DNA of 64,000 bases from Armatimonadota bacterium (GTDB taxonomy: Bacteria; Armatimonadota; Fimbriimonadia; Fimbriimonadales; Fimbriimonadaceae), in assembly GCA_016223145.1 (NCBI GenBank), contig JACRPN010000004.1, positions 1 to 64,000 on the forward strand. Reading direction: 5' to 3'. The notes beneath the pieces are model-generated. The model did no database searches, was not told where the DNA came from, and worked only from the letters and a program-made list of their open reading frames with translations. Numbering within the stretch: position 1 is the first letter of the stretch; each line of letters opens with the position of its first letter. The position numbers were made by a program, and so were the translations under genes. Below, piece by piece: positions 1-64,000 of the stretch.

Positions 1-23
1 CGGGCATTTCTTGGGAGTGTGGA

Positions 24-83
24 GGGATGGGGGGGCGGAGGTGTGGAGGGATGGAGGGGCGGAATGGTGGAGGGGTGGAAGAT
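24..83. repeat. Left arm of inverted repeat around S23-like gene
   Basis: G-rich low-complexity DNA built on a tgtggaggg/atggagggg unit. Its inner end (about 59-83) is complementary, with about 4 mismatches in 25, to the C-rich block at 579-613. The two arms enclose the four-helix-bundle gene at 102-494, so the whole unit (24-613) can fold into a long stem with the gene in the loop. Confidence 0.7.
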
Positions 84-101
84 GTGGCAACTGCGGACGG
101 G

Positions 102-494
102 CTAGTTCCTTTTGGTAGCGGGACCGCACCAGGAGGATGGCGACGACATCATTTTGACAAGGCTGCCAGATATCTTCTTAAGCTCCGATTCGAGAAGGTC
201 AAATTCCGCTGGAGTAATGTAGCCACATGCCATTGCGAAATCAATCCACGAACGAGATTCGTGGCATTCCGCGTCAGCATCTGAAAGTTTGGCGACGAAG
301 TGAGCCTCATAGCGTCGTTTGCCCCACGCTTCAGCGATGTTCGCCGCGATCGAACGCGTGGCACGCCTGCTCTGAGAAGTGAGACTCCGTTCCTCGCTCT
401 TGGGCCAATCTCTGGATAGCTCAAAGACGCGCATCGCAACTGCGAACGCATCCTGATAGCACCTAAGTTCCTTGAAGTCCTTGACTAGTGGCAT
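102..494 (-). CDS. Four helix bundle protein (23S rRNA intervening-sequence S23-like)
   Basis: A 130-residue protein of the S23 / 23S rRNA-IVP four-helix-bundle family, recognised from the N-terminal pattern VKDFKELRCYQDAF, the central SRRATRSIAANIAEAWGKR and the following KLSDADAE helix. Family members were first found in intervening sequences of 23S rRNA genes; their molecular role is not settled. The start at 494 (MPLVKDF) is preferred because the family motif begins at residue 3; an in-frame ATG 21 codons upstream only adds an arginine- and cysteine-rich shadow. The gene is enclosed by inverted low-complexity repeats (24-83 and 579-613) with no rRNA nearby. A second copy, broken by a nonsense codon, lies at 24374-24742 in the same kind of setting. 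Family assignment is secure; function is unknown. Confidence 0.88.
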   Translation of the reverse strand: MPLVKDFKELRCYQDAFAVAMRVFELSRDWPKSEERSLTSQSRRATRSIAANIAEAWGKRRYEAHFVAKLSDADAECHESRSWIDFAMACGYITPAEFDLLESELKKISGSLVKMMSSPSSWCGPATKRN

Positions 495-578
495 GTTGCT
501 CCAACTACAGGTTCGTCTGGAACGCGGATCCTCCTGTTCATCGCATCCGTGCAACAATATCGATCGGGTTCACCTTCC

Positions 579-613
579 ATACTTCCACCCCTCCACACCT
601 CCACCCATCTCCC
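579..613. repeat. Right arm of inverted repeat around S23-like gene
   Basis: C-rich block reading cttccacccctccacacc and onward. Its reverse complement matches the G-rich block ending at 83. It lies just upstream of the promoter of the glycosyltransferase gene. Confidence 0.7.
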
Positions 614-622
614 ACAAGCGTC

Positions 623-628
623 CATAAT
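623..628 (+). promoter_or_regulatory. -10-like hexamer CATAAT, leaderless type
   Basis: CATAAT is followed by 6 nt (gcaccg) and then the ATG at 635. With normal -10 to start-site spacing the transcript would begin at or within a base or two of the start codon. There is no Shine-Dalgarno sequence. Confidence 0.6.
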
Positions 629-634
629 GCACCG

Positions 635-1333
635 ATGCCCGCAACGTCACCGCCCGACGTGACTGTTCTCGTTCCTGCGTTGAACGAGGAGGCCACGATT
701 GGCGAGGTCGTCGAGCGGCTCCTCGCAATGCCGATCTCAAAGCAGATCATCGTGATCGACGACGGCAGCGACGACAAGACGCCCGTGATCCTCGACAAAT
801 ACGGCACTCAGATCACCGTCCTCAGAAACGAGCAACGCACCGGCAAGGGCGCAGCGATCCGCAAAGCTCTTCCCTTCGCGACCGGTAAGGCCGTAATCAT
901 CCAAGATGCCGACCTGGAGTATGCCCCGGAGCAGATTCCTGCTCTGGTGAGGCCGATCGTCGAAGGCAAGGAGAAGGCGATCTACGGCACCAGATTCCTG
1001 CACGGCTTCCCGGCCGGAATGGCATTTGCCAACAAACTGGTGAACCTGCTGCTGGCCTGGTCGGTACGGTTCCTTTACTTCCGGAAAATCACCGACGAAG
1101 CCACCTGCTATAAGGCGTTCGACCGCGAATTGCTGCTCCGCATGAACCTGGAGTGCGTGAGGTTCGAATTTTGCCCGGAGGTCACCGCCAAGGCCTTTCG
1201 GCTCGGGCAGCGGATCGTGGAAGTGCCGATCAAGTACGAGCCGCGATCAAAGACGGCAGGCAAGAAAATCCGTTGGACCGACGCCCCCGAAGCGTTCTGG
1301 ACGTTGCTGAAGTGGCGGTTTGGGAAGTTCTGA
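635..1333 (+). CDS. Family 2 glycosyltransferase (dolichyl-phosphate mannosyltransferase-like)
   Basis: A 232-residue cytoplasmic GT-A glycosyltransferase. LVPALNEE (about 12-19) opens the nucleotide-sugar fold, IDDGSDD (41-47) is the conserved beta-strand/loop that contacts the nucleotide, and QDADLEY (90-96) is the metal-binding DxD-type motif. Later blocks (YGTRFL, ITDEATCYKAF, FEFCPEVTAK, EVPIKYEPR) are typical of the DPM1/polyprenyl-phosphate sugar transferase branch; there is no C-terminal membrane segment. It probably moves a sugar from a nucleotide donor to a lipid carrier or glycan; the substrate cannot be told. The start at 635 is chosen because CATAAT lies 6 nt upstream and the longer reading frame would run back through the inverted repeat. 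Its TGA shares one base with the ATG of the next gene. Confidence 0.9.
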   Translation: MPATSPPDVTVLVPALNEEATIGEVVERLLAMPISKQIIVIDDGSDDKTPVILDKYGTQITVLRNEQRTGKGAAIRKALPFATGKAVIIQDADLEYAPEQIPALVRPIVEGKEKAIYGTRFLHGFPAGMAFANKLVNLLLAWSVRFLYFRKITDEATCYKAFDRELLLRMNLECVRFEFCPEVTAKAFRLGQRIVEVPIKYEPRSKTAGKKIRWTDAPEAFWTLLKWRFGKF

Positions 1334-2439
1334 TGCAAGACGCCATTCGCCAAACGATCGAGGAACAAGAGCGCCGGGCGCTCTCGCCTTTTGCGCAGTT
1401 ATCCTCAGAATCGGCAGGACGGGAGCGAGAAGAGCCACAAGACCCCATCCGCACCTGCTACATGCGCGACCGCGATCGCATCCTGCATTCCAAGTCCTTC
1501 CGCCGCCTGAAGCACAAGACGCAGGTATTCATCGACCCCCAGGGCGACCATTACCGAACGCGACTGACGCACACGCTCGAAGTCGCCCAAATCGCGCGGA
1601 CCATCTCTCGTGCGCTTCGGCTCAATGAGGACCTCACCGAGGCGATCGCGCTTGGCCACGACGTCGGGCACACCCCTTTCGGCCACGCCGGCGAGTCGGC
1701 GCTTGATGAGGTGCTGGGAGCGATGAGCGCAGGGACAGAGGGACAATGGGGCCAAGGGACATCCGGACCACCCCAGGCCACTCCGTCCCTCCGTCCCTCC
1801 GTCCCTTCGTCCCTTTCTCCGACCGTCCCTTCCTCCTTTCGCCATTACGAACAGTCCCTTCGCGTTCTCGACGTCCTTGAGAATCTCAATTTGAGCCAGG
1901 AGGTGCGCCAGGGCGTCGGCGGGCACAGCAAGGGGCGAAAGGACCTAACGGATGCCGATGGGGAGCCCACCAGCACGCTCGAGGCCGCGGTCGTGCGCAT
2001 CAGCGACCGCATCGCCTACATGAACCACGACCTCGACGACGCCGTGCGCTCGGGGATCATCTCGGAAATCCCGGCGCGGTTCCAGGCGCTGGGGCCGACG
2101 CAAGGCAAGCGAATCGGCGCGATGGTCGAGGACGTGGTGACGAACAGCCTCGAGCGTCCTGCCGTGGTGCTGTCGCCAGCCATGCTCACGGCGATGAACG
2201 ACCTCAAAGAGTGGCTGTTCCTGAACGTCTACGAGCAGTACCCCGTGGTGTATCCGGACATCGCCAAGGCCAAGCGAATGGTGAAGGACCTGTTCGCGCA
2301 CTTCTTGGAGCCAGGAAACCTCCCCGAGGGCTATCAGGGCATCCAGGGGGCTGTCGACTATGTGGCCGGCATGACCGACCGTTTCGCCATCGATACCTAC
2401 GTTGCGCTGAACATCCCCAGCGAGTTCCGAGTGCTGTGA
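1333..2439 (+). CDS. Deoxyguanosinetriphosphate triphosphohydrolase-like HD protein
   Basis: A 368-residue HD-superfamily hydrolase of the dGTPase-like group, expected to convert dGTP (or other dNTPs) to the nucleoside and tripolyphosphate. Diagnostic segments are SFRRLKHKTQVF, RLTHTLEVAQIAR (first metal His) and ALGHDVGHTPFGHAGE (the HD pair), then FRHYEQSLRVLDVLE and ISDRIAYMNHDLDDA. The start at 1333 overlaps the upstream TGA by one base (TGATG). Odd feature: between GHAGESALDEVL and FRHYEQSL, where relatives have a short link, there are about 38 low-complexity residues (about 130-168; Gly/Gln then Pro/Ser rich) encoded by agggac and gtccct repeats (about 1725-1839). The frame stays open, so this looks like a tolerated insertion. 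Confidence 0.9.
   Translation: MQDAIRQTIEEQERRALSPFAQLSSESAGREREEPQDPIRTCYMRDRDRILHSKSFRRLKHKTQVFIDPQGDHYRTRLTHTLEVAQIARTISRALRLNEDLTEAIALGHDVGHTPFGHAGESALDEVLGAMSAGTEGQWGQGTSGPPQATPSLRPSVPSSLSPTVPSSFRHYEQSLRVLDVLENLNLSQEVRQGVGGHSKGRKDLTDADGEPTSTLEAAVVRISDRIAYMNHDLDDAVRSGIISEIPARFQALGPTQGKRIGAMVEDVVTNSLERPAVVLSPAMLTAMNDLKEWLFLNVYEQYPVVYPDIAKAKRMVKDLFAHFLEPGNLPEGYQGIQGAVDYVAGMTDRFAIDTYVALNIPSEFRVL
1725..1839. repeat. In-frame low-complexity hairpin insertion in the dGTPase-like gene
   Basis: The left half carries agggac units (1731-1760) and the right half carries four or more gtccct units (about 1784-1834), giving an imperfect inverted repeat inside a coding sequence. Reading frame is preserved. 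The composition resembles the arms around the S23-like genes but uses a different repeat unit. Confidence 0.65.
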
Positions 2440-3644
2440 TGAGCGGCCCATCCACTCAGATCCACGCCAAATGCAACTTAGCGGTCGCGCTGAAGTCCTT
2501 CGGAATTGCCGGCCCTTTGGCGCTCCTTTGCGCCTTTGCGCCATGGCGCGAAACAGCCAGGACCGGGGAAACTCTAGTGGCCGTGCCGATCCAGGAGCCC
2601 TACCCCGACAAGATAGCTCCACACCCCAAAGGCTACGTTTGCGTTCGCGCCGTGGCCCCACCAAGGCTAGACGGCTCGCTGAGCGACCTCCAGTGGTCGC
2701 GCGCCGCCTGGACCGAGGACTTTCAGGACATCGAAGGCAACCTCAAGCCCAAACCTCGGTTCCGCACCCGGGCCAAGATGCTCTGGGACGCCCACTACCT
2801 CTACATCGGCGCGGAAATGGAGGAGCTGGACGTCTGGGCCACACTGACCGAGCATGACTCGGTGATCTTCCAGGACAACGATTTCGAAGTGTTCATCGAC
2901 CCCAACGGCGACAACCACCTCTATGGCGAGATCGAGGTCAACGCCTTTGGAACGGAGTGGGATCTGCTGCTCCCCAAACCCTACAAGGACGGCGGCCCCG
3001 CGATCAACGGTTGGGAGATTCCTGGGCTGAAGGTGGCGGTGCACGTGGATGGCAGGATCAATGAGCCGGGGGACAGGTCCGAGGTCGCAGGTCTGAGGTC
3101 CGAAGGAGGGATACCGGGACAAAGGGACGAGGGGTGGTCGGTCGAGATCGCAATACCCTGGAAGGCGCTTGGCGAGATCGCCGGCTGCGATTGCCCTCCA
3201 AAGCCCGGCGACCAGTGGCGGATCAACTTCTCACGAGTGGAGTGGCACGTCGACATCGTCGAGGGCAAGTACAAAAAGCGTCCCAACCTACCAGAGGACA
3301 ATTGGGTTTGGTCTCCCCAGGGCGTGATCGACATGCACCGCCCCGAGCATTGGGGCTACCTGCAGTTCTCCGAAAGGGAACCCGGCGCCGAGCCGTTCCG
3401 ACCCGATCCCGATTGGGCGGCGCGCGATCTCCTGCACAAGGTCTATTACGCTCAGCGACGCTACCGTGAAGCGCACGGCAGGTTCACCGATGATTTGAAG
3501 CAACTGCTGACAGCACAATTGGCCGAGAGGGCCAAGGGGTTGAGAGCGCAGGTGACGGACACCGGTTTCGAAGCATCCCTGCCCTCAGCCGATGGCAAGC
3601 GCCGGCTGAGGATCAGGGAAGATTCGCGCATTTGGACGGATTAA
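2439..3644 (+). CDS. Secreted carbohydrate-binding family 9-like protein
   Basis: A 401-residue protein with a hydrophobic N-terminal stretch (ALKSFGIAGPLALLCAF) that could export it, followed by a CBM9-like beta-sandwich: RLDGSLSDLQWSRAAW, an AKMLWDAHYLYIGAEMEE core strand, DNDFEVFIDPNGDNHLYGE and the late block WRINFSRVEWHVD. In this family the fold binds sugars at reducing ends or sits in secreted proteins of unknown substrate; the ligand here is unknown. The start is the ATG at 2439, overlapping the upstream stop (TGATG), so the gene is probably translationally coupled. Residues about 205-231 (NEPGDRSEVAGLRSEGG and onward) are encoded by a gaggtc/aggtc repeat and look like an in-frame insertion between AVHVDGRI and the WSVEIAIPWKAL strand, which is normally contiguous. 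Confidence 0.82.
   Translation: MSGPSTQIHAKCNLAVALKSFGIAGPLALLCAFAPWRETARTGETLVAVPIQEPYPDKIAPHPKGYVCVRAVAPPRLDGSLSDLQWSRAAWTEDFQDIEGNLKPKPRFRTRAKMLWDAHYLYIGAEMEELDVWATLTEHDSVIFQDNDFEVFIDPNGDNHLYGEIEVNAFGTEWDLLLPKPYKDGGPAINGWEIPGLKVAVHVDGRINEPGDRSEVAGLRSEGGIPGQRDEGWSVEIAIPWKALGEIAGCDCPPKPGDQWRINFSRVEWHVDIVEGKYKKRPNLPEDNWVWSPQGVIDMHRPEHWGYLQFSEREPGAEPFRPDPDWAARDLLHKVYYAQRRYREAHGRFTDDLKQLLTAQLAERAKGLRAQVTDTGFEASLPSADGKRRLRIREDSRIWTD
3056..3133. repeat. In-frame low-complexity insertion in the CBM9-like gene
   Basis: Repeats of caggtc/gaggtc followed by gggac units interrupt the CBM9-like coding sequence without shifting frame. It is the same style of purine-rich stuttering DNA as in the S23-like element arms. 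Confidence 0.55.
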
Positions 3645-3714
3645 CTGCAGCACTCGGACTGTCGGTTGAGTGGCCGACCGCTGAACGGAAGGCCACCACC
3701 TGCCGTCACTGCGC

Positions 3715-3720
3715 TACACT
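3715..3720 (+). promoter_or_regulatory. -10-like hexamer TACACT, leaderless type
   Basis: TACACT lies 8 nt before the ATG at 3729, with no ribosome-binding site between. This supports 3729 over the in-frame upstream start at 3666. Confidence 0.5.
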
Positions 3721-3728
3721 CTTCCCCG

Positions 3729-4958
3729 ATGAGAACCTTCGAAGAAAACCTTGCCCTCTACGCCAAACTCACGGTTTCTGAGGGGCTGGCACTTGACCGA
3801 GGTCAGGAGTTGCTGGTCTTCGCCGAGCCCGTGGCTACTCCGCTGGTTCACCTCATCGCCGCCGAAGCGTACAGGGCGGGCGCCAAGAACGTCGAGGTTC
3901 TGTGGGCCGACTCGGAGCTTTCGCTTATCCGCTATCGCGAAGGAAGCGACGAAGCGATTGGTTACGCCCCAAGCTGGCTGATAGACGCCATCGCCACGGC
4001 CCATCGGCAGAACGCCGCACGCCTAGGGATCCTTAGCCAAGACCCTGCCCTGCTGGCATCGGTTCCGCCGGAGAAGGTGGCGACACAAGGCAAGGCCCAG
4101 GGAGCGGCGCGGCGGGTCATCAGCGAAATCGTCACGGGTGACGAAATCAACTGGAGCCTGATTGGAGCGGCTTCCCCCGCGTGGGCCGCGCGGGTCTTCC
4201 CCGGGTTGGCTCCAGATCAGGCTGTCGCCAAGCTTTGGGATGCGATCTTCCTGACGTCACGGGTCCTGGAAGAAGACCCCATCGGCGCTTGGCGATCTCA
4301 TAGCGAGCAGCTTGAGACGCGCGTGGCGATGCTCAACGATTTGCGCCTCGACGCGCTCCATTTCACCGGCCCAGGGACCGACTTGCGCATCGGGCTCGTC
4401 GAGGGCCATGAATGGGCTGGCGGGCGCGGCCGCGCCCGCAATGGCGTGCTGTGCTCCGCCAATATCCCGACAGAAGAGGTGTTCTGCATGCCGCACCGCG
4501 AACGGGTGGACGGCGTGGTGTCGAGCACGATGCCGCTCAGCCTGCGCGGCCAGATGGTGGACGGAATTCAGGTGGAGTTCTCTGGGGGCGCGGCCGTAAA
4601 GATGACGGCGGCCAAGGGCCAGGAGACCTTCGCGAAGCTCTTGGAGACCGACGAAAGCGCCAACCGACTGGGCGAAGTCGCCCTCGTGCCCAGTTCCTGC
4701 AAGGTCGCGCAGGCGGGAGTGTTGTTCTTGAACACCCTCTACGACGAAAACGCGGCCTCGCACATCGCATTCGGCGCTTCGTACGCCAATAACCTGAAGG
4801 GCCATGCCGGAATGTCGCCAGAGGAACGGCTCAGGAGAGGAGCGAACGACAGCATCGTGCACGTGGACTGGATGATCGGCTCGAACCAGGTAGATGTGGA
4901 CGGCATCCTGAAGGATGGCTCAACGGTGCCGCTGATGCGTGCCGGGGAGTGGGTATGA
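3729..4958 (+). CDS. Aminopeptidase, peptidase family M29
   Basis: A 409-residue cytoplasmic metallo-aminopeptidase of the aminopeptidase T/AmpS/PepS family, which removes N-terminal residues from peptides using a two-metal centre. The length matches the family and the metal-site residues fall close to the family numbering: E250 in NIPTEEVF, E316 in RLGEVAL, H345 in NAASHIAFG, H378 and D380 in IVHVDWMIG. The RYREGSDEA and HEWAGGRGRARNG segments are also conserved. The start at 3729 (MRTFEENL) is supported by the family N-terminus and the upstream TACACT hexamer. It follows the CBM9-like gene by about 80 nt and has its own promoter. Confidence 0.93.
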   Translation: MRTFEENLALYAKLTVSEGLALDRGQELLVFAEPVATPLVHLIAAEAYRAGAKNVEVLWADSELSLIRYREGSDEAIGYAPSWLIDAIATAHRQNAARLGILSQDPALLASVPPEKVATQGKAQGAARRVISEIVTGDEINWSLIGAASPAWAARVFPGLAPDQAVAKLWDAIFLTSRVLEEDPIGAWRSHSEQLETRVAMLNDLRLDALHFTGPGTDLRIGLVEGHEWAGGRGRARNGVLCSANIPTEEVFCMPHRERVDGVVSSTMPLSLRGQMVDGIQVEFSGGAAVKMTAAKGQETFAKLLETDESANRLGEVALVPSSCKVAQAGVLFLNTLYDENAASHIAFGASYANNLKGHAGMSPEERLRRGANDSIVHVDWMIGSNQVDVDGILKDGSTVPLMRAGEWV

Positions 4959-5010
4959 GGGACCGATAACCAATTGGTGGCCGATTGTCAGTGGTAACCT
5001 TTCCCCTTCT

Positions 5011-6264
5011 GTGAAACAGGGCCAAGATCAATCCTTAAGCAATGAGCAGCTGCGACAGGTGCGGCGTCTGCACTTTGAGCCCGAAGTTGAAGCGGCCTTT
5101 GTAGAGCAGCATACAGCCGCCACTATCGGACGCGTGCGTGTTGTGTTCACGGTCTTGGCTCTGTTTGGGCTGGCTGGACTTCTGGGTCGAGACCCGAACA
5201 GCGACCGGGCCGTCGCAGCCGTAGACTACGCCTTCACCCTTGTTTTCTTTGTGCTGCTGGGCCTGGCCTTTCTCCACCGCTTTAGGCACCTGGCCACGCC
5301 CTCCCTCGCCGTTGCCGCTGTCCTGAGCCAAATCGCCATAGGCCTCACGGCGAAGTCTGCGCTTCCGGCAGCAGGCATCATTTTCAACCTCCTCTACCTG
5401 ATCATTGTCATCGCGACGCTCCAGGCGCGCTTCAAGACCGCGCTACTATTCGGCACTGCGATGGTTGCAGCCAGAGCCTGGACGTTCTCGTATCGTGGCA
5501 TGTGGGCTGACGAAACGGTGCTGTTCTTTTCGCTGATGGTGGTTGAGGCCATCTTCTTGTGCCTGGCCTCCTACCTCAACGAAGTTCGCGACCGGAAGAG
5601 CTTCCTTTTCGAACGCTCGCTTCGGGCCGAAAAGGAAAGGACGAAGGCGCTGGTGCAGAACGTCTTGCCACCCACTATCGCCGATCAACTCAGTCGCGAC
5701 CCGGGAACGATCGCCAGACAGCATGAATCCGCGACCGTTCTCTTTGCCGATCTGGTGGGCTTCACTCCCTTTGCTGAAAAGCACTCACCCAACGAAGTCG
5801 TGGGCATGCTCAACGACGTGTTCTCCCGCTTTGATGCCCTCGTGAAAGAGTCGCCGGCGGTGAAGATCAAGACCGTCGGGGACTGCTACATGGTAGCCGG
5901 CGGCATTCCCGACCCAGACCCAAACCATGTCGCCAACGTTGCAAACCTGGCGTTGGAGCTTCGCGGAGCGGCCAACGCGGCGGGCATCTCCATCCGGATG
6001 GGCATCCACATGGGGCCACTCATTTCTGGTGTCCTCGGCACGGAGCGCCTGATGTACGACATCTGGGGACCCACGGTGAACTTCGCCTCCAGGCTGGAAT
6101 CCAGCGCTGAGGCGGGCCAAATCCTGGTCTCGCGCGCCGTGCGAGAGGCTTTGGCGGAGACCCATGACCTGGAACCGCAGGGTGAACTGGACCTCAAAGG
6201 GCTAGGCCTGAAAGAGGTCTTCCTACTTCAGCGTCGGAAGATCGCTCCGATGGAACTGGTGTGA
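5011..6264 (+). CDS. Membrane-anchored class III adenylate cyclase
   Basis: A 417-residue protein. The N-terminal half (about 45-195) has roughly six hydrophobic segments, followed by a linker helix (RSLRAEKERTKALVQNVLP) and a C-terminal class III nucleotide cyclase domain. Metal-binding aspartates are in LFADLVGFT and KTVGDCYMVAGG. The base-selecting residues look ATP-type: Lys in KIKTVGD and Asp in YDIWGPTVNFASRLES. It should make cAMP on the cytoplasmic face. The GTG at 5011 is preferred; an ATG at 4939 in frame would overlap the aminopeptidase gene and add a poorly structured stretch. No strong ribosome site is seen at either start. Confidence 0.9.
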   Translation: MKQGQDQSLSNEQLRQVRRLHFEPEVEAAFVEQHTAATIGRVRVVFTVLALFGLAGLLGRDPNSDRAVAAVDYAFTLVFFVLLGLAFLHRFRHLATPSLAVAAVLSQIAIGLTAKSALPAAGIIFNLLYLIIVIATLQARFKTALLFGTAMVAARAWTFSYRGMWADETVLFFSLMVVEAIFLCLASYLNEVRDRKSFLFERSLRAEKERTKALVQNVLPPTIADQLSRDPGTIARQHESATVLFADLVGFTPFAEKHSPNEVVGMLNDVFSRFDALVKESPAVKIKTVGDCYMVAGGIPDPDPNHVANVANLALELRGAANAAGISIRMGIHMGPLISGVLGTERLMYDIWGPTVNFASRLESSAEAGQILVSRAVREALAETHDLEPQGELDLKGLGLKEVFLLQRRKIAPMELV

Positions 6265-6274
6265 GCTCCGATGC

Positions 6275-6280
6275 TACAAT
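6275..6280 (+). promoter_or_regulatory. -10-like hexamer TACAAT, leaderless type
   Basis: TACAAT followed by 7 nt (gccgaaa) and the ATG at 6288 of a 32-residue membrane protein. The hexamer overlaps the earlier in-frame ATG at 6279, which argues for the second ATG as the start. Confidence 0.5.
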
Positions 6281-6287
6281 GCCGAAA

Positions 6288-6386
6288 ATGGGCAGACCTG
6301 GACTGGAGGAGTCCGAGTTCTTCTGGATGGTTGCGCTTGGGCTTGGGGCTGTGATCCTCATTCTTCGCCAACTGAAGCGAAAGTGA
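6288..6386 (+). CDS. Small single-pass membrane protein (32 aa)
   Basis: A short frame MGRPGLEESEFFWMVALG continuing into GLGAVILILRQLKRK and a TGA. It has an acidic N-terminus, one hydrophobic span (about 13-26) and a basic tail, the classic layout of a bacterial membrane microprotein. It sits between the cyclase and the S41 peptidase and has its own leaderless-type TACAAT promoter 7 nt upstream. No family is recognised. The promoter placement and the well-formed transmembrane profile are the only evidence that it is real. Confidence 0.5.
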   Translation: MGRPGLEESEFFWMVALGLGAVILILRQLKRK

Positions 6387-6482
6387 GAGGCGGGCCGGCG
6401 AAACAGCCCAGCCCTAAGGGCCAAAGGGCCCGAACCGCACGACCCTGAAACTGTCAGTGTCCCGAGAGCCGTATTCGAGTTC

Positions 6483-7535
6483 ATGATACGAAATCGCTCC
6501 CTCGTGGCCATCTCGTTGGCCGTTCTTGCCGCCCTGGCCCGTGCCGACCTCACCGCGTCCGACAAGACCGAAGTGGTCAACCGGCTTGGGAAAGAGATGA
6601 TCGAGCGCTATGTGGTCAAAGCCAAGGGCCAAGCGGTCGCCGACATGCTCAATGAGAATCTGAAGAAGGGAGCGTACGATTCGATCACCGACGGCGCGGC
6701 ATTCGCAAAGGCCTTGGGCGATCACATCAACGCCATTTGCGGCGATGCGCACCTCCGCGTGCGGTACAGCCCAAGCGTCTTGCCCCAGCGCAAGGAGGTC
6801 TCACAGCCTTCCGCCGAGGAAATCGCCGCTCAGAAACGCCAGACCAAACTGACAAATGCGGGTTTTGAAGAAGTCAAGCGCCTGGGCGGCAACCTCGGCT
6901 ACATCCGGTTCTTCGGGTTCTTCAGTCCCGAAGACGCGGCCCGCCCAATCCAGGCAGCGATGGACTTTGTAAAGGACACAGACGCCCTGATTTTTGACAT
7001 CCGCGACAACGGCGGCGGCGACCCGAGGACCGTCAACCTGCTCTGCAGCTACCTTTTCGACAAGCCCACACACATCAACGACATCTTGTTCAGGCGCGGT
7101 GAAAAGACCACCACAGAGAAGTTTGTCACCCGCGCCGTGAAAGGCGCGAAGTACCTCAACAAGCCGATCTACGTGCTCGTGAGCAAGCGAACCGGCTCCG
7201 GCGCCGAGGAGTTCGCCTATGACCTTCAGAACCAGAAACGGGCCGTGATTCTGGGCGAAAACACTTGGGGCGGCGCCAATCCTGGCGGCACCGTTCGGCT
7301 CAACGACCACTTTTCAGCGTTCATCCCGGTGGGCATGGCCCGCAACCCGATCACGGGTACGAACTGGGAAGGTACCGGGGTGACGCCGGACGTCAAGATC
7401 AGCCCAAAGGACGCGCTGAAGGAAGCCCAGATTCTGGCGATCAAGAAGCTGCTGGAGACCGCGACGGGCCAAGAAGAGACGCGCTTGAGGTCCGTTCTGG
7501 AAGAACTGAAATCAGGTGCGTTGGGCGGCTCCTAG
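6483..7535 (+). CDS. Secreted S41 family peptidase
   Basis: A 350-residue tail-specific-protease/IRBP-like serine peptidase. Residues 1-21 form a signal peptide ending in ALARA. An N-terminal helical domain (about 25-105) with DGAAFAKALGDHINAICGDAHLRV is followed by the catalytic domain: GYIRFFGF, DALIFDIRDNGGG, then VSKRTGSGAEEFAYDLQ carrying the nucleophile Ser (about 239) and GENTWGGANPGG. No PDZ domain is seen, as expected for the IRBP-type subgroup. It should act in the periplasm or outside the cell on unfolded or C-terminal segments. The start at 6483 begins the signal peptide directly. Confidence 0.9.
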   Translation: MIRNRSLVAISLAVLAALARADLTASDKTEVVNRLGKEMIERYVVKAKGQAVADMLNENLKKGAYDSITDGAAFAKALGDHINAICGDAHLRVRYSPSVLPQRKEVSQPSAEEIAAQKRQTKLTNAGFEEVKRLGGNLGYIRFFGFFSPEDAARPIQAAMDFVKDTDALIFDIRDNGGGDPRTVNLLCSYLFDKPTHINDILFRRGEKTTTEKFVTRAVKGAKYLNKPIYVLVSKRTGSGAEEFAYDLQNQKRAVILGENTWGGANPGGTVRLNDHFSAFIPVGMARNPITGTNWEGTGVTPDVKISPKDALKEAQILAIKKLLETATGQEETRLRSVLEELKSGALGGS

Positions 7536-7584
7536 TTCATGCCCACGAAGCCGGTAAGTCCCGTGCCTGTCGTTCTAGATCACG

Positions 7585-7590
7585 TAGAAT
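7585..7590 (+). promoter_or_regulatory. -10-like hexamer TAGAAT, leaderless type
   Basis: TAGAAT, then gtgaac, then GTG at 7597: 6 nt spacing identical to other genes in the window. This favours GTG 7597 over the in-frame GTG at 7591. Confidence 0.5.
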
Positions 7591-7596
7591 GTGAAC

Positions 7597-8067
7597 GTGG
7601 AACAACGCCACGCGCTCGATCCGCTTGAACCCGTGAGCCCTGAAGAAGTCCGGGCGCTCATCGAGCGCTTTGGCGAACGGCAGGCAAACCGGTCGAACCA
7701 GCCCACCGTCGCCGACGTGGCGGAAACCCTGCAGGTCGAGCCCGCGACGGTTGCGGCGATGCTTCAGGAGCTGAGGGAGTCGAGGAGCCAGGCAGAAATC
7801 AAGGAGCGTCTGGACCGGCTGGAGCGCGAGAATGCTGAGCTGCGTGCTCGCTCTGAGTCACCCTTTATCATGGGAGTTACGCATCATGGGACGCCCCAAC
7901 GCATGCAGGTCGCGGTGATGGCGGGGCTCTTTTCCGTCCTGCTGCTAACCCTGATTTCCCGCAAACTCGGCGCGGGGCAGTCTTCCATGCCGTGGCTTGT
8001 TTTTGGAGTTCTCGTTGGCCTGGCCGGCTTGATGGCGTACAAGAGCTACCTGCTGCGCCGAAGGTAG
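7597..8067 (+). CDS. Hypothetical protein, N-terminal HTH-like/coiled coil with two C-terminal membrane spans
   Basis: A 156-residue protein I do not recognise. Residues about 15-60 (SPEEVRALIERFGERQ, then TVADVAETLQVEPATVAAML) read like a helical DNA-binding-type fold. About 65-90 is charged and coiled-coil prone (EIKERLDRLERENAEL), and two hydrophobic spans (about 107-125 and 132-150) end in a basic tail YLLRRR. The likely topology is a cytoplasmic helical domain tethered to the inner membrane. The next gene is convergent and 10 nt away. Confidence 0.7.
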   Translation: MEQRHALDPLEPVSPEEVRALIERFGERQANRSNQPTVADVAETLQVEPATVAAMLQELRESRSQAEIKERLDRLERENAELRARSESPFIMGVTHHGTPQRMQVAVMAGLFSVLLLTLISRKLGAGQSSMPWLVFGVLVGLAGLMAYKSYLLRRR

Positions 8068-8077
8068 ACTGCGCCCC

Positions 8078-8263
8078 TCAGCCCGCAGCCGACATGGCGA
8101 CCCAATACAAGAGTAAGAAACCGATTGATGCGAGCAGCATGGAGTATGCCCAAAGGTGACTGAGCCACTTCCATCGCTCGGCTGGCGCCAGTGTGACACC
8201 CAGGAAGACGGTGGCCATGCCGCCGACAGCGACATAGACCACGACGAAGCTCCAAAACGACAC
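8078..8263 (-). CDS. Small membrane protein (61 aa)
   Basis: A GTG-started frame encoding two hydrophobic spans, about residues 3-25 (SFWSFVVVYVAVGGMATV) and 38-58 (LWAYSMLLASIGFLLLYWV), joined by a short charged loop (APAERWKWL). No family is recognised. It ends 10 nt from the convergent gene at 7597-8067. Confidence 0.6.
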   Translation of the reverse strand: MSFWSFVVVYVAVGGMATVFLGVTLAPAERWKWLSHLWAYSMLLASIGFLLLYWVAMSAAG

Positions 8264-8315
8264 CCTCGAAGCTTAACACGGCCGTTCGGGTTGCTCTTGC
8301 GTTCTATCTGCGGCA

Positions 8316-8330
8316 GGCCACTGCGTGGCC
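8316..8330. repeat. REP-like hairpin, copy 1 of ggccactgcgtggcc
   Basis: A perfect 6-bp stem with loop tgc. The identical 15-mer recurs at 45658-45672 at the end of the Rhs array, so this is a dispersed repeat. It lies downstream of the polymorphic-toxin pair at 8395-10868. Confidence 0.6.
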
Positions 8331-8394
8331 ACCCGACGCTTAGAAGTGCGGGAACGGAGACACAGGTAACGAATCTAACATGCTCAAGGCCAAG

Positions 8395-8769
8395 CTATTG
8401 CTGATCACGAACCTCTCTTAGCTTTGCATATCGACCGATCAGATCCTGACCAGATGGACCCTCAGTGTAGATAACTGACTTAATCATGTGATTACTAACC
8501 ACAATCCACACATTCTCAGAATACGGGAATCCCGGTAATCGAAACTTGGCTAAGATACAAGGCGTCCCGAAGGGGTCCCTTGCTTCAAACTTCTTAACTG
8601 GTGGGCCAAGGAGTTCTTCTGCTTGGAAGTCCGGCATTCCGACTGACAATTCACGCATGAGGGTCACTTTCCGATTCTCAATCCCAACCCAAACACCCAA
8701 GAAGATGATGCCAACTACAAGTGCTGCCGCAGGGAGCGCACGCAACATGCCGATCCAAGAAACTTTCAT
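8395..8769 (-). CDS. Putative immunity protein, membrane-anchored
   Basis: A 124-residue protein with one N-terminal membrane span (about 7-28, LRALPAAALVVGIIFLGVWVG) and a soluble domain whose pattern (VGMPDFQAEELLGPPVKKFE, later WIVVSNHMIKSVIY) resembles small SmpA/BamE-like folds. The likeness is weak. Its ATG overlaps the stop of the upstream toxin-like gene (ATGA at 8769), so the two are translationally coupled. That position, a small protein overlapping the 3' end of an Rhs-core protein with a unique C-terminus, is the usual place of an immunity gene. The role is inferred from position only. Confidence 0.6.
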   Translation of the reverse strand: MKVSWIGMLRALPAAALVVGIIFLGVWVGIENRKVTLMRELSVGMPDFQAEELLGPPVKKFEARDPFGTPCILAKFRLPGFPYSENVWIVVSNHMIKSVIYTEGPSGQDLIGRYAKLREVRDQQ

Positions 8770-10868
8770 CAGGGCTCGTTGGGTAGGTTATACGTCTTGC
8801 TGGCGCAGCATGAGAGACAAGATGGCTGCATAAGCTTATCTGAATCCTCACCTGCGCAATATAGTCCGTACTCCTCCGCGGCTTTATCGAGGGGATCGGA
8901 TTCAAACGGATACCGGATCCCGTGAAGACACCCAACGCCCCAGCAACGTTCTGTCATGCATACTGCCCAGCAATGTGCGATCTTGTCGGAGAACTGGTGC
9001 AAATCTTCTGCGTAGCTGAGGATACTGAAACAGCCTCCACCTGAAGGTTTCGGCTCGATTCCTAGCGGGCCGCATTTCTTCCTGGTGCCACACCACAAAT
9101 TGGCATTGTCGCATGCCTTCTTTGGCTGAAACGCCATGTTGCCCTGATACCAGTCATACGCACACTTGAAGCATTCTTCCTTTGTCTTCTTCTTCTTACA
9201 CTCCCTAAGTCCCGCACCAAATCTCGGCTTACCATGGCCCTTGGGCTGAAGCCCGTTTGGATCCGTATACGTTGTAGGATTATCCAGCGCATACCCATAG
9301 GGATGCTCCCCACCTAATCTTTCAGCAAGCCTAGCTTCGGTCAGGAACCGCCCCAGCCCTGCCATGTACGGCCTCCTGCCGGGGATACTTGCTGGGAATG
9401 GCCCGCCGGGGTTAGGCATCTGGGGGCCGCCTGGCGGCTGGGGCTGACCCGATTGGCCCGGCCAACTGGGAAACGTCGGTATGGCATAGGCCGCTTTCAT
9501 GCGCTCTTGGTTTTCTTTGTTCAACTGCATCACTCGCTCCCTATCTCCGCCATTTCGGATACTGGCCCTCTTGTTCATGTTGTCAAGCTCCTTCATTTGA
9601 TTACGGTGCCAAACGTTATATGGCGTGGAGATCGACCAGGGGCCGAGAACCGCGCCGTCGGATAGCTCGAACGAGACGCTTGCCCCGCTGATTGGATTGC
9701 ACGCAAGCGTCCAAGTGCTTTCATCCGTAATATCGTTCAAAGCCATCACCCGCCCGATCTGGCACTTCACCCTGGGGATGGCGCCCGGTATCCAATCCGG
9801 CCACTTATCGAAGTTGGGTTCCTCATCTGGAGGAACGACCAAGTCTTTCTCGAAGTCGAGCGGATCTCCCGAGAACTCGAAGGCGAGCCTCAAGCATCGA
9901 TCTATAGCTTCTCCGATCGCTTTCTTGCTCTCAATCCCATGTTCGAACACAGCCTCTGCCATTCCGAAAGCAAGTCTGTGGATTTCGGGCTCATGTCGCT
10001 CTAGCTTCGAAACGGCATCGTCGAAACGCATGAGTCCGGGCCGGTTTCCTCGCTCCCGCTCGACAATCTGCTCTGCGAACTGCAAGGCACCGAAGACAGC
10101 CTCGCGCTTTGTTGGCGGTGAAAACCCGGAATCGAGAAGCTTCGCGATGTTGTTCATGGCAATCGCATCGTCGCCATCGATGGGATCCATGTCGAAGCCC
10201 TTGCGCCGAAGCAGCTCATTGACCTTGAGATCGAGCACGTACGATTGGATGAAGTTGAGCTGGTTCAGCCTTGCCGGGTCGGAGACATCAGCTAATGTCC
10301 GCTCATCCTCGCATTGGTCCACATACTGCACCCAGGCGTGGCCGACCTCGTGTGCGAGGATCGTCTCGTGAAGGGTTGCGGCGTCGAGGAAGATCAGGAG
10401 GGCCTCGGCATCTGAGGTGTGAAGCGCGTTGTGGCGTGGAACCGCGTCTTTCCGAAATCCGGGCATCGTGTCGACCGGGATGAAGACCTTGGTCGTGCAT
10501 CGGTCCACTTTGCCGATGAAGTCCATCAACCGTGCAGACAGATTCAGCGGCTCTATCACAGGGTAGAGGTCATCTGGCAGGCCTTTCTCTCCGATGCGCC
10601 AACGCTGGGCCGTATTTACGTTCGGCAGGTAAAGGTGCTCTTTGACCTGGAATCGAATTCCATGTTGGTTCTCCAGAACTTGACCGACCGTTGGCAGGCC
10701 GATTCTCGCTGCAGCCAGATTATTCCGTTCGGCGCGGCAGGCCCCTTCGATCGCGAGTTCGGGATCGTCCGCTCGTTGGTAGTCGCGAGAGAACATCTGG
10801 GTGTGCCAGGGTACTGCCTGGACTATTCCCGACTTGCTGTCGCCTCGCTCAAACGGCGTCAGGGACAT
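8769..10868 (-). CDS. Polymorphic-toxin candidate: HExxH metallopeptidase, Rhs-core remnant, Cys-rich C-terminus
   Basis: A 699-residue protein with an unusual build. Residues about 60-360 form a helical domain containing H173-E174-V-G-H177 (LAHEVGHAW), a zinc-metallopeptidase signature. About 465-500 is a Pro/Gly linker. About 504-539 matches the end of an Rhs repeat-associated core (GRFLTEARLAERLGG, then YGYALDNPTTYTDPNG). The last 160 residues are Cys-rich (about 18 Cys) with a basic KKKKTKEECFKC start and match nothing I know. In polymorphic toxins the sequence after the TDPNG-type motif is the variable toxin, and the next gene is the immunity. Here a metallopeptidase precedes the remnant in place of the long YD-repeat shell. 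No signal peptide is seen. REP-like hairpins lie on both sides of the locus. Motifs are visible directly; toxin activity is inferred. Confidence 0.72.
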   Translation of the reverse strand: MSLTPFERGDSKSGIVQAVPWHTQMFSRDYQRADDPELAIEGACRAERNNLAAARIGLPTVGQVLENQHGIRFQVKEHLYLPNVNTAQRWRIGEKGLPDDLYPVIEPLNLSARLMDFIGKVDRCTTKVFIPVDTMPGFRKDAVPRHNALHTSDAEALLIFLDAATLHETILAHEVGHAWVQYVDQCEDERTLADVSDPARLNQLNFIQSYVLDLKVNELLRRKGFDMDPIDGDDAIAMNNIAKLLDSGFSPPTKREAVFGALQFAEQIVERERGNRPGLMRFDDAVSKLERHEPEIHRLAFGMAEAVFEHGIESKKAIGEAIDRCLRLAFEFSGDPLDFEKDLVVPPDEEPNFDKWPDWIPGAIPRVKCQIGRVMALNDITDESTWTLACNPISGASVSFELSDGAVLGPWSISTPYNVWHRNQMKELDNMNKRASIRNGGDRERVMQLNKENQERMKAAYAIPTFPSWPGQSGQPQPPGGPQMPNPGGPFPASIPGRRPYMAGLGRFLTEARLAERLGGEHPYGYALDNPTTYTDPNGLQPKGHGKPRFGAGLRECKKKKTKEECFKCAYDWYQGNMAFQPKKACDNANLWCGTRKKCGPLGIEPKPSGGGCFSILSYAEDLHQFSDKIAHCWAVCMTERCWGVGCLHGIRYPFESDPLDKAAEEYGLYCAGEDSDKLMQPSCLSCCASKTYNLPNEP

Positions 10869-10924
10869 ACAAGTATTCTACAGCGAATTTGCCTGGAAAG
10901 AGACCACAGGTTTCGGCAACCATC

Positions 10925-11160
10925 GGCCGGCCACCCTCCGGGTGGGGTTACCTCCCTGATTTGGGCATCGGGTGGCTCCAACCTTTGGGCTGGTGTTTGT
11001 GGAGTCACCCCTTGCGTGTGGTCTGCGCAGGAGCAGTTAGATGGCGGGGGGCATAGCTCCAATCACACGACCATGAATGGTGGAGCCACCCGAAGTCTAC
11101 GGGCAAGCAAGGGTGACCCACCCAACGACGCGGCCTCAAAAGCATGGAGGCGCCCGAAGC
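10925..11160. repeat. REP-like hairpin cluster upstream of the metallopeptidase-toxin gene
   Basis: The 394-nt stretch 10869-11262 holds no convincing gene. It contains a ccaccc-tcc-gggtgg hairpin (10931-10945), cgggtggctcc, and the inverted counterpart ggtggagccacccga near 11088. These words match the Rhs-array separators (ccaccc-ttc-gggtgg and cgggtggct), linking the two toxin loci by repeat content. Confidence 0.55.
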
Positions 11161-11262
11161 CTCTCCATTCCTGGTCCGCCACGCGAGATTTGGTTCGCCG
11201 GGGATTTCGCAGTTTAGGAACCCTTGCTCAATTCCGCTCTGAGCCAAAATGTATCACACCCT

Positions 11263-11736
11263 ATGAATGATGTGATCGCGGCCGCCAAGAGACGGGCAAG
11301 CCAGGCCATGGAGCACTTCTTGAAGGTGCTCAGCTTCGTGCCTGAAGACATGCTTGACTGGAAACCCGTGCCGACCGCCAAGAGCGCTTTCGAGATTGCG
11401 GCCCATTGCGCGGGCTATAGCGCCGGTTTCGTCGGCGTGATCGCGACGGGCGAGTTTCCTGAACAGGTCGAGGACTTCCTGGGTCCGATCCAAGCCGCCA
11501 TTGCGAGCATAACCACCAGAGAGCAGGCCGAGGCTGCGCTGCGCGAGGGCACCGCGAAGACCCTGGCCGCGCTCGATACCGTCAAACCGGAGTGGATTGA
11601 CTCGACCATCGACACCCTAATCGGCCCTACCCCTTTCCTCTTCTTCATGACGATTCCGGCGAACCACCTTGTGAACCACACCGGCCAGCTCGACTACCTG
11701 CAGACCTGCTGGGACGATCAACTGGTGCATTTCTAG
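11263..11736 (+). CDS. DinB family protein
   Basis: A 157-residue four-helix DinB/YfiT-type protein. Helix 1 (NDVIAAAKRRASQAMEHFLK) leads into FVPEDMLDWKPVPTAKSAFEIAAHCAGY, where the His of AAHC is the usual first metal ligand. The C-terminal IPANHLVNHTGQLDYLQTCW carries the His pair that completes the site. Members include metal-dependent thiol transferases (bacillithiol/mycothiol type) and proteins of unknown role. The ATG at 11263 is preferred over the TTG-initiated longer frame because it begins the first helix. Confidence 0.88.
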   Translation: MNDVIAAAKRRASQAMEHFLKVLSFVPEDMLDWKPVPTAKSAFEIAAHCAGYSAGFVGVIATGEFPEQVEDFLGPIQAAIASITTREQAEAALREGTAKTLAALDTVKPEWIDSTIDTLIGPTPFLFFMTIPANHLVNHTGQLDYLQTCWDDQLVHF

Positions 11737-11795
11737 GAATTCTACGATTTTGCTGTATTCTGGATGTTAGGTCGCAGCCTTATGGGGTCATCATC

Positions 11796-12464
11796 GTGGA
11801 AGAAGGGAGGCAAAAGAAGTCGACTATGGAAGGCACCGATGAAGCTGAACTCCGAGAGTTTGTCCGGCTTCAGGTTGATGTAGGGCTTTTCTCCAAGTTC
11901 GAAATTGTGGAGATCGCCATGACGGTCTTTAAAGATGACTTCGAGGCAGACGCCATGCATCCCGTCCTCATAAACCAGACTGACGAGTTGTGGGCGGCGC
12001 GTCTGGAAGAACAACGGAGTTGGCCGCCAATTACCGATTGTGACAAGCTAGACGCGGCGTTCCAAGAACTTGATAACTCGGGCATTGTTGCTCGGCAGGA
12101 CTTTACCGATTGCCAAACGTGCGGAAACAGCGAAATCTGGAACGAGATGTCCAAGGCGCGGGAAGCAGGGCACCGGGTTCGCGGATATACGTTCTACCAT
12201 CAGCAAGACTCGGAATCGGCTACCGAGGGGTACGGCGTGTTTCTTTCGTATGGGTCGACCCGCAAAGGATCGTGGTTTCAGCGTGGGATTGCGGCCGAAG
12301 TTTGCAGAGTGCTTCGACGGCACGGGCTGAGCGTGACCTGGCCGTGGAGCGTCAGGACACGAATCCACTGCGAGTTGGATTGGAAACGGCGGCTTAGGGA
12401 AAACGGGATGCCTGTGACTCATACGACTACCACAAGCTGGGAAGCCCCATGGCACGGGTCATGA
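11796..12464 (+). CDS. DUF6891 domain protein
   Basis: A 222-residue protein with the DUF6891 pattern: an N-terminal helical segment (ELREFVRLQVDVGLFS), LDAAFQELDNSGIVARQDFTDCQTCG, GYTFYHQQDSESATEGYGVFLSYGS, and RIHCELDWKRRL near the C-terminus. Function of the family is unknown. A GTG at 11796 or the ATG at 11826 could be the start. The last 20 residues (TTTTSWEAPWHGS) run past the usual family end and overlap the 5' side of the next frame, so the stop may have shifted. Confidence 0.72.
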   Translation: MEEGRQKKSTMEGTDEAELREFVRLQVDVGLFSKFEIVEIAMTVFKDDFEADAMHPVLINQTDELWAARLEEQRSWPPITDCDKLDAAFQELDNSGIVARQDFTDCQTCGNSEIWNEMSKAREAGHRVRGYTFYHQQDSESATEGYGVFLSYGSTRKGSWFQRGIAAEVCRVLRRHGLSVTWPWSVRTRIHCELDWKRRLRENGMPVTHTTTTSWEAPWHGS

Positions 12465-12559
12465 GCCGCCCAGTATGGGCTGAAGCAGTGGGCTATAGTG
12501 AATCGGATTTGAATACGGTCTTGATCAGCTCACCTTGTGAAGCGACGGAGAACAGAGCC

Positions 12560-13009
12560 ATGCTTGCACCCAAGGACGATCCGGAAATCCCCTGCATCCT
12601 AGGAATGTGGTTTGACAACCGAGCCAGCGTCTACATCCATCCGGAGCAATGGAAGCTCGTCTCGATTCGAGGTGGTGTTCCACTAAGGGTTCGTTGCGAG
12701 GGCCAATCGATGACGTGTGTCGCGTACCACATGGGCGAGCACTACAAGGTTGCGACGATCGACAACGAGACGAGCCAGGCACTCGGCCTAAGTCCCGGCG
12801 ACTACGATGCGACGGCGCGGATTGATTGGGAGCAGGCCATACCCGAAGTGCTAAGGGACTCCCTGCAAGAAAGCGAGAGAGCCCGAAAGAGATGGTGCTC
12901 CATGCCGGTCGCAGAGATACGCCGGATGCTGAGTTCAATCCGCGCTGCGCGGAAACCATCCACATCCCTTGAGCGCCAACTTGCCGCCATTCGCGAGATC
13001 AATCGTTAG
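12560..13009 (+). CDS. Hypothetical protein
   Basis: About 149 residues starting MLAPKDDPEIP. The first half looks like a beta-rich domain (ILGMWFDNRASVYIHPEQWK, LRVRCEGQSMTCVAYH); the rest is helical and charged. No family is recognised. A GGAG 9 nt upstream supports the ATG at 12560; an in-frame ATG at 12449 would overlap the DUF6891 gene. Confidence 0.55.
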   Translation: MLAPKDDPEIPCILGMWFDNRASVYIHPEQWKLVSIRGGVPLRVRCEGQSMTCVAYHMGEHYKVATIDNETSQALGLSPGDYDATARIDWEQAIPEVLRDSLQESERARKRWCSMPVAEIRRMLSSIRAARKPSTSLERQLAAIREINR

Positions 13010-13144
13010 CCCGAATGACTGAACCTGCACCCCTCTCGCCGGTGGCGCGGATGCTGCTTCAAAGGTCCACATTAGCGGCGAAAAGCGAAATCGAGAGCAG
13101 GCTCTCGCAGCAACCTGCCGGGACACCGCACCGTACTTCCGTTC

Positions 13145-13363
13145 GTGCTGACGCCGTTCGTGCTCTTTGTGATCCTGGTCGTGTGGGCGCTGGTCCAGAA
13201 CGACTTGTATCCCAAGGAGGCGCTGATTCTCGGGAGCATCTGGCTGCTGCTCCTGCTCGGCGCTTTCCTGCTCCCAGGTATCGGCGTGTATTGCATCGTG
13301 CCGATGGTGCTCATCGACATCTGGCTGCTGGTCAAGCTCGTCGGTAACCCATCGGTAACGTGA
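13145..13363 (+). CDS. Small two/three-span membrane protein, 5' end unclear
   Basis: Frame of 72 residues from GTG 13145: LTPFVLFVILVVWALVQND, LYPKEALILGSIWLLLLLG, IGVYCIVPMVLIDIWLLVKL. The family-like sequence seems to begin earlier in the same frame (LPGHRTVLPFVLTP from about 13115), but no ATG, GTG or TTG is available there. A different frame from 13015 (MTEPAPLSPVARMLLQ) would make a plausible N-terminus, so a frameshift near 13100 is possible. Convergent with the acetyltransferase gene. Confidence 0.5.
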   Translation: MLTPFVLFVILVVWALVQNDLYPKEALILGSIWLLLLLGAFLLPGIGVYCIVPMVLIDIWLLVKLVGNPSVT

Positions 13364-13378
13364 GAGCCCCTTCACCCC

Positions 13379-13906
13379 CTAGAACTCTTTGCGCATGTAG
13401 TGGACACCTTCAAGGGGGTTCTCGTAATAGGCGTCCATCGCCTCGAAGCCAAGGGAGGCGTAAAGCGCTCTCGCGGCCTCCATACGTTCCAAAGTGTCCA
13501 GCACCATGGCGTTGTAGCCTGCGCGGCGACCGGCCTCCACCACGGCCTCAGCCAGCTTCCGCCCCAGGGATCGTCCCCTGAAAGCCGGCCGGACCCAGAG
13601 CCGCTTCATCTCGCAGACGCCGTCCCCAACCACCTGGGCGCCATGCTCCGTCGCGCCGAACGGAGCGTCGCAGGGACCGGACTTCCGGATGAGCGGGCGC
13701 ATCGCCACCACGCCCGCGGCCCCACCGTCGCAGAGCGCCAACAGGATGCATCCGCAAGGAGGCGCATAGAGGCCGGGCAAAGTGGCAAGCTCCTCCTCGA
13801 AACCTTGAAAGCAAAGGTCGAAGCCCAGGCTCTCGGCATACTCGAGGAACAGCGTGCGGACCTCTTCGATCCAAGCAGGCGAAGAACCATCCACGATTTG
13901 CAGCAT
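13379..13906 (-). CDS. GNAT family N-acetyltransferase
   Basis: A 175-residue GNAT fold enzyme transferring an acyl group from acyl-CoA. It shows AGVVAMRPL (beta4), EMKRLWVRPAFRGRSLGRKLAEAVVEAGRRAGY, with the pyrophosphate-binding R/Q-x-x-G-x-G/A type loop in FRGRSLGRKL, and the C-terminal LDTLERMEAARALYASLGFE typical of small-molecule acetyltransferases. The start ATG 13906 lies 7 nt after a TAGAAC hexamer on this strand; another ATG is two codons upstream. The substrate is unknown. Confidence 0.88.
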   Translation of the reverse strand: MLQIVDGSSPAWIEEVRTLFLEYAESLGFDLCFQGFEEELATLPGLYAPPCGCILLALCDGGAAGVVAMRPLIRKSGPCDAPFGATEHGAQVVGDGVCEMKRLWVRPAFRGRSLGRKLAEAVVEAGRRAGYNAMVLDTLERMEAARALYASLGFEAMDAYYENPLEGVHYMRKEF

Positions 13907-13965
13907 GCCCATCGTTCTACCCGCCTCACAGGGCCGTTCCAGAGCCTCTTTGGGACCGTGCCCAG

Positions 13966-13971
13966 TACAAT
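13966..13971 (+). promoter_or_regulatory. -10-like hexamer TACAAT, leaderless type
   Basis: TACAAT, 6 nt (caatcg), then TTG at 13978, the apparent start of the MarC gene. The same spacing as elsewhere supports an unusual TTG start. Confidence 0.6.
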
Positions 13972-13977
13972 CAATCG

Positions 13978-14607
13978 TTGCTCGACTTCGGCACGCTGCT
14001 AAAGATGCTCGTCTCGCTGTTCGCTGTGGTCAACCCGATCGGCACGGCGCCGTTGTTCTTGGGCATGACGGGCGACTTTCCCACCGAGCGCGGGCGTACA
14101 GCGCGCCTCGCAGCGCTCACCTGCACCATCGCGCTCCTGGTTTCGGCGGCGGCGGGCGAGCAGATTCTCAGCCTATTCGGGATCAGCGTCGCCAGCTTTC
14201 GGGTGATAGGCGGCATCCTCTTTCTCTTCATGGCGATGGACATGCTGAATGTGCGCCCAAGCCGCACGAAGGTCACGCCCGAAGAGGAGACCGAAGCCGC
14301 GGACCGTCGCCAGATCGCCTTTGTGCCGCTCGGCATCCCCATGCTGGCAGGTCCCGGCGCGATCAGCACGGTGCTGCTCTACATGAACGAGGGCCGGGAC
14401 ACGGGCCAGAAAGCGATGGTCTACATCGTGATCCTGTCGACGGGCCTGCTCGTTTGGATGGCCATGTCTTTGGCCGCGCCCCTTGGGAAGCTCTTGGGAA
14501 CGACAGGAACCAACATCCTCACCCGTCTCATGGGGTTGATCGTCGGGGCCATCGGCGTGGAATACCTGGTCGGCGGACTGAAGCAGCTGCTGCCGGGGCT
14601 GGGGTAA
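13978..14607 (+). CDS. MarC family integral membrane protein
   Basis: A 209-residue inner-membrane protein with about six spans. VVNPIGTAPLFLGMTG near the N-terminus and IAFVPLGIPMLAGPGAIST in the middle are the duplicated NPIG/P-GPG signatures of the MarC/YchE/YhgN family. The function is still uncertain; the old link to multiple antibiotic resistance was not upheld. The TTG start is supported by the TACAAT hexamer 6 nt upstream and by the family N-terminus. Confidence 0.92.
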   Translation: MLDFGTLLKMLVSLFAVVNPIGTAPLFLGMTGDFPTERGRTARLAALTCTIALLVSAAAGEQILSLFGISVASFRVIGGILFLFMAMDMLNVRPSRTKVTPEEETEAADRRQIAFVPLGIPMLAGPGAISTVLLYMNEGRDTGQKAMVYIVILSTGLLVWMAMSLAAPLGKLLGTTGTNILTRLMGLIVGAIGVEYLVGGLKQLLPGLG

Positions 14608-14777
14608 TCAGCCTGGCAGGTTGTGTTTCTCCCGGAACTCCACCCTCCTTTCGTTTGCCGTCTTGGCAATCGCCACCGAATGGCAGGTGGGCAGGACCGG
14701 AAGCGCGTAGAGGTTCACGCAAGACATGAAGGTCGCCGCCTCACAGGCTTGTGCGCCCGCCGACCTCCCTACCCGTA

Positions 14778-17700
14778 TCAGTATCGGAACTGCCAGTCCA
14801 GGCGGACCGTCCAGTTGTCGCCCTTTTTGCCGTTGGTGACTGCCCAGTCGTAGTTGACGTTGCCAACGAACACGCTGAAGAGCTGGTTCGGGCCGGGCTT
14901 CTGGTCGAACTGCAGGTAGTAGCGGCTGGCGTTCTTGCGATTGCCCTGAGCGTCGTCCGCTTGCTCGATGCCATAGAACAACTTGAGGGGCGACGGGTTG
15001 TTCGCGAACAGGGTCACGTTCACGCCACCCGTTCGGGAGCGCGGCCGAGCCTTGTCCATGATCTCGTCCCACTGCCCGCCAAACCGCACGTCGCCCTTGC
15101 CCTTGAAATCGAGCTTCCAACGGTTCATCCGCGAAGCTTGGACCACGGATCCAAGGAGCTGATCGGGGCGGTCCACGGTTGGGTTCGTCAGCATCTGGTT
15201 CGAGAGCTCGACGTCCTTGAACGGCCTCAGCGTGACGCTGTAGTTGCGGATCATGATCTGCTCGTCCCAAGGCAGCGTGCGCAACTTGTATTGAAGGCTC
15301 GCAACAATCGAGCGCTTGGGATCCTGGTCCGTCACAAACGCGAACGAGCGGTCGATTGCGTGGTAACCGTTCGTGTGGATCTGGCTCTTGTAGCCATAGA
15401 GGAACGAGTTGGAACCCACCTTGCCCGTCAGCGAGAAGTCACGGTTTTGTTTCTGCCACTTGTTTCGGTCGGCCAAGGTATCCATGGCGGCGTTCAGCTT
15501 GAGGTCAGAGAAGAACCCAAGCTTGAATGGCTTGTTCGTCTGAAGCTGAACGTTGCCCTGCGAGCGGGTGTTCACGTCGTCGGTCTGCGTCTCGACGTAG
15601 CCGGACTGTCCGATCGAGACGTTGCCGATCGAGCCGGGAGTCAGGCTCATGTTGGTGACCTCGGTTCCCTTGCCGTTGGTCTCTTGTCGGTTCATGCCAT
15701 ACATGAGCTTCAGGCCGTTGCCGAAGTCGTACCAGAACCCATAGATGCTCTTACGCTGATCGTTGGTTTCACCCTTGCGGTCGATTTCGATGTTGCTGAC
15801 GCTGATGCCCGTGCGCTTGGAGAGCTCGGTGCTCACCGTGTGCTCGCTGACGTTCTGCATGCCGCCGTCGTCGTAGTTGGTGCGGGTCTGCTCGGTCTTG
15901 TAGGAGGTCTTGGCGTTGAGCTTGGTCTCGTAAGTGAAGCGCTCGGTCTCCGAGTCCGGGTTGGCAGCGAGCGTGCCGTCGAACACGTTCGATTCCTTGA
16001 AGTACTTGATGGAGCCGAACTTGCCGAGGCTGCGCGAGATGGAAAGCTGATCAAGGGCGTTCGCAAACAGCAAACCCGTGAGGTCGTCGTTCTTCGCGCG
16101 GTAGCTCGTCATCCCGACGTCGGTACCCTTGGCCGGCGTGAAGTTGAGCCCCACTCGCTGCTGGTTGCGCGACTGGTCGAGGACGTCGTTGAAAGCGTCG
16201 AACGAAAGCGCTTCGAGCTTCAGGTTTGGCAGAAGCTGCCAAGACGCCTTGACGTCTCGCTCGTTGAAGCCGCGCAGGCTGCCGAGCAGGTCGCGCTCGG
16301 GGTCCACCAGTTGTCCAATCCCGGTGAAGCCGGAGTCCACATTGCGCTGGTTTGCCGTGACTTCCAGCTTGCCCGATTGCAGGCTCAGCGATTGACGCGA
16401 GGCGTCTCCGATGGGGCTTTCGGCGTCCATGGTCGAGAGCGCCAGCTTGCCGCCTTTTGGCAATTGGAAGGTGGCCGAGAGGTCCCGCTTGTCGAGGCCG
16501 ACGATTGTGCCCAGGCGCGCCCGCTCAAAGTCCATGAGCGACGCCAGCGTGTCGAACTTGTCGGACATCGACTGGCCCCGGAACGCCAGGGCAAAGCCCT
16601 TCGCGCTCATGTTGACGGTCTGCACCTCGGCCGAGCCGGCGGCGCTCTCGATGCTCAGAAGGTCGAAGGAGGAGGTCAGCCCCTTGATCGGAGAGAGCGC
16701 GAGCCGCGTGAGGCTCCGCTCCACGCCCGAGCTCCCAAAGAACTTGCCGACTTCCTGGCCGCCGATGCCGAACCCACCCGGCTGATACATTCGGGCGATG
16801 GCATTGATGTGTTCCATCCGCTCGGCGTCCTGCATCGCGCCCCAGTTGGAGAAGTTCTTGCTGGCGCCACGGGCGCTGTAATCAAGCTTCCAAGTCTTCC
16901 CGCCGAGAGCAACGTCCTCGGCCTTGAACTCGCCTTTGTCGTTGCCTAGGGTGGATTGAGAAACCTTGATCGGTTCGCCGCCAAGCTTGAGCGCGTTAGA
17001 AGTCAGGTCGAAAGCCGACCGCTCGGTGCCGATCTCACGCGTCAGCCGGTTGCGCTCGGCGTCGGGGAGGCTGCCCACGCGGCTGAATGCCGAATCGACA
17101 TCCTGCCAGCTCGCGTTGAGCTTAAGCATCGAGGAATCCAGCGCGAACTTGCGCTGCATGACCCCGTGATCGTTGGGGTCGAGCACCTTGCTCTCGTCGA
17201 GGGTCGCTTTGAAGCCCTTTCCGGCATAGCTCATGCCATACCAGTTGCGGGACATTCCCACCTCTTTGGCAAGCTGGCCGCGATCGCCTTCAGCGAGGTC
17301 GTTGAATCGCTTGAAGTTCTTGTCGACCGCCTGTGAGCCCCACGTGAACCCGAAACCGCCGAACCCAACGCCCATGTTGCGCCAGGTGATGCCCGCGCCC
17401 TCGTCGTTGACGGTCTTGAACGAATTGGACAGCTTGAGATCGCCGACCCCAACGTTCGTCATGTTCAGGCTGGTGCGAGTGAGCCCCTTTTCCTTTTGAA
17501 GCTGCTGAACCTGCGCCGCGGCGATTCCCGAATCCTGCGCGGCGCCAAAGCCGGCGAAGTTCTTGCTGATGTCCTGGTAGCTCGCGGTGATCTCACCGCC
17601 GTTAACCTTCGTGGAGAAGTTCTGCAGCGTGAAGTGCGACTTGCCGGTGTCCTGCTTCGGACCGGCCGCCGCGAATTCGTAGGCCGACTGGGCCTGCTGA

Positions 17701-18254
17701 AGCTGGCGGTCGCCGAAGAGGTACAGGCCCTGCAGATTGCCGCCCGCAAGCTTGAAGCTGTTGTTCCAGCCGAAGAGGTTCGAATTGAGAACCTGGGAGC
17801 CGACACGCTCCGCTACGCCTAAGCCGACCACCATCTTCAGCGCCGAGGGCACCAGTTCGAACTTGAACGATCCAGCGCCGCCAAAGGAGTTCGCCGATGC
17901 CGTCTCCTTCGACTTGTCGTATCGATAGGAAACCGTCAGCGCCTGGCCGGGCTTGACCGGAGTGGCCACGTAAAGGATGCCCGAGCCGTAATCGAGGCGG
18001 TAATCGACGTTGCGTGTCAGCACCCTGCCGTCGAGCTCGACGCGCTCAGAACCAGGAACCACGCCGCCAAAGCGCAAGGGGACGCCCGGCCGATCGCCGG
18101 AGAGCCGGATGTAGTCGATCGTGGGTGTGCCGCCGATGGTGGGCTTGTCGGCCTGGGGAAGCGTCTGTGTGGCGTCAAAGGGTGTTTGAGCCGTTGCCGC
18201 CAGCGGCAACGCCCCCAAAACTCCCATCGCCAATGCTTTCCAAGTCCGACGCAT
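14778..18254 (-). CDS. Large repetitive outer-membrane beta-barrel protein
   Basis: A 1158-residue exported protein not recognised as a named family. Residues 1-22 are a signal peptide (LAMGVLGALPLAATAQ). About 40-110 form a beta-sandwich-like domain (IRLSGDRPGVPLRFGG, GSERVELDGRVLTRNVDY, LTVSYRYDKSK). The rest is a long run of alternating amphipathic strands ending in TVRLDWQFRY, with the terminal aromatic typical of proteins inserted by the BAM machinery. A motif of the form F-x5-L-x-D-x-ER-x2-L-x4-G recurs at least five times, for example SLPDAERNRLTREIG, SLMDFERARLGTIVG and QLVDPERDLLGSLRG. Low aromatic and high Ser/Asn/Lys content fit a barrel or fibre. A 732-codon open frame antisense to it is a composition shadow. 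Confidence 0.8.
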   Translation of the reverse strand: MRRTWKALAMGVLGALPLAATAQTPFDATQTLPQADKPTIGGTPTIDYIRLSGDRPGVPLRFGGVVPGSERVELDGRVLTRNVDYRLDYGSGILYVATPVKPGQALTVSYRYDKSKETASANSFGGAGSFKFELVPSALKMVVGLGVAERVGSQVLNSNLFGWNNSFKLAGGNLQGLYLFGDRQLQQAQSAYEFAAAGPKQDTGKSHFTLQNFSTKVNGGEITASYQDISKNFAGFGAAQDSGIAAAQVQQLQKEKGLTRTSLNMTNVGVGDLKLSNSFKTVNDEGAGITWRNMGVGFGGFGFTWGSQAVDKNFKRFNDLAEGDRGQLAKEVGMSRNWYGMSYAGKGFKATLDESKVLDPNDHGVMQRKFALDSSMLKLNASWQDVDSAFSRVGSLPDAERNRLTREIGTERSAFDLTSNALKLGGEPIKVSQSTLGNDKGEFKAEDVALGGKTWKLDYSARGASKNFSNWGAMQDAERMEHINAIARMYQPGGFGIGGQEVGKFFGSSGVERSLTRLALSPIKGLTSSFDLLSIESAAGSAEVQTVNMSAKGFALAFRGQSMSDKFDTLASLMDFERARLGTIVGLDKRDLSATFQLPKGGKLALSTMDAESPIGDASRQSLSLQSGKLEVTANQRNVDSGFTGIGQLVDPERDLLGSLRGFNERDVKASWQLLPNLKLEALSFDAFNDVLDQSRNQQRVGLNFTPAKGTDVGMTSYRAKNDDLTGLLFANALDQLSISRSLGKFGSIKYFKESNVFDGTLAANPDSETERFTYETKLNAKTSYKTEQTRTNYDDGGMQNVSEHTVSTELSKRTGISVSNIEIDRKGETNDQRKSIYGFWYDFGNGLKLMYGMNRQETNGKGTEVTNMSLTPGSIGNVSIGQSGYVETQTDDVNTRSQGNVQLQTNKPFKLGFFSDLKLNAAMDTLADRNKWQKQNRDFSLTGKVGSNSFLYGYKSQIHTNGYHAIDRSFAFVTDQDPKRSIVASLQYKLRTLPWDEQIMIRNYSVTLRPFKDVELSNQMLTNPTVDRPDQLLGSVVQASRMNRWKLDFKGKGDVRFGGQWDEIMDKARPRSRTGGVNVTLFANNPSPLKLFYGIEQADDAQGNRKNASRYYLQFDQKPGPNQLFSVFVGNVNYDWAVTNGKKGDNWTVRLDWQFRY

Positions 18255-18500
18255 ATTCGGCCTACTTGTATTGTAGATCGCCTAACCTGGGAAACGCATA
18301 CCTGGAAGCCACAATTTGCCAAACAAACGCGTAAAGTATAGGCCTTCGGTCCTGGTTCGCGGGAACCTCGACCCTAAATTGCCTTCTTGTGGTTTGTCAG
18401 CGGATCGCGCCTCCATGCGCCTCCCTGGCCATCCGAGCCTTCTTCGAACGGCCCTCTTGATAGTCTTAACTACGAAAGTCAAGCAAAGTTTCGTTCCTTT

Positions 18501-19244
18501 TCAAGCAATTTTGACAGGATCGGGCAAGAACGGGTTTTCACGGGTCTTGAACATCTCCTCACTTTTGGCTTCTTGCTCCACATAGAGCTTCGGATCCAGC
18601 CCAATGACGCCATAGAAACAGACCGGCTGCGCAAGCCTAACGGCCCACGCGGCGTCGCCATAGCTGTAGTGCCACCATTCGTCGCGGCAGTTGGAGAATC
18701 CGGCGCCCAGCATCGCCTCCACCAGGATCGTCCGCCGCTCCTGCGCCTGGCGGTCGAGCCCAAGGGTGTAGGTTCTCGAAGCCGCAAAACGGTCAAAAGG
18801 CGCAGAGACGTCCAAAGTGTTCCCATTCAAGTCCAGCAGGTTCACGTCGACGGCGGCACCGGTGCAATGCCCCGGTGGCGCTTTGCGGTCGTAGGCGTGC
18901 ACCACCCGGTTGACCGTCCGTCTCAGCGCTGCATCGGGACGGTCTGGATAGGCTTCGCGGGCGCATCGGAGCATGAACTCATAGATGCGCTTCTGGCGCT
19001 CGAACGGCCGCCAAGCATCGGTGACCCCGATCACATAGCCCTTGGGCAAGGATCGAGCTGCGCGCTCGAGCATCTCGGCGGCGGTCCGCCGGAGGTAGGG
19101 GATCACGGTGTCGCGGGCGATGATGGCGGTAGGCGCACCCTCAAGGAGCGAGACCAACGGCTCGCCGGATTCCTCCAAAGGAACTCGGTCGAGAGCGGCG
19201 AGGGGCTCACGCGCGCCCTTTGCCGGGTCCCAGCGGACCTTCAA
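18501..19244 (-). CDS. ddpX: D-alanyl-D-alanine dipeptidase (VanX/DdpX, M15D)
   Basis: A 247-residue zinc dipeptidase that cleaves D-Ala-D-Ala, recycling or modifying cell-wall precursors. The active site is complete: R79 in DAWRP, H126 and D133 in GHCTGAAVDV, E189 and H192 in DEWWHYSYGD. There is no clear signal peptide, so it is probably cytoplasmic. Its ATG overlaps the stop of the upstream polysaccharide-export gene by 4 nt, suggesting one transcript. It might serve wall recycling rather than glycopeptide resistance, since no vanH/vanA-like genes are near. Confidence 0.9.
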   Translation of the reverse strand: MKVRWDPAKGAREPLAALDRVPLEESGEPLVSLLEGAPTAIIARDTVIPYLRRTAAEMLERAARSLPKGYVIGVTDAWRPFERQKRIYEFMLRCAREAYPDRPDAALRRTVNRVVHAYDRKAPPGHCTGAAVDVNLLDLNGNTLDVSAPFDRFAASRTYTLGLDRQAQERRTILVEAMLGAGFSNCRDEWWHYSYGDAAWAVRLAQPVCFYGVIGLDPKLYVEQEAKSEEMFKTRENPFLPDPVKIA

Positions 19245-20284
19245 TGCAGGCCGCCTTTGGCGTTCCGAAACGGCACTTCGATCACGTCGCCGGGCTCCAA
19301 AATCGGATCGGCAGCCTGGCCCCGCCGAATCTTCTCCAATGAGTGGGTTGAGCGAACGGCCTTGCCGTCCACCCGCCGAACCAGAATCACCACGTCGGGC
19401 TTGGCCGCCGGTGAGATGCCTCCAGCGCCACGTAGGGCCACCGTAAGCGTCATCTGCTCGCCGAGCGCCACCGGGCCCGGGCGAATCACAGCGCCGCTGA
19501 CCACCACGGTCGGCACCACCGTCTGCTTAGGCACCCGAACCACGTCGCCACGCTGAACCTTCGCGTCGTATGAAAGGCCAACGTTGACCGTGTCCACCAC
19601 CACCTGCTTGCGCTCAAGCCGCACCATTTCAGGGTTGGCGTCGCGCAGCATCCCGCCTGCGGCGGCGATGGCATCACGAACGGTCATGCCCTCTTTGAAC
19701 GGCACCGTTCCCGGGGAAGCGACGGAGCCCAATACGCTCACCAAATCCGGGATCACGGCGGGTTTGAAGATCACGCGGTCGCCCGGCTTGAGCCTCACGT
19801 CCCTCTCGGTTCCCTTGGTTTCAAGAGCGTAACCCACCGTTTGCGATTTGCCAAGAGAGTCGACGATTTGTATGGACTGCATGTCGGTGGCCTCGTGTGG
19901 CTTCGCCAGTGCCACCACATCGGAGAGCCGCCACTCTTTGCCGGCCGGCAGCGAACCCGATAGCGCCACCGACCCCGTGAACTCAATCGGGCGGCGCGGA
20001 GAGGCGCACCGGGTCACCCGAAGACTGCCGGCTAAGCGCATGCCGGAACCGTCGAGGAGTGTTCGTATCCGCGCCGCGGCGTCTTGAAGAGAGAGCCCAA
20101 CCACAGAAACGGAACCGAGGATCGGCAAAACGACGTAGCCGTCCCGACTCACTTCGAATGTGCCCAGCAGGTCCACGCTCTCAGAACACTCAACGCGGAC
20201 TACGTCTCGGTATTCGAGAGGACGCTCTTGGCATACCGCCAGCACGGCAAGCAGCAGGAAACCGAGAGTAGCAAAGAGCCGCAT
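19241..20284 (-). CDS. Polysaccharide export protein with SLBB domains (Wza-like)
   Basis: A 347-residue exported protein. A signal peptide (MRLFATLGFLLLAVLAVCQ) is followed by a polysaccharide-export N-domain (LEYRDVVRVECSESV, GYVVLPILGSVSVVGLSLQDAAARI) and two SLBB repeats (VLGSVASPGTVPFKEGMTV, then VSGAVIRPGPVALGEQM). Relatives form the periplasmic/outer-membrane channel for capsule or exopolysaccharide. No polymerase or transferase genes lie next to it. The start at 20284 is the ATG that begins the signal peptide; a longer in-frame start reads back into the tRNA gene. Confidence 0.88.
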   Translation of the reverse strand: MRLFATLGFLLLAVLAVCQERPLEYRDVVRVECSESVDLLGTFEVSRDGYVVLPILGSVSVVGLSLQDAAARIRTLLDGSGMRLAGSLRVTRCASPRRPIEFTGSVALSGSLPAGKEWRLSDVVALAKPHEATDMQSIQIVDSLGKSQTVGYALETKGTERDVRLKPGDRVIFKPAVIPDLVSVLGSVASPGTVPFKEGMTVRDAIAAAGGMLRDANPEMVRLERKQVVVDTVNVGLSYDAKVQRGDVVRVPKQTVVPTVVVSGAVIRPGPVALGEQMTLTVALRGAGGISPAAKPDVVILVRRVDGKAVRSTHSLEKIRRGQAADPILEPGDVIEVPFRNAKGGLH

Positions 20285-20315
20285 CCGCACGATGACGGGA
20301 TTATGGATGAGAAGA

Positions 20316-20391
20316 TGGTGCCGCAGGCCGGACTCGAACCGGCGACCCAAGGATTTTCAGTCCTTTGCTCTACCAACTGAGCTACCGCGGC
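20316..20391 (-). tRNA. tRNA-Phe (GAA)
   Basis: A 76-nt cloverleaf on the minus strand. The 7-bp acceptor stem GCCGCGG/CTGCGGC has one G-U pair, the D arm contains AGCTCAGTTGGTAGAGC, the anticodon loop is CTGAAAA (anticodon GAA) on a 5-bp stem, and the T arm contains GGTTCGAGTCC. Discriminator A and CCA are encoded. Confidence 0.95.
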
Positions 20392-20448
20392 GCTTGGTCT
20401 CTGTTTTCGGAACCTTGAAGGCTCCGCTGCACCCCAAATGAACGGGGA

Positions 20449-20524
20449 TGGCGAGGATGACGGGATTTGAACCCGCGACCTCCGGCGTGACAGGCCGGCG
20501 CTCTAACCGCTGAGCTACACCCCC
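20449..20524 (-). tRNA. tRNA-Asp (GTC)
   Basis: A 76-nt cloverleaf on the minus strand, about 57 nt upstream of tRNA-Phe. The acceptor stem is GGGGGTG/CATCCTC, the anticodon loop CTGTCAC (anticodon GTC) sits on a ccggc/gccgg stem, and the T arm contains GGTTCAAATCC. Discriminator G and CCA are encoded. Confidence 0.95.
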
Positions 20525-20582
20525 GCGCGGGCTTGAATTATGAACTCTCGCGGCCCAAAAAGCAAGGGAGGGTCGGCCACAA

Positions 20583-20672
20583 CTTGATGCCTCCGCCTCT
20601 TCCGAGGTGGAGGCTTAGAACTTGAAGAGCCGCTGTCGAAGCCTCCACCTCGGAAGAGGCGGAGGCATCAAG
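20583..20672. repeat. Perfect 34-bp inverted repeat
   Basis: Arms 20583-20616 and 20639-20672 are exact reverse complements with a 22-nt spacer. Each arm also folds on itself (cctccgcctc-ttcc-gaggtggagg, one mismatch), so the unit is two head-to-head REP-like hairpins. It separates the tRNA genes from the HAD gene and may act as a bidirectional terminator or be a mobile repeat pair. Confidence 0.9.
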
Positions 20673-20709
20673 CACAGAATGGCAAAGCTTCGTCTTGAGC
20701 CCGTGCCGG

Positions 20710-20715
20710 TATGAT
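20710..20715 (+). promoter_or_regulatory. -10-like hexamer TATGAT, leaderless type
   Basis: TATGAT, 6 nt (cgtgcg), ATG at 20722. This places the transcript start at the start codon of the HAD gene and sets the start choice. Confidence 0.6.
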
Positions 20716-20721
20716 CGTGCG

Positions 20722-21339
20722 ATGCCCTGCGTAGTTTTCGATATCGGCGGCGTGTTGGTCCGCATTCGCCAGACCTGGGGCGAATGCGCGGAGGCCGTCG
20801 GCGTCGATCTCCCGCAGGATGTCGCCAAGCTGAAAAACGGCGCGTTTGGGCTCCTCGACCCCTATCAGGAGGGGCTCGTCGAGACCTCCAACTACGTGAC
20901 GGAACTCCAGGCATTTCTTGGTGGGGCATCTGCCGAAGACGCCATTGCCGTTCACAACGGAATGCTGGCGGAGGCTTACGCCGGTACGGCCCAACTGGCA
21001 TCCGAGCTCAGCGCCGCTGGGGTCACTTGCGGGTGCTTATCCAACACCAACGAGCTTCATTGGCCGGTACTTCACGGTTCGGGGACCTACCCCGCGATCT
21101 CGGGCCTGGCGTTGCCCTTGGCCTCGCACCAGGTTCGGCTTGCCAAGCCGAACCCGGAGATCTATCGCCGGTTCGAGGCGATGCGCGGTCTCGCGCCAGT
21201 GGACCACTATTACTTCGAGGACCACCCCGATTACATCGCCGCGGCAGCGAGTTGCGGGTGGAACGCCTGCATCATCGACCCTAACGATGACACCGCAGCG
21301 CAAATGCGCTCGTATCTTGCCATGAGGGGTGTTCTTTAG
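20722..21339 (+). CDS. HAD superfamily hydrolase
   Basis: A 205-residue haloacid-dehalogenase fold phosphatase-like protein of the YihX type. VVFDIGGVLV (nucleophile D7) is motif I, GCLSNTNE is motif II (Ser), KPNPEIYRRFE carries the motif III Lys, and YYFEDHPDYIAAA is motif IV. Position D+2 is Gly instead of the usual general-acid Asp, as in the DIGNV/DLGGV subgroup, so its own phosphatase activity needs care. It is followed 46 nt later by the histidine kinase gene, which has its own -10-like hexamer. Confidence 0.9.
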   Translation: MPCVVFDIGGVLVRIRQTWGECAEAVGVDLPQDVAKLKNGAFGLLDPYQEGLVETSNYVTELQAFLGGASAEDAIAVHNGMLAEAYAGTAQLASELSAAGVTCGCLSNTNELHWPVLHGSGTYPAISGLALPLASHQVRLAKPNPEIYRRFEAMRGLAPVDHYYFEDHPDYIAAAASCGWNACIIDPNDDTAAQMRSYLAMRGVL

Positions 21340-21385
21340 CCTGCGTTGCGCGCGACCCCAGCCAAAATAGTAGACTTTGCTCCAC

Positions 21386-22696
21386 ATGGATTTGGCCGCC
21401 AATCTTGATGCGCATGAAAGGATGATCCGCTCGGTAGAGCAAGCGACGCGTAGGCTTGCCTCCAGCGGAAACATAGACGCGCTGCTTCAAGACGTGCTCG
21501 CCATTTGCGTGACCGCGGTGGGCGCTTCGGGCGGCACCATGTACATCCACGACGAGCGCAACCGCCGGCTGGTCTTCCGGCACGTCTTGCCCGAGGCGGT
21601 GCGCGAAAGGCTGCCATTCAAAGACATCCCGGACGACTTTGGCGTCGCGGGGAAGGTGTTTCAGAGCCGCAAAATTGAGATCACCGAGCTCACTCAGCAG
21701 CGGGCGGGCGAGACCGGCGAGATCGAGGCTGCGGTGGGCATCGTGACCAAATCCATGATCACCGCGCCGCTTAACATGGAAGGCGAGGAGCCGATCGGCG
21801 TGGTCCAGCTCGTGAACAAGGTCGAGGGCTGCTTCTCGGAGACCGATGCCGCCGTGCTCGACACCGTCGCGGCGGTCTCTACCATGGCGATTCTCAATTC
21901 GCGGCTGACCGACGAAGCCACCCGCGCCTCGACTCTGCTCGGAATGGGCAAGGTCAGCCACGACATCGGGAACCTCGCGGCCAGCCTCTACGCGAACATC
22001 TCGTTCTCAGAGCTGGCGATGGACGGGTTGAAAACGCAACTGAAGGATTCGAACGCTGAAGAGGGTTCCCAGCTCTACGTCGAATCCCTTCAGTCCATGC
22101 TCGAGGAGCTCAAAGAGTCGGTGGACCGGATCGTGGGTTACTCGCACCTGATCTCCGACCTCTCGGCGGGCAAAGAGCTCAGACCAAACTTCAAGTTCGC
22201 GCCGCTCGGGAACACAATCCAAACCAGCGCGGCTTATCTGGAAGCCGAGGGACACAAGAACGGGGTTGCGTTGCGCTACGACATCGAGAAGGATGGCCCG
22301 GCCACCTTGCACGACGACCTATTCGTGTTCCGAATGGTGCAGAACTTGGTCGGAAACGCCATCAAAGCGGTCCGTGAAACGGCGCCCGAGGATTGGCGAG
22401 AGACGGTGGACGGGGAGGAGGATGCGGTCCTTGGCGAGGTCGTGATCCGCTACCGATTTGCCGGAGGAAAGCACGTGATCGAGGTTCACGACACCGGTCC
22501 CGGCATGACGCGCGAGGTCATCGAGCGAATCCTGAGCGGCAATGCGCGCAGCGAGTGGGCCAAGGCGAGCGGATCGGGCTGGGGAATGCGCATCGTCAAA
22601 GAGCTTGCGGCGACCCACGACGCCCAGCTTGAGATCGAGAGCGAACCGGGAACGGGGTCCACCTTTAGGGTGGCGCTGCCGCACAGGCAGGGGTGA
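21386..22696 (+). CDS. Soluble GAF-domain sensor histidine kinase
   Basis: A 436-residue cytoplasmic kinase. The GAF domain spans about 25-175 (ASGGTMYIHDERN, GVAGKVFQSRK, MITAPLNMEGEEPIGVVQLVN). The dimerisation helix carries H192 in MGKVSHDIGNLAA, and the ATPase domain has NLVGNAIKAV (N box), DTGPGM (G1) and GSGWGMRIVKEL (G2). No transmembrane segment and no adjacent response regulator: an orphan kinase. ATG 21386 is preferred, with TAGACT 9 nt upstream; a TTG at 21377 is in frame. Confidence 0.9.
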   Translation: MDLAANLDAHERMIRSVEQATRRLASSGNIDALLQDVLAICVTAVGASGGTMYIHDERNRRLVFRHVLPEAVRERLPFKDIPDDFGVAGKVFQSRKIEITELTQQRAGETGEIEAAVGIVTKSMITAPLNMEGEEPIGVVQLVNKVEGCFSETDAAVLDTVAAVSTMAILNSRLTDEATRASTLLGMGKVSHDIGNLAASLYANISFSELAMDGLKTQLKDSNAEEGSQLYVESLQSMLEELKESVDRIVGYSHLISDLSAGKELRPNFKFAPLGNTIQTSAAYLEAEGHKNGVALRYDIEKDGPATLHDDLFVFRMVQNLVGNAIKAVRETAPEDWRETVDGEEDAVLGEVVIRYRFAGGKHVIEVHDTGPGMTREVIERILSGNARSEWAKASGSGWGMRIVKELAATHDAQLEIESEPGTGSTFRVALPHRQG

Positions 22697-22700
22697 AGAA

Positions 22701-23180
22701 CTACCGGCCCGTTACCTTGCCGTCCAACTTGGACTCCCTCTTGGTGACCCGCGAGAGAAGCAGGCTCCAACCCTTCGGCGTCTTGGCCCAAAGATCTTCG
22801 ACGGTGGACCTCATCTCGAACTTGTGGACCTTTCCCTGAGGGTCTTTCACGTCGGCCTTGATGAAGCCGTCCACGATAGCTACCGAGTTCTTCCCTTGCG
22901 GCCGGACCTCCTTGACCTTGCGCTCCCAGACCGCGTTGCTCATCATTTTCATCTGCTGCTGGAAGTTCGCCGCAACGGCCCTGCGGTCGGCGGACTTTCC
23001 GTCGGGCAAGAAGACCTTGAAGTCAGCTGCCATGCATTTCATCGCGCCATTGACGTCGTTGGCCTTGAAAGCCTTTGAAATTGCTGTGTATTCCTTTTGC
23101 AGTTCGGCCTTGATATCTGCAATCGCCGCACAGCACACGGAAAGGGCGAGAAGAAGGGCGACGGCGCGGGCGTACCTCAT
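22701..23180 (-). CDS. Exported SnoaL/DUF4440-like protein
   Basis: A 159-residue protein with a signal peptide (RAVALLLALSVCCAAIA) and a cone-shaped alpha+beta fold of the NTF2/SnoaL type: LQKEYTAISKAFKANDVNGAMKCM, FKVFLPDGKSADRRAVAANFQQQM and the closing WAKTPKGWSLLLSRVT. Such domains bind small molecules or act as enzymes; no catalytic set is evident here. The start at 23180 is fixed by TATCCT 6 nt upstream. Convergent with the kinase gene, 4 nt apart. Confidence 0.8.
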   Translation of the reverse strand: MRYARAVALLLALSVCCAAIADIKAELQKEYTAISKAFKANDVNGAMKCMAADFKVFLPDGKSADRRAVAANFQQQMKMMSNAVWERKVKEVRPQGKNSVAIVDGFIKADVKDPQGKVHKFEMRSTVEDLWAKTPKGWSLLLSRVTKRESKLDGKVTGR

Positions 23181-23186
23181 GCCGTG

Positions 23187-23192
23187 AGGATA
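23187..23192 (-). promoter_or_regulatory. -10-like hexamer TATCCT, leaderless type
   Basis: On the minus strand TATCCT is followed by 6 nt (cacggc) and the ATG at 23180. Same spacing as the plus-strand cases. Confidence 0.5.
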
Positions 23193-23197
23193 GCAGA

Positions 23198-24286
23198 TCA
23201 CCTGATCGAGTCGATCTCGACCCGCCTTCCACCGGACTTGGCGCTCTTGTAAATGGCGAGAATCACCTTGAGCGGCTCGATCGCCAGGTCGCCGGTGATA
23301 TAGGGGTCCCGGTTCTCCTGGATCGCCCGTGTGAAGTCCTCGATCTGGAGCCTATGTTGCTCCGACCAGAGCGCCGATGGATCGGAGGCGCCGGTCGCCC
23401 CCTCGGCCTTCTCCTCGTGGACGTCGATCTTGGGGGTTGGCTGCTGGGTGACGCCGCCACCGTAGGGGCTGGTGTCTTTTGGCGCTTCGGGGTCCACCTT
23501 GAGGACCTTGAACCGGTCGCCTTCGATGATCGCCGAGCCGAATTGGCCGTGCACCTCAAGGCGCTCGCTGAACCCTGGATAGGTGCTGGTCGAGCCGTGG
23601 ATGAGGCCGACCGCGCCGTTCTTGTACTCGACCAAGGCATAGGCGAGGTCCTCGACTTCGATGTCGTGGACCGCCGTTCGGGTCACCGCCTGGACCGACT
23701 GCACCCCGCCCATGATCCACTGGAGCATATCGATGTAGTGGACGCCCTGGTTCATCAGGCATCCGCCGCCATCCAGCTTCCAGGTGCCCCGCCAATCGCC
23801 TGAGTCGTAGTAGGCCTGGGTCCGATACCACTTGATGTAGGCGTCGCCCATGATCAGCTTGCCCAGCTTCCCGCCTTGGGCGGCCTCACGAAGCGCGCGG
23901 ATGTCCTGGGCGAACCTGTGTTGGCTGATGACGCCGAGCTTGACCTTCGAGGCTTTGCAGGTGTCGATAAGAGCCTTCGCCTGCTTATAGGTGACGTCGA
24001 TGGGCTTTTCGGTGAGCACGTGCTTTCCGGCCTGAGCCGCCTTGATGCCGATCTTGTGGTGGAGCCCGCTGGGCACGCAGACAGTGATGGCGTCGACCTT
24101 GGGCAATAGCCCGCTGAGGGTCGTGAAAGAGGGCACACCGTACTTCTTTCCGGCCGCTTTGGCCTTGTCCTTGATGATGTCGCAGACACCGACAAGCTCT
24201 GCTCCCTCGATGTTTGCGATGGCATCGCAGTGCATCCCGTGGATGACACCGCATCCGACGACGCCGAACTGTACTTTCTTCTTCAT
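23198..24286 (-). CDS. Gfo/Idh/MocA family oxidoreductase
   Basis: A 362-residue NAD(P)-dependent dehydrogenase, probably on a sugar or inositol. The Rossmann motif GVVGCGVIHGMHCDAI is at the N-terminus, TEKPIDVTYKQA supplies the conserved EKP, and the C-terminal sheet domain contains WRGTWKLDGGGCLMNQGVHYIDMLQW with the catalytic-region H-x2-D. The length is typical. It lies with a TIM-barrel isomerase and a DapA-like gene, a common set in sugar-acid or inositol catabolism. Confidence 0.92.
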   Translation of the reverse strand: MKKKVQFGVVGCGVIHGMHCDAIANIEGAELVGVCDIIKDKAKAAGKKYGVPSFTTLSGLLPKVDAITVCVPSGLHHKIGIKAAQAGKHVLTEKPIDVTYKQAKALIDTCKASKVKLGVISQHRFAQDIRALREAAQGGKLGKLIMGDAYIKWYRTQAYYDSGDWRGTWKLDGGGCLMNQGVHYIDMLQWIMGGVQSVQAVTRTAVHDIEVEDLAYALVEYKNGAVGLIHGSTSTYPGFSERLEVHGQFGSAIIEGDRFKVLKVDPEAPKDTSPYGGGVTQQPTPKIDVHEEKAEGATGASDPSALWSEQHRLQIEDFTRAIQENRDPYITGDLAIEPLKVILAIYKSAKSGGRRVEIDSIR

Positions 24287-24318
24287 TGAACTATGTCCGT
24301 AGTGGTTTTGGAGGGAAC

Positions 24319-24352
24319 GAGTGAAGAGAAAAGGAGATGAAGCGATGAGGAG
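24319..24352. repeat. Left arm of inverted repeat around second S23-like gene
   Basis: Purine-rich block agtgaagagaaaaggagatg and onward to gatgaggag. Over 33 nt it is complementary, with 6 mismatches, to 24851-24883. Confidence 0.75.
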
Positions 24353-24373
24353 ATTTCGCTGCGGCGAAGTCTT

Positions 24374-24742
24374 TCATCTTGTCCAGTCCTCTGCCCGTTT
24401 GGCCATCAGCACGAGCGCCCCGATTAGGCCCTCATATCGTTCGATCATAGCGTTGCTCTGCTCAGCACCCATGTATCCGCACGCCTCAGCGTGCTCAAGC
24501 CAAGACTGGGTCTCAGCCGCCTCGGCTTCCGCTTCATTGAGTTTGCTTACGAAGGCAGCCTGGTAGCGTCTCTTCCTCCATGCCTCGGCGATTGCCGCAG
24601 TTACAGACCTCGAAGATCTCCTCACTTGATCTGTAAGTGAATATCGCTATTCCGGCGGAAATAGCTTTGTGGCCCCGAAGATCACGGACGCGAGTTTGAA
24701 CGCTTCTTGATAGACTCGAAGATCGCGATGGCTCTTGACCAA
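24374..24742 (-). pseudogene. S23-like four helix bundle gene with in-frame stop
   Basis: Two reading-frame pieces in the same frame add up to one S23-like protein. The N-terminal part (LVKSHRDLRVYQEAFKLASV) ends at FPPE followed by TAG (24647-24649). Right after the stop the family sequence continues as RYSLTDQVRRSSRSVTAAIAEAW and KRRYQAAFVSKLNEAEAEAAE. The expected codon is GAG (Glu), so one G-to-T change made the stop. A TTG at 24742 is the likely original start, matching the MPLVKD start of the intact copy at 102-494. The gene sits inside an inverted repeat. Readthrough cannot be excluded, but decay is the simpler view. Confidence 0.85.
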
Positions 24743-24850
24743 GCCTCCTTCCTTAACTTCGAGCACTTCTGTCGCGAGAGCACTCCGTCCAGGTTCAGAT
24801 TCGAATAACCCGTAGGACGCCCGTCGTTCTCCCGCTCTCAAGTCCGATCG

Positions 24851-24883
24851 CTCCTCATCCCTTCATCACTTCATCCCTTCACT
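24851..24883. repeat. Right arm of inverted repeat around second S23-like gene
   Basis: Pyrimidine-rich block ctcctcatcccttcatcact and onward, with a repeated ttcatc unit. It pairs with 24319-24352. Confidence 0.75.
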
Positions 24884-24920
24884 TCTGCTGAAGCCCGCAC
24901 TCCTCCCACTTCGACAAAGT

Positions 24921-25757
24921 TCAGCAGACTCCTCCAGCTTCGGCCACGGTCTTTCGCAGGGCGTTGACCGCGGATTCGAAGAGCTGCGGGCCGGAAAAGC
25001 CGCCGAACGGTCCCTTGGCGCTGAGGTGCGGTTCGAGCGTCAGCGTGCCGCGCCATCCCTTCGCGATCAGCCAGCGCATTGTCTCGACCATCTGCCCATC
25101 CCCTTCGCCGCTTGGCACGATGGCCCCGGTGGCCTCCACGGAGTCCTTGATGTGGAGTGTATCGAGGTGCGGCAAGACCCAAGGAAACCAGTGTGGAAAA
25201 GGCCGATAGCCGATCAGGACGGCGTTTGAGAAGTCAAAAACGGCCCGAAAGTTGGGTCCTGAGAACTCCTCGAGCAGGCGTCGGCAGTTGTTGGGATAGG
25301 CCCCAAAAAACCGCGCGTCGTTCTCGTGGATCAGGATCAGATCGTTGGCCTGAGCCAGATCCACCATCTCCTTCATCCAGGAACGCACCTCGGGCCAGTT
25401 CGCGTCGTCATCGTCTCCGGCACCTGTCTCAGGCGTGAAAATCCGAATCCGCTTCGTGCCGAGCACCTTGGCGGCCTCAACGGACTGCGCCAGCTTCTCA
25501 AGCTCGTTTTTCCGGTTCTCGGACGAAACAAGGACCTTGTTGACCGGCGACCCCACGCACTGGATGGCGATGTTCTGCGATTCAGCCGCCTCGCGCAATT
25601 CCGACAGCCGCTGCGGAGAAAGCTGCAAGACGTTCAGCCCGTCCAGGCCCCGCACGTCGATGCCGCCGATACCAAGCCGCTTGAGCGTGGAAAGCTGCAC
25701 ATCGAGATCAGGGCTGATCTCGTCCGCAAAGCCAGAGGTTGGGAACCGTTGCGCCAT
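24921..25757 (-). CDS. Sugar phosphate isomerase/epimerase-like TIM barrel
   Basis: A 278-residue xylose-isomerase-like TIM barrel (AP_endonuc_2 fold). Marks include GFADEISPDLDVQLSTLKRLG, IDVRGLDGLNV, the ILIHENDARFFG strand with a metal-ligand Glu, RAVFDFSNAVLIG, LHIKDSV and the closing LTLEPHL. These residues fit the divalent-metal site of IolE/IolI/ketose-epimerase relatives; the exact substrate is unclear. The ATG at 25757 begins the fold and has TAGCCT 7 nt upstream; a much longer in-frame start is arginine-rich shadow. Divergent from the DapA-like gene. Confidence 0.88.
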   Translation of the reverse strand: MAQRFPTSGFADEISPDLDVQLSTLKRLGIGGIDVRGLDGLNVLQLSPQRLSELREAAESQNIAIQCVGSPVNKVLVSSENRKNELEKLAQSVEAAKVLGTKRIRIFTPETGAGDDDDANWPEVRSWMKEMVDLAQANDLILIHENDARFFGAYPNNCRRLLEEFSGPNFRAVFDFSNAVLIGYRPFPHWFPWVLPHLDTLHIKDSVEATGAIVPSGEGDGQMVETMRWLIAKGWRGTLTLEPHLSAKGPFGGFSGPQLFESAVNALRKTVAEAGGVC

Positions 25758-25764
25758 GGCCGCA

Positions 25765-25770
25765 AGGCTA
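25765..25770 (-). promoter_or_regulatory. -10-like hexamer TAGCCT, leaderless type
   Basis: Minus-strand TAGCCT, 7 nt, then ATG at 25757. Forms a divergent promoter pair with CATAAT at 25847-25852. Confidence 0.4.
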
Positions 25771-25788
25771 CCTTCGCCCCGGTCAGGA

Positions 25789-25837
25789 GTGCAGCCATCC
25801 TTGGCTGCACCCCGGACCGCAGGCATCCCTGCCTGCG
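25789..25837. repeat. Two REP-like hairpins in a divergent promoter region
   Basis: gtgcagcca-tcct-tggctgcac (25789-25810) and cgcaggc-atccct-gcctgcg (25818-25837) are both perfect stems. They fill the space between the divergent promoters of the TIM-barrel and DapA-like genes. Confidence 0.75.
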
Positions 25838-25846
25838 CGGCTCCGA

Positions 25847-25852
25847 CATAAT
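25847..25852 (+). promoter_or_regulatory. -10-like hexamer CATAAT, leaderless type
   Basis: CATAAT, 6 nt (cgcaac), ATG at 25859. Identical hexamer and spacing to the promoters at 623 and 26811. Confidence 0.65.
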
Positions 25853-25858
25853 CGCAAC

Positions 25859-26755
25859 ATGATTCAGCCCGGCACCTATCCCGCCGCCGTAACCCCGCTC
25901 GACGAAAAAGGGCGCATCGATTGGGCGGGCGTCGCCAAGCTGCTCGCCTGGTTCGAGAGCTCTGGATGCACGGGCGCCGTGCTCGCGGGCACAAACGGCG
26001 AGGGCCCTTCCCTCTCAGCAACCGAAAAACGCGATCTGATGGAAAGGGCCATGCCGATGCGAGGCAAGCTCGACCTGATCCTCGGCATTGCCACTCCCAG
26101 CGTCGAAGAGGCGAAGTGGCTCTGCCGAAGGGCGGCTGATGCCGGCGCCGTCGGCGCTCTGGTCATGCCGCCGTTCTACTTTCGTGAAGCCTCAGAAATG
26201 GGGGTCCGGGATTGGTTCCTGGAGCTGCTCGACGCATCCCCCTTGCCCGTCATCGTCTACAACTTCCCAAAGCGGGCCGGAATGGCCATCTCGCACGGCC
26301 TGATGGCAGAACTTGCGCGCCACGAGCGGATGGCAGGCGCGAAGGATTCGAGCGGCGAGCGAGAGAATCTCGCCGGATATCACACTGCCATGACGAGGGA
26401 GGATCAACGCCTATTTGTCGGCGACGAGACGCTACTCTATGAAGCTCTGGAGACTGGTTGGTCCGGGACGATCAGCGGGGCTTCGAACGTTCTGGCCTTG
26501 CCGATCTCTGCGCTCGTTCAGGATTATCTGGCCGGTCGAAAAGAGTCTGCCGAGGCTAAGTTCACCCTGGTTCTTCCGCTGATCGAGGCGATCCGCAAGA
26601 GCCTTCAGCCCGCCAGCCACAAGGCGATTCTCAACACTTGGGGAGTGCTGCCGACGGCGCGCGTCCGGCGGCCACTCGTGGAGGCCGACTCAGCGAGGAC
26701 AGACGAGCTCAGAAAGCTCATCGAAGAACATACAGGTCTGCCTATGGGTGTTTAG
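25859..26755 (+). CDS. Dihydrodipicolinate synthase/N-acetylneuraminate lyase family protein
   Basis: A 298-residue class I aldolase TIM barrel. GTNGEGPSL (44-52) is the carboxylate-binding loop, Y134 in VIVYNFPKRAG and the Schiff-base K162 in GAKDSSGE are in place, and SGASNVLALP follows. The DapA/NanA family makes or splits 2-keto acids with pyruvate. Because it lies beside an oxidoreductase and an isomerase-like gene, a catabolic keto-acid lyase is as likely as lysine biosynthesis. The start is fixed by the CATAAT hexamer 6 nt upstream. Confidence 0.9.
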   Translation: MIQPGTYPAAVTPLDEKGRIDWAGVAKLLAWFESSGCTGAVLAGTNGEGPSLSATEKRDLMERAMPMRGKLDLILGIATPSVEEAKWLCRRAADAGAVGALVMPPFYFREASEMGVRDWFLELLDASPLPVIVYNFPKRAGMAISHGLMAELARHERMAGAKDSSGERENLAGYHTAMTREDQRLFVGDETLLYEALETGWSGTISGASNVLALPISALVQDYLAGRKESAEAKFTLVLPLIEAIRKSLQPASHKAILNTWGVLPTARVRRPLVEADSARTDELRKLIEEHTGLPMGV

Positions 26756-26810
26756 ATCGTCGAAGAGCCGGCCCTTTTGATCACTCCGCCCTTGGGGACC
26801 GCCTCTCCGT

Positions 26811-26816
26811 CATAAT
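26811..26816 (+). promoter_or_regulatory. -10-like hexamer CATAAT, leaderless type
   Basis: CATAAT, 6 nt (cacccc), ATG at 26823 of the FabI gene. No Shine-Dalgarno sequence. Confidence 0.65.
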
Positions 26817-26822
26817 CACCCC

Positions 26823-27587
26823 ATGCTTCTCACAGGCAAGAAAGGGTTGGTCCTCAACGTCACCAACGACAAGAGCATCGGCTGGGCCATCGCCAGGCAA
26901 GCCGCCGAGCATGGCGCTGAAGTGGGGGTCGGAGCGCAGAGCGAGCGCATGGTGGAGCGCGTGTCGCCGCTGATCGAGGGCCGCGACCGGATGTCTCTCT
27001 TTACGGTGGATTTCTCCTACGAAGACCAGATCGAGGCGCTGGTGGAGGCCGTCAAGGCAAAGTTTGGCACGATCGACTTTTTCGTCCACTCCGCAGCCTT
27101 CGCCAACAAGGAGGACATGGTCGGGCGGTTTATCGACACCTCGCGCGACGGGTTCCAGCTTGCCCTGGACGTCTCGTGCTACTCGTTGGTGCGGATGTGC
27201 CGGGCGCTGGAGCCGATCTTGAACGACGACGGCTGCGTGGCGACCATCAGCTACCTGGGCAGTCAGCGCGCCGTCGGCAACTACAACGTGATGGGAGTCG
27301 CCAAGGCCGCGCTCGAAGCCTCCGTCCGCTACCTTGCCGTGGACCTTGGCGTGCGAGGCATTCGTGTGAACACCCTTTCGCCGGGGCCGATCAACACCGT
27401 GGCAGCACGAGGCGTAAGGGGCCTCACCGACATGATCGGCTACGTCCATGACAAGGCCCCGCTCAAGCGCCCGTATGGGCAGGAAGAGGCCGGCGCTGCC
27501 GGCGTCTATCTCATCAGCGACCTGAGCCGGGGCGTCACCGGGCAGATCCTCTACATTGACAGCGGCTATAACATCGCCGGAATGTAA
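26823..27587 (+). CDS. fabI: Enoyl-[acyl-carrier-protein] reductase (FabI type)
   Basis: A 254-residue short-chain dehydrogenase that reduces trans-2-enoyl-ACP in fatty-acid synthesis. FabI marks: LVLNVTNDKSIGWAIARQAAE (cofactor loop with the SIGW segment), FFVHSAAFA, and the Y-x6-K pair Y154/K161 in GNYNVMGVAKAALE, then VRVNTLSPGPI-like RVNTLSPGPINT. The length is as expected. The next gene starts at the base after its stop, so FabI, the formiminotransferase and PurK form an operon from the CATAAT promoter. Confidence 0.93.
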   Translation: MLLTGKKGLVLNVTNDKSIGWAIARQAAEHGAEVGVGAQSERMVERVSPLIEGRDRMSLFTVDFSYEDQIEALVEAVKAKFGTIDFFVHSAAFANKEDMVGRFIDTSRDGFQLALDVSCYSLVRMCRALEPILNDDGCVATISYLGSQRAVGNYNVMGVAKAALEASVRYLAVDLGVRGIRVNTLSPGPINTVAARGVRGLTDMIGYVHDKAPLKRPYGQEEAGAAGVYLISDLSRGVTGQILYIDSGYNIAGM

Positions 27588-28469
27588 ATGCGGGTCCTCG
27601 CCGTTCCGCATTGGTCGTTTGGAAGGGATCGGGCGCTGCTCCGCGCGTTTCGCGAAGCACTAGATTCAAGCGGCGTGGACGTCCATTATTGCGGGTCAAA
27701 CCTCGACCACAATCGAACGACCACAGCTTTCAGCGGCCCCTTTGAGGCGGTGGAAGGCGCCCTGCTAACTTTGGCCGAGCTTGCCCTTCCAGCGATCAAC
27801 CTGCAACGGCACCTGGGCTCCTACCCGCGCACCGGCGGGCTGGATCAGTGCCGGATCGTGCCGCTGAGAGAGTCGGGTTCGCTCCCTGCCGACGCCGACG
27901 TCGAGGCGGCAGTCGCCAGCTTGGGCAACAAGCTTTCGGAGGGATACAGCCTGCCCGTGTTCCTGTTTGAGCTTTCGGAGCGGAGCCGCGAAAGGGGCGA
28001 GATCGGTGCGCTCGCCGAGGGCGGGTTCGGAGGGCTCCTGGATCGGGAGCTTCGGCCCGATTTCGGGCCAACCGCTGCCCACCACTACCTGGGAGCGACC
28101 CTCCTGGGGAGAAGCAGCTTCCAGATCGAGCTAGCAATCACGTTTCGTCCCGATGCAAAGCACTTGGCGGAGGAGCTGGTGCGTGAAATGGCCGATGCGC
28201 GAAGTATGGGAGACCCCAGATTCCAGGACGTGTCCGGGCTCGCCTGCGAGGCGTCGAGCATGGACTCCGTCCAGATCTGCCTGCGACTGGCCAACCCAAG
28301 CAACACGCCGATCGACCCAATCGTGGAGTTCTTCATAGAGCGCTCGTTCGTGCACGAGATGGCCATGACCCACGCCGAACTCGTCGGCCCGATCCGGCCC
28401 TGGGACATGGAACATGCCACCCACTTGGCCATCCGGAGGGAGCAGATCGTCGAGGAGGACGATTCTTGA
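27588..28469 (+). CDS. Glutamate formimidoyltransferase-like protein
   Basis: A 293-residue protein matching the formiminotransferase half of FtcD. Marks are GSNLDHNRTTTAFSGPFEAV (family D-x-DHNR-like loop that holds the folate), RHLGSYPRTGGLDQCRIVPL (compare H-x-G-xHPR-G-xD) and a second alpha/beta domain (ATLLGRSSFQIELAI). FtcD moves the formimino group between tetrahydrofolate and glutamate. No cyclodeaminase domain follows and no histidine-degradation genes are near. It starts directly after fabI and overlaps purK by 4 nt, so a one-carbon/purine role is a reasonable guess. Confidence 0.8.
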   Translation: MRVLAVPHWSFGRDRALLRAFREALDSSGVDVHYCGSNLDHNRTTTAFSGPFEAVEGALLTLAELALPAINLQRHLGSYPRTGGLDQCRIVPLRESGSLPADADVEAAVASLGNKLSEGYSLPVFLFELSERSRERGEIGALAEGGFGGLLDRELRPDFGPTAAHHYLGATLLGRSSFQIELAITFRPDAKHLAEELVREMADARSMGDPRFQDVSGLACEASSMDSVQICLRLANPSNTPIDPIVEFFIERSFVHEMAMTHAELVGPIRPWDMEHATHLAIRREQIVEEDDS

Positions 28470-29641
28470 TCGAAGACGCTAATTCTAGAGGCGCGAAGGT
28501 CGCCTTCCTCAAAGATTACGACATTGGCTTTTTGGGTGGAGGCCAACTGGCCCGCATGAGCATCCAAGCAGCCCAACGCATGGGGCTCACTTGCATCAGC
28601 CTGGATCCCGGTGAGATCACTCCGGCTTCGGGGGTCGCGCCAGCCTTGGTCGGAAAGCTCGCGGACCCAGCCCAGGTTGGGCTTCTCGTCGGCCGTTCCA
28701 GGCACGTCACACTGGAGAACGAGTTCATCCCGGCTTCGACGATCCGCGAAGCATTCGAGAGCATTCGGAAGCCCCTGGACATGCTGGTCCCAAACATCGA
28801 CGCGCTCGCCACGATTCAGGACAAGCTCCTCCAGCGGAGGGCCTTGGAGAAGGCCGGGGTCGCCTCACCCCACGCAATGGCCATTCCACAGAGCGGCGTC
28901 GGCGTCGCGGAGGAACTTGGGTTTCCCTGCGTGCTCAAGGCCAGATTCGGCGGTTATGACGGCAAAGGAACCCGCTATGCCCGGAGCGCGGAGGAGTTCG
29001 AGGGCTATCGCGACCTTTGGGGCGCGGGCGGCTGGCTGGCAGAGGCTTACGTGCCGTTCAAGCGGGAATTGGCTCAGATGGTGTTCCTGTCGCCGCATGG
29101 TGACGGGAGTTTCCCAACGATGGTCACCGAGCAGAAAGACCACGTCTGCGACCTCGTTTACCCTTCGGACACCGACGCCACCAAGGTGGCGATGGCGGCG
29201 GCGCGAGCCGTAGGCAAAATCGGCCTGTTTGGAGTCGAGATGTTCGAGATGGAGGATGGCTCGGTGCTCGTTAATGAGCTCGCCCCAAGGCCCCACAACT
29301 CTGGCCACTACACCCTGGACTGGGGCGGCGTGAGCCAATTCGAGCAGCACGTTCGGCTAGTGATGGGCCTGCCCCCCGCAACCGACGCCGGCGACGACTG
29401 CTGCATGGCGAACCTCCTGGGACAGCCTGGCGCCGGCGACCACCGAACGGGTCTTCGGGCCGCGCTTGAGGACCCGAGCGTCTTTGTCCACTGGTACGGC
29501 AAGGCCGAGTCGCGTCCGGGCCGCAAGATGGGACACCTTAACGCTGTCGGTGACAACTGCGTGGCCCGAGCCAAGGCAGCGCGCGAACGGTTTTACGCCG
29601 CTTGGACGCGTACCCAAAACGACCGACATCCTTTGGAATAG
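28466..29641 (+). CDS. purK: 5-(carboxyamino)imidazole ribonucleotide synthase
   Basis: A 391-residue ATP-grasp enzyme that makes N5-CAIR from AIR, bicarbonate and ATP in purine synthesis. GFLGGGQLARMSIQAAQRMG is the N-terminal AIR-site loop, ENEFIPASTI and QDKLLQRRALEKAGV follow, VLKARFGGYDGKGTRYA is the ATP-grasp glycine-rich loop, and VNELAPRPHNSGHYTLD is the metal/phosphate loop. The TTG start overlaps the previous stop (TTGA). No purE is adjacent. About 25 residues before GFLGGGQ are longer than usual; the frame has no other start close to the fold. Confidence 0.93.
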   Translation: MIEDANSRGAKVAFLKDYDIGFLGGGQLARMSIQAAQRMGLTCISLDPGEITPASGVAPALVGKLADPAQVGLLVGRSRHVTLENEFIPASTIREAFESIRKPLDMLVPNIDALATIQDKLLQRRALEKAGVASPHAMAIPQSGVGVAEELGFPCVLKARFGGYDGKGTRYARSAEEFEGYRDLWGAGGWLAEAYVPFKRELAQMVFLSPHGDGSFPTMVTEQKDHVCDLVYPSDTDATKVAMAAARAVGKIGLFGVEMFEMEDGSVLVNELAPRPHNSGHYTLDWGGVSQFEQHVRLVMGLPPATDAGDDCCMANLLGQPGAGDHRTGLRAALEDPSVFVHWYGKAESRPGRKMGHLNAVGDNCVARAKAARERFYAAWTRTQNDRHPLE

Positions 29642-29663
29642 AGACCGAGATAGAGAGCTTCCT

Positions 29664-31631
29664 GTGAAGGCCCGGAACCTAAGCCGTCTACCTGACGAAA
29701 AAATCGAACTCAGATTGCTGGGCACGCCAGACGTGCGAATCGGCAATCGGTCCGTCACTCAATTTGGCTCCAAGCATGTGCCCGGGCTATTGGCGCTCTT
29801 GGCCTGCCACAACGAACCCGTCACGAGGGCCAGGATTTGCACGCATTTCTGGCCCGACCATTCATCTGCAGACGCACTTCACAACTTGCGTCAAGCTCTC
29901 CTTAGCGTCCGCAAGCTCGTGGGGAGCCGGGCCATTCATGCGGACAGAGGCGCGATCGGCCTCACCGAATTGGTCCAGTCGGACATCCAAAAGGTCCTAA
30001 AGATGGAGGACGCGCTTCTTGGGCCGCATGAGAAGCTCGCAGCAGCGAGAACCGCTGCGGACCTGGCTCGCGGCGAACTGCTGGAGGGCCAGGAAGAAGA
30101 ATGGCTGCTCCCCTATCGGATTCGCTGCGGACAGGCTGCCATACAGGCGATCTTGCTCGTCGGCGAGAGTTGGCTTAACGATGACGCCGAACTCTCCTTG
30201 GTTTACGCCTGCAGAGCCATTGCCCTCGACCCCTACTTGGAAGCACCACGAAACCTTAAGGTCCGTGCCTTAAGACTGCTCGGCCGCGACGTGGACGCTC
30301 TGCGCGAGCGACGGGAATTCGAGGCGCTCCTTCATTCGGAACTCGGCATCGAGGTCCCCGAAATCGCACCCATTGCGTTTGCCCATGAGCCGGAGCATGC
30401 GTCCTCGGCGAGTTCGGCGCAAGCGCAAGGCTGCCCGTGCGCCGAGGCGATTGAGCTGCTCCTCGCTCGGGGCAAGCCCCGCGAGGCGGCGGAGCTTTCG
30501 TTGACGCTCGTTCCCTATTGGGTCGAAGCAGGCCAGATCGAAGGCGGGATCGCGGTGGCAAGATCCGTTCTTCAAGGAGCGACGAACGATCCAGAGGCCC
30601 CTCACCGCCCCCTTGCATGGCTCAGCATTGCCATGCTGCTTCAAGCACAGGGCCAGCTTTTTGATGCCAGCGCTGCCCTCAATGAGCTGCCGAGCCAAGG
30701 GTTGGACCTTCACCACCAGATTCGCACGCACATCTTGAGGTCTCGGATCGCACTCCTTGCTTTGCGCCCGACCTTAGCGGCCGAGTCCGCCCAGCGGGCG
30801 CTCCGCTTGGCAAAGGCCGGGCGCTTCCCTTCCATCGCAATCGAAGCCTACGATGTTGCGTCGAACATCGCGCTCTGTGATGAGCGCTATGGCTTGGCGG
30901 ATCAATATGCCAAGGAAGGAGCCAGGCTCGCAGAACAGCAATTGGATGTCGATATGCAGGCCAAGGCCATCGGATTTCAGGCTCTGATCTGCCTTCGGCA
31001 AGGCAATACCGCCAGGGGGTCCGCCTTGGCCCAGAAAGGCCTAAGGCTCCTCGAAGGCAGAGTGGCCGCTCAAGCCCTCGCCACCCGCACTTGGCTGTTT
31101 CGAATTTTGGAGGAAGCCGGCGCAGAGGAAGCTGCTCTCGCCGGATACGAATCCTGCATCAGGGCCTTGAAGCGAGCCGCACTGCCTTTCCGCCTTGCCG
31201 TTGCGCTGACCTACTATGGCGATCTATTGTGCCGTCGCGGGAAGTTCGACCAGGCGATCACTCATCACAAGGCAGCTCTGGAGATTCGCGAGGGCCTAAG
31301 CGATGCGGTTGGCGTCGCAACTTCTCTTCGAGGAATCGGAAACGCTGCCCTCTTCTTGGGCGAATTCGACGAGGCACAAAAGGCGCTTGGCAGAAGCCTA
31401 AGGATCTTTCTGCAGAACCAGTCGGCGGACGGCGAGGCAAGCGTAATGCTGTTGATGGCTCGGCTAGCTCTCGCAAGGGGTCGACGGGACCAGGCTTTCA
31501 ACCTGGCGTCACGAGCTCGGGACCTTCTGATGGGCCTATCCATGACGTCCCTTCAGGCGATCGGCGCGCTCGGACATTCGCTGCCCCAGGAAGCCGATTC
31601 CCTTGTTGCGGACTTAAGTCCGCAAAAGTAA
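29664..31631 (+). CDS. SARP-type transcriptional activator: winged helix, BTAD and TPR repeats
   Basis: A 655-residue regulator. The N-terminus (about 12-100) is an OmpR-like winged helix of the SARP class (IELRLLGTPDVRIGNR, CTHFWPDHSSADALHNLRQALLSVRKLVG), then the BTAD helical domain to about 235 (YRIRCGQAAIQAILLVGE, SLVYACRAIALDPYLEAP, LRERREFEALLHSELGIEVP). From about 255 to the end there are many TPR-like helix pairs (HHKAALEIREGLSDAVGVA, AQKALGRSLRIFL). There is no NB-ARC ATPase module, unlike AfsR. The GTG at 29664 begins the fold; an earlier in-frame start lies inside purK. The lipoprotein gene 109 nt downstream is a possible target. Confidence 0.85.
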   Translation: MKARNLSRLPDEKIELRLLGTPDVRIGNRSVTQFGSKHVPGLLALLACHNEPVTRARICTHFWPDHSSADALHNLRQALLSVRKLVGSRAIHADRGAIGLTELVQSDIQKVLKMEDALLGPHEKLAAARTAADLARGELLEGQEEEWLLPYRIRCGQAAIQAILLVGESWLNDDAELSLVYACRAIALDPYLEAPRNLKVRALRLLGRDVDALRERREFEALLHSELGIEVPEIAPIAFAHEPEHASSASSAQAQGCPCAEAIELLLARGKPREAAELSLTLVPYWVEAGQIEGGIAVARSVLQGATNDPEAPHRPLAWLSIAMLLQAQGQLFDASAALNELPSQGLDLHHQIRTHILRSRIALLALRPTLAAESAQRALRLAKAGRFPSIAIEAYDVASNIALCDERYGLADQYAKEGARLAEQQLDVDMQAKAIGFQALICLRQGNTARGSALAQKGLRLLEGRVAAQALATRTWLFRILEEAGAEEAALAGYESCIRALKRAALPFRLAVALTYYGDLLCRRGKFDQAITHHKAALEIREGLSDAVGVATSLRGIGNAALFLGEFDEAQKALGRSLRIFLQNQSADGEASVMLLMARLALARGRRDQAFNLASRARDLLMGLSMTSLQAIGALGHSLPQEADSLVADLSPQK

Positions 31632-31740
31632 ACCACGAAGCCCCGATATTCGGTTTCGGGATTATTGACGATCCCTTGACGGTCGCTGTGCAGAATGCAA
31701 CGAAATTCCCGGATGGTCCGGGAAGTCGGAGCAAAACTTC

Positions 31741-34014
31741 ATGAAGACCCATGAGTTCCTTTTCAAGGCATTCGCCTTGTGCGCCGTTCTCGGATCCCTG
31801 TTGCTGACAGGCTGCAACGGCAAGTTCCCCGGCCGACGTGGCTCAGACCTGAACGGCTTCACGCTTAGGGCAGGCGTGATCGACCTCGACAAGACCGGAA
31901 CGGACGTTGACTCCGTCACGAGTTCGACCGTTGTCCTGAGAAATGGGCCTGCTGTCGTCCCGGGCAACATTATCGTGCACAACGAACTTGGCCCCAAGCG
32001 TTTTGTAAGGAAGGTGGTCAGCGCCGACACGGTCGGTGACATGACGACTGTTCAAACCTCGGAAGCCGGCCTCGAAGACGTGTTTGCTACCGCGAACATC
32101 TCGCAACACGTGCCGTTTACGACGGATGACCTCTTGAAACTTCAGCCCGCTGCGCCTGGCGTGACCTTCTCGGCTCCCGGAAAGTCTCGATCGAAGGGCA
32201 GCGGGGCATCGCGAGGCGATGGCGGCATCGACATTGTCCTGGCCAACTTCCGGCTGAACAACGATAGCGACGAACCGATCGTGCGAGTGGATGGCAAAGT
32301 CCACCTGAACGCCGGGATCGAAACACGCCTTGACAAGAGCCTGATATCGGTGAATGAGTTCTATGTGGCTCCGTTTGTGGATATCGATGGTTCGCTGTCG
32401 GCCCAAGGGAAACTCTCAGGCTCTTTCGTTAGGGAGTTTCCCGTTTCACTGAACGTGAGCATTCCGGTGACGGCGCTTGGCCCCCTGGGAATCAACTGCG
32501 ACGTTCAACTGATGATGCGGCTGGAGGGGAGCTTCGATGCCCAAGGCCAGTTCGTTCTTAAGGCGGGCGTTCACGCTCGCGCCGGCGTACGGTACATGGC
32601 ATCCGGAGGGTGGCAACTCATCAACGAGTTCACCCCCACTCTAAAGATCAAGCCGCCTACCTATCGCGGCGCCTTGGAGATGGGAGTGAGCCTGGTTCGG
32701 CCAAAGGTCGCCGCCAGTGTTCTCGGCATCGGCGAACTTCACGTGACTGCCGACGTGGTAAAGGCTCTGGCAAGAGTCAGCTATCAAAGCGCTCCCGTAC
32801 CCGGATTCCTGGTCGAAGGACTCGCGGACTTTGGCTTCTCTGCAGGCGGCAGCCTCAAGATCGGCCCCGTTACACTTTGGGAGCAGCAGAAGGACTTCAA
32901 TCTGGGCTCGTTCCAGATCATGCAGCCCTTCCTTCTGCAGGATCTCGGGCCCAAAGACACCTACGTTGCCTTTTGTGATCCGACACTGCACACCATACAC
33001 GCCCGAGACGGGGACGGGTCAAACGACCGAGTCCTTGTTAGCTCGGCCAATTTCGTCTACTCGCCCAACGTCTCCAACAGCACCGGCATGCTCTGCTTCG
33101 CACAGTTCAACGCACAGGGCCGCGGCGAAATCTGGGTGGCAAACCGCGACGGGTCCGGACAGCGAAGGATCACGGACGGCACGCTCTCCGTGAACCACCT
33201 GCAATGGGACCCCACGGGGTCGGAGATCGCGTTTGATGCCACCGGCGCCAACGGCGTGAAGCAGATCTATGTGGTCAACGTCGCCAGCGGGAGCATACGA
33301 CAGCTCACGGCCGACACCACCGCCTCGAGAATCCCTTGCTGGACACCCGATGGCGAGTCCATCTACTTCGAGAAGACCACCGCCAGCTCCAAGAAGGCTA
33401 TCGCGAAGACCTACAGTGCCTTTCCGTCGTTCACCTATGTGTTGGTCAACGACACCATCGACTATGCCGAGCCCAGCCTGAGTCCAAACGGATTGATGCT
33501 AGCCGTCTTGCGCGGTGGTTCAGAGATCGTCATTTGTGACCAGTTCGGTATGGATGAGCGCTTGGTGTTTGGCGACCCGCATCTCTCCAGACCCACCTTT
33601 AGCCCCGACGGATTGCGCCTGCTGCTGCAATACAACTTGCCGGGCAGCGTGTATGTTCAGTCATATGACTTGTATGGCGGAAACGTGATCGACTTCGGCC
33701 TCGGAATGCAGCCCAGCTGGGGGATGAGCAAGTTACCCGGCCGGGGGAACAGCCTTGCAGGAATGCCCCCGGGGCCGAATCCTGACGCGGCCGAGGGCAG
33801 GAGGAAACCCTCCTGCCCTGTCGAACACTTGATCGTGTGGCGGCGAAGTCATTCGCAACCACGAGGATCTTCACAGAGATTGCCGTTCATAGCGGGCGGC
33901 AGAAGTAAACCGAGGTATTTGGAACTCCCTGCTTTCCGTGCCTGTCCTAGCGGGGGTCCGTTGGGCTTGGAGGTGATAGAACAATGCTTAAGGAATTCAA
34001 AGAGTTTGCCGTGA
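31741..34014 (+). CDS. Lipoprotein with TolB-like WD40 beta-propeller; aberrant 3' tail
   Basis: A 757-codon frame. Residues 1-25 are a lipoprotein signal ([15 protein letters not shown], lipobox LTGC). About 30-400 is a beta-rich domain of unknown type. About 410-660 has TolB/PD40 propeller repeats ([75 protein letters not shown]). Propeller sequence ends at about LGMQPSWGM (33725). The remaining 95 codons are Pro/Arg/Ser-rich, cross a perfect 11-bp hairpin (33794-33819), and run into the first 10 codons of mscL. This suggests the original stop was lost and the tail is read-through of the intergenic region. Confidence 0.82.
33794..33819. terminator. Perfect 11-bp hairpin between lipoprotein propeller and mscL
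   Basis: agggcaggagg-aaac-cctcctgccct is a strong stem without a following T-run. It would fit a factor-assisted terminator or a REP-like repeat, and it lies inside the extended lipoprotein frame. Confidence 0.5.
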
Positions 34015-34412
34015 AGGGCAACATGATCGATCTCGCCATAGGCGTGGTCATTGGGGCGGCTTTCGGGGGCATCGTCGCTTCATTTGTCAAAGACATCGTT
34101 ACGCCGCCCATTGGGCTGCTGATGGGAAAGGTGGACTTTGCCAATCTATTTGTGACCCTTAGCCCAGGAGCGCAAGCGCCAGAGAATGCCACGCTGGAAG
34201 CCGCTCAGAAGTCGGGCGCCGTGACCCTCAATTACGGTCTCTTCCTCAATGCGGCCGTCAACTTCATCATCGTTGCGTTTGCCGTGTTCTTCGTGGTGAA
34301 AGCCATCAACAAGATGAAGCGCGAGGCGCCGCCGGCGCCGGAAGCTCCCGCCGAGCCTTCGAATGAAGAGAAGCTGCTGGGTGAGATTCGCGACCTCTTG
34401 AAGTCAAAATAG
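33984..34412 (+). CDS. mscL: Large-conductance mechanosensitive channel
   Basis: A 142-residue channel that opens under membrane tension in hypo-osmotic shock. [20 protein letters not shown] is the N-terminal amphipathic helix and start of TM1, [19 protein letters not shown] the gate region, a periplasmic loop follows, TM2 is [20 protein letters not shown], and a charged C-terminal helix ([15 protein letters not shown]) closes it. It has one of the few strong Shine-Dalgarno sequences in the window (ggaggtgat, 33968-33976), in contrast to the leaderless genes. Confidence 0.96.
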
Positions 34413-34416
34413 CCCC

Positions 34417-35640
34417 GTGAAACGGGCGATTGTGATTGTGCTCGATGGCGTGGGAGCCGGGTTCGCCCCCGACTCCCACGAGTTCGGCGACGTCGGCGAA
34501 CCCTCGACCTTGAGGCACGTGTGGGACGCGGCCGGCGGATTTTCTGCGCCGTACCTTGCCGAGATCGGATTCCTTGCGGCAGGCGGGATCCCTGCAGCAG
34601 AAATCGCACTTCACGGCCTCGCCTCCCTCACCGACTCACCGTCTCACCGTCTCCACGACTCACCGTCTCACCCTCTCACCCCCTCACTCCCCCTTTCCAG
34701 CTGGGCCCGCCTCCAGCCTCTATCCAAGGGCGGCAAGGACTCGGTCACGGGGCACTGGGAAATGATGGGCGTCGTGCTAGGCGAGCGCTTTCCAACCTAT
34801 CCGAACGGTTTCCCGATTCCACTTCTCAAGGAGTTCGAAGCAGCGATCGGCACGCAGACGCTTGGAAACTGCCCCGCCAGCGGGACTGAGATCATCGCTC
34901 GGCTCGGCAAACTCCACGTCGAGACAGGATTCCCCATCGTCTATACCAGCGCCGACAGTGTGTTCCAGATCGCGTGCCATGAGGCGGTGGTGCCCGTGGC
35001 ACAGCTTTACGAATGGTGCCTGACTGCGCGCAGGCTCTGCGTACCTCCGGATGGCGTTCAGCGCGTGATCGCCAGGCCGTTTGTTGGAGACCCCGAATCG
35101 GGGTTCACAAGAACCGACAACCGCAAGGACTTCCCGATGACGCCGCCCCGCAACCTGGCGGATGAGATCGGAGACGTCTTCGGCATCGGGGTCGTTCCCG
35201 AACTCTTCGGGGGCAGGGGGTTTCGGCAAGTTCGACGCACCCAGAACAACGCCGAGCACGCCGAGATGCTCTGGGGGGCGCTGGAAACCGATGCGCGGTT
35301 CATCTTCGCCAACTTTGAGGACACCGACATGCGCTACGGGCATCGAAACGACCCACAGGGCTTCGCGCGCTGCCTGGAGGAGTTCGATCGGGAAGTTCTC
35401 GGCCCCCTGATCGGCAAACTGACACCCGACGACTTGCTGATCTTGACCGCGGACCACGGAAACGACCCCACCGACGCTTCGACCGATCACACGCGTGAGT
35501 ACGTGCCGGGTGTGGCTGTAGGCGCGACGGCGCCGGGAGAAAACCCTCTGGGGGACATCGAGGGCTTCGCAACAATCGGCCGCACGGTCGCCGCACACCT
35601 GGGCATTGCCGGATACGAGGGACCGATCCTCCTGGATTGA
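34417..35640 (+). CDS. deoB: Phosphopentomutase
   Basis: A 407-residue alkaline-phosphatase-superfamily mutase interconverting ribose or deoxyribose 1- and 5-phosphates in nucleoside salvage. VIVLDGVGAG holds the first metal Asp, GGKDSVTGHWEMMG contains the phosphorylated Thr region, FANFEDTDMRYGHRND and ILTADHGNDPTDASTDHTRE hold the remaining metal ligands. GTG start, 4 nt after the mscL stop. Residues about 66-97 (DSPSHRLHDSPSHPLTPSLP) are encoded by caccgtct-type repeats and precede the conserved GKD segment; they look like an in-frame low-complexity insertion in the surface loop. Confidence 0.93.
   Translation: MKRAIVIVLDGVGAGFAPDSHEFGDVGEPSTLRHVWDAAGGFSAPYLAEIGFLAAGGIPAAEIALHGLASLTDSPSHRLHDSPSHPLTPSLPLSSWARLQPLSKGGKDSVTGHWEMMGVVLGERFPTYPNGFPIPLLKEFEAAIGTQTLGNCPASGTEIIARLGKLHVETGFPIVYTSADSVFQIACHEAVVPVAQLYEWCLTARRLCVPPDGVQRVIARPFVGDPESGFTRTDNRKDFPMTPPRNLADEIGDVFGIGVVPELFGGRGFRQVRRTQNNAEHAEMLWGALETDARFIFANFEDTDMRYGHRNDPQGFARCLEEFDREVLGPLIGKLTPDDLLILTADHGNDPTDASTDHTREYVPGVAVGATAPGENPLGDIEGFATIGRTVAAHLGIAGYEGPILLD
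34617..34704. repeat. In-frame low-complexity insertion in deoB
   Basis: Repeats of actcaccgtctcacc and variants, strongly pyrimidine-biased, without a shift of frame. This is one-sided (no clear complementary arm), unlike the dGTPase-gene block. Confidence 0.6.
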
Positions 35641-35772
35641 GCCAATCGTCAGATTTGCGCATTCTGGCGATTCCATGCCCCAGATACCGATACATTTCTG
35701 TCAGGATATCCTTGAACAGGGATCATCAGAATTGTCAAAAACTTGAACTCCCAAGCTCGCAGAATCTTTACC

Positions 35773-36585
35773 ATGCGAGCAAGAAAAGCCTTCACCCTCA
35801 TCGAGCTGCTCGTGGTGATTGCCATCATCGCGATCCTGGCCGCGATCCTCTTCCCCGTCTTCGCGGCCGCCAAGAACGCAGGAAAGAAGACCGTCAGCAT
35901 CAGCAACATGCGCCAGATCGGCATGGCCAGCATGATGTATCTGAACGACTACGACGACTCAACCCCCGCGCTCTACTATTACGACGCGAACAACCTGACG
36001 ATCCCCTCGACGCAGGGCTTCTACTACTGGCCGGTGCTCCTCCTTCCCTACACCACCAATGAGAGCATCTTCCTTTGCCCGAACGATCGCGCCGACGACC
36101 CCGCCCTCGTCGACAGCCAGGGCCGTGGACGCTTCGACCAAAACAACGAGCTCCACTACTACATCATGGGCGCCAACCCCAGCTACGGGTTCAACTACCG
36201 CTACCTGAACCGACAGATCATGGGCCAAGACCCGAACGGCACCAACCCCACGCCCTACTACTTCACGGGCCTTTCGGCGACCTCGCTGAGCGCCCCGGCC
36301 TCGACGGTCATGTTCGCCGAAGCCACGATGAAGGACAAGACCCGCCCCGGCGGCAGCACGGTCGTTTCGGCGATCGGTTACTCCCGCATCGAGCCGCCCA
36401 GCCGATGGGTGGGCGTGTGGCCCGATGCCCGAAGCCAAGGACAGCTCTGGCCCAGGTTCAGCAAGGACCAGGTGATCGTGACCTGGCTGGACGGCCACGC
36501 CAAGGTCCGCGCGGTCAACCAGCTCAAGGTGGACAGCACGGACGTCGCGATCAAGGACAAATATTGGAACGGCAACGCAGAATAG
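35773..36585 (+). CDS. Prepilin-like secreted protein with N-methylation motif
   Basis: A 270-residue type IV pilin/type II pseudopilin-like protein. The N-terminus MRARKAFTLIELLVVIAIIA is a textbook prepilin leader with cleavage before FTLIE and E at +5. The mature body has MRQIGMASMMYLNDYD, a Cys-containing YTTNESIFLCPND segment and the late TWLDGHAKV motif shared by the large DUF1559/prepilin-like families of Planctomycetota and Armatimonadota. It is probably assembled or displayed through a type II/IV-pilus machine. ATG 35773 is preferred, with CAGAAT 7 nt upstream. It is followed by a GC hairpin. Confidence 0.9.
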   Translation: MRARKAFTLIELLVVIAIIAILAAILFPVFAAAKNAGKKTVSISNMRQIGMASMMYLNDYDDSTPALYYYDANNLTIPSTQGFYYWPVLLLPYTTNESIFLCPNDRADDPALVDSQGRGRFDQNNELHYYIMGANPSYGFNYRYLNRQIMGQDPNGTNPTPYYFTGLSATSLSAPASTVMFAEATMKDKTRPGGSTVVSAIGYSRIEPPSRWVGVWPDARSQGQLWPRFSKDQVIVTWLDGHAKVRAVNQLKVDSTDVAIKDKYWNGNAE

Positions 36586-36669
36586 CCTGCGCTTGACTCT
36601 CATCGAAGGGTCATCGAACGACTGACACTCCTCCCAAGAACGACTAACTCGGACACTCCTCCCTCACCG

Positions 36670-36695
36670 GAAGCCCGGCCCCCGCGCCGGGCTTC
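36670..36695 (+). terminator. GC-rich hairpin after the pseudopilin gene
   Basis: gaagcccggc-ccccgc-gccgggcttc is a perfect 10-bp stem about 85 nt past the stop, with no T-run after it. It is preceded by a direct repeat gacactcctccc at 36624 and 36652. Confidence 0.65.
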
Positions 36696-36699
36696 TGGG

Positions 36700-36870
36700 T
36701 GTATGGAGGTGCAAGGTGAAGGGTGTTGGGTGTAGGGTGTGGGGTCCGGGGTTTTGGGGTGCGGGGGCCTCTCACCTCGCACCCTCGGGGAGAGGCGGTA
36801 AACGCAGTGAACCGGGTGAGGGGGATGGAGACCGAGAACTCGTTACGGGGTCCGGTGTCTCGGACCTAAG
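36700..36870. repeat. G-rich low-complexity block with inverted ends, upstream of Rhs module A
   Basis: Stuttering gggtgt/ggggt units. gaggtgcaaggtgaa near 36705-36720 pairs with ctcacctcgcaccctc near 36771-36786. No gene is visible. It ends where Rhs coding sequence begins abruptly, as if it replaced the rest of the rhs gene. Confidence 0.5.
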
Positions 36871-37272
36871 GCGCAGACCGCCTACACCAACAACCACCCC
36901 GCCACGCGCAGAGCCAGAGCACGCTATCTCTACGACCCCGCAGGCAGGGCCAACGCCGTCGAGCATTATTGGGACGCCTATTCGGGCGGAAGCTACACCT
37001 CGACCAAGCTCCTCAAGCAGGATTACGCTTACGACAGCACGACCCGCCTTAGGACGGGCACAACCTGGAAGCATGGGGCGTCTGGCTCCTGGACGACCGA
37101 CCGAACCGAATACTATGGGTATGATTCGGCTCTGGACTACCTCACGAGCGTAGATTATAACGATGGCCTTTCCAACGAGTACCAGACTTGGACCTACGAC
37201 GATGCCGGCAACAGGGCCAGCGATTCCACCTTCTCAGGCGGAGGAACCTGGACGTACGACAACCTCAATCGC
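36871..37272 (+). pseudogene. 5'-truncated Rhs YD-repeat coding sequence of module A
   Basis: Reads in the same frame as the module A gene: AYTNNHPATRRARARYLYDP, then RTEYYGYDSALDYLTSVDYNDG and WTYDDAGNRASDSTFSGG. It aligns with the middle of the larger module D protein (41425-43143). There is no ATG, GTG or TTG in frame before 37273, and the reading frame upstream of 36820 is closed. The secretion-related N-terminal part is therefore missing. Confidence 0.7.
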
Positions 37273-38340
37273 ATGACCGCGAGCGCCGGCGGCTACACGT
37301 ACACAAACGATGTCCTTGGTAACCGGACCGACCGGGACAAGTCGGGCTACCTTGGGACTGACTACCACTGGGACGCCCTAAACCGGATGACGTATTACAC
37401 CGAAGGCATCGGGCACGACGATTACGCCTATAGAGCCGATGGGATGCGGATCTGGAAGAACCATGCCTCAGGTATGGTCCATGAGGAGGGTGAGCCGGAC
37501 CCAGGGATCGACTATATCTCGCAGTATTACTACGACGGACAGATGCAAGTGGAGAACTACGAGGCTCACTCCAACAACACGGCTCTGCTGACGAAATACG
37601 GGATCGGCGCCCGTGGCATCGACTACATGGAAACGTACAACGGGAGCACAACGACGGTAGGCTTCCCGATCTACGACGGCCATGGCAATATGATCGCCAC
37701 GATTGGAAGGTCTGCCTCTTCGCCTTATTACTCCACAGGCGATGCGAGGGAGTACGACGTTTGGGGCAAGATCCGGTCTGGCAACACCACCGGCGACCCG
37801 AAGAACCGCTATTGTGCGAATCTCGGGCATCCCACGGATGATGAAAGCGGCCTCATCTACATGCGGGCGAGGTACTACGAGCCTTGGACGGGGAGGTTTG
37901 TAAGTGAGGATCCGGCTCGCGACGGATTCAACTATTTCGTCTACGGTGATTCCAATCCAGTCTCAGGAGTTGATCCGAACGGTAAGGCGTTCGTACTTGA
38001 CTCATTTCTGGACTGGGTGTTTGCTATAGGTATCGGAGCTGCAATGTATGGTGGCATTAAGGAAGCCATCGTGGAGTCAGACCGTGGCACGGGGAACCTG
38101 AGCCCAGCTCGCATTCTCGGAAAGGCGGTTCAGAACGGTCTGTTTACTTCGGTGTCCATGCTTCTCGGAAAGGTATGGATCACAGAAACGGCGGCTTTGC
38201 TGAACCTTGCAAGGAGTAAAGCTGATGCTTGGATTGCTGTCTTCGTGTCGGCAGTCTATGCCGTCACAATTGCTACGTTCATCGCGATGATTGACTCCGA
38301 AATGGATAAACTGATAGATCAATGGGCACCAAATCCGTAA
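37273..38340 (+). CDS. Rhs module A: core end plus membrane-type C-terminal domain
   Basis: 355 residues from the first available ATG. Core: YTNDVLGNRTDRD, HWDALNRMTYY, YDGQMQVENYEAHSNN, FPIYDGHGNMIATIGRS, GLIYMRARYYEPWTGRFVSEDP and the boundary NPVSGVDPNG. The variable C-terminal domain (about 235-355) has two hydrophobic stretches (FLDWVFAIGIGAAMYGG and WIAVFVSAVYAVTIATFIAMI), so it may act on membranes rather than nucleic acids. It overlaps the next gene by 19 nt. No known toxin fold is recognised. The DNA of the C-terminal part is visibly richer in A+T than the core. Without an N-terminal export region it is probably not secreted in this form. Confidence 0.8.
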   Translation: MTASAGGYTYTNDVLGNRTDRDKSGYLGTDYHWDALNRMTYYTEGIGHDDYAYRADGMRIWKNHASGMVHEEGEPDPGIDYISQYYYDGQMQVENYEAHSNNTALLTKYGIGARGIDYMETYNGSTTTVGFPIYDGHGNMIATIGRSASSPYYSTGDAREYDVWGKIRSGNTTGDPKNRYCANLGHPTDDESGLIYMRARYYEPWTGRFVSEDPARDGFNYFVYGDSNPVSGVDPNGKAFVLDSFLDWVFAIGIGAAMYGGIKEAIVESDRGTGNLSPARILGKAVQNGLFTSVSMLLGKVWITETAALLNLARSKADAWIAVFVSAVYAVTIATFIAMIDSEMDKLIDQWAPNP

Positions 38341-38666
38341 TTGCGCTGCACCTAACGATGCATGTAGTGGTCATCCTGGTTGCTATCTCAGCATGGCTCT
38401 TTCCGGGAGCTTCGTTGTTCCTGCACAAGACGGTGCGTGTGTTACTTGTTTTGTTGTGTTTTACTCAGTATGGGAGCTTTTTGTCCATAGGCGTGAGTCG
38501 CCTGTTTGCGATTGCAGCCTGCTTGCCGTTAGCAGTTGCGTACGCCTCTCTTATTGACGGAACGTCGAACACCATGATCCTGTTGATAGTTGGCGTTTGC
38601 CAAGCGATTCTTCTCACAGCACTGCTACTTCTCCAATGCAAGGGCGAACGTGCAACGAACCTATGA
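38322..38666 (+). CDS. Putative immunity protein of Rhs module A (four-span membrane protein)
   Basis: A 114-residue hydrophobic protein with about four membrane spans (IALHLTMHVVVILVAISAW, VRVLLVLLCFTQYG, LFAIAACLPLAVAYASL, MILLIVGVCQAILLTALLLL). Its ATG lies 19 nt inside the end of the Rhs gene, the normal arrangement of a toxin with its cognate immunity. A membrane immunity fits the membrane-type toxin domain. The role is inferred from position. Confidence 0.6.
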   Translation: MGTKSVIALHLTMHVVVILVAISAWLFPGASLFLHKTVRVLLVLLCFTQYGSFLSIGVSRLFAIAACLPLAVAYASLIDGTSNTMILLIVGVCQAILLTALLLLQCKGERATNL

Positions 38667-38674
38667 GCAAATGA

Positions 38675-39343
38675 ATGTGCTGGAGAATTGAGCACACCTA
38701 CCGGAATGACATCCTGGGAAACCGGCTTGACCGGAACTACGATCAATCCACCGGCGGAGCGATTTATGAGTGGGATGCCTTGAACCGAATGAAGATCACG
38801 GCCACCGTCTCGGCGGGGGCCCGGTACGAATATCGTGCCGACGGGATGCGCTATGAGAAGGTGGAGGGGTTGACGCTGAGCTGGATTCCTCCGGAGAACC
38901 CCTTCTTTGGTTCTGGGCACTACGACCAGAACTGGTCCCAAAACCTGCCCACCACCCGCTACTACTACGACGGCCAGATGGCGATGGAGGAGGACTACAA
39001 CAACTCCTCGACCTACACCACGACCAGGTACGGCATCGGTGCAAGAGGCATCGACTACATTTCGAAGTACGACGGCACGAACACCACCACAGGCTTCCCG
39101 ATCTACGACGGGCACGGCAATATGATTGCAACCATTGGACGATCCGCCTCTTCGCCTTACTATTCAGTCGGCGATTCCCGGGAATACGACGTCTGGGGCC
39201 GCATACGGGCAGGTAACACAACGGGCGACCCGAAGAACAGGTATTGCGCCAACCTGGGGCATCCAACGGACGATGAGTCCGGCTTGATCTACATGCGGGC
39301 TCGGGCTAGCCACCCTTCGGGTGGGCAATCAGAGGAAACGTAG
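38675..39343 (+). CDS. Rhs module B: core fragment truncated by repeat
   Basis: 222 residues of Rhs core only. It opens at HTYRNDILGNRLDRN, the same place as modules C, F and G, and continues through WDALNRMKITATVSAG, FFGSGHYDQNWSQNL, YGIGARGIDYISKYDG and GLIYMRAR. Exactly after RAR, where YYEP should follow, the separator repeat begins and supplies the last codons (ASHPSGGQSEET) and the stop. There is no toxin domain and no immunity gene. It looks like a cassette whose variable end was removed or exchanged. Confidence 0.75.
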   Translation: MCWRIEHTYRNDILGNRLDRNYDQSTGGAIYEWDALNRMKITATVSAGARYEYRADGMRYEKVEGLTLSWIPPENPFFGSGHYDQNWSQNLPTTRYYYDGQMAMEEDYNNSSTYTTTRYGIGARGIDYISKYDGTNTTTGFPIYDGHGNMIATIGRSASSPYYSVGDSREYDVWGRIRAGNTTGDPKNRYCANLGHPTDDESGLIYMRARASHPSGGQSEET

Positions 39344-39372
39344 ATTCGGGTGGCTGCAGTCGCAGACTGCTG
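39303..39372. repeat. Rhs-array separator repeat R1
   Basis: Two hairpins: ccaccc-ttc-gggtgg and, 34 nt on, gcagtc-gca-gactgc. Between them lie the near-constant words gcaatcagagga and ttcgggtggctgc. It ends module B's frame with a TAG. Confidence 0.85.
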
Positions 39373-39405
39373 TGATTGGAGTTGAGGACAAGCTTGCATA
39401 ATCCG

Positions 39406-40485
39406 GTGAACGCTGACTACAATGTCAACATCCTGGGCAACAGGACGCAGACCGACACCTCGGGCGGCATGGCTATGCTCGGCTACATGCACTGGGACGC
39501 GTTGAACCGCATGACTTACTTCTCGGGAGTCGGCGACGTGGGGCATGACGACTATGCCTACAGGGCCGATGGCATGAGAATCTGGAAGAACCACGCGTCG
39601 GGCGAGATCCACGAGGAGGGTGAGCCGGACCCAGGGATCGACTACATCTCGCAGTATTACTACGACGGGCAGATGCAGGTGGAGAGCTATGAAGAGCGCT
39701 CGAACGGGGCGTACCTCCTGACCAAATATGGCATCGGAGCCCGCGGCATCGACTACATGGAGACGTACAACGGAAGCACAACGACGGTCGGCTTCCCGAT
39801 CTACGACGGCCATGGCAACATGATCGCGACGATCGGGCGGTCAGCCTCTTCTCCTTATTACTCTACTGGCGATACAAGGGAATACGACGTCTGGGGCCGC
39901 ATCAGGGCTGGCAATACCACCGGCGACCCCAAACCCCGCTACTGTGCCAATCTGGGGCATGTGCAGGACGATGAGTCAGGTCTCATCTACATGCGCGCCC
40001 GCTACTACGAGCCGGGGACAGGGAGGTTTGTGAGTGAGGATAGCGCTCGCCATTCGGTGAATTGGTACATCTACGCCAGGAATATGCCCACGGTAATGAA
40101 CGATCCAAGCGGCAATGAGCCTGCTTGGATCGAACAGGTAACTCGCGTGATTGAGATGCACTTAAGGCTCTTTGCGGCCCAGCTAATGTTCTTTGGAGGT
40201 GCCTTTGTACTTGCCGGGCTACTAATGCCAAAAGGCGAGTACCCAGGGTCATATATGGCGATAGGAGGGCTCATGCTCCTAATCGGATACTTACTATACG
40301 AAGAAGCTTATTATGCTGCCGGACTTGTCACCGCGTCTTGCGTTTGGATCTACGAGCATGAACTTGGAGGCTCGAATATTCGGGCCGGGATGATCATGTT
40401 CGGTGAGGCCGGATTGGCTTGTCTTGGGCTACTGATGGGTGCGGCCGAAGGAGATCCTGATAATTGGGTGTGGGGGCTTCCTTGA
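39406..40485 (+). CDS. Rhs module C: core end plus membrane-type C-terminal domain
   Basis: 359 residues from GTG 39406 (a TTG at 39376 is also in frame). The core opens at NADYNVNILGNRTQTD and runs through HWDALNRMTYF, SQYYYDGQMQVESYEE, GLIYMRARYYEPGTGRFVSEDS to MNDPSGNEP. The C-terminal domain (about 230-359) has four hydrophobic spans (LFAAQLMFFGGAFVLAGLL, YMAIGGLMLLIGYLLYEEA, AAGLVTASCVWIYEH, MIMFGEAGLACLGLLMG). It overlaps its candidate immunity gene by 22 nt. The domain is different from that of module A although the cores are near-identical, the usual sign of toxin-end exchange. Confidence 0.8.
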   Translation: MNADYNVNILGNRTQTDTSGGMAMLGYMHWDALNRMTYFSGVGDVGHDDYAYRADGMRIWKNHASGEIHEEGEPDPGIDYISQYYYDGQMQVESYEERSNGAYLLTKYGIGARGIDYMETYNGSTTTVGFPIYDGHGNMIATIGRSASSPYYSTGDTREYDVWGRIRAGNTTGDPKPRYCANLGHVQDDESGLIYMRARYYEPGTGRFVSEDSARHSVNWYIYARNMPTVMNDPSGNEPAWIEQVTRVIEMHLRLFAAQLMFFGGAFVLAGLLMPKGEYPGSYMAIGGLMLLIGYLLYEEAYYAAGLVTASCVWIYEHELGGSNIRAGMIMFGEAGLACLGLLMGAAEGDPDNWVWGLP

Positions 40486-40817
40486 TTACTGCTCTGGTGT
40501 CGGTCGGGTTCTGGATGTTTGCCTTGGGTGTGATCATAATGGGGCCGCAGCCATGGCCTGTGGCGATAGCAAGAAGCGCGATCGCTGGGCTATCTCCTCT
40601 CGTCGCATTCGCTGTTATCGGGCACTATGTTAGGATCCCGTTCTTTCTCGCAGGAATTGCTGGATTTTGCCTTGCTGTTGGCTCCGGGATAGTCCGGCGT
40701 CCTACTGGAAAGCTAGCAGACCAAGGTCGGGCCGTCTATTCGAAAGACACGCTAGGAAAGGTACTGTGTGTCTGCGGCCTGATAATGATCATCGGTTCGG
40801 ACATGATGCTTAATTAG
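40464..40817 (+). CDS. Putative immunity protein of Rhs module C (membrane protein)
   Basis: A 117-residue TTG-started protein with about four spans (LITALVSVGFWMFALGVII, AIAGLSPLVAFAVIGHYV, FFLAGIAGFCLAVGSGI, VLCVCGLIMIIGSDMML). It overlaps the toxin end by 22 nt. Candidate immunity by position and matching membrane character. Confidence 0.58.
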   Translation: MGVGASLITALVSVGFWMFALGVIIMGPQPWPVAIARSAIAGLSPLVAFAVIGHYVRIPFFLAGIAGFCLAVGSGIVRRPTGKLADQGRAVYSKDTLGKVLCVCGLIMIIGSDMMLN

Positions 40818-40860
40818 TGACAGATCGCTCCTCTATGTATGGCTGCCCGCACCATAGTCG

Positions 40861-40930
40861 GCTAGCCCCCCTTCGGGTGGGGATACCAGGGAATTGTAGT
40901 GGAGGATGGCTCCACCATTTAATGGTGGTG
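40861..40930. repeat. Rhs-array separator repeat, divergent copy R5
   Basis: Starts gctagcccc-cttcgggtgggg like R1/R2, then gaattgtag and ggctccaccat-tta-atggtgg (40912-40928) as second hairpin. The second hairpin sequence differs from R1/R2/R4 but the order is the same. Confidence 0.7.
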
Positions 40931-40991
40931 CTCTTGGACCTGGCTCTTATTGCGGATGGACCGATGGACTTCATAGAGTGGAATTGAGAGA

Positions 40992-41405
40992 ATGGAGTCG
41001 ATCGTCGCCTCAATGTTGTGCTTGCTTGCATATGCTGTGCTTAATCGAGCCTACTTCTTCTTCGCTGGTCGTGGAATTGAGATTCAAGCTTTAAGAGCTG
41101 GCTATAGCGGGCGATATGATCCGGGATTGCGATTTCGAGAGCGGGCAATCAGATTTGCTATTGTGGACCTGCCCTTTGGTTTGTCTGCTTGGGCCTACTC
41201 CGGTGGCTACGTACCGCTTTACGGCCTGAGCATAGTTGCATGCTGTAGGATTATACAGTGGAGATTCCATGTGCATTTCGAGAGAGGAACTTTTCTAACT
41301 TCGCTACAGCTTTCTCAGATTGCATTGATCGAGTTGATTCCTGTGCCTGCCACGGTCAGCATGCTTGTGCTTCCCGTGCTATGGAAGGTCTCCTTGATTG
41401 GTTAG
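40992..41405 (+). CDS. Orphan membrane protein in Rhs array
   Basis: A 137-residue protein with several hydrophobic spans (SMLCLLAYAVLNRAYFFFAG, AIVDLPFGLSAWAYSGG, VPLYGLSIVACCRII, ALIELIPVPATVSMLVLPVLW). It sits between separator R5 and module D with no toxin directly before it. It is probably an immunity gene left after loss of its partner. No family is recognised. Confidence 0.55.
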   Translation: MESIVASMLCLLAYAVLNRAYFFFAGRGIEIQALRAGYSGRYDPGLRFRERAIRFAIVDLPFGLSAWAYSGGYVPLYGLSIVACCRIIQWRFHVHFERGTFLTSLQLSQIALIELIPVPATVSMLVLPVLWKVSLIG

Positions 41406-41424
41406 GGCCAGGTTGGGCGAGCTG

Positions 41425-43143
41425 ATGAGGTTTCGGATGTGGAAGTATTTGGACTATGTCCGAGCGGGTTCGCCAGAAGGCGCCAAGAGGGTGTTCCAGG
41501 CGCCGAAAACGCAGCAGTATTCAGGTGGATCGTGGAGCAGCACGTCGGAGGAGTTCCATTTTGCCTTCGACTCCGCCGGGCGCCTCACCCACGCCGCCTT
41601 TGCCCAGACCGCCAGCTGGACCCCCGGCTCTGGCCAAAGGTGGTATGACAACAGCCACCCCGCCACGCGAAGAGCCCGCGCACGCTATCTCTACGACCCG
41701 GCCGGCAGGGCGTCCAACGTCGAGCACTATTGGGACATCTATTCCGGCGGCGCCTTCACCGGTGCGCCCCTCCTGGCCCAGGACTACACCTACAGCACCT
41801 CCACCCGCCTTCGCACCGCCACCACCTGGAAACACGGTTCGGGCAGCAGTTGGGCCACCGACCGCACGGAATACTACGGCTACGATTCGTCCTTGGATTA
41901 CCTCGTCAACGTAGACTACAATGACGGTATCTCGAACGAGTACCAGACCTGGACCTATGACGACGCGGGCAACCGAGCCTCAGACTCGACGATCTCAGGC
42001 TCCTGGACCTACGACAACCTGAACAGAATGACCGCGAGCCCCGGATACTCAAGCTATACCAACGACATCCTTGGCAACAGGACAGCCAGGCAGGGCTCGG
42101 GCTGGCCGTCTCCCACGCCCACGAGCTACACCTGGGACGCCCTGAACCGAATGACGTACTTCTCCTCAGGGGTTGGGCATGACGATTACATCTATCGGGC
42201 CGATGGGATGCGGGTCTACAAGAACCACGTGTCGGGCCTGGCGCATGAGGAGGGCGAAGCCGACCCCGGAGACGTGGACTATTCGGCCCGCTTCTTCTAT
42301 GACGGGCAGATGCAGGTGGAATCCAAGGAGACCTACCTGAGCGGGAACAACTGGCTGACCAAATACGGCATCGGCGCAAGAGGCATTGACTACTTGGAGC
42401 GATCCTACAATGGCGGCACAGCCACCGTCGCATTCCCGATCTATGATGGCCACGGCAATATGATCGCGACGATTGGAAGGTCTACTTCCTCGCCTTACTA
42501 TTCAGTCGGCGACCAGAGAGAATACGACGTCTGGGGACGCATCAGGGCCGGGAATACGACCGGAGACCCGAAGAACCGCTATTGCGCCAACTTGGGGCAT
42601 GTGCAAGACGACGAGTCCGGCCTCATCTACATGAGAGCGCGCTATTACGAGCCCTGGACCGGGAGGTTTGTGAGTGAAGATAGCCACCTTGATGGCAGAA
42701 ACTGGTATGTATATGCCCTAAATAACCCTGTAGCCTGCGTAGATGCAGACGGCCACTTCTCTCGTGCAGAACTCATTGCCTATGCTGTTGGTTTGGCCCT
42801 GATGATGGCTGGTGCGATCTACTTCGGCCTAGGCTTCAAAATGAAGTGTGACGGATTATTCATGCTAAGTCAGGCGGATTGGAGGCCGTCAATCTTGCCC
42901 ATTTCAAACGATCCCGATCGTATTGAAGCAGCCAAAGCATTCAATTTCGAGACGCAGATGTTGAAGGCTGAAGCCAGAGGCTTAATCGTGGAAGGTGATG
43001 TGTACATGCGTAGAGGCCGAGCTGTTGCGGGATCTGCTATCGCGGCAATGGTTATGAACAGATTCTTAGTCGAGGCATTCGTAATCGACGAACAGCTAGT
43101 AGGCTCAGGCCTCGATATTCTCGATACTCTCTTTGGAGGATGA
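41425..43143 (+). CDS. Rhs module D: longest core fragment plus C-terminal domain
   Basis: About 572 residues from ATG 41425 (a TTG at 41398 is in frame). It keeps more YD-repeat shell than the others: FAFDSAGRLTHAAFAQT, HPATRRARARYLYDPAGRA, TEYYGYDSSLDYLVNVDYND, YDDAGNRASDSTIS, YDNLNRMTASPGYSSYTNDI, then the core to RARYYEPWTGRFVSEDS and NNPVACVDADGHF. The C-terminal domain (about 445-572) has one clear span (ELIAYAVGLALMMAGAIYFGLG) and a helical region with EGDVYMRRGRAVAGSAIAAM. Compared with full Rhs proteins (1,400 residues or more) the N-terminal two thirds are absent and no signal peptide is present. The immunity candidate follows at once. Confidence 0.8.
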   Translation: MRFRMWKYLDYVRAGSPEGAKRVFQAPKTQQYSGGSWSSTSEEFHFAFDSAGRLTHAAFAQTASWTPGSGQRWYDNSHPATRRARARYLYDPAGRASNVEHYWDIYSGGAFTGAPLLAQDYTYSTSTRLRTATTWKHGSGSSWATDRTEYYGYDSSLDYLVNVDYNDGISNEYQTWTYDDAGNRASDSTISGSWTYDNLNRMTASPGYSSYTNDILGNRTARQGSGWPSPTPTSYTWDALNRMTYFSSGVGHDDYIYRADGMRVYKNHVSGLAHEEGEADPGDVDYSARFFYDGQMQVESKETYLSGNNWLTKYGIGARGIDYLERSYNGGTATVAFPIYDGHGNMIATIGRSTSSPYYSVGDQREYDVWGRIRAGNTTGDPKNRYCANLGHVQDDESGLIYMRARYYEPWTGRFVSEDSHLDGRNWYVYALNNPVACVDADGHFSRAELIAYAVGLALMMAGAIYFGLGFKMKCDGLFMLSQADWRPSILPISNDPDRIEAAKAFNFETQMLKAEARGLIVEGDVYMRRGRAVAGSAIAAMVMNRFLVEAFVIDEQLVGSGLDILDTLFGG

Positions 43144-43144
43144 C

Positions 43145-43528
43145 ATGGATATTGTGGTAGCCACTATCGCAGCGTTTGTCGTTTATGGCTTACTATCAAT
43201 GACGCAATATGCAATTGTTCAGGGGATGGTGACGCGATCGGCAGACGAACGTACAGTAAGGAAAGCAATTTGTGCTCCGTACCCTGAGATAGCTGGTCTT
43301 GTTGTTGCACTCACTGTTGGGGCGATCAGTACTGCAATACTCATTTTCGGCATTGTGGCCCTTGCTTCAGTCTCAATATATGATTACTTTCGGCTTCGGG
43401 TTTGCGATAGGCCGCCTGGATACAGTGCCGGTGTTCGGAGAGCCTCGTACATAGTGGCAGCGCTTAGGTCTTCTATCTTTGTGTTCATAGCATCTACTGG
43501 CTTGATATGGGAATTGGTCAGAGGTTGA
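43145..43528 (+). CDS. Putative immunity protein of Rhs module D (membrane protein)
   Basis: A 127-residue protein from ATG 43145, one base after the module D stop, with GGAGGA at 43135-43140 as ribosome site. About three spans (IVVATIAAFVVYGLLSM, IAGLVVALTVGAISTAILIFG, IVAALRSSIFVFIASTGLIW). Its position fits immunity; no family is recognised. Confidence 0.6.
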   Translation: MDIVVATIAAFVVYGLLSMTQYAIVQGMVTRSADERTVRKAICAPYPEIAGLVVALTVGAISTAILIFGIVALASVSIYDYFRLRVCDRPPGYSAGVRRASYIVAALRSSIFVFIASTGLIWELVRG

Positions 43529-43539
43529 CTGTCTGCAAC

Positions 43540-43610
43540 GGGCTAGCCACCCTTCGGGTGGGCAATCAGAGGAATTGTGAGGTTCGGGTGGCTGCAGTCG
43601 CAGACTGCTG
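43540..43610. repeat. Rhs-array separator repeat R2
   Basis: Same order as R1: ccaccc-ttc-gggtgg, gcaatcagagga, ttcgggtggct, gcagtc-gca-gactgc. It lies between the module D immunity gene and module E. Confidence 0.85.
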
Positions 43611-43657
43611 GTAGTGGAGAGCTAGAGTGCTCGGAATGTGGTTCGTCTTGAGCTAAG

Positions 43658-44584
43658 ATGGGGATGGTCCTGGAGAGGGGAATGGCTATCGGGATGCGAG
43701 AAGCGCAAGTAAGGTTTGGAGAGACCTCGCGTCTTGCCGCGCCGGGCTACTTCTACGACGGGCAGATGCAAGTGGAGAACTACGAGGCGCACTCGAACAA
43801 CACGGCTCTGCTGACGAGATACGGGATCGGCGCCCGCGGCATCGACTACATGGAGACGTACAACGGGAGCACGACCACGGTCGGCTTTCCGATCTTTGAT
43901 GGGCATGGGAACATGATCGCGACGATCGGGCGGTCGGGCAGCACCCCATATTATTCGGTCGGGGACCAAAGAGAATATGACGTCTGGGGGAAAATCCGTT
44001 CCGGGAACACCACCGGCGACCCCAAACCACGCTATTGCGCTAACCTTGGGCATGTTCAGGATGATGAATCCGGGCTCATCTATATGAGGGCTCGGTATTA
44101 CGAGCCGACTACGGGGAGGTTTGTGAGCGAGGATCCTGCACAAGATGGGAGAAACTACTTCCAATATGCAACGAATAATCCAGTTAACAAGTTTGACGCA
44201 TCTGGCGAAAACGACCTATGGGACGCCTTTAAGGCTGCTATTCAGCCACTCTTAGTTACCATTGGCGGCATGAACTTAGCTAAGTTAGCAGCCCAACTTG
44301 TGGCAAATCAGGCCGGCTACGCACTATTTGCCCTGGCCCAGATGATGTTCGGTGTCGGAAGTGCACTTTCGAGAATGGGTCAAGGGCTTGCGGCAAGTAG
44401 CAACCCATTCGCGCGCATCGGCGGAGCCATCTTGGCTCACGGTGGTGCAAAGGCGATTGCAGCGGGTGTGATGTTACTTCAGTATGCTGAGTGGTTCATG
44501 TTTTTAGGTGGAGAGGCTGCGGCTTTTGATCCAATCGATAGGATTTCGCTTGACTGGGGTAGCAAGAACATCGGCGGAGACTGA
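43658..44584 (+). CDS. Rhs module E: short core plus hydrophobic C-terminal domain
   Basis: 308 residues. Unlike the other modules the homology starts late, at YFYDGQMQVENYEAHSN, after about 30 unrelated residues. Core to GLIYMRARYYEPTTGRFVSEDP and NKFDASGEND. The C-terminal domain (about 185-308) is Ala/Gly/Met-rich and hydrophobic (AIQPLLVTIGGMNLAKLAAQ, YALFALAQMMFGVGSAL, AIAAGVMLLQYAEWFMFL), again suggesting a membrane target. A soluble protein gene follows 4 nt later. Confidence 0.78.
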   Translation: MGMVLERGMAIGMREAQVRFGETSRLAAPGYFYDGQMQVENYEAHSNNTALLTRYGIGARGIDYMETYNGSTTTVGFPIFDGHGNMIATIGRSGSTPYYSVGDQREYDVWGKIRSGNTTGDPKPRYCANLGHVQDDESGLIYMRARYYEPTTGRFVSEDPAQDGRNYFQYATNNPVNKFDASGENDLWDAFKAAIQPLLVTIGGMNLAKLAAQLVANQAGYALFALAQMMFGVGSALSRMGQGLAASSNPFARIGGAILAHGGAKAIAAGVMLLQYAEWFMFLGGEAAAFDPIDRISLDWGSKNIGGD

Positions 44585-44588
44585 ACCC

Positions 44589-45059
44589 ATGCGATGGCTT
44601 CACTGGTTCCTTAATATGGCGAAGGAAGACGGGCCAGATAATGTGCCCTCGTCGATGATTGCTGACAAGAAGTTACGTGGATTAGCCGAGAAAGCACTTT
44701 CAGCGTACACCGGCACCTCCCACGAGTCACCTCGAAGACGCGTAAATGAAGCCTATTCGTCCCTGTGTCAGCTAAGAGACGCCATGCAACGCCGAGGAGG
44801 ATTCAGTTGTGGTCTCGTACGGAGAGTAAATAGGGCGGCCTTCTTGACGGGAAGCATGCGCTTCGATTGGATAACCATTAAGGAGCTCTCTGAGCAGGAA
44901 ACAGTCGAGGAGTTCATTAGGTCGCGCTTCGCAACATTAGCTTCGGATATTGAGCCAATTACGACTGTGGAGATGAACTCAATAGTGCAGGCAGCTTCCG
45001 ATGGGCCACTGCATAATGCGGCGAGCCCTCCTTCGGGTGGGCAATCAGAGGGAGTGTAG
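44589..45059 (+). CDS. Putative immunity protein of Rhs module E, with repeat-encoded tail
   Basis: A 156-residue, mostly helical soluble protein (KKLRGLAEKALSAYTG, RVNEAYSSLCQLRDAMQRRG, TIKELSEQETVEEFIRSRF). Its ATG lies 4 nt after the module E stop. The last 12 residues (ASPPSGGQSEGV) are encoded by separator repeat R3, which also gives the stop, so the original C-terminus is probably lost or extended. No family is recognised. Confidence 0.6.
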   Translation: MRWLHWFLNMAKEDGPDNVPSSMIADKKLRGLAEKALSAYTGTSHESPRRRVNEAYSSLCQLRDAMQRRGGFSCGLVRRVNRAAFLTGSMRFDWITIKELSEQETVEEFIRSRFATLASDIEPITTVEMNSIVQAASDGPLHNAASPPSGGQSEGV

Positions 45060-45090
45060 GTTTCGGGTTGCTGCCCCGATCATCGGGGTT
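45021..45090. repeat. Rhs-array separator repeat R3
   Basis: ccctccttcgggtgggcaat and gtaggtttcgggttgctg match the other copies; the second hairpin is replaced by ccccgat-c-atcgggg (45074-45088). It ends the upstream gene in the same reading frame as R1 and R4 end theirs. Confidence 0.8.
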
Positions 45091-45124
45091 GCGCGTCGAG
45101 TCGAGGCAAAACTTGGAATATACG

Positions 45125-45484
45125 ATGGATGTAGACTTCAATAACGACATCCTGGGCAACCGCAGCTGGCGGGATTTTGAGCAGACGGGTTCCTGGCGTT
45201 ACAACTGGGATGCGCTGAACCGCGCGACGGACATCTGCGGACCGACCTCCGGCGCACGCTATGAATACCGCGCGGACGGCATGAGAATCGAGAAGATCGA
45301 AGGCCTGACCATCACCTGGGTCCCGCCGGAGAACCCGTTCTTTGGCTCTGGGCACTATGACGAAAACCAGGCCGGGAACAACCCGACGACGCGGTACTTC
45401 TACGATGGCCAGATGGCGATGGAGGAGGACTATAACAACTCTTCGGCCGGCCACCCTTCGGGTGGGCAATCAGAGGACGTGTAG
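45125..45484 (+). CDS. Rhs module F: core fragment truncated by repeat
   Basis: About 119 residues from ATG 45125. It opens at DFNNDILGNRSWRD like modules B, C and G; core continues through NWDALNRATDICGPTSG, YRADGMRIEKIEG, PENPFFGSGHYDEN and MAMEEDYNNSS. There separator R4 cuts in and supplies the tail AGHPSGGQSEDV and the stop. It is closest to module B. No toxin domain remains. Confidence 0.65.
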   Translation: MDVDFNNDILGNRSWRDFEQTGSWRYNWDALNRATDICGPTSGARYEYRADGMRIEKIEGLTITWVPPENPFFGSGHYDENQAGNNPTTRYFYDGQMAMEEDYNNSSAGHPSGGQSEDV

Positions 45485-45514
45485 GGTTCGGGTGGCTGCA
45501 GTCGCAGACTGCTG
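45446..45514. repeat. Rhs-array separator repeat R4
   Basis: ccaccc-ttc-gggtgg, gcaatcagagga, ttcgggtggct and gcagtc-gca-gactgc, nearly identical to R1 and R2. Confidence 0.85.
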
Positions 45515-45547
45515 AGATAGGAAACAAGACTACTCTTAGGGAATCTG

Positions 45548-45685
45548 GTGAACATAGAATATAGGAACGGCATCCTTGGCAACAGGACAGCCAGGCAGGG
45601 TTCGGGCTGGCCGTCTCCCACGCCCACGAGCTACACCTGGGACGCTCTGAACCGGCTGGCCACTGCGTGGCCTCCTTTTGTGTGA
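45548..45685 (+). pseudogene. Rhs module G remnant
   Basis: A 45-codon frame from GTG: EYRNGILGNRTARQGSGWPS, then YTWDALNRL, then a jump into unrelated sequence at the ggccactgcgtggcc hairpin and a TGA. It begins at the same core position as modules B, C and F and is the last piece of the array. Confidence 0.65.
45658..45672. repeat. REP-like hairpin, copy 2 of ggccactgcgtggcc
   Basis: Identical to 8316-8330. It cuts module G. A further hairpin acccac-ttt-gtgggt follows at 45721-45735. Confidence 0.6.
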
Positions 45686-45786
45686 GCCCTGACTGCCGTT
45701 AGTCCTCTTGCTGTGTGGCTACCCACTTTGTGGGTTGAAGTTCAAAGCCCTGCGTTGAGGGTCCGAACAGACCTAAAACCCACAAA

Positions 45787-46149
45787 TCAGTACGTCGGGT
45801 CCAGGATGTTGAGCGCCGTTTTGAACCGCGCGATCGCGGCGATATTCTCTTGGTCGCTCGGGCGCAGGTCCTGGATGCGGTGCGCAACCTCGAGCGCCTC
45901 ACTGTGCTTCCCGTGGTACTCATAGCACTTGATCAAGTTCTTGCCCGTTCCCCAATCGGTCGGGTCCAGGGCCCAAGCCCGCTGGAAATGCAACGAAGCG
46001 CCAGGGATGTCGCCCTTGCGCCCCAGGCACATGGCGAGCAGCGCATGCCCCTTGGGGTGAACCGGATGTGCATCGACGAAAATCTGGAGCGCGGCCTCGG
46101 CCTCGTCCCACTTGCCCTCTTTGATCAAGGCCTCGCTATGTTCGATCAT
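45787..46149 (-). CDS. TPR-repeat protein
   Basis: A 120-residue helical protein made of three tetratricopeptide-like repeats (EALIKEGKWDEAEAALQIFV, HALLAMCLGRKGDIPGASLHFQRAWALDP, NLIKCYEYHGKHSEALEVAH). No signal peptide, so probably a cytoplasmic protein-interaction module. It diverges from the efflux genes; 146 nt separate the two starts. Confidence 0.82.
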   Translation of the reverse strand: MIEHSEALIKEGKWDEAEAALQIFVDAHPVHPKGHALLAMCLGRKGDIPGASLHFQRAWALDPTDWGTGKNLIKCYEYHGKHSEALEVAHRIQDLRPSDQENIAAIARFKTALNILDPTY

Positions 46150-46295
46150 CCGTCCTTCTACGCCTAGATTGCGCTCGATTCCTTAGGGTGGCGAATTTGT
46201 TGGGATTTCTCTTTCGTGCCGATGCCATGGGGCATAGGCTAAATGGGCAGCTTTATGAATCTTTGCGCCAAATCGCGGCCTCTCCCAAGCAGATC

Positions 46296-47744
46296 ATGGA
46301 TAAACGAACCCTTTGGGGAGGGCTCTTGCTGGCGGTTGCCGGGTGCAGTGCTCCCAAACCCACTCCCGCCGAACTCTCCGCAGGCGAGCCCGTCTCGGGC
46401 CTGACCCTCGAAACCGTCTCTGAAACCTCCATCCCCGAGGTCTACGAGGCCAGCGGCGCCGTGCGCGCCCAGCTCAACGCAACCCTAAGCTCGAAGGTCA
46501 TGGGGCGCGTAACGTCGGTCAGCGTTCGGGAGGGTGACGACGTTCGCTTGGGGCAGCTCCTTGTCTCGCTCGACAGCCGCGAGCTCTCATCGGGCGTCGA
46601 AGCGGCAAACGCCAACCTCAATGCCTCGCTCGCCGGCGTCCGGACCGCCGAGACCATGCGCGCGCTCGAATCGAAATCCAGCGTGGCACGCATCGCCCAG
46701 GCCGAGGCGCAGGTGGCCATGGCTCAAGCGAACGTCAACGCCTCTCAAGCCAAACTCGACCTGGCCTTGGCGGGGCCCCGCACCCAAGAGAAGGCACAAG
46801 CCAGGCTGGCACTCGAGCAGGCGGAATCCAACGTGCGCCTCGCAAAGACCCGCCTCGACCGCGTGGCCAGCCTTGCGTCCCAGGGCGCCATTCCGAAGAA
46901 GGAGCTAGACGTCGCCCAGAACGCCTATGAGCTCGCCGTCGCCCAGCGCGATTCGGCTGCCGAGGCGTTGCGCATCGCCCAGGAAGGCACACGAACCGAG
47001 GACCTCCGCGCCGCGCGAGAAGCCGTTCAGCAGGCTCAAGCGGGCCTCACGCAGGCTCAAGCCGGACTGGCCCAGGCGCGCGCCTCCGCGCTCAACAACC
47101 GTGTGCGCGAGAGCGAGGTGCAAGGCGCCCGCGCTCAGGCGACCCAGATGAAGGCCGCATTGGGTTCGGCAAGGGTCTCCCTGGCCTATGCGTCGGTTCC
47201 CGCCCCATTCGCAGGGCGCATCGTGGCGCGGCTCGTCGATCCCGGCGCGATGGCGACCCCGGGCTCTCCGCTCCTCACTCTGGAGGGCGGCAGGCTCCGG
47301 CTGGAGGCTTCGATCCCCGAAAAGCACATCGGCAGGCTCAAGGTCGGCGACCCGATATCGGTCCACATCGATGCGACGGGCGCGGACCTTCAGGGCAAGG
47401 TGGACGAGGTCGTTCCTCAGGGCGAAAGGGCCAGCCACACGTTCCTCGTCAAGATCGCGCTGCCCGAAGAGGGTGAGGCCCGGTCTGGGATGTTCGGCCG
47501 CGCTTTCGTTCCTCTTGGCGAAACCAAAGCGATTCTGGTCCCCAAACAGGCGGCCTGGCAGAAGGAGGGCCTTTGGTACATCTTCGCCGTCAACGCTGAG
47601 GGCACCATCCGCCTTCGGCTGATCACCACCGGCAGGACCCTGGGAGAGCGTCTCCAAGTGCTCTCTGGGCTTGCTCCCGGCGACCGGATCGTCGCCCGCG
47701 GCCGCGAGAACGCTCGTGACGGCGCGAAGGTGGCGGGCCAGTGA
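46296..47744 (+). CDS. RND efflux periplasmic adaptor (membrane fusion protein)
   Basis: A 482-residue lipoprotein adaptor. The signal [17 protein letters not shown] carries a lipobox (AVAGC). The body has the two lipoyl half-motifs ([20 protein letters not shown] and [20 protein letters not shown]) flanking a long Ala/Gln-rich coiled-coil hairpin (about 110-275), then a beta-barrel domain ([19 protein letters not shown]) and a membrane-proximal end. It links the inner-membrane pump to an outer-membrane factor. The start at 46296 begins the lipoprotein signal; longer in-frame starts add no family sequence. Its stop overlaps the pump start by 4 nt. Confidence 0.9.
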
Positions 47745-50700
47745 AGGTCGGAATAGCCGGCAAGCTCGCCTCAGCGTTCGTCAATTCGAAGCTGACCCCG
47801 CTGCTCATCATCGCCTCGTTCCTGCTTGGCGGGCTCGCGGTCCTCAAGACCCCGCGCGAGGAAGAGCCCCAGATCATCGTGCCGATGGCCGACGTGATCG
47901 TGCCGTTTCCGGGCGCTTCGGCGGCGGACGTCGAGCGTCGCGTGACGACCCCGATGGAGAAGTTGATCTGGGAGATCCCCGGCGTCGAATATGTGTATTC
48001 CACCAGCAGCCCGGGCCAGGGCATGGTCGTGGTCCGGTTTTTGGTGGGACAGGATCAGGAAAGGGCGTTTGTCCGACTTCGCGAGAAGCTCCAATCCCAT
48101 TTCGACAACATCCCTCCCGGCGCGGGCGAACCGATCATCAAGCCTCGATCGATCGACGACGTCCCGATTCTCGCCCTTACGCTGCACAGCCCGTCCCTCG
48201 GCTCCTACGAGCTGCGCCAGATCGCCGGCCGCGTCGAGGAGCAGATCAAATCCGTCGGCGAGGTCTCCGAGACCGCCATCATCGGCGGCCTGAGGCGTGA
48301 GGTCCGTGTCACGTTGGACCAGGCCAAGCTGGCGGGCTATGGACTCGGAAGCGATGCCGTCGCCCGTGCGCTAGGCGCATCCAACCAGAGCGCGCAAGCA
48401 GGCGCCTTTGGCCAGGGCAACGCCGAAATTTCCGTCAAGGCCGGCGGTTACTTCAAGACCAGAGAGGACGTGGCCAAGACTCCAATTGGGTCCCAAGGAG
48501 GCCGGATCCTGCACGTCGAGGACGTCGCTACCGTCGCCGATGGCCCCGAGGAAGCCCGCAGCTACGTTCAGTTCGGCTATGGCCCGGCGAGCAAGGACCC
48601 TGCCAAGGGCCCGGAGCTTCGGCAAGCCGTGACCATCAGCGTCGCCAAACGCCAGGGAGCGAACGCCATCGACGTGGCCCACCGCGTGCTCGCCAAGGTC
48701 GAGACTCTCAAAGGCACCCTGATCCCCGGCGACGTGACGCTCACCGAGACCCGAAACTACGGCGAAAGCGCCAGCGAGAAGTCCGGCGAGCTGCTCTATC
48801 ACATGTTCCTCGCCGTCATTTCGGTGACCGTTCTCATCGCCCTGGCGCTTGGGAAGAAGGAATCGCTCGTCGTGCTCGTGGCAATCCCGGTCACGCTCGC
48901 GCTCACGCTCCTCGTCTTCTACCTCTATGGCTTCACGCTGAACCGGATCACGCTTTTTGCGCTGATCTTCTCGATCGGCATCCTGGTCGATGACGCCATT
49001 GTCGTGGTCGAGAACATCGTTCGCCATCTGCGCCTTCCCGAAGCCGACCGCCAAGGCACGCTCAAGACCGCCGTGCTTGCCGTGGACGAGGTGGGCAACC
49101 CCACTATCCTTGCGACCTTCACGGTCATCGCGGCGATCTTGCCCATGGCGTTCGTCGGTGGGCTGATGGGGCCCTATATGCGCCCGATCCCCGTTGGCGC
49201 GAGCGCCGCGATGCTCTTCTCGCTGCTAATCGCGTTTGTGGTCACTCCTTGGGCCGCCGTGCGCCTGCTCAAGACCGCAAAGCACGAAGCCCACCATGGC
49301 GAAGGCAAGGAGGACTTTCTCACCAGGGTCTACCGTCAGATCATGACGCCGCTGCTGCGGTCCTGGAAGGCGCGGCTCGGTTTCTTTGGGCTGATCATCC
49401 TTCTGCTCCTGGGGTCCTTCGCGCTGATCGCCACGAAGTCGGCGATCGTGAAGATGCTCCCGTTCGACAACAAGAACGAGTTCCAGGTGATCGTGGACAT
49501 GCCCACGGGTACCAGCCTGGAGAAGACCGCTGCCGTGGCTCGCCAGCTAGCTGATTACGGCGCCAAGGTGCCGGAAGTCACCGATTACCAGATCTACATC
49601 GGCACGGCGAGCCCCTACAACTTCAATGGCCTGGTACGGCACTACTTCAACCGCTCGATGAGCTACCAGGCCGATATCCAGGTTAACCTGGCGCCCAAGG
49701 GCGAGCGCAAATCCCAGAGCCACGAGATCGTCAAGCGCATTCGGGGTGACCTGGTGGCCCTCGGAAAGAAGCTGGGAGCAAGGGTCAAGGTCGCCGAAAT
49801 CCCTCCGGGGCCGCCTGTGCTCCAGACGCTCGTGGCCGAGGTCTATGGCCCCGATCAGGAGGCCCGCCTCGACGCGGCCAGGCGCGTCAAAGAGGTCTTC
49901 GAGACCACGGAGGGCGTCTCCGACGTGGATTGGTACGTCGACGACGACCAGCGGACGATCCGCTTCAAGGTGGACGACACCAAGGCCGGCATCCTGGGCG
50001 TGGACGTGGCGGACGCCAACCGCGCGCTCGCAACGGCATTGAGCGGCGCACAAGTTGGCCTCCTGCACGATGAGGGAGCACGCGAAGACATTCCGATCAC
50101 GCTAAGAACCGAGCGAAGCGCCCGGAGCAGCATCTCGGACCTGACAGGCTTGACGGTGCTCTCCAGGGGGGGCGCCGCCGTGCCTTTGACGGAGATCGTT
50201 GACCCCATTGAAGTGGCCACAGACAAGAGCATCTATCACAAGAACCTGCTCCCGGTGGTCTACGTGACCGGCGACGTCGTGGGCCGACAGGAGAGCCCGG
50301 TCTATGCGATCCTGCAGATGAATGCCGCCATCGACAAGCTGAAGCTATCCAGCGGGGCCAAGCTTAACGTGCTCTCGACGCATCTCCCCGAGACCACGGA
50401 CGCCAGCACGATGAAGTGGGACGGCGAGTGGCACATCACGTATGAGGTCTTTCGCGATCTCGGCATCGCCTTTGCGGCGGTGATGGTGCTCATCTACATC
50501 CTGGTGGTCGCCTGGTTCCAAAACTTCAAGACGCCCCTGGTCATCATGGCGCCGATCCCGCTTACGCTCATCGGCATCCTCCCCGGCCACGCGCTGATGG
50601 GCGCCTTTGTGACCGCGACCTCGATCATCGGCTTCATCGCCGGGGCGGGGATCATCGTGAGAAACTCCATCATCCTGGTGGATTTCATCGAGCTTCGCCG

Positions 50701-50947
50701 GCGTCAGGGGCTGCCTCTGGAGCAGGCGGTGATCGACGCGGGCGCCACGCGGTTCCGCCCGATGCTGCTCACGGCGGCGGCGGTCATCGTGGGGTCGTTT
50801 GTGATTCTATTCGATCCGATCTTTCAGGGCCTTGCGATCTCGCTCATGGCGGGGGAAATCGCCTCGACGCTGCTCTCAAGGTTCGCGGTTCCGGTGCTGT
50901 ACTTCCTGTTTCAGGGGAAGGAGGGCCTGGCCCAGCAGGAGAGCTGA
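47741..50947 (+). CDS. RND family efflux pump, inner-membrane subunit
   Basis: A 1068-residue AcrB/HAE1-type transporter, GTG start overlapping the adaptor stop (GTGA). TM1 ([20 protein letters not shown]) leads to the first porter domain ([21 protein letters not shown]), then TM2-6 with [20 protein letters not shown], whose DD pair serves proton relay, and a duplicated second half ending with [20 protein letters not shown] and [20 protein letters not shown]. Length and duplication are typical. No outer-membrane TolC-like gene is nearby. The substrate is unknown. Confidence 0.94.
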
Positions 50948-51017
50948 GGTCGCGAGGCACGAGGAGTGAATTTTGAAGGCTGGGACAAGCAAGGCGGCGA
51001 TAGGCCATCATTAGCTT

Positions 51018-51545
51018 ATCGCCATCCCCACCCTTGATTCAGACAGCCGCTACGAGCGGCTGGTCGCTGAGCACAAAGACGCGGTCTATCGGCAGATTGC
51101 GCGCGTCTGTGGCAACTACGACGACGCCCAGGACGTGCTCGTGGAGACTCTCCTCGCCGCCTACCGCGCCATGGACCAGCTTCGCGACCCCAGTGCGATG
51201 CGCGGTTGGCTGGCCACCATCGGCCGCCGCATTTGCCGCAGGATGAAGCACAAGGAGGCCCTGGCTCCGATCCTGGCGCTCGCCGACGCCGAGGAGCCCT
51301 TTGTCGCGCCCGACTTTGACGCAATGCTCGATGAGGGGCGAATCAGGGAGTGCGTTCGGCATGCCGTCGAGCGGCTGCCAGAACCCTATCGCGAGGCCTA
51401 CATGCTGCGCGACATCGAGCAGCTTTCCGCCGAGGAGGCCGCCGAGCGGTTGGGGATCGGTGTGAGAAACCTGAAATCGCGCCTTCACCGCGCGCGCTTA
51501 AGGGTCCGCCAAGAGCTGGACTCGGGCATCTGCGGCGCGGGGTGA
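51018..51545 (+). CDS. ECF-type RNA polymerase sigma factor, start codon unclear
   Basis: Sigma-70 family, ECF size. Region 2 reads YERLVAEHKDAVYRQIARVC, GNYDDAQDVLVETLLAAYRA and AMRGWLATIGRRICRRM; region 4 reads VRHAVERLPEPYREAYMLRD and LSAEEAAERLGIGVRNLKSRLHRARLRVR. The frame is open from 51015, but there is no ATG, GTG or TTG before GTG 51135, which would delete half of region 2. Either a rare start (ATC at 51018 or 51024, or CTG at 51060) is used, or a small frameshift upstream has removed the true start. No anti-sigma gene is adjacent. Confidence 0.72.
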   Translation: MAIPTLDSDSRYERLVAEHKDAVYRQIARVCGNYDDAQDVLVETLLAAYRAMDQLRDPSAMRGWLATIGRRICRRMKHKEALAPILALADAEEPFVAPDFDAMLDEGRIRECVRHAVERLPEPYREAYMLRDIEQLSAEEAAERLGIGVRNLKSRLHRARLRVRQELDSGICGAG

Positions 51546-51599
51546 TGCAGGGCGATTGCCGGAGCGTGAAATCGAATTGTCACCCGACTCCCGATCCGG

Positions 51600-51853
51600 C
51601 CAGGCTCGGACGGCCTGTCCTCTCCCCCGCGGTGTGGGAAGGCTCTTCCGCGTTCACCCTTTCGCATCGCGTCTTCTTCCTCACTGGGCCGCGACCGCAT
51701 CGGGACCTTCGATTCGCTTTGTTCACCCATCTCCCCGCCGAAGGGGGAGTGGTCCTAATCATTCACTCTCGCTCGGCCTCACACACCCTCGTTCATCCTC
51801 ACCCATGGCGGACCCATGTGAATCCTCGCCCCAGCCCCCTGCCTCTCTTCACC
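51600..51853. repeat. Pyrimidine-rich low-complexity block
   Basis: The 308 nt between the sigma factor and the DUF2892 gene hold no convincing gene. The stretch has cacccatctcc, tcattcactctc, cacacaccctcgttcatcct and similar CT-rich words, plus ccccgccgaagggggag (imperfect hairpin). It has the same flavour as the S23-element arms. Confidence 0.45.
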
Positions 51854-52081
51854 ATGAAGCAAACCCTTTGGACCATCGAGCGGCAGGTGCGCCTGGCCGT
51901 CGGCATTCTCGTTCTCGCGAGCTTATCGCTCGCAACTCTGGTCAGCCTGAACTGGCTCTTTTTGACCGCCTTTGTCGGCGTGGGGTTGCTGTTCGCGGGC
52001 TTCACCGACGTGTGTCCGATGGTCCACGTCATCGTGCGATTGCCCTGGAACCGCCACCCATCCAATGAAGGGTTGAGGTAG
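51854..52081 (+). CDS. DUF2892/YgaP-transmembrane-like protein
   Basis: A 75-residue protein: TIERQVRLAVGILVLASLSLATL and LFLTAFVGVGLLFAGFTDVCPMVHVI are the two membrane spans, the second with the GxTDxCP motif typical of the YgaP-type DUF2892 domain. Usually found with sulfur or redox proteins. It is 9 nt upstream of the DUF302 gene, which often shares its context. Confidence 0.8.
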   Translation: MKQTLWTIERQVRLAVGILVLASLSLATLVSLNWLFLTAFVGVGLLFAGFTDVCPMVHVIVRLPWNRHPSNEGLR

Positions 52082-52090
52082 AAGATAGCA

Positions 52091-52474
52091 ATGAGCTTTT
52101 GCACGGAATACAGGGTGGCGGGAGATTTCGCCGAGGTGGTCGAGCGGGTCAAAGCGGTGCTTCAGCAAGCGGGCTTTGGGACGCTCTCGGAGATCGACGT
52201 TCAGGCGATCTTCAAGAACAAGATCGCCAAGGACATCGAGCCCTACACGATCCTCGGGGTCTGCAATCCCGTGCTCGCGTCTCAGGTTCTGGCGATCGAC
52301 CCAAAGATCGGCGTATTTCTACCCTGCACGGTGGTCGTGAGGCAGGAAGGCGGCGAGATTGTCGTCGACTCGCAGGACCCAAGGCTGATGGCAAAGTGGC
52401 TGGAAAACCCTGGCATCTCTCCGTTTGCTGATGAAGCCGCCGAGAGGATCGAAGGGGCGCTGGGGTCGCTCTAG
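52091..52474 (+). CDS. DUF302 domain protein
   Basis: A 127-residue DUF302 fold: a beta-alpha start (EYRVAGDFAEVVERVKAVLQ), the signature FGTLSEIDVQAIFKNKIAKD, YTILGVCNPVLASQVLAIDP and the closing LPCTVVVRQEGGEIVVDSQD. Function is unknown; members occur with sulfur/redox genes. It forms a pair with the DUF2892 gene upstream. A gtccctgt tandem (about 52498-52522) and an agccgg-cggcta-ccggct hairpin (about 52546-52563) fill the convergent gap to the next gene. Confidence 0.88.
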   Translation: MSFCTEYRVAGDFAEVVERVKAVLQQAGFGTLSEIDVQAIFKNKIAKDIEPYTILGVCNPVLASQVLAIDPKIGVFLPCTVVVRQEGGEIVVDSQDPRLMAKWLENPGISPFADEAAERIEGALGSL

Positions 52475-52560
52475 GGCAGCGCCTCGAGAGGGCCCTTCTG
52501 TCCCTGTGTCCCTGTGTTCCATACCCCCTTCCCACGCAGGCTAAAGCCGGCGGCTACCGG

Positions 52561-52887
52561 CTATCCCCGCTCGTCTTCCTTCCGAAACACGTCCTCCACC
52601 CAGGCAATACCGGTCATCATCTGCGGGAAGCCGAGGGTCGTCGTGGCCTGGAGCACCGCATGGCGGATCTCCTCGCGGGTGGCGCCGGCTTCCAAGGCTT
52701 TGCGCGCCTGACTATGGACCGCTCCCTCCATCTTGGCGCCGAGCGAAAGCCCCAGCTTGACGAGCGCGCGCGTCTTTGCGTCGAGCGGGCCCGCCTCGGC
52801 TACGGCGTCGCTCAACTTGCCATAGGCGGCGCCCACGGCGGGTTGCTCGGTCATGAACTTCTTGAAGTGGCTTGGCAGTTTCGGCAT
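52561..52887 (-). CDS. Carboxymuconolactone decarboxylase/AhpD-like family protein
   Basis: A 108-residue all-helical protein of the CMD family: TKALVKLGLSLGAKMEGAVHSQ-like core (TRALVKLGLSLGAKMEGAVH, then ARKALEAGATREEIRHAVLQ) and GFPQMMTGIAWVEDV. The CxxC pair of peroxidase-type AhpD is absent: the position before the conserved His has no cysteines. So a thiol-peroxidase role is unlikely, although the His of GAVHSQ is kept. Confidence 0.85.
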   Translation of the reverse strand: MPKLPSHFKKFMTEQPAVGAAYGKLSDAVAEAGPLDAKTRALVKLGLSLGAKMEGAVHSQARKALEAGATREEIRHAVLQATTTLGFPQMMTGIAWVEDVFRKEDERG

Positions 52888-52939
52888 GGGGGTCCGGGTC
52901 CTCTGCTTCCATTATCGCCCGTTCGCGGGCTGAAGCGAA

Positions 52940-53165
52940 AGGGCACGGGCTTTCACACCGAGGACGCAAAGGGGGGACCGGGGGAGGATGGACGGTGGGT
53001 GGTGTGAGAGGCACGCGCCACTCACCTCCCGGAACCTCCACCCCCCAACCCCCTTCTCCTCCAGAGCAGGAGGAGGGGAGTGCCCCCCGCAACCTACGCC
53101 CCACGACCTGTGACCCGAAACCCGCAACCTGCGACCCCGCGACCAGCGACCTGCCACCTACGACC
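52940..53165. repeat. Low-complexity hairpin block, intergenic, no gene
   Basis: The left part has ggggggaccgggggagg and gtgggtggtgtgag; the right part has ctcacctcccggaacc and cacccccca, partly complementary to it. Then acctgcga/acctacga tandem words to 53165. The 332-nt gap 52888-53219 contains nothing else I can name. It resembles an S23-type element without its gene. Confidence 0.55.
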
Positions 53166-53219
53166 TACAGCTCTCCGGAATACATCCTGCAAATCGCCAG
53201 TTTCCTTTCACCCAACCCT

Positions 53220-54377
53220 TTAGGTCTTCTGCAAAAGCATCACATAGACCCAAGTTTGCGGACTCGCGGAGCCGCCGTTCAACTTCTTGATGAACGAGCC
53301 GGGTAGTAGCTCCGCTAAGCCAAACTGCAGAGTCGCGGACTTCGAAAGCCGGTGCGTAACGTCCAGATCGAGTTCCAGCCCGACCTGCCTTCCGCTCTTG
53401 CCGGTCGGATCGAGGAACACCCCGTTCGGACCCTTGTTTGGGGCGCCCATCTTGCCGTACCATGCATCTTTTGAATCCAGAAGCTGGAAGTAGTGGCCGT
53501 GAACGTGCACGTCGGTTTTGGGTTCAGGACAGAACTGCCACCCGCCCGCCACCTCGGCCATGTTCTTCCACGCAGTCATGTCCATGCTTCCATAGAACTT
53601 GTGAGCCGCAGGGTAGAGGTTGTCGAAGGTTTCGCTGCGGTTAGGGTTATGTCCGCCGCTGGCGGCATTCAGGTTCACATAGACCTTGCTCGCTTTGCTT
53701 TGAATCCAGGTCGCCCCGGTGTGGATCGCCCAGGCGCGGTGGTCCTTCCCGGCGACGCGTCCCGCTTGAAGGGCTGCCTCGAACTCATACTCCGTAGCGT
53801 CCCGGCGCGTCTTGGCCAAGTGGTTCAGCGTCGTGATACGGGTCGGGCCTGCGACCGTCTTGTCGGTTTTGAGCACGGCCATCGTCTGGCCGAGGTTGCT
53901 CCTGTGCGCGAGACCCACGAGGCCGACGTTCTTCGGCAAGGGCTTGCCGACGCCAAACTTGAAATAGAAAGCTTCCCAAGGGCCCCGAACATAGCGGACG
54001 CCATCATAGGATCGAGCGACGTTGTTCCACTCCAGATGCCCGACGAGGCGGTCGTTAACTTCGATCAGCCTTTGCCGGCCCAGCGTGATCGAGCCTTTGG
54101 GCTGAGGAATCCTCACGAAGGCAAGCGACACTGTCTGCTCTTGCGGCGAGTTGAAAGAGGTGGGGGTGGTGCACTGGCCGAACGCGAACTGGTACTGCAG
54201 CACCGCGCTGACTTCGCCGCACTGCAGGTCAAGGGTGGGCCGGAACCGGGTGTAGAGGTCGGTTCGGTCGTCTGGGGCGGAGCTGAGGAAGTCGCGGTTG
54301 GCGCGTCGCTCGTAGCGTTCGCGCATGTCGAGGCTGAGCTTGAGATCGATGGGAGGAGTGCTTGGTACTGAGAGCAT
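53220..54377 (-). CDS. Alginate-export-type outer-membrane porin
   Basis: A 385-residue beta-barrel protein of the alginate_export family. RERYERRANRDFLSSAPDDR opens the barrel, then TRFRPTLDLQCGEVSAVLQY, LGRQRLIEVNDRLVGHLEWNNVARSYDGVRY (the family core), FGVGKPLPKNVGLVGLAH and repeated amphipathic strands. Such porins let acidic or neutral polysaccharides or oligosaccharides cross the outer membrane. The frame begins at ATG 54377 without a signal peptide and is closed by a stop 11 codons upstream, so the export signal has probably been lost to a frameshift or lies in another frame. It is downstream of the glycan operon on the same strand. Confidence 0.78.
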   Translation of the reverse strand: MLSVPSTPPIDLKLSLDMRERYERRANRDFLSSAPDDRTDLYTRFRPTLDLQCGEVSAVLQYQFAFGQCTTPTSFNSPQEQTVSLAFVRIPQPKGSITLGRQRLIEVNDRLVGHLEWNNVARSYDGVRYVRGPWEAFYFKFGVGKPLPKNVGLVGLAHRSNLGQTMAVLKTDKTVAGPTRITTLNHLAKTRRDATEYEFEAALQAGRVAGKDHRAWAIHTGATWIQSKASKVYVNLNAASGGHNPNRSETFDNLYPAAHKFYGSMDMTAWKNMAEVAGGWQFCPEPKTDVHVHGHYFQLLDSKDAWYGKMGAPNKGPNGVFLDPTGKSGRQVGLELDLDVTHRLSKSATLQFGLAELLPGSFIKKLNGGSASPQTWVYVMLLQKT

Positions 54378-54873
54378 CGTGCGGGTCCTTGGAGCAAGTC
54401 CGCCCTATGCTGCACGGGCTCCAGCCCTGGCCGCGGTCTGCTGAGGATCGAGGATTCGGTGCGCCGCCCCCTTGCGACGCCAAGGCGCACATGCTGAAAG
54501 CAAGTGCGACAAGGTTCTCAGCAGTTCTTGAAAAGGTGGCCCGCCAGAGCGCAGATCATTGAGGCCGAACTGCCTTTCTCTAGTGTCCCGAACTTGAGCC
54601 TGTTCCGCTTGGCGCTGAACCTGAGCCCAATCTGCACATCGCATTCCAGAAAGGACCGCCTGCCACGGATACGATTTTCCGCGGTGCGGCAGTTTGGCGG
54701 CGAACCGATCTGACCGAAGTCATAGCCGACAATGGAGCGGGCCCCGTTGCCGTAATCCATAGAACAAGTCCTGGTCGGGGCGATTCCGATTCTGTCGGGA
54801 CCACCTCTCCCACCCCATGGAGAGAATGGCGGGTTTGCCGGCCCGATTTGAATCTACGGAGGTCTCAGGTCGT
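54378..54873. other. 496-nt gap without a convincing gene
   Basis: Several short overlapping frames on both strands, none with family features, signal peptides or good starts. The stretch may hold a decayed 5' part of the porin gene. No repeats or strong hairpins noticed. Confidence 0.4.
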
Positions 54874-57379
<2,506 letters not shown>

Positions 57380-57383
<4 letters not shown>

Positions 57384-58483
57384 TTGCAGGCCTCGACGAG
57401 GATCCGAATCAGCTCGGGATCCTGCTGAGCACCGGTCGTCCGATGGAAGAGTCCGGTCTCATACCCGACGTCCCAGTACATCGGGACCACGCCGTGCCGG
57501 TACGCCGAGCGGGTGATATAGCTCACCCAGTCCTGCTGAAACGGCCTCATGCCCGGAAACTTCTTCTTCAGCCCGACGGCATATTCCCCCAGGAGAACCG
57601 GCACCCCCTTGTCCACAAACGCTTCTTTCACCTTCTGAAACTGCCCGTCAGCGTAGTCTTCATTGCCCCATGTATCCGTCGCTTTGGGGTCTGAAGCCTT
57701 GGCTCCCCACTGCCAAATGTTGCTTTTTTCGTTAATGGTGAAGTGATAGGGGTCGTAGTAATGGACCTCGAACATCAGCCGGCCCTTGGCGGGGTCCTGC
57801 GGCAAGGTCGCGTTGAATTTGACGCCTGAGTCAATGTTTGTGTTGAATGCCTGCACGACCAGCCAGCGCGTTTTGTTCTTGCCGCCGGTGGCCCGCACCG
57901 CGCTCACGAAGGTCTGGTTATAGCCGTTTTGCACTTCCGCATATTCCGGCTTCGGCGGTCCATAATCGCCGTCCACCATCACCTCGTTCGTTCCGGCGAA
58001 GAGCAGTCGGCCGTCGAAGTCCCTGAAGTTCGTGGCGATCTGGGTCCAGAGCTTGGCCAGCTTGGCGGAGACCGCGTCCCTTTTGGCATAGGTGGGCTGC
58101 ATCCAGCCTCCATCCCAATGGATGTTGATCATCGCATAGAGCCCGGCCCGGGTGGCCATCCGCACCACTTCCGTGACGTGGGCCATCCATTTCGGGTCGA
58201 TCTTCTGGTTCTTGTCCAAGTACTGCGTATAGGCCACCGGGATCCGGATGCTCCTGAAACCCGCGGCTCGGACAGCCTTGAAGTACGCGTCCGTCGGCTT
58301 GGGGTTGCCCCAGGAGGTCTCTGTTGGGATCGCCTCCAGCGTGTTGCCAAAGTTGATCGCCGGCGACATTTTCTGAAGATAGTTGTCGAAGGTGAGTGTC
58401 TGTTGCGCCAACGCCAACCGGAATGCAAGAGCGCAAGCAAGGAGCGCTGTGGTTCGTCGGGTTTTGCTGAGCTTATTCATCAT
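57380..58483 (-). CDS. Glycoside hydrolase family 5 endoglucanase-like
   Basis: A 367-residue exported clan GH-A enzyme. Signal peptide MMNKLSKTRRTTALLACALA to AQQ; then MSPAINFGNTLEAIPTETSWG (substrate-entry strand of GH5), FRSIRIPVAYTQYLDK, MINIHWDGGWMQPTY, the acid/base region LFAGTNEVMVDGDYG, HYYDPYHFT and the nucleophile Glu in VLLGEYAVG. The usual NEP is NEV here, a variant seen in some GH5 subfamilies. It should act on beta-1,4-glucan, xyloglucan or mannan backbones. 4-nt overlaps with both neighbours. Confidence 0.92.
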
Positions 58484-60852
58484 GGCCGCCTACCGGACAT
58501 TGGGAGCTTGATCGAAGCCGGCTTCAGGCCGTCAGATTCAGCGACAACCTCGGCGCCGGCATTCCGTGTGATGAGGATTTGCGCCAGGCCATTGAACAGG
58601 GACCTCTCTGACACGCCGTCCGCCTCATGCGAAGAGGGGTCGCCGTTGCCCACGCCGAGCAACCGGCAATTCATCAGTCGAAAGCGTATGTGGTTTTGCG
58701 CCGTCGGAACTTCCCGTCCCTTGGCATCGACGGCTGCCACTTTCAGAACGCAAATCCGGCCAACGTATTGCGGCGCCAACTTGACCGCCACAGCGGGACC
58801 CGTGGTCTCGACGATTTCGTGCCCGCGCGGCTTTCCACCTCGGAAGCCTATCGCCTCCAGCACTCCCGGCTCGTAGGGGACATGCCACTCCAGGTGGCCG
58901 AGCCGAGGCATTGGCCTGCGTCCCAGAGACTTGCCATTGAGGCGAAGCTCCACTTCCTCATCGTTGCTGTGAACCCAAACCTCGATCTCCTTGCCTTCGT
59001 GGCCGGGCCAGTTCCAATGCGGGAGGACATGCAGCACGGGCCGGCCAGACCACCAGGCTTTGTAGTAGTAGTAGTTGTCCTTCGGAAACCCGCAGAGGTC
59101 CAGGATCCCAAATTGGGACACCGTGTTCGGCCAGCCAAAGGGAGTCGGCTCTCCGCGATAGTCGAAGCCGGTCCATTGAAACTGGCCCGCGACGAACTTG
59201 CGAGCGTCGTAGAACTTGACTGATTCCTCGGCTAGGACATTCCAGTCCGCCTTGTTCTTGTCGTAAGCCGTGAGATAGCCTCGATCGCGGTCTTCGAAAT
59301 AGATGCCGCGGGTAGAGAACGTCGCGCCGTCCTCGGAGCCTACGGAGGCCTTGTCGGGAAACTGACGATAGAAATCGTCGACGCTTCCATGGGTGAAGTA
59401 GTTGTAACCCATGACGTCGATCGTCGTGGAGGAGCCGGAGCCCCAGCCGCCGCTAATCGCGACCGTGGCGGGCCTTGTCGGATCGAGCCCCTTAGCGAGC
59501 GCCTGCATCTTGCGGGTTACCCTAGCACCCTTGGCGTTGCCTTCGATCGACCACTCCTCGTTGCCGAGAGACCAGATCACCACCGATGGGTGGTTTCGGT
59601 CGCGCAGGATCAGGCGCCGGAGGCTCTCCAACTGCTGAGGGTTGGTCCCAGTCTCGCGATTCTCGTCCATCACGAGGATTCCAAGCTGGTCGCACGCATC
59701 GAGCAACGCGGGGTTTGGCGCGTTGTGGCTCGTCCGGAGCGCGTTCACGCCCATTTCTTTGAGCTGCATGAGCCGCCAGACCTCCAACTCGTCGGGCACC
59801 GCGACCCCGACGCCTGCGTGGTCCTGGTGGTTGCACACGCCTTTGAGCTGGACCCTTCTGCCGTTGAGAAAGAACCCCGCTTTCGGATCCCACCGAATCG
59901 TGCGGATCCCGAAGGGGGTCTCATAGCGGTCGACCTCTTGACCGCCTTGCCGCACTGTCGTGATGAGCCTGTAAAGGGTAGGCGTTTCGACCGACCAAAG
60001 CTGGGGGGATTTGACGCGGAGCGAGGCGGGCACTTCACTTTGCGCGCCGGGTCCGAGCTTCTGGAGTCGGGAAGACCATTGGACGACCGATCGCCCTTCC
60101 GGGTCGAGAACCTGGTGGGCGAGCTCAAACCGAGTTGAGGCATCCGCAGCGTTCTGAAGGGTTGTGCGAACGGACAGAGTCGCATGGCCTTTCTGCAGCG
60201 TCGTAGCTACAGAAGTTCCCCAGCGCGCGACGTGGAGCGGTGCCGTCTTCGTAAGCCATACGTGACGGTAGATGCCCGCACCCTCGTAGAACCATCCCTC
60301 TTCAAGGCTTGCATCGACGCGGACTGCAATCGTATTGCGTCCACCGTAGTTCAGATAGTCCGAGACGTCGTAGCCGAAAGAGGTGTAGCCGCTCGACTCC
60401 CGGCCCAAATAGAAGCCGTTTATCCAAACCTGCGAATCGCGAAAGATGCCGTCGAAGTCGAGTCCGATTCGGCGGCCCTCGTCGGCGGCTGGAACGTCGA
60501 AGGTCTTTCGGTACCAACCGACGCTGTTCTCGGGGAAGTTCTTTCCAAGGGCCTTTGAGCCGTGGCTGGTGGAGCCGCGGTGGTCAAAAGGTAGCTCAAC
60601 CGCCCAGTCGTGCGGAAGGTCGATCACTCGCCAATTCGAGTCGTCGAATTCCACCTTCGCCGCTCCCTGGGCGGTGCCTGCCTTGGCAAAGTAGCTGAAA
60701 TGCGTGCCCGGAGGCGCCGGGTCGAAGTCTTTGGAGGGATCGGTGGCATGGCCGAAGGCGAATCGCCATTCCGCGTCCATGAGCAGCCGCTCGCGCGTCG
60801 GGCCTGTGGCTTGGGTCGCGAGGAGGCAAGTGAGGGGAACAAGCGTAATCAT
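58480..60852 (-). CDS. Glycoside hydrolase family 2 beta-galactosidase-like
   Basis: A 790-residue exported enzyme. Signal (MITLVPLTCLLATQA); sugar-binding domain (VIDLPHDWAVELPFDHRG, GWYRKTFDVP, FDGIFRDSQVWINGFYLG); immunoglobulin-like domain; TIM barrel with GVCNHQDHAGVGVAVPD, MGVNALRTSHN, acid/base Glu in IWSLGNEEWSIEG and nucleophile Glu in ASVGSEDGATFS; then a DUF4982-type domain (HWNWPGHEGKEIEVWVHSND) and a GH2 C-terminal domain (NHIRFRLMNCRLLGVGNGDP). Substrate probably a beta-galactoside side chain. 13 nt after the GH42 stop; its own stop overlaps the GH5 start. Confidence 0.93.
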   Translation of the reverse strand: MITLVPLTCLLATQATGPTRERLLMDAEWRFAFGHATDPSKDFDPAPPGTHFSYFAKAGTAQGAAKVEFDDSNWRVIDLPHDWAVELPFDHRGSTSHGSKALGKNFPENSVGWYRKTFDVPAADEGRRIGLDFDGIFRDSQVWINGFYLGRESSGYTSFGYDVSDYLNYGGRNTIAVRVDASLEEGWFYEGAGIYRHVWLTKTAPLHVARWGTSVATTLQKGHATLSVRTTLQNAADASTRFELAHQVLDPEGRSVVQWSSRLQKLGPGAQSEVPASLRVKSPQLWSVETPTLYRLITTVRQGGQEVDRYETPFGIRTIRWDPKAGFFLNGRRVQLKGVCNHQDHAGVGVAVPDELEVWRLMQLKEMGVNALRTSHNAPNPALLDACDQLGILVMDENRETGTNPQQLESLRRLILRDRNHPSVVIWSLGNEEWSIEGNAKGARVTRKMQALAKGLDPTRPATVAISGGWGSGSSTTIDVMGYNYFTHGSVDDFYRQFPDKASVGSEDGATFSTRGIYFEDRDRGYLTAYDKNKADWNVLAEESVKFYDARKFVAGQFQWTGFDYRGEPTPFGWPNTVSQFGILDLCGFPKDNYYYYKAWWSGRPVLHVLPHWNWPGHEGKEIEVWVHSNDEEVELRLNGKSLGRRPMPRLGHLEWHVPYEPGVLEAIGFRGGKPRGHEIVETTGPAVAVKLAPQYVGRICVLKVAAVDAKGREVPTAQNHIRFRLMNCRLLGVGNGDPSSHEADGVSERSLFNGLAQILITRNAGAEVVAESDGLKPASIKLPMSGRRP

Positions 60853-60865
60853 GCTCTCTCCATCG

Positions 60866-62917
60866 CTACTCGACCAGGTCGGCTCCTCGTTGTGGCAGGG
60901 TCAGCTCTCCACGGAACGTCTTGTTGGAGATCAGTCCCTTTCTCGTACCCGAAATCGGGAAGGTGACATCCGAATAGTTCGTGTTGATATAGAACGTTCG
61001 CCCCTCCACCACGCGAGCGAACACCCCCTCTGGAGTGGCCGGTCCGTCCGGGACTCCGGCCGCCCGCTTAACGACCTCCAGGGCCGCGCCGACGGCCGAA
61101 ACGCTCGATTCGGTGGCGAGGTAGAACGCCTTCCCTCTCCCGTATTTGTTCACTGTTAGGAACGGTGCGGGCTCGGGAAGATAGTGGTTCGTGATGTGTC
61201 CCAGCACCTCGGCGGTCGAGGGCTCGAGGATCTCGTAATACGCGGCCTTCGTGCTGCCGGCCTTGCCGTCGAGCGAGAAATTCACGCCCGAATCGTTCCG
61301 ATAAAACGCGGCGGTTCTCAATCCAAAGACATCGTTTAGCTTTCCTGGCAGAGGCGTCTCGAACCACTGGGCGTGTTCGTTCTCCTTTGCCGAGTAGCCG
61401 GTCATCAGTACCGTTCCGCCGGCACCGACGTAGTCGCGGATCGCCTTCGCGCTCGCCTCGTCCATGACGTAAAGCGCGGGAATCACGACCAGCCTATACG
61501 CGGCCAGTCTTTCGCGCCCGATGTTGATAATTGCGGCGTCGATGTTCTTGCGGTAGAGCGGCTCGAATGCAGCCTGAACCTGGTCCTGATAGCCTGTTTT
61601 GAAATACTGCCTCGTGGTATTCGAGGGGCCGTTGGGCGCAGATGCAATTGCGCTATCAAAGGCATAGGAGATTGCCACCGGCGGCTCGTAACGCCGGGGA
61701 AAGCCGTACTTCGAAAGCAGCTTGAACTGCGAGGCGATCTGCCCCCACTCCTGAACCTTCCATGACGGCTTACCGTCGTGGTCGACGAGCCCGAAGAGCG
61801 CCTGCTCCTCACCTCCGGCGTGGCTGTTGAACGTCCAGGCCAAGATCCCCTGCGTGCCGATGAGGAGTGCCACGTTGGCGAGCATCCGGCTCCGGCCCGG
61901 ATCGCCGTACCAGCCGCCACCGCCTGCGGAGAACTCGTTGAGCCACGTGGGGGTCGGAAGGGCTCCCTTGGTCATCAGGGACTGGAATGAGCCGTCGATC
62001 GCACCGCCCGGATAGAAGCCTTCGGCCCCGAACGAGACGTAGTTTTTGTAGGTCGAGAGATAGTCAAACGGCTTGCGCCAGGCCGTATCCCAGATGTTGG
62101 AAATCGTGGGGATGCCCGGCATGTATTTTCGGCGAACGGCCTCCAGCTCCATTAACCGAGACACAGTGACGTCGGACCAGTAGCGGTGGAGGTCCAAGTA
62201 TCGCTCAGAGGGGCCGGGGCCATCCTTGAGCGGCAGAACGACGTCGTCGAAGCTGTTCAGCCGACGGGACCAACGCTGCGTTGCCCAGGCCTTGTTCAAC
62301 ACCTCGATTGACCCGTATTTCTGCTTCAGCCAGCCGATAAACCGCTTGCGGTCGGCCTCGGAGTAGGACATAAAACCGGCGCCGATCTCGTTGTCGTAGC
62401 CCACCGCAAGGATCGCTGGATGATTGGCGTACCGCTTCAGCATGGCCTCAGCGAGGAGGACCACATGTCGGGCGTAATCCGGATCACTGATGTTGTCCAT
62501 GTACCGCTCCGCAGGTGGGAGCCGCGTGCCGTTCTGGCTGATAATATCGATGCCCGGGTACTTGCGATGCAACCAGATCGGCGCCGGCATGCCGGGAATG
62601 TCGAGGATCACGCGGATGCCGGCAGCATGCATCTGGTCGAGGATCTTGTCGAACCACTCGAACGAGAACTTGCCTTGGGCGGGTTCAAACGAATCCCACG
62701 AGAGATCGCCCATGCGGACAACGTTGAACCCGGCTGCCCGCATGATCGCGATGTCTTGAACGATTAGCTCCGGTGTGCGGTCGATCGGCTGATAGCAGGC
62801 GCCAACGAACATCCCGCTTGGCATCTTCGCGGTACCGGGCGATAGATTTGGCGGAATCAGGCTGGTCTGGTTTTCCATGGCAATACAGAGCGCGACGGCT
62901 AGCGAAGCAAAAATCAT
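60866..62917 (-). CDS. Glycoside hydrolase family 42 beta-galactosidase-like
   Basis: A 683-residue enzyme with a short signal (MIFASLAVALCIAMENQ). A barrel with NVVRMGDLSWDSFEPAQGKF, MPAPIWLHRKYPGIDI, the acid/base Glu in VGYDNEIGAGFMSYSE, the nucleophile Glu in TWLNEFSAGGGGWYG, then a flavodoxin-like trimer domain (VIPALYVMDEASAKAIRDYV) and a beta end. The start at 62917 overlaps the GH29 stop (ATGA). A longer in-frame start at 63199 lies wholly inside the GH29 gene and is arginine-rich shadow. Confidence 0.92.
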   Translation of the reverse strand: MIFASLAVALCIAMENQTSLIPPNLSPGTAKMPSGMFVGACYQPIDRTPELIVQDIAIMRAAGFNVVRMGDLSWDSFEPAQGKFSFEWFDKILDQMHAAGIRVILDIPGMPAPIWLHRKYPGIDIISQNGTRLPPAERYMDNISDPDYARHVVLLAEAMLKRYANHPAILAVGYDNEIGAGFMSYSEADRKRFIGWLKQKYGSIEVLNKAWATQRWSRRLNSFDDVVLPLKDGPGPSERYLDLHRYWSDVTVSRLMELEAVRRKYMPGIPTISNIWDTAWRKPFDYLSTYKNYVSFGAEGFYPGGAIDGSFQSLMTKGALPTPTWLNEFSAGGGGWYGDPGRSRMLANVALLIGTQGILAWTFNSHAGGEEQALFGLVDHDGKPSWKVQEWGQIASQFKLLSKYGFPRRYEPPVAISYAFDSAIASAPNGPSNTTRQYFKTGYQDQVQAAFEPLYRKNIDAAIINIGRERLAAYRLVVIPALYVMDEASAKAIRDYVGAGGTVLMTGYSAKENEHAQWFETPLPGKLNDVFGLRTAAFYRNDSGVNFSLDGKAGSTKAAYYEILEPSTAEVLGHITNHYLPEPAPFLTVNKYGRGKAFYLATESSVSAVGAALEVVKRAAGVPDGPATPEGVFARVVEGRTFYINTNYSDVTFPISGTRKGLISNKTFRGELTLPQRGADLVE

Positions 62918-64000
62918 CGGCCCATCTCCTTGGCCGGCGTCAGCACGACCGAGCGGAGGTTGATCGCTTTCCAGGTCGCGGCATCCTTCGGACGAACCGA
63001 AACGACGACGTCGCCCGGTTTGTCGAACTTGAACGTCCCGAGTTCGATCGTCTTGAACCTTGCCCAGTCGCCCGTATTCGGCGCGATCCCGACGACGGTT
63101 TGCGAGCCGGCGCGAACAGCCAGCTCGGAGCCATCGCTCAAAGAGGCGATCGACGCGCTCACTCGGTAGGTCCCGGCGGCCGGGACCGTCACCGTCCACG
63201 AGGCCCAGTCCTTCGCGTCGAACCAGAAGCCGAGGTTGGGAATGCCGTCCTTCGCCTCTTCATGGATCGTCTCGCCGTGGAGCTCGGCCAGGCCGGGAGC
63301 GAGGTTCAGGACACCCTTGGCATCGGCCTCGACCTTCTGAACCACGATCGGTATCGGGACCGGCTTCAGGTTCTTACCCTTGATCTTCAGTCCGGCGGTG
63401 ATATTGGAGACCCTCTTGGCCGGAAGCTTCACCAATAATCCCGCACGGCTTTGCGACCATTCGAGCTTCCCCTTGTACCCGAGCAAAGAAACGCTCGTAA
63501 TCTTGTTCTGAGACGGATCGTCGGTCTTCCCCAGCGACCTGACGAGCAGCTCGTCGTTCCCAGGGTAAGCGAGCGAAATCGCATAGATCGTAGGACCTTG
63601 CGTCGTGAACCGAATGTCTTTCGCGGTGTAGCCAAAGTCCTCGTTGAAAGAGCCGCCTCGCGCCCGAGGCGCTCCTTCTCCATAGACCAGCCAGGGCCGA
63701 GAGCCGTAGATGGCCTCACCGTGGATCTTGATCCAGTCCGCCATCTGTTCCAGCATGGTTTCGACGTCAGGGTCGATCGAGCCATCCGGCCGCTGCACCA
63801 CGTTGAGCAGGAGGTTGCCATTCTTGCTCACGTTGTCGACCAGCATGCTGACCACCCAGTTGATGGGGCGGTATTTCCAATTCCGGTTGTAGAACCAGTC
63901 GCCGATGGAGGTATCGGTCTGCCATGGGTGGGGGTCGATCTTTGCCATGTTCCCGCGCTCGAGGTCCTCGACCCACCGCCCCTCCGACTTCTGTTTGCAG
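62914..64000 (-). CDS. Glycoside hydrolase family 29 alpha-L-fucosidase, C-terminal part (runs off the window)
   Basis: The 3' portion of a GH29 gene; the frame is open to the window edge. The visible part starts in GRWVEDLERGNM, followed by PHPWQTDTSIGDWFYNRN, the conserved GNLLLNVVQRPDGSI-type segment (SKNGNLLLNVVQRPDG) and IHGEAIYGSRPWLVYGEG, all near the end of the GH29 barrel. A beta-sandwich (ITSVSLLGYKGKLEWSQSRA) and a CBM-like end follow. It removes fucose from glycans. It is the upstream-most operon gene visible; the promoter must lie beyond 64000. Confidence 0.92.
   Translation of the reverse strand, partial: CKQKSEGRWVEDLERGNMAKIDPHPWQTDTSIGDWFYNRNWKYRPINWVVSMLVDNVSKNGNLLLNVVQRPDGSIDPDVETMLEQMADWIKIHGEAIYGSRPWLVYGEGAPRARGGSFNEDFGYTAKDIRFTTQGPTIYAISLAYPGNDELLVRSLGKTDDPSQNKITSVSLLGYKGKLEWSQSRAGLLVKLPAKRVSNITAGLKIKGKNLKPVPIPIVVQKVEADAKGVLNLAPGLAELHGETIHEEAKDGIPNLGFWFDAKDWASWTVTVPAAGTYRVSASIASLSDGSELAVRAGSQTVVGIAPNTGDWARFKTIELGTFKFDKPGDVVVSVRPKDAATWKAINLRSVVLTPAKEMGR

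Follow-up and report, generated by a model that had tools for sequence, protein, structure and literature searches.

The window analyzed here, by which we mean the whole stretch of DNA under study, is the first 64 kb of contig C4 in a draft genome of 3.87 Mb (G000). At its left end a minus-strand gene occupies positions 102–494 (ATG at 494, stop codon at 102–104) and encodes an intact protein of 130 amino acids. This product is a member of the S23/four-helix-bundle family (4HB; PF05635/TIGR02436), with matches to PF05635 at E = 2.7e-28 (98.7 bits versus a curated cut-off of 33.8) and to TIGR02436 at E = 1.1e-26 (93.2 bits versus a curated cut-off of 24). Its AF2 model (pLDDT 94.5) has XCC0516 (2gsc) as the top PDB match and also matches Avd (4dwl), less well than XCC0516. 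The preliminary description of this locus had noted a G-rich and a complementary C-rich block around the gene; both were confirmed and, when re-measured, proved slightly wider. The outer arm, downstream in the sense of the gene, is a G-rich stutter array of octamers at 16–83 of the plus strand (16–79 with period 8/24 according to TRF), and the upstream arm, at 573–609 of the same strand, is a C-rich stutter array, the complement of 38–74. The best pairing joins 38–74 with 573–609 (37 nt, 76% complementary), and an alternative one joins 33–64 with 575–606 (81% complementary). This first element has an arm score of 37, and the arm pairs of the window score 36–37 versus a maximum of 33 in 2839 random window placements. 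A divergent plus-strand ORF (635–1333), which we take to encode a glycosyltransferase-like protein, starts 26 nt past the upstream arm; it is the only visible neighbor, since the contig begins on the other side. That contig start (window 1–83) falls inside or beside the stutter array, which is hence the probable cause of the break in the assembly.

The second element had been described as having the same layout with a repeat unit of its own, and so we found it, with a broken gene. Its 4HB coding remnant (24422–24727, minus strand; PF05635 E = 3.2e-26) contains one in-frame TAG and is enclosed, in plus-strand coordinates, by GATGAAG-type octamers at 24320–24352 (downstream in the sense of the gene) and a stutter array at 24851–24883 (upstream) that pairs with them over 33 nt at 82% complementarity. 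Both flanking genes are co-directional with the remnant on the minus strand: the upstream ORF (24921–26021) stops 38 nt before one arm, and the downstream ORF (23198–24286), presumably oxidoreductase-like, starts 34 nt past the other. The repeat period of both window elements is 8.

Across the 64-kb window no further inverted stutter pair enclosing a gene was found beyond these two elements, nor any rRNA. Two tRNAs are present at 20319–20524, and just past them there is a near-perfect 37-nt hairpin without stutter at 20583–20672. Two solo octamer arrays, given on the plus strand, are situated within ORFs. One of them, a related array at 1781–1841 with no arm partner, is translated inside an ORF that is presumably dGTPase-like; the other, at 34627–34694, lies in what we take to be a phosphopentomutase-like gene. 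Both consist of C-rich octamers, in frame, and each gives its protein a Ser/Pro-rich loop.

A PF05635 search of this genome revealed 13 places, and at least 11 of these 13 4HB genes have inverted arms, with a unit that differs from copy to copy. The typical arrangement, in the sense of the gene, is a stutter array upstream (usually G-rich) and its complement downstream; the units are GAGGCGA, GGTGAGAAT, GGCGAAG, GGTGGAGG, GATGAAGG, GAAACGGG, GGGACAAA, GAGGTCC, GATTTCG and others. L008 is an exception and L012 is weak; at L006 and L013 the pairing appears only with flanks of 500 nt. When the 4HB loci of this genome and 27 loci from relatives were scored for inverted matches, their own flanks gave a mean of 38.7; the corresponding means were 18.8 with cross-paired partners, 18.6 after dinucleotide shuffling and 19.0 at random window positions, where the maximum was 33. 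In direct orientation the flanks scored 19.9, far below the inverted value, and at 27 loci the own flank partner outscored all 39 others. Chance or low complexity as the source of the arms is ruled out by these cross-pairing, shuffling and positional controls. Compared across loci, the two arms within a copy match, and separate copies have different arms.

The scan was extended across phyla with 80 4HB loci taken from genome contigs of Bacteroidetes, Planctomycetes, Proteobacteria, Cyanobacteria, Acidobacteria, Nitrospirae, candidate phyla and others. Fifty-four of them scored above the 99th percentile of same-locus controls, where about one would be expected by chance, and the median score was 38 versus a control mean of 19.5. 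Similar inverted arms occur at extra loci in three of the scanned genomes and in gammaproteobacterial genomes. About one third of the cross-phylum loci has no significant arms; these are perhaps decayed copies. None of the 58 free-standing loci tested lies in rRNA, and a query of phage records with XCC0516 gave no match. The earlier suggestion of a free-standing family, in which stuttering complementary arms and an S23-like gene occur together outside rRNA, is thus supported: 4HB loci elsewhere share the arms, and flank complementarity exceeds that of shuffled sequences, cross-paired flanks and controls from the same locus by a wide margin, here as well as in relatives and other phyla.

The repeat period is 7 in 82 of 103 S23-type elements and 9 in six of the seven 4HB proteins with a TIGR04258 suffix domain; in a phylum-wide set of suffix-type elements, which overlaps slightly with the first set (6/7), it is 9 in 17 of 19. 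Within these sets the period follows the protein subfamily, and as different periods occur inside one genome, the host does not set it. In the suffix type an array often forms part of the coding sequence between the two domains, where a multiple of three keeps the reading frame.

Among the cyanobacteria, heptameric short sequence repeats are known as STRRs. In Xanthomonas, Rehm et al. (2015) described GGGAATC repeat patterns, 186 and 183 of them in two genomes and 70–75 cases in inverted pairs, which lie at stop codons when on the coding strand and ahead of starts when on the opposite one, and are generally unassociated with mobile elements; the corresponding Nostoc heptamer is GGGGAYT (PMC4692102). 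Xanthomonas campestris has the PF05635 protein XCC0516 (structure 2gsc), which is reported to be a homopentamer of four-helix bundles (cited in PMC4990558). The prediction that GGGAATC arms surround the XCC0516 gene was put to the test and was borne out: the closest orthologue found (87% identity), in a genome (G920) that is presumably a Xanthomonas, sits at the accB-accC junction and is flanked by GGGAATC arms. This genome contains 211 matches to three GGGAATC units (21 nt, at most 2 mismatches), and the reversed control gave 0. Among the matches listed, 16/16 XCC0516 orthologues sit before accC (accB-4HB-accC) and all 16 have inverted arms, whose unit is GGGAATC, GGGATTC or GTGAATC and changes in step between both arms (rho 0.85, permutation p < 5e-5). 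This accB-accC copy looks vertically inherited and not active. In 299 genomes of that order a 4HB match was found in 51 of 64 with GGGAWTC arrays versus 55 of 235 without them (p = 2e-16, not phylogeny-corrected); in 13 of the array-bearing genomes no 4HB match was detected.

The elements usually lie between co-directional genes: they begin a few nucleotides after the stop codon of the upstream gene and end a short way ahead of the next start. By crude ORF calling, in 60 elements whose upstream gene is co-directional the arm starts at a median of 5 nt from the stop codon, and at 15 nt or less in 41 of them; on the downstream side the median distance to the next co-directional start is 21 nt, and both neighbors are co-directional in 52 of 67 elements, adjacent control genes being on the same strand in 59 of 85. 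Certain junctions recur, which we take, partly by our own reading of the proteins, to be groES-groEL, atpH-atpA, accB-accC, nuoC-nuoD and sdhA-sdhB.

Filled and empty versions of the same site can be compared in several cases. The groES-groEL spacer of several relatives is only 18–42 nt long and holds no array; a 4HB gene, mostly armed, stands before groEL in G001/G002, G006, G008, G012, G013 and G018, and behind the groES stop codon in G001/G002, G006, G008, G012 and G013. In G015 (L084) the same junction holds a gene-less hairpin of GTAAATC units, a unit also used by another 4HB element of that genome. A single ancient groES-groEL insertion was rejected, as the 4HB copies there form no single clade (in a tree of weak support). 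The preliminary description had called for a search for empty sites, and closely related ones were found in cyanobacterial plasmids. In a plasmid VirB operon (site 1) the element is present in Trichormus variabilis (L277) and Scytonema (L278) and lacking in Nostoc linckia (L280) and Aulosira laxa (L281), with flanks about 98% identical. The junction reads AAAAAGTAATTAACAAAT when empty and AAAAAGTAAT, arm, 4HB gene, arm, GTAATTAACAAAT when filled, with a 5-bp duplication, GTAAT; Nostoc C052 has a shortened copy at this site, and Brasilonema a gene-less hairpin. In a second plasmid operon pNsp_a and N6 share one element between gene1 and gene2; the site is empty in several sister plasmids. In pNsp_c a different 4HB element, with another unit, lies between gene2 and gene3. 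Both presence and absence were found at a third plasmid site, without a clean duplication. The target duplication is clean at site 1 only, ambiguous at 2a and clean at neither 2b nor 3, and as a general rule it is not established.

From site to site, copies of the Nostoc element have only the arms and the gene in common, and the comparison shows that the inserted unit is the gene with both its arms and that the element is mobile; mobility is thus read from the comparison of sites, not from direct observation of transposition. The Nostoc 4HB gene has a dN/dS of about 0.1 between insertion sites, and its protein is under purifying selection across them. Two further candidates were set aside. The Calothrix twin plasmids are homologous over a longer region and are therefore no proof of transposition; L035, considered as an empty-site case in G001/G002, has a G002 match that covers its 4HB gene and not its flanks, and its junction is unreadable.

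The arms also occur without the gene. The array background of this genome was taken from a 400-kb sample together with the 64-kb window. The 400 kb contain 24–43 solo arrays, depending on the criterion, and many of them use units of this genome's 4HB arms. The 400-kb sample also contains several two-arm gene-less hairpins. The gene at L047:10925–12568, presumably dnaE-like, has several stutter arrays that differ in unit, as well as one such complete gene-less hairpin (12191–12295). Sampled genomes without a 4HB gene have 3 arrays in 520 kb versus 60 in 1080 kb for those with one, the 60 falling mostly in this genome and in G014; G008, G012 and G018 are 4HB genomes with hardly any solo arrays. 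By their units, the dispersed gene-less hairpins and solo arrays correspond to the 4HB arms. Unpaired arrays are so common in this genome that arrays alone are not diagnostic; inverted pairing around a gene is. The earlier picture can also be refined: the arms are the element's own ends, which are also present as dispersed gene-less copies. In cyanobacterial plasmids we observed in addition a gene-less repeat of ~180 nt with the same TCAGAAG/TCAGGAG arms as gene-bearing copies and a conserved core, CAATCAGTCGGGGATTCAGAC, at L292, L293 and L294 and at about 90 places in 42 plasmids; it is abundant on Nostoc plasmids and is probably a known small dispersed repeat.

Our preferred reading, to which we assign a probability of roughly 0.7, is that both window elements represent a hitherto undescribed, widely distributed group of small mobile elements, RAYT/REPIN-like in organization, in which a single 4HB gene lies between inverted stutter arrays with units of 7–9 nt. 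Judged from its sequence, the element encodes no other factor. No catalytic site is known in the 4HB protein, and its role in mobilization is therefore inferred rather than observed. In the mechanism that we envisage, the host operon would express the element, the 4HB protein would bind the folded arms, and its footprint would set the repeat length. The protein might then recruit host enzymes which copy the folded strand and insert it. The stutter itself could result from slippage, and the match between arms from slippage together with the copying of one arm from the other; the gene-less copies would be propagated in trans, in the manner of REPINs and their RAYTs. A broader proposition is that a small 4HB protein without a known catalytic domain moves a so far unrecognized superfamily of bacterial mobile elements and both reads and sets its stuttering repeat of 7, 8 or 9 nt, and that this family gave rise to many of the heptamers of Xanthomonas, cyanobacteria and other phyla, the 23S intervening sequence (IVS) being the rRNA-resident branch; we consider this evenly poised between true and false.

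It is possible, if doubtful, that the elements are instead free-standing IVSs that act at the RNA level, with a long stem in the host mRNA from which RNase III cuts the element, flanking genes that stay translatable and selection for sense pairing. The protein family and the architecture are those of the 23S IVS, which is RNase III-excised (PMC4990558), and the placement in operons between stop and start codons and the matched arms at the orthologous accB-accC site speak for it as well. Selection for a sense-RNA stem predicts an excess of wobble pairs, but the reverse was found: the arm mismatches of 98 elements comprise 90 of the sense-RNA G-U type versus 164 of the reverse type, which is ahead in 51 elements versus 22. 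This excess counts against simple selection for a stem in the sense RNA; possible sources of the bias are a constraint close to the 4HB start codon and folding of the opposite strand. Of the IVS-likeness first proposed for these loci, the layout stands and a resemblance at the RNA level is hypothetical. Nor does an RNA-level IVS alone explain the dispersed gene-less copies or the protein-specific period. Mismatches that set an upstream-arm A against a downstream-arm C are far commoner than those of the G-U types.

The case for domestication, by which the 4HB gene would regulate the host operon with the arms as a conserved regulatory hairpin, draws on the constancy of accB-4HB-accC (16/16 listed loci) and on the recurrence of core operon junctions (groES-EL, atpH-A, nuoC-D, sdhA-B). 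It may be true of single copies such as that at accB-accC; as a general account it is unlikely, given the patchy presence, the closely related empty sites and the non-monophyletic groES-EL copies. A retroelement, in which the 4HB protein would serve a trans-acting reverse transcriptase as an Avd-like partner, seems very unlikely: Avd shares the fold and the families have a distant sequence similarity, but no RVT_1 match was found in this genome, with its 13 4HB copies, or in G002, G006 and G015, and neither a template nor a variable repeat was seen. Hardly any credence can be given to the view that the arrays are ordinary host simple-sequence repeats in or beside which 4HB genes merely land. 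Solo arrays are indeed common in this genome, also within unrelated genes; however, the empty groES-groEL and plasmid sites lack an array (which likewise disfavors arrays as pre-existing insertion targets), 4HB-free relatives are nearly array-free, copies in one genome differ in period while period tracks protein subfamily, and the arms are inverted rather than direct.

The mobile 4HB element resembles several known systems and coincides with none. It shares with the IVSs of 23S rRNA, which carry an S23 ORF in Coxiella, Leptospira and Brucella, are RNase III-excised and have likewise been described as parasitic elements (PMC4990558), the S23 protein family, a single ORF within complementary ends and a host RNA that stays functional; it differs in residing in protein-coding operons (0/58 in rRNA), in arms that are stuttering arrays with copy-specific units, and in its gene-less dispersed derivatives. 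As with RAYTs and REPINs, one gene lies between inverted repeats that are also found as many dispersed hairpins, and the gene copies are usually few and sometimes vertically inherited, but there the protein is a Y1 HUH transposase and here it is a four-helix bundle with 7–9-nt arrays. The heptameric repeats of Xanthomonas and Nostoc have the same units, inverted pairing and stop/start-codon placement; they were reported without a gene or mobile element, whereas here they are arms of 4HB elements. The Avd protein of diversity-generating retroelements has the four-helix-bundle fold (TM about 0.73–0.88), yet the 4HB elements possess no reverse transcriptase, template or variable repeat. With MITEs and insertion sequences they share inverted ends, deletion derivatives and the one clean 5-bp target duplication, although their ends are variable stuttering arrays instead of fixed terminal repeats and no transposase accompanies the sole gene, 4HB. 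Since location separates the element from the IVS, the Y1 enzyme from RAYTs, reverse transcriptase from the retroelements and transposase from insertion sequences, we regard it as new as a system, while the protein family and the IVS architecture are already known; calling it a new variant of the IVS could also be defended. Within open-access PubMed Central we found no paper linking 4HB genes with stuttering arms or heptamer repeats.

These results offer an origin for the heptameric repeats of cyanobacteria and xanthomonads, described for decades without one. The S23 "ribosomal protein", to which no function had been assigned, is likely the central component of a mobile element of wide distribution, and the origin and movement of rRNA IVSs become testable away from essential rRNA. 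If the preferred reading is true, there is a new way to move DNA, with no recognizable nuclease, recombinase or reverse transcriptase and with stuttering ends that are protein-specific. A CRISPR survey names "23S rRNA IVP" among the new associations of CRISPR adaptation modules (PMC10910872). The stutter arrays beside 4HB genes might be taken for CRISPR arrays.

What the first reader, a model, noticed from the sequence alone, without database searches (positions are those of the whole stretch)
24319..24883. Second S23-like element with 33-nt inverted arms (6 mismatches) and a different repeat unit
agtgaagag...gatgaggag on the left pairs with ctcctcatccc...cttcact on the right. Within each element the arms match each other, yet the repeat words differ between the two elements (ggagggg versus gatgaag). 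That means arms are renewed locally in each copy, for example by snap-back copying or strand-slippage, rather than inherited from one fixed transposon end.
Basis: seen in the sequence. Interest (0 to 1): 0.75.

Follow-up and report, generated by a model that had tools for sequence, protein, structure and literature searches.

The report
Small gene with private repeat words
Across more than twenty bacterial phyla a small gene of unknown function (S23) sits between two inverted clusters of a short DNA word, the word differs from gene lineage to gene lineage, and copies of that word are scattered mainly through genomes that own the matching gene, which links an orphan gene family to orphan bacterial repeats.

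Summary
In detail: 33-nt arms at 24320-24352 and 24851-24883 (27/33 paired) flank a decayed S23 gene (PF05635; in-frame TAG). Its scope is far larger. Of 13 S23 loci in this genome, 11 have strong inverted arms of degenerate 7-10-nt words; 0 of 518 control ORFs do. The same holds for 51 of 80 S23 loci from more than 20 phyla (0.8 expected by chance). Words differ between S23 lineages but are inherited with the protein: sharing is 91% above 80% identity, 54% at 65-80%, about 0-1% below 55%. Solo word arrays and hairpins are scattered in the owner's genome. In 79 Lysobacteraceae genomes, the 18 with one S23 type carry 12-630 cognate matches; of 61 without it only 9 reach 10 (p=2e-11). At one fixed locus gene and both arms are exchanged as a cassette; at groES-groEL, solo hairpins of four relatives have both arms switched together. 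Snap-back copying is not supported: the order of word variants differs between arms. Best reading: a gene with cognate dispersed repeats that behaves like RAYT/REPIN, but built on a non-transposase four-helix protein. The movement mechanism is unknown. I found no prior report of the link in the papers searched.

The parts
24319..24883 (-). S23 element of the finding: gene remnant between inverted word arms
24320..24352 (+). arm downstream of the gene, four 8-nt units of the word GATGAAGR (G-rich strand is +)
   Evidence: dispersed relatives
24851..24883 (-). arm upstream of the gene, same word (G-rich strand is -)
24374..24742 (-). S23 (PF05635/TIGR02436) coding remnant; no ATG start, in-frame TAG at 24647-24649, the invariant Asn of the family motif replaced by Ala: decayed copy
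   Evidence: coordinates read
102..494 (-). intact S23 gene of the first element (130 aa, 99.3 bits to PF05635; weak to bAvd)
14..80 (+). downstream arm of the first element, word GGAGGTGT-like (8 nt)
567..606 (-). upstream arm of the first element, same word
1775..1821 (-). solo array of the word AGGGACGA, the word of another S23 element of this genome (L015)
34626..34693 (-). solo array of GGTGAGAC/GGTGAGTC words, like the arms of L014
36715..36752 (+). solo array of GGGTGTA-like heptads

Best explanation
The element is one copy, now decayed, of a cassette made of an S23 four-helix-bundle gene between two inverted modules of its own short word (about four units of 7-10 nt, G-rich strand pointing inward). 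Shown: gene and word form a cognate pair inherited together; the word is dispersed as solo arrays and hairpins mainly in genomes that hold the matching gene; cassettes and solo hairpins insert between genes, and at fixed sites they are exchanged with both arms changing together. Inferred: the S23 protein, a homopentamer in a solved structure, recognises its word (as DNA, or as an RNA or single-stranded hairpin) and lets hairpins carrying the word spread by means of host replication or repair enzymes, because the protein itself has no recognisable transposase, nuclease or polymerase domain. It would thus work like RAYT with REPINs: one gene, many small non-autonomous hairpins with its end sequence. 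Arms agree because both are selected or copied to fit the same protein, not because one arm is folded back and copied from the other.
For: Arms in 11/13 own loci versus 0/518 control ORFs; 51/80 loci in other phyla and 17/28 in the phylum above the 99th percentile of cross-element pairs. Inward G-rich polarity 81:6; periods 7 (58, counting 14), 8 (16), 9 (6), 10 (2). Own-genome word dispersal: 39 non-S23 hits in 264 kb of G000 from 12 own arms versus 7 from 26 foreign arms, and none of the G000 words in 580 kb of five other genomes. Gene-word co-inheritance over 128 elements, Mantel 0/999. Presence of one S23 type predicts its arrays, 18/18 versus 9/61 genomes, p=1.7e-11; a second type and word p=0.001. 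Fixed locus between accB- and accC-like genes: G352 and G300 flanks 98-99% identical but S23 75% identical and both arms switched; word type clusters on the S23 tree (0/200 shuffles as low), not on the flank tree (148/200). Solo hairpins present in G300 and absent in G337. Arms-plus-gene insertion into the atp operon with empty sites in relatives. Purifying selection on S23, median dN/dS 0.17.
Against: No biochemical evidence that S23 binds its word. Some genomes have cognate arrays without a detected S23 of that type (up to 93 matches), and G358 and G295 have arrays or hairpins of a variant that differs from their S23 arms. S23 genes also occur with arms but no sampled dispersed copies (G001, G012), so dispersal is not obligatory. 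The species comparison is not corrected for phylogeny. No target-site duplication was demonstrated.
Confidence: 0.6

Rival explanations
1. Passenger model: the word hairpins are independent dispersed elements of the genome, and S23 genes, like the intervening sequences of rRNA, insert into hairpin loops; the arms belong to the target and the protein has nothing to do with the words.
For: Solo hairpins far outnumber S23 genes; rRNA intervening sequences sit in rRNA hairpins (PMC4990558); groES-groEL holds an S23 element in one phylum and solo hairpins in another.
Against: Words follow the S23 protein lineage, not the host: diverged S23 genes of one genome share no word, close S23 genes of different genomes do. 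Array abundance follows the S23 type. The atp site of the relatives examined has no hairpin.
Confidence: 0.2
2. Regulatory model: S23 is a nucleic-acid-binding regulator, the arms are its autoregulatory sites and the dispersed arrays are its regulon, kept by selection rather than by mobility.
For: Purifying selection and vertical retention between accB- and accC-like genes in about 19 species; arrays lie between genes and are mostly transcribed in Xanthomonas (PMC4692102); 83% of Xanthomonas arrays keep their context.
Against: Solo hairpins are absent at orthologous sites of a close relative; solo hairpins at a fixed site swap word and loop; mismatches between arms show no wobble bias expected of selected RNA stems (126 keeping versus 146 breaking).
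Confidence: 0.12
3. One reading: each copy rebuilds its arms locally by snap-back copying or strand slippage.
For: Both arms co-vary at orthologous sites; word number changes by slippage-like steps between G001 and G002.
Against: Arms do not mirror the order of variants; words are shared with solo copies elsewhere in the genome and with related S23 genes in other species; the 33-nt and 28-nt modules have fixed ends.
Confidence: 0.05
4. Reverse-transcriptase model: words are written by a DGR- or telomerase-like reverse transcriptase helped by the Avd-like S23 protein.
For: S23 is homologous to Avd (PMC10053308; weak Avd hits); polarity and tandem words recall telomeric repeats.
Against: No RVT_1 domain in G000, a genome 97% complete with 13 S23 loci and dense arrays.
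Confidence: 0.03

Closest known systems
RAYT / REP / REPIN systems (REP-associated tyrosine transposases, PMC2817692)
   Same: Gene flanked by two inverted cognate repeats; repeats dispersed as small hairpins; gene and repeats coevolve; repeat abundance follows presence of the particular gene.
   Different: Protein is a four-helix bundle (PF05635), not an HUH/Y1 transposase; repeats are about four tandem 7-10-nt words, not a REP palindrome; very many words across phyla.
23S rRNA intervening sequences with S23 ORF (Leptospira, Coxiella; PMC4990558)
   Same: Same protein family; ORF enclosed by complementary sequences.
   Different: Between protein-coding genes, not in rRNA; arms made of tandem words shared with dispersed copies.
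GGGNATC heptads of Xanthomonas and GGGGAYT heptads of Nostoc (PMC4692102)
   Same: Same kind of word: 7 nt, about four units, intergenic, convergent inverted pairs. GGGATTC/GGGAATC are the arms of the S23 gene in the Lysobacteraceae studied here.
   Different: That paper found no associated gene and proposed G-quadruplexes; many S23 words here lack the G-runs for them.
TAACTGA heptads of Beggiatoaceae (PMC4679880) and cyanobacterial STRR repeats
   Same: Dispersed intergenic heptads with a patchy distribution.
   Different: Mostly direct repeats; no S23 link reported, and I did not test those genomes.
Foldback elements (Drosophila FB; from general knowledge)
   Same: Inverted arms built of short degenerate tandem repeats around a central segment.
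   Different: FB copies share one repeat sequence; here each S23 lineage has its own.
Diversity-generating retroelement accessory protein Avd (PMC10053308)
   Same: Homologous four-helix-bundle fold.
   Different: No reverse transcriptase in this genome; no template/variable repeat pair examined.

Membership tests
S23 / 23S_rRNA_IVP protein family (PF05635, TIGR02436) | profile match over the curated cut-off | tested here: met
   93.3 bits (finding) and 99.3 bits (first element) against 33.8; TIGR02436 also met
S23 / 23S_rRNA_IVP protein family (PF05635, TIGR02436) | intact reading frame and conserved motif | tested here: not met
   for the copy of the finding: TAG in frame and the invariant Asn replaced, so it is a decayed member; the first element is intact
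rRNA intervening sequence (IVS) | lies inside a 16S or 23S rRNA gene | tested here: not met
   no rRNA match in the window, only two tRNAs; element lies between protein-coding ORFs
RAYT/REPIN | gene flanked by inverted copies of a dispersed repeat | tested here: met
RAYT/REPIN | repeat abundance tracks the cognate gene; gene and repeat coevolve | tested here: met
RAYT/REPIN | HUH (Y1) transposase domain in the protein | tested here: not met
   S23 proteins match only PF05635/TIGR02436 and weakly Avd; so it is not a member, only similar in behaviour
classical insertion sequence / transposon | transposase ORF and one terminal repeat shared by copies | tested here: not met
   no transposase between the arms; words differ between copies
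classical insertion sequence / transposon | target-site duplication | not tested
   empty sites were found, but the spacer differs too much to define ends
diversity-generating retroelement | reverse transcriptase present | tested here: not met
   no RVT_1 in G000
simple tandem-repeat slippage (SSR/STRR) | arrays explained by local slippage alone | tested here: not met
   inverted pairing, fixed modules, gene-specific words
RNase III-processed RNA stem | mismatches biased to G-U wobble | tested here: not met
   126 keeping versus 146 breaking, p=0.25

The most novel reading that the evidence does not exclude
S23 proteins are the specificity factors of a widespread, undescribed class of minimal mobile systems: a non-enzymatic four-helix protein paired with a private tandem word, which spreads word hairpins through the genome and rewrites hairpins at fixed sites when the protein allele changes. 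It would explain the heptad repeats of Xanthomonas, and perhaps those of Nostoc and Beggiatoa, as well as the function of the orphan S23 family.
Probability: 0.45. Interest if true: 0.93.

Novelty: new variant of a known kind. Interest (0 to 1): 0.85.

Why it matters
S23/IVP proteins are common 'four helix bundle proteins' with no known role, and heptad arrays such as GGGAATC are long-known repeats with no known partner. A cognate pairing turns both into a testable system of protein-DNA or protein-RNA specificity that has diversified into many words, supplies many natural specificity pairs, and shows a gene-repeat coevolution of the RAYT/REPIN type reached with an unrelated, non-transposase protein.

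Tried and rejected
RNA-stem selection (no wobble bias). Snap-back mirror copying (order test). Reverse transcriptase in the genome (none). Directional drift of G content along arms (no effect), although a few long solo arrays look graded. groES-groEL S23 genes as one ancestral insertion (the tree forces at least 2 and suggests 4-5 changes). Orientation of neighbours as evidence of RNA-level insertion (77 of 145 loci co-directional on both sides, without a proper baseline: inconclusive). An empty site for the finding's own insertion: flanks not found in the two congeners. A first BLAST-based hairpin scan timed out. Literature: no paper linking S23/PF05635 to flanking or dispersed repeats found in the library; subscription journals and preprints are not covered.

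Full report
Observation. Between them on the - strand lies an S23 (23S_rRNA_IVP, PF05635) reading frame, 93.3 bits against a cut-off of 33.8, with one in-frame TAG (24647-24649), no ATG start, and an Ala in place of the family's invariant Asn. It is a decayed copy. The other element of the window (gene 102-494 -, 99.3 bits) is intact and uses another word, GGAGGTGT.

All S23 loci of this genome. The genome (3.87 Mb, 97% complete) has 13 PF05635 loci. Read side by side, nearly all are bounded by inverted arms built of a degenerate tandem word of 7-10 nt, each with its own: GCGAGAR, GGTGAGAAT, GGGCGAA, GGAGGTGT, GATGAAGR, CGGAGAAA, AGGGACCA, GATTTGA, GAGGTCC, GGATTTC, GGACGGGCAT, TATAGGTCC, GGACGGGTC. 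Eleven of 13 reach an arm score of 34 or more, against none of 518 other ORFs of the same genome.

Generality. In 30 relatives the pattern recurs. In 28 loci, mostly of other families of the phylum, 17, and in 80 named loci from more than 20 phyla 51, exceed the 99th percentile of cross-element pairs. Pooled over 87 strong elements: periods 7 (58, counting 14), 8 (16), 9 (6), 10 (2); G exceeds C in the upstream arm in 81 and not in 6; mismatches between arms show no G-U wobble bias (126 versus 146, p=0.25), so the match is not explained by selection on an RNA stem; and arms behave as independent draws from one word profile rather than mirror copies (4 of 55 at p<0.05). The order test has little power where words hardly vary.

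Dispersed copies. The arms of the finding match about 20 other places of the genome, many without S23: hairpins with short loops, and arrays. The GATGAAG family is a module with fixed ends, AGTGAAGR-GATGAAGR-GATGAAGR-GATGAGGRG (read). Twelve G000 arms give 39 non-S23 hits in 264 kb of G000 and none in 580 kb sampled from five other genomes, while 26 foreign arms give 7 in G000; words of G014 hit only G014. Sampled arrays: 31 in 264 kb of G000, 6 in 100 kb of G014, none in G001, G007, G009 and G012.

Insertion. The atpA-atpH spacer of G000 holds an S23 gene with arms (L010); the spacers of the relatives that could be read show no word. The groES-groEL spacer holds S23 genes in six genomes, with different words, and the protein tree forces at least two changes. 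In orthologous S23 elements of two congeners, arrays differ by gain, loss or exchange of whole words.

Gene and word are a pair. Over 128 elements, the share of pairs with the same word is 0-1% below 55% protein identity, 5% at 55-65%, 54% at 65-80% and 91% above 80%; diverged S23 genes in one genome share none (below 45% identity, 0 of 70 pairs); Mantel 0/999. In the family of Luteimonas (NCBI Lysobacteraceae) three S23 types go with three words. In 79 genomes, all 18 with the IAEGAARRS type hold 12-630 matches of a three-unit GKGAWTS pattern (overlapping matches, so array numbers are smaller), and 9 of 61 others hold 10 or more, maximum 93 (p=1.7e-11). A second word follows a second type (p=0.001). 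The test is not corrected for phylogeny.

Concerted change at fixed sites. The IAEGAARRS gene lies at the same locus in 19 species, between genes that read as accB and accC (from the sequence), under purifying selection (median dN/dS 0.17). Its arms have about four units each, and their variants agree between arms (rho 0.86 and 0.75). The word variant fits the S23 gene tree (4 changes, 0 of 200 shuffles as low) but not the tree of the neighbouring DNA (148 of 200 shuffles as low). G352 and G300 have flanks 98-99% identical, S23 genes 75% identical and different words: gene and arms were exchanged together. A solo hairpin in groES-groEL, absent in G337, has GGGATT words in both arms in G300 and G311 and GGGAAT words in both arms in G352 and G358, with flanks 97-99% identical between G300 and G352 and a changed loop. 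For G352 this fits its S23 allele, for G358 it does not. Dispersed arrays agree with the local S23 word in G319, G362, G314 and G300, mostly in G352, not in G295 or G358 (few arrays per genome).

Prior knowledge. The S23 fold is a solved homopentamer from Xanthomonas campestris, XCC0516 (2gsc; PMC4990558). GGGAATC heptads of Xanthomonas, with 70 convergent inverted pairs and a preference for four units, were described without a gene partner (PMC4692102). TAACTGA heptads were described in Beggiatoaceae (PMC4679880). S23 genes were noted inside cas operons, for instance between cmr3 and cmr2 (PMC3936711), and S23 is homologous to Avd (PMC10053308). RAYT genes show the same three behaviours - flanking inverted repeats, coevolution, abundance tracking - with a transposase (PMC2817692). 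No paper found joins S23 to the words.

Mechanism. Shown: cognate pairing, dispersal, insertion, concerted change. Inferred: recognition of the word by the S23 ring, and spreading by host enzymes. No reverse transcriptase (RVT_1) is present in G000. Not shown: binding, movement, target-site duplication.

Noticed in passing
L068:14990-15078, L062:16340-16404, L066:9645-9685 (all G000): Some long solo arrays change gradually from unit to unit (GGCATTAA to GGCGTTAA to GGCGCTAG), and some change word part-way, as if each unit had been copied from the one before.
   Followed up: partly
window 20583-20672: Near-perfect 37-nt inverted repeat with a 16-nt loop next to two tRNA genes; not of the word type.
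   Followed up: no
L110 (G004 groES-groEL spacer): G004 has word-like inverted remnants between groES and groEL but no S23 gene there, perhaps a cassette that lost its gene.
   Followed up: no
L019, L020, L021 and relatives: A distinct S23-like subfamily (motif QNIAEGS) with 9-10-nt words, below the Pfam cut-off, some copies next to groEL or uvrB.
   Followed up: partly
G334 (L322, L323): Genome with 93 GGGATTC-type pattern matches but no S23 gene detected: a possible recent loss and a natural test of array persistence.
   Followed up: no
G328 (L292, L314-L317): A 2.3-Mb genome with five S23 genes, at least four of them with clearly different words.
   Followed up: no
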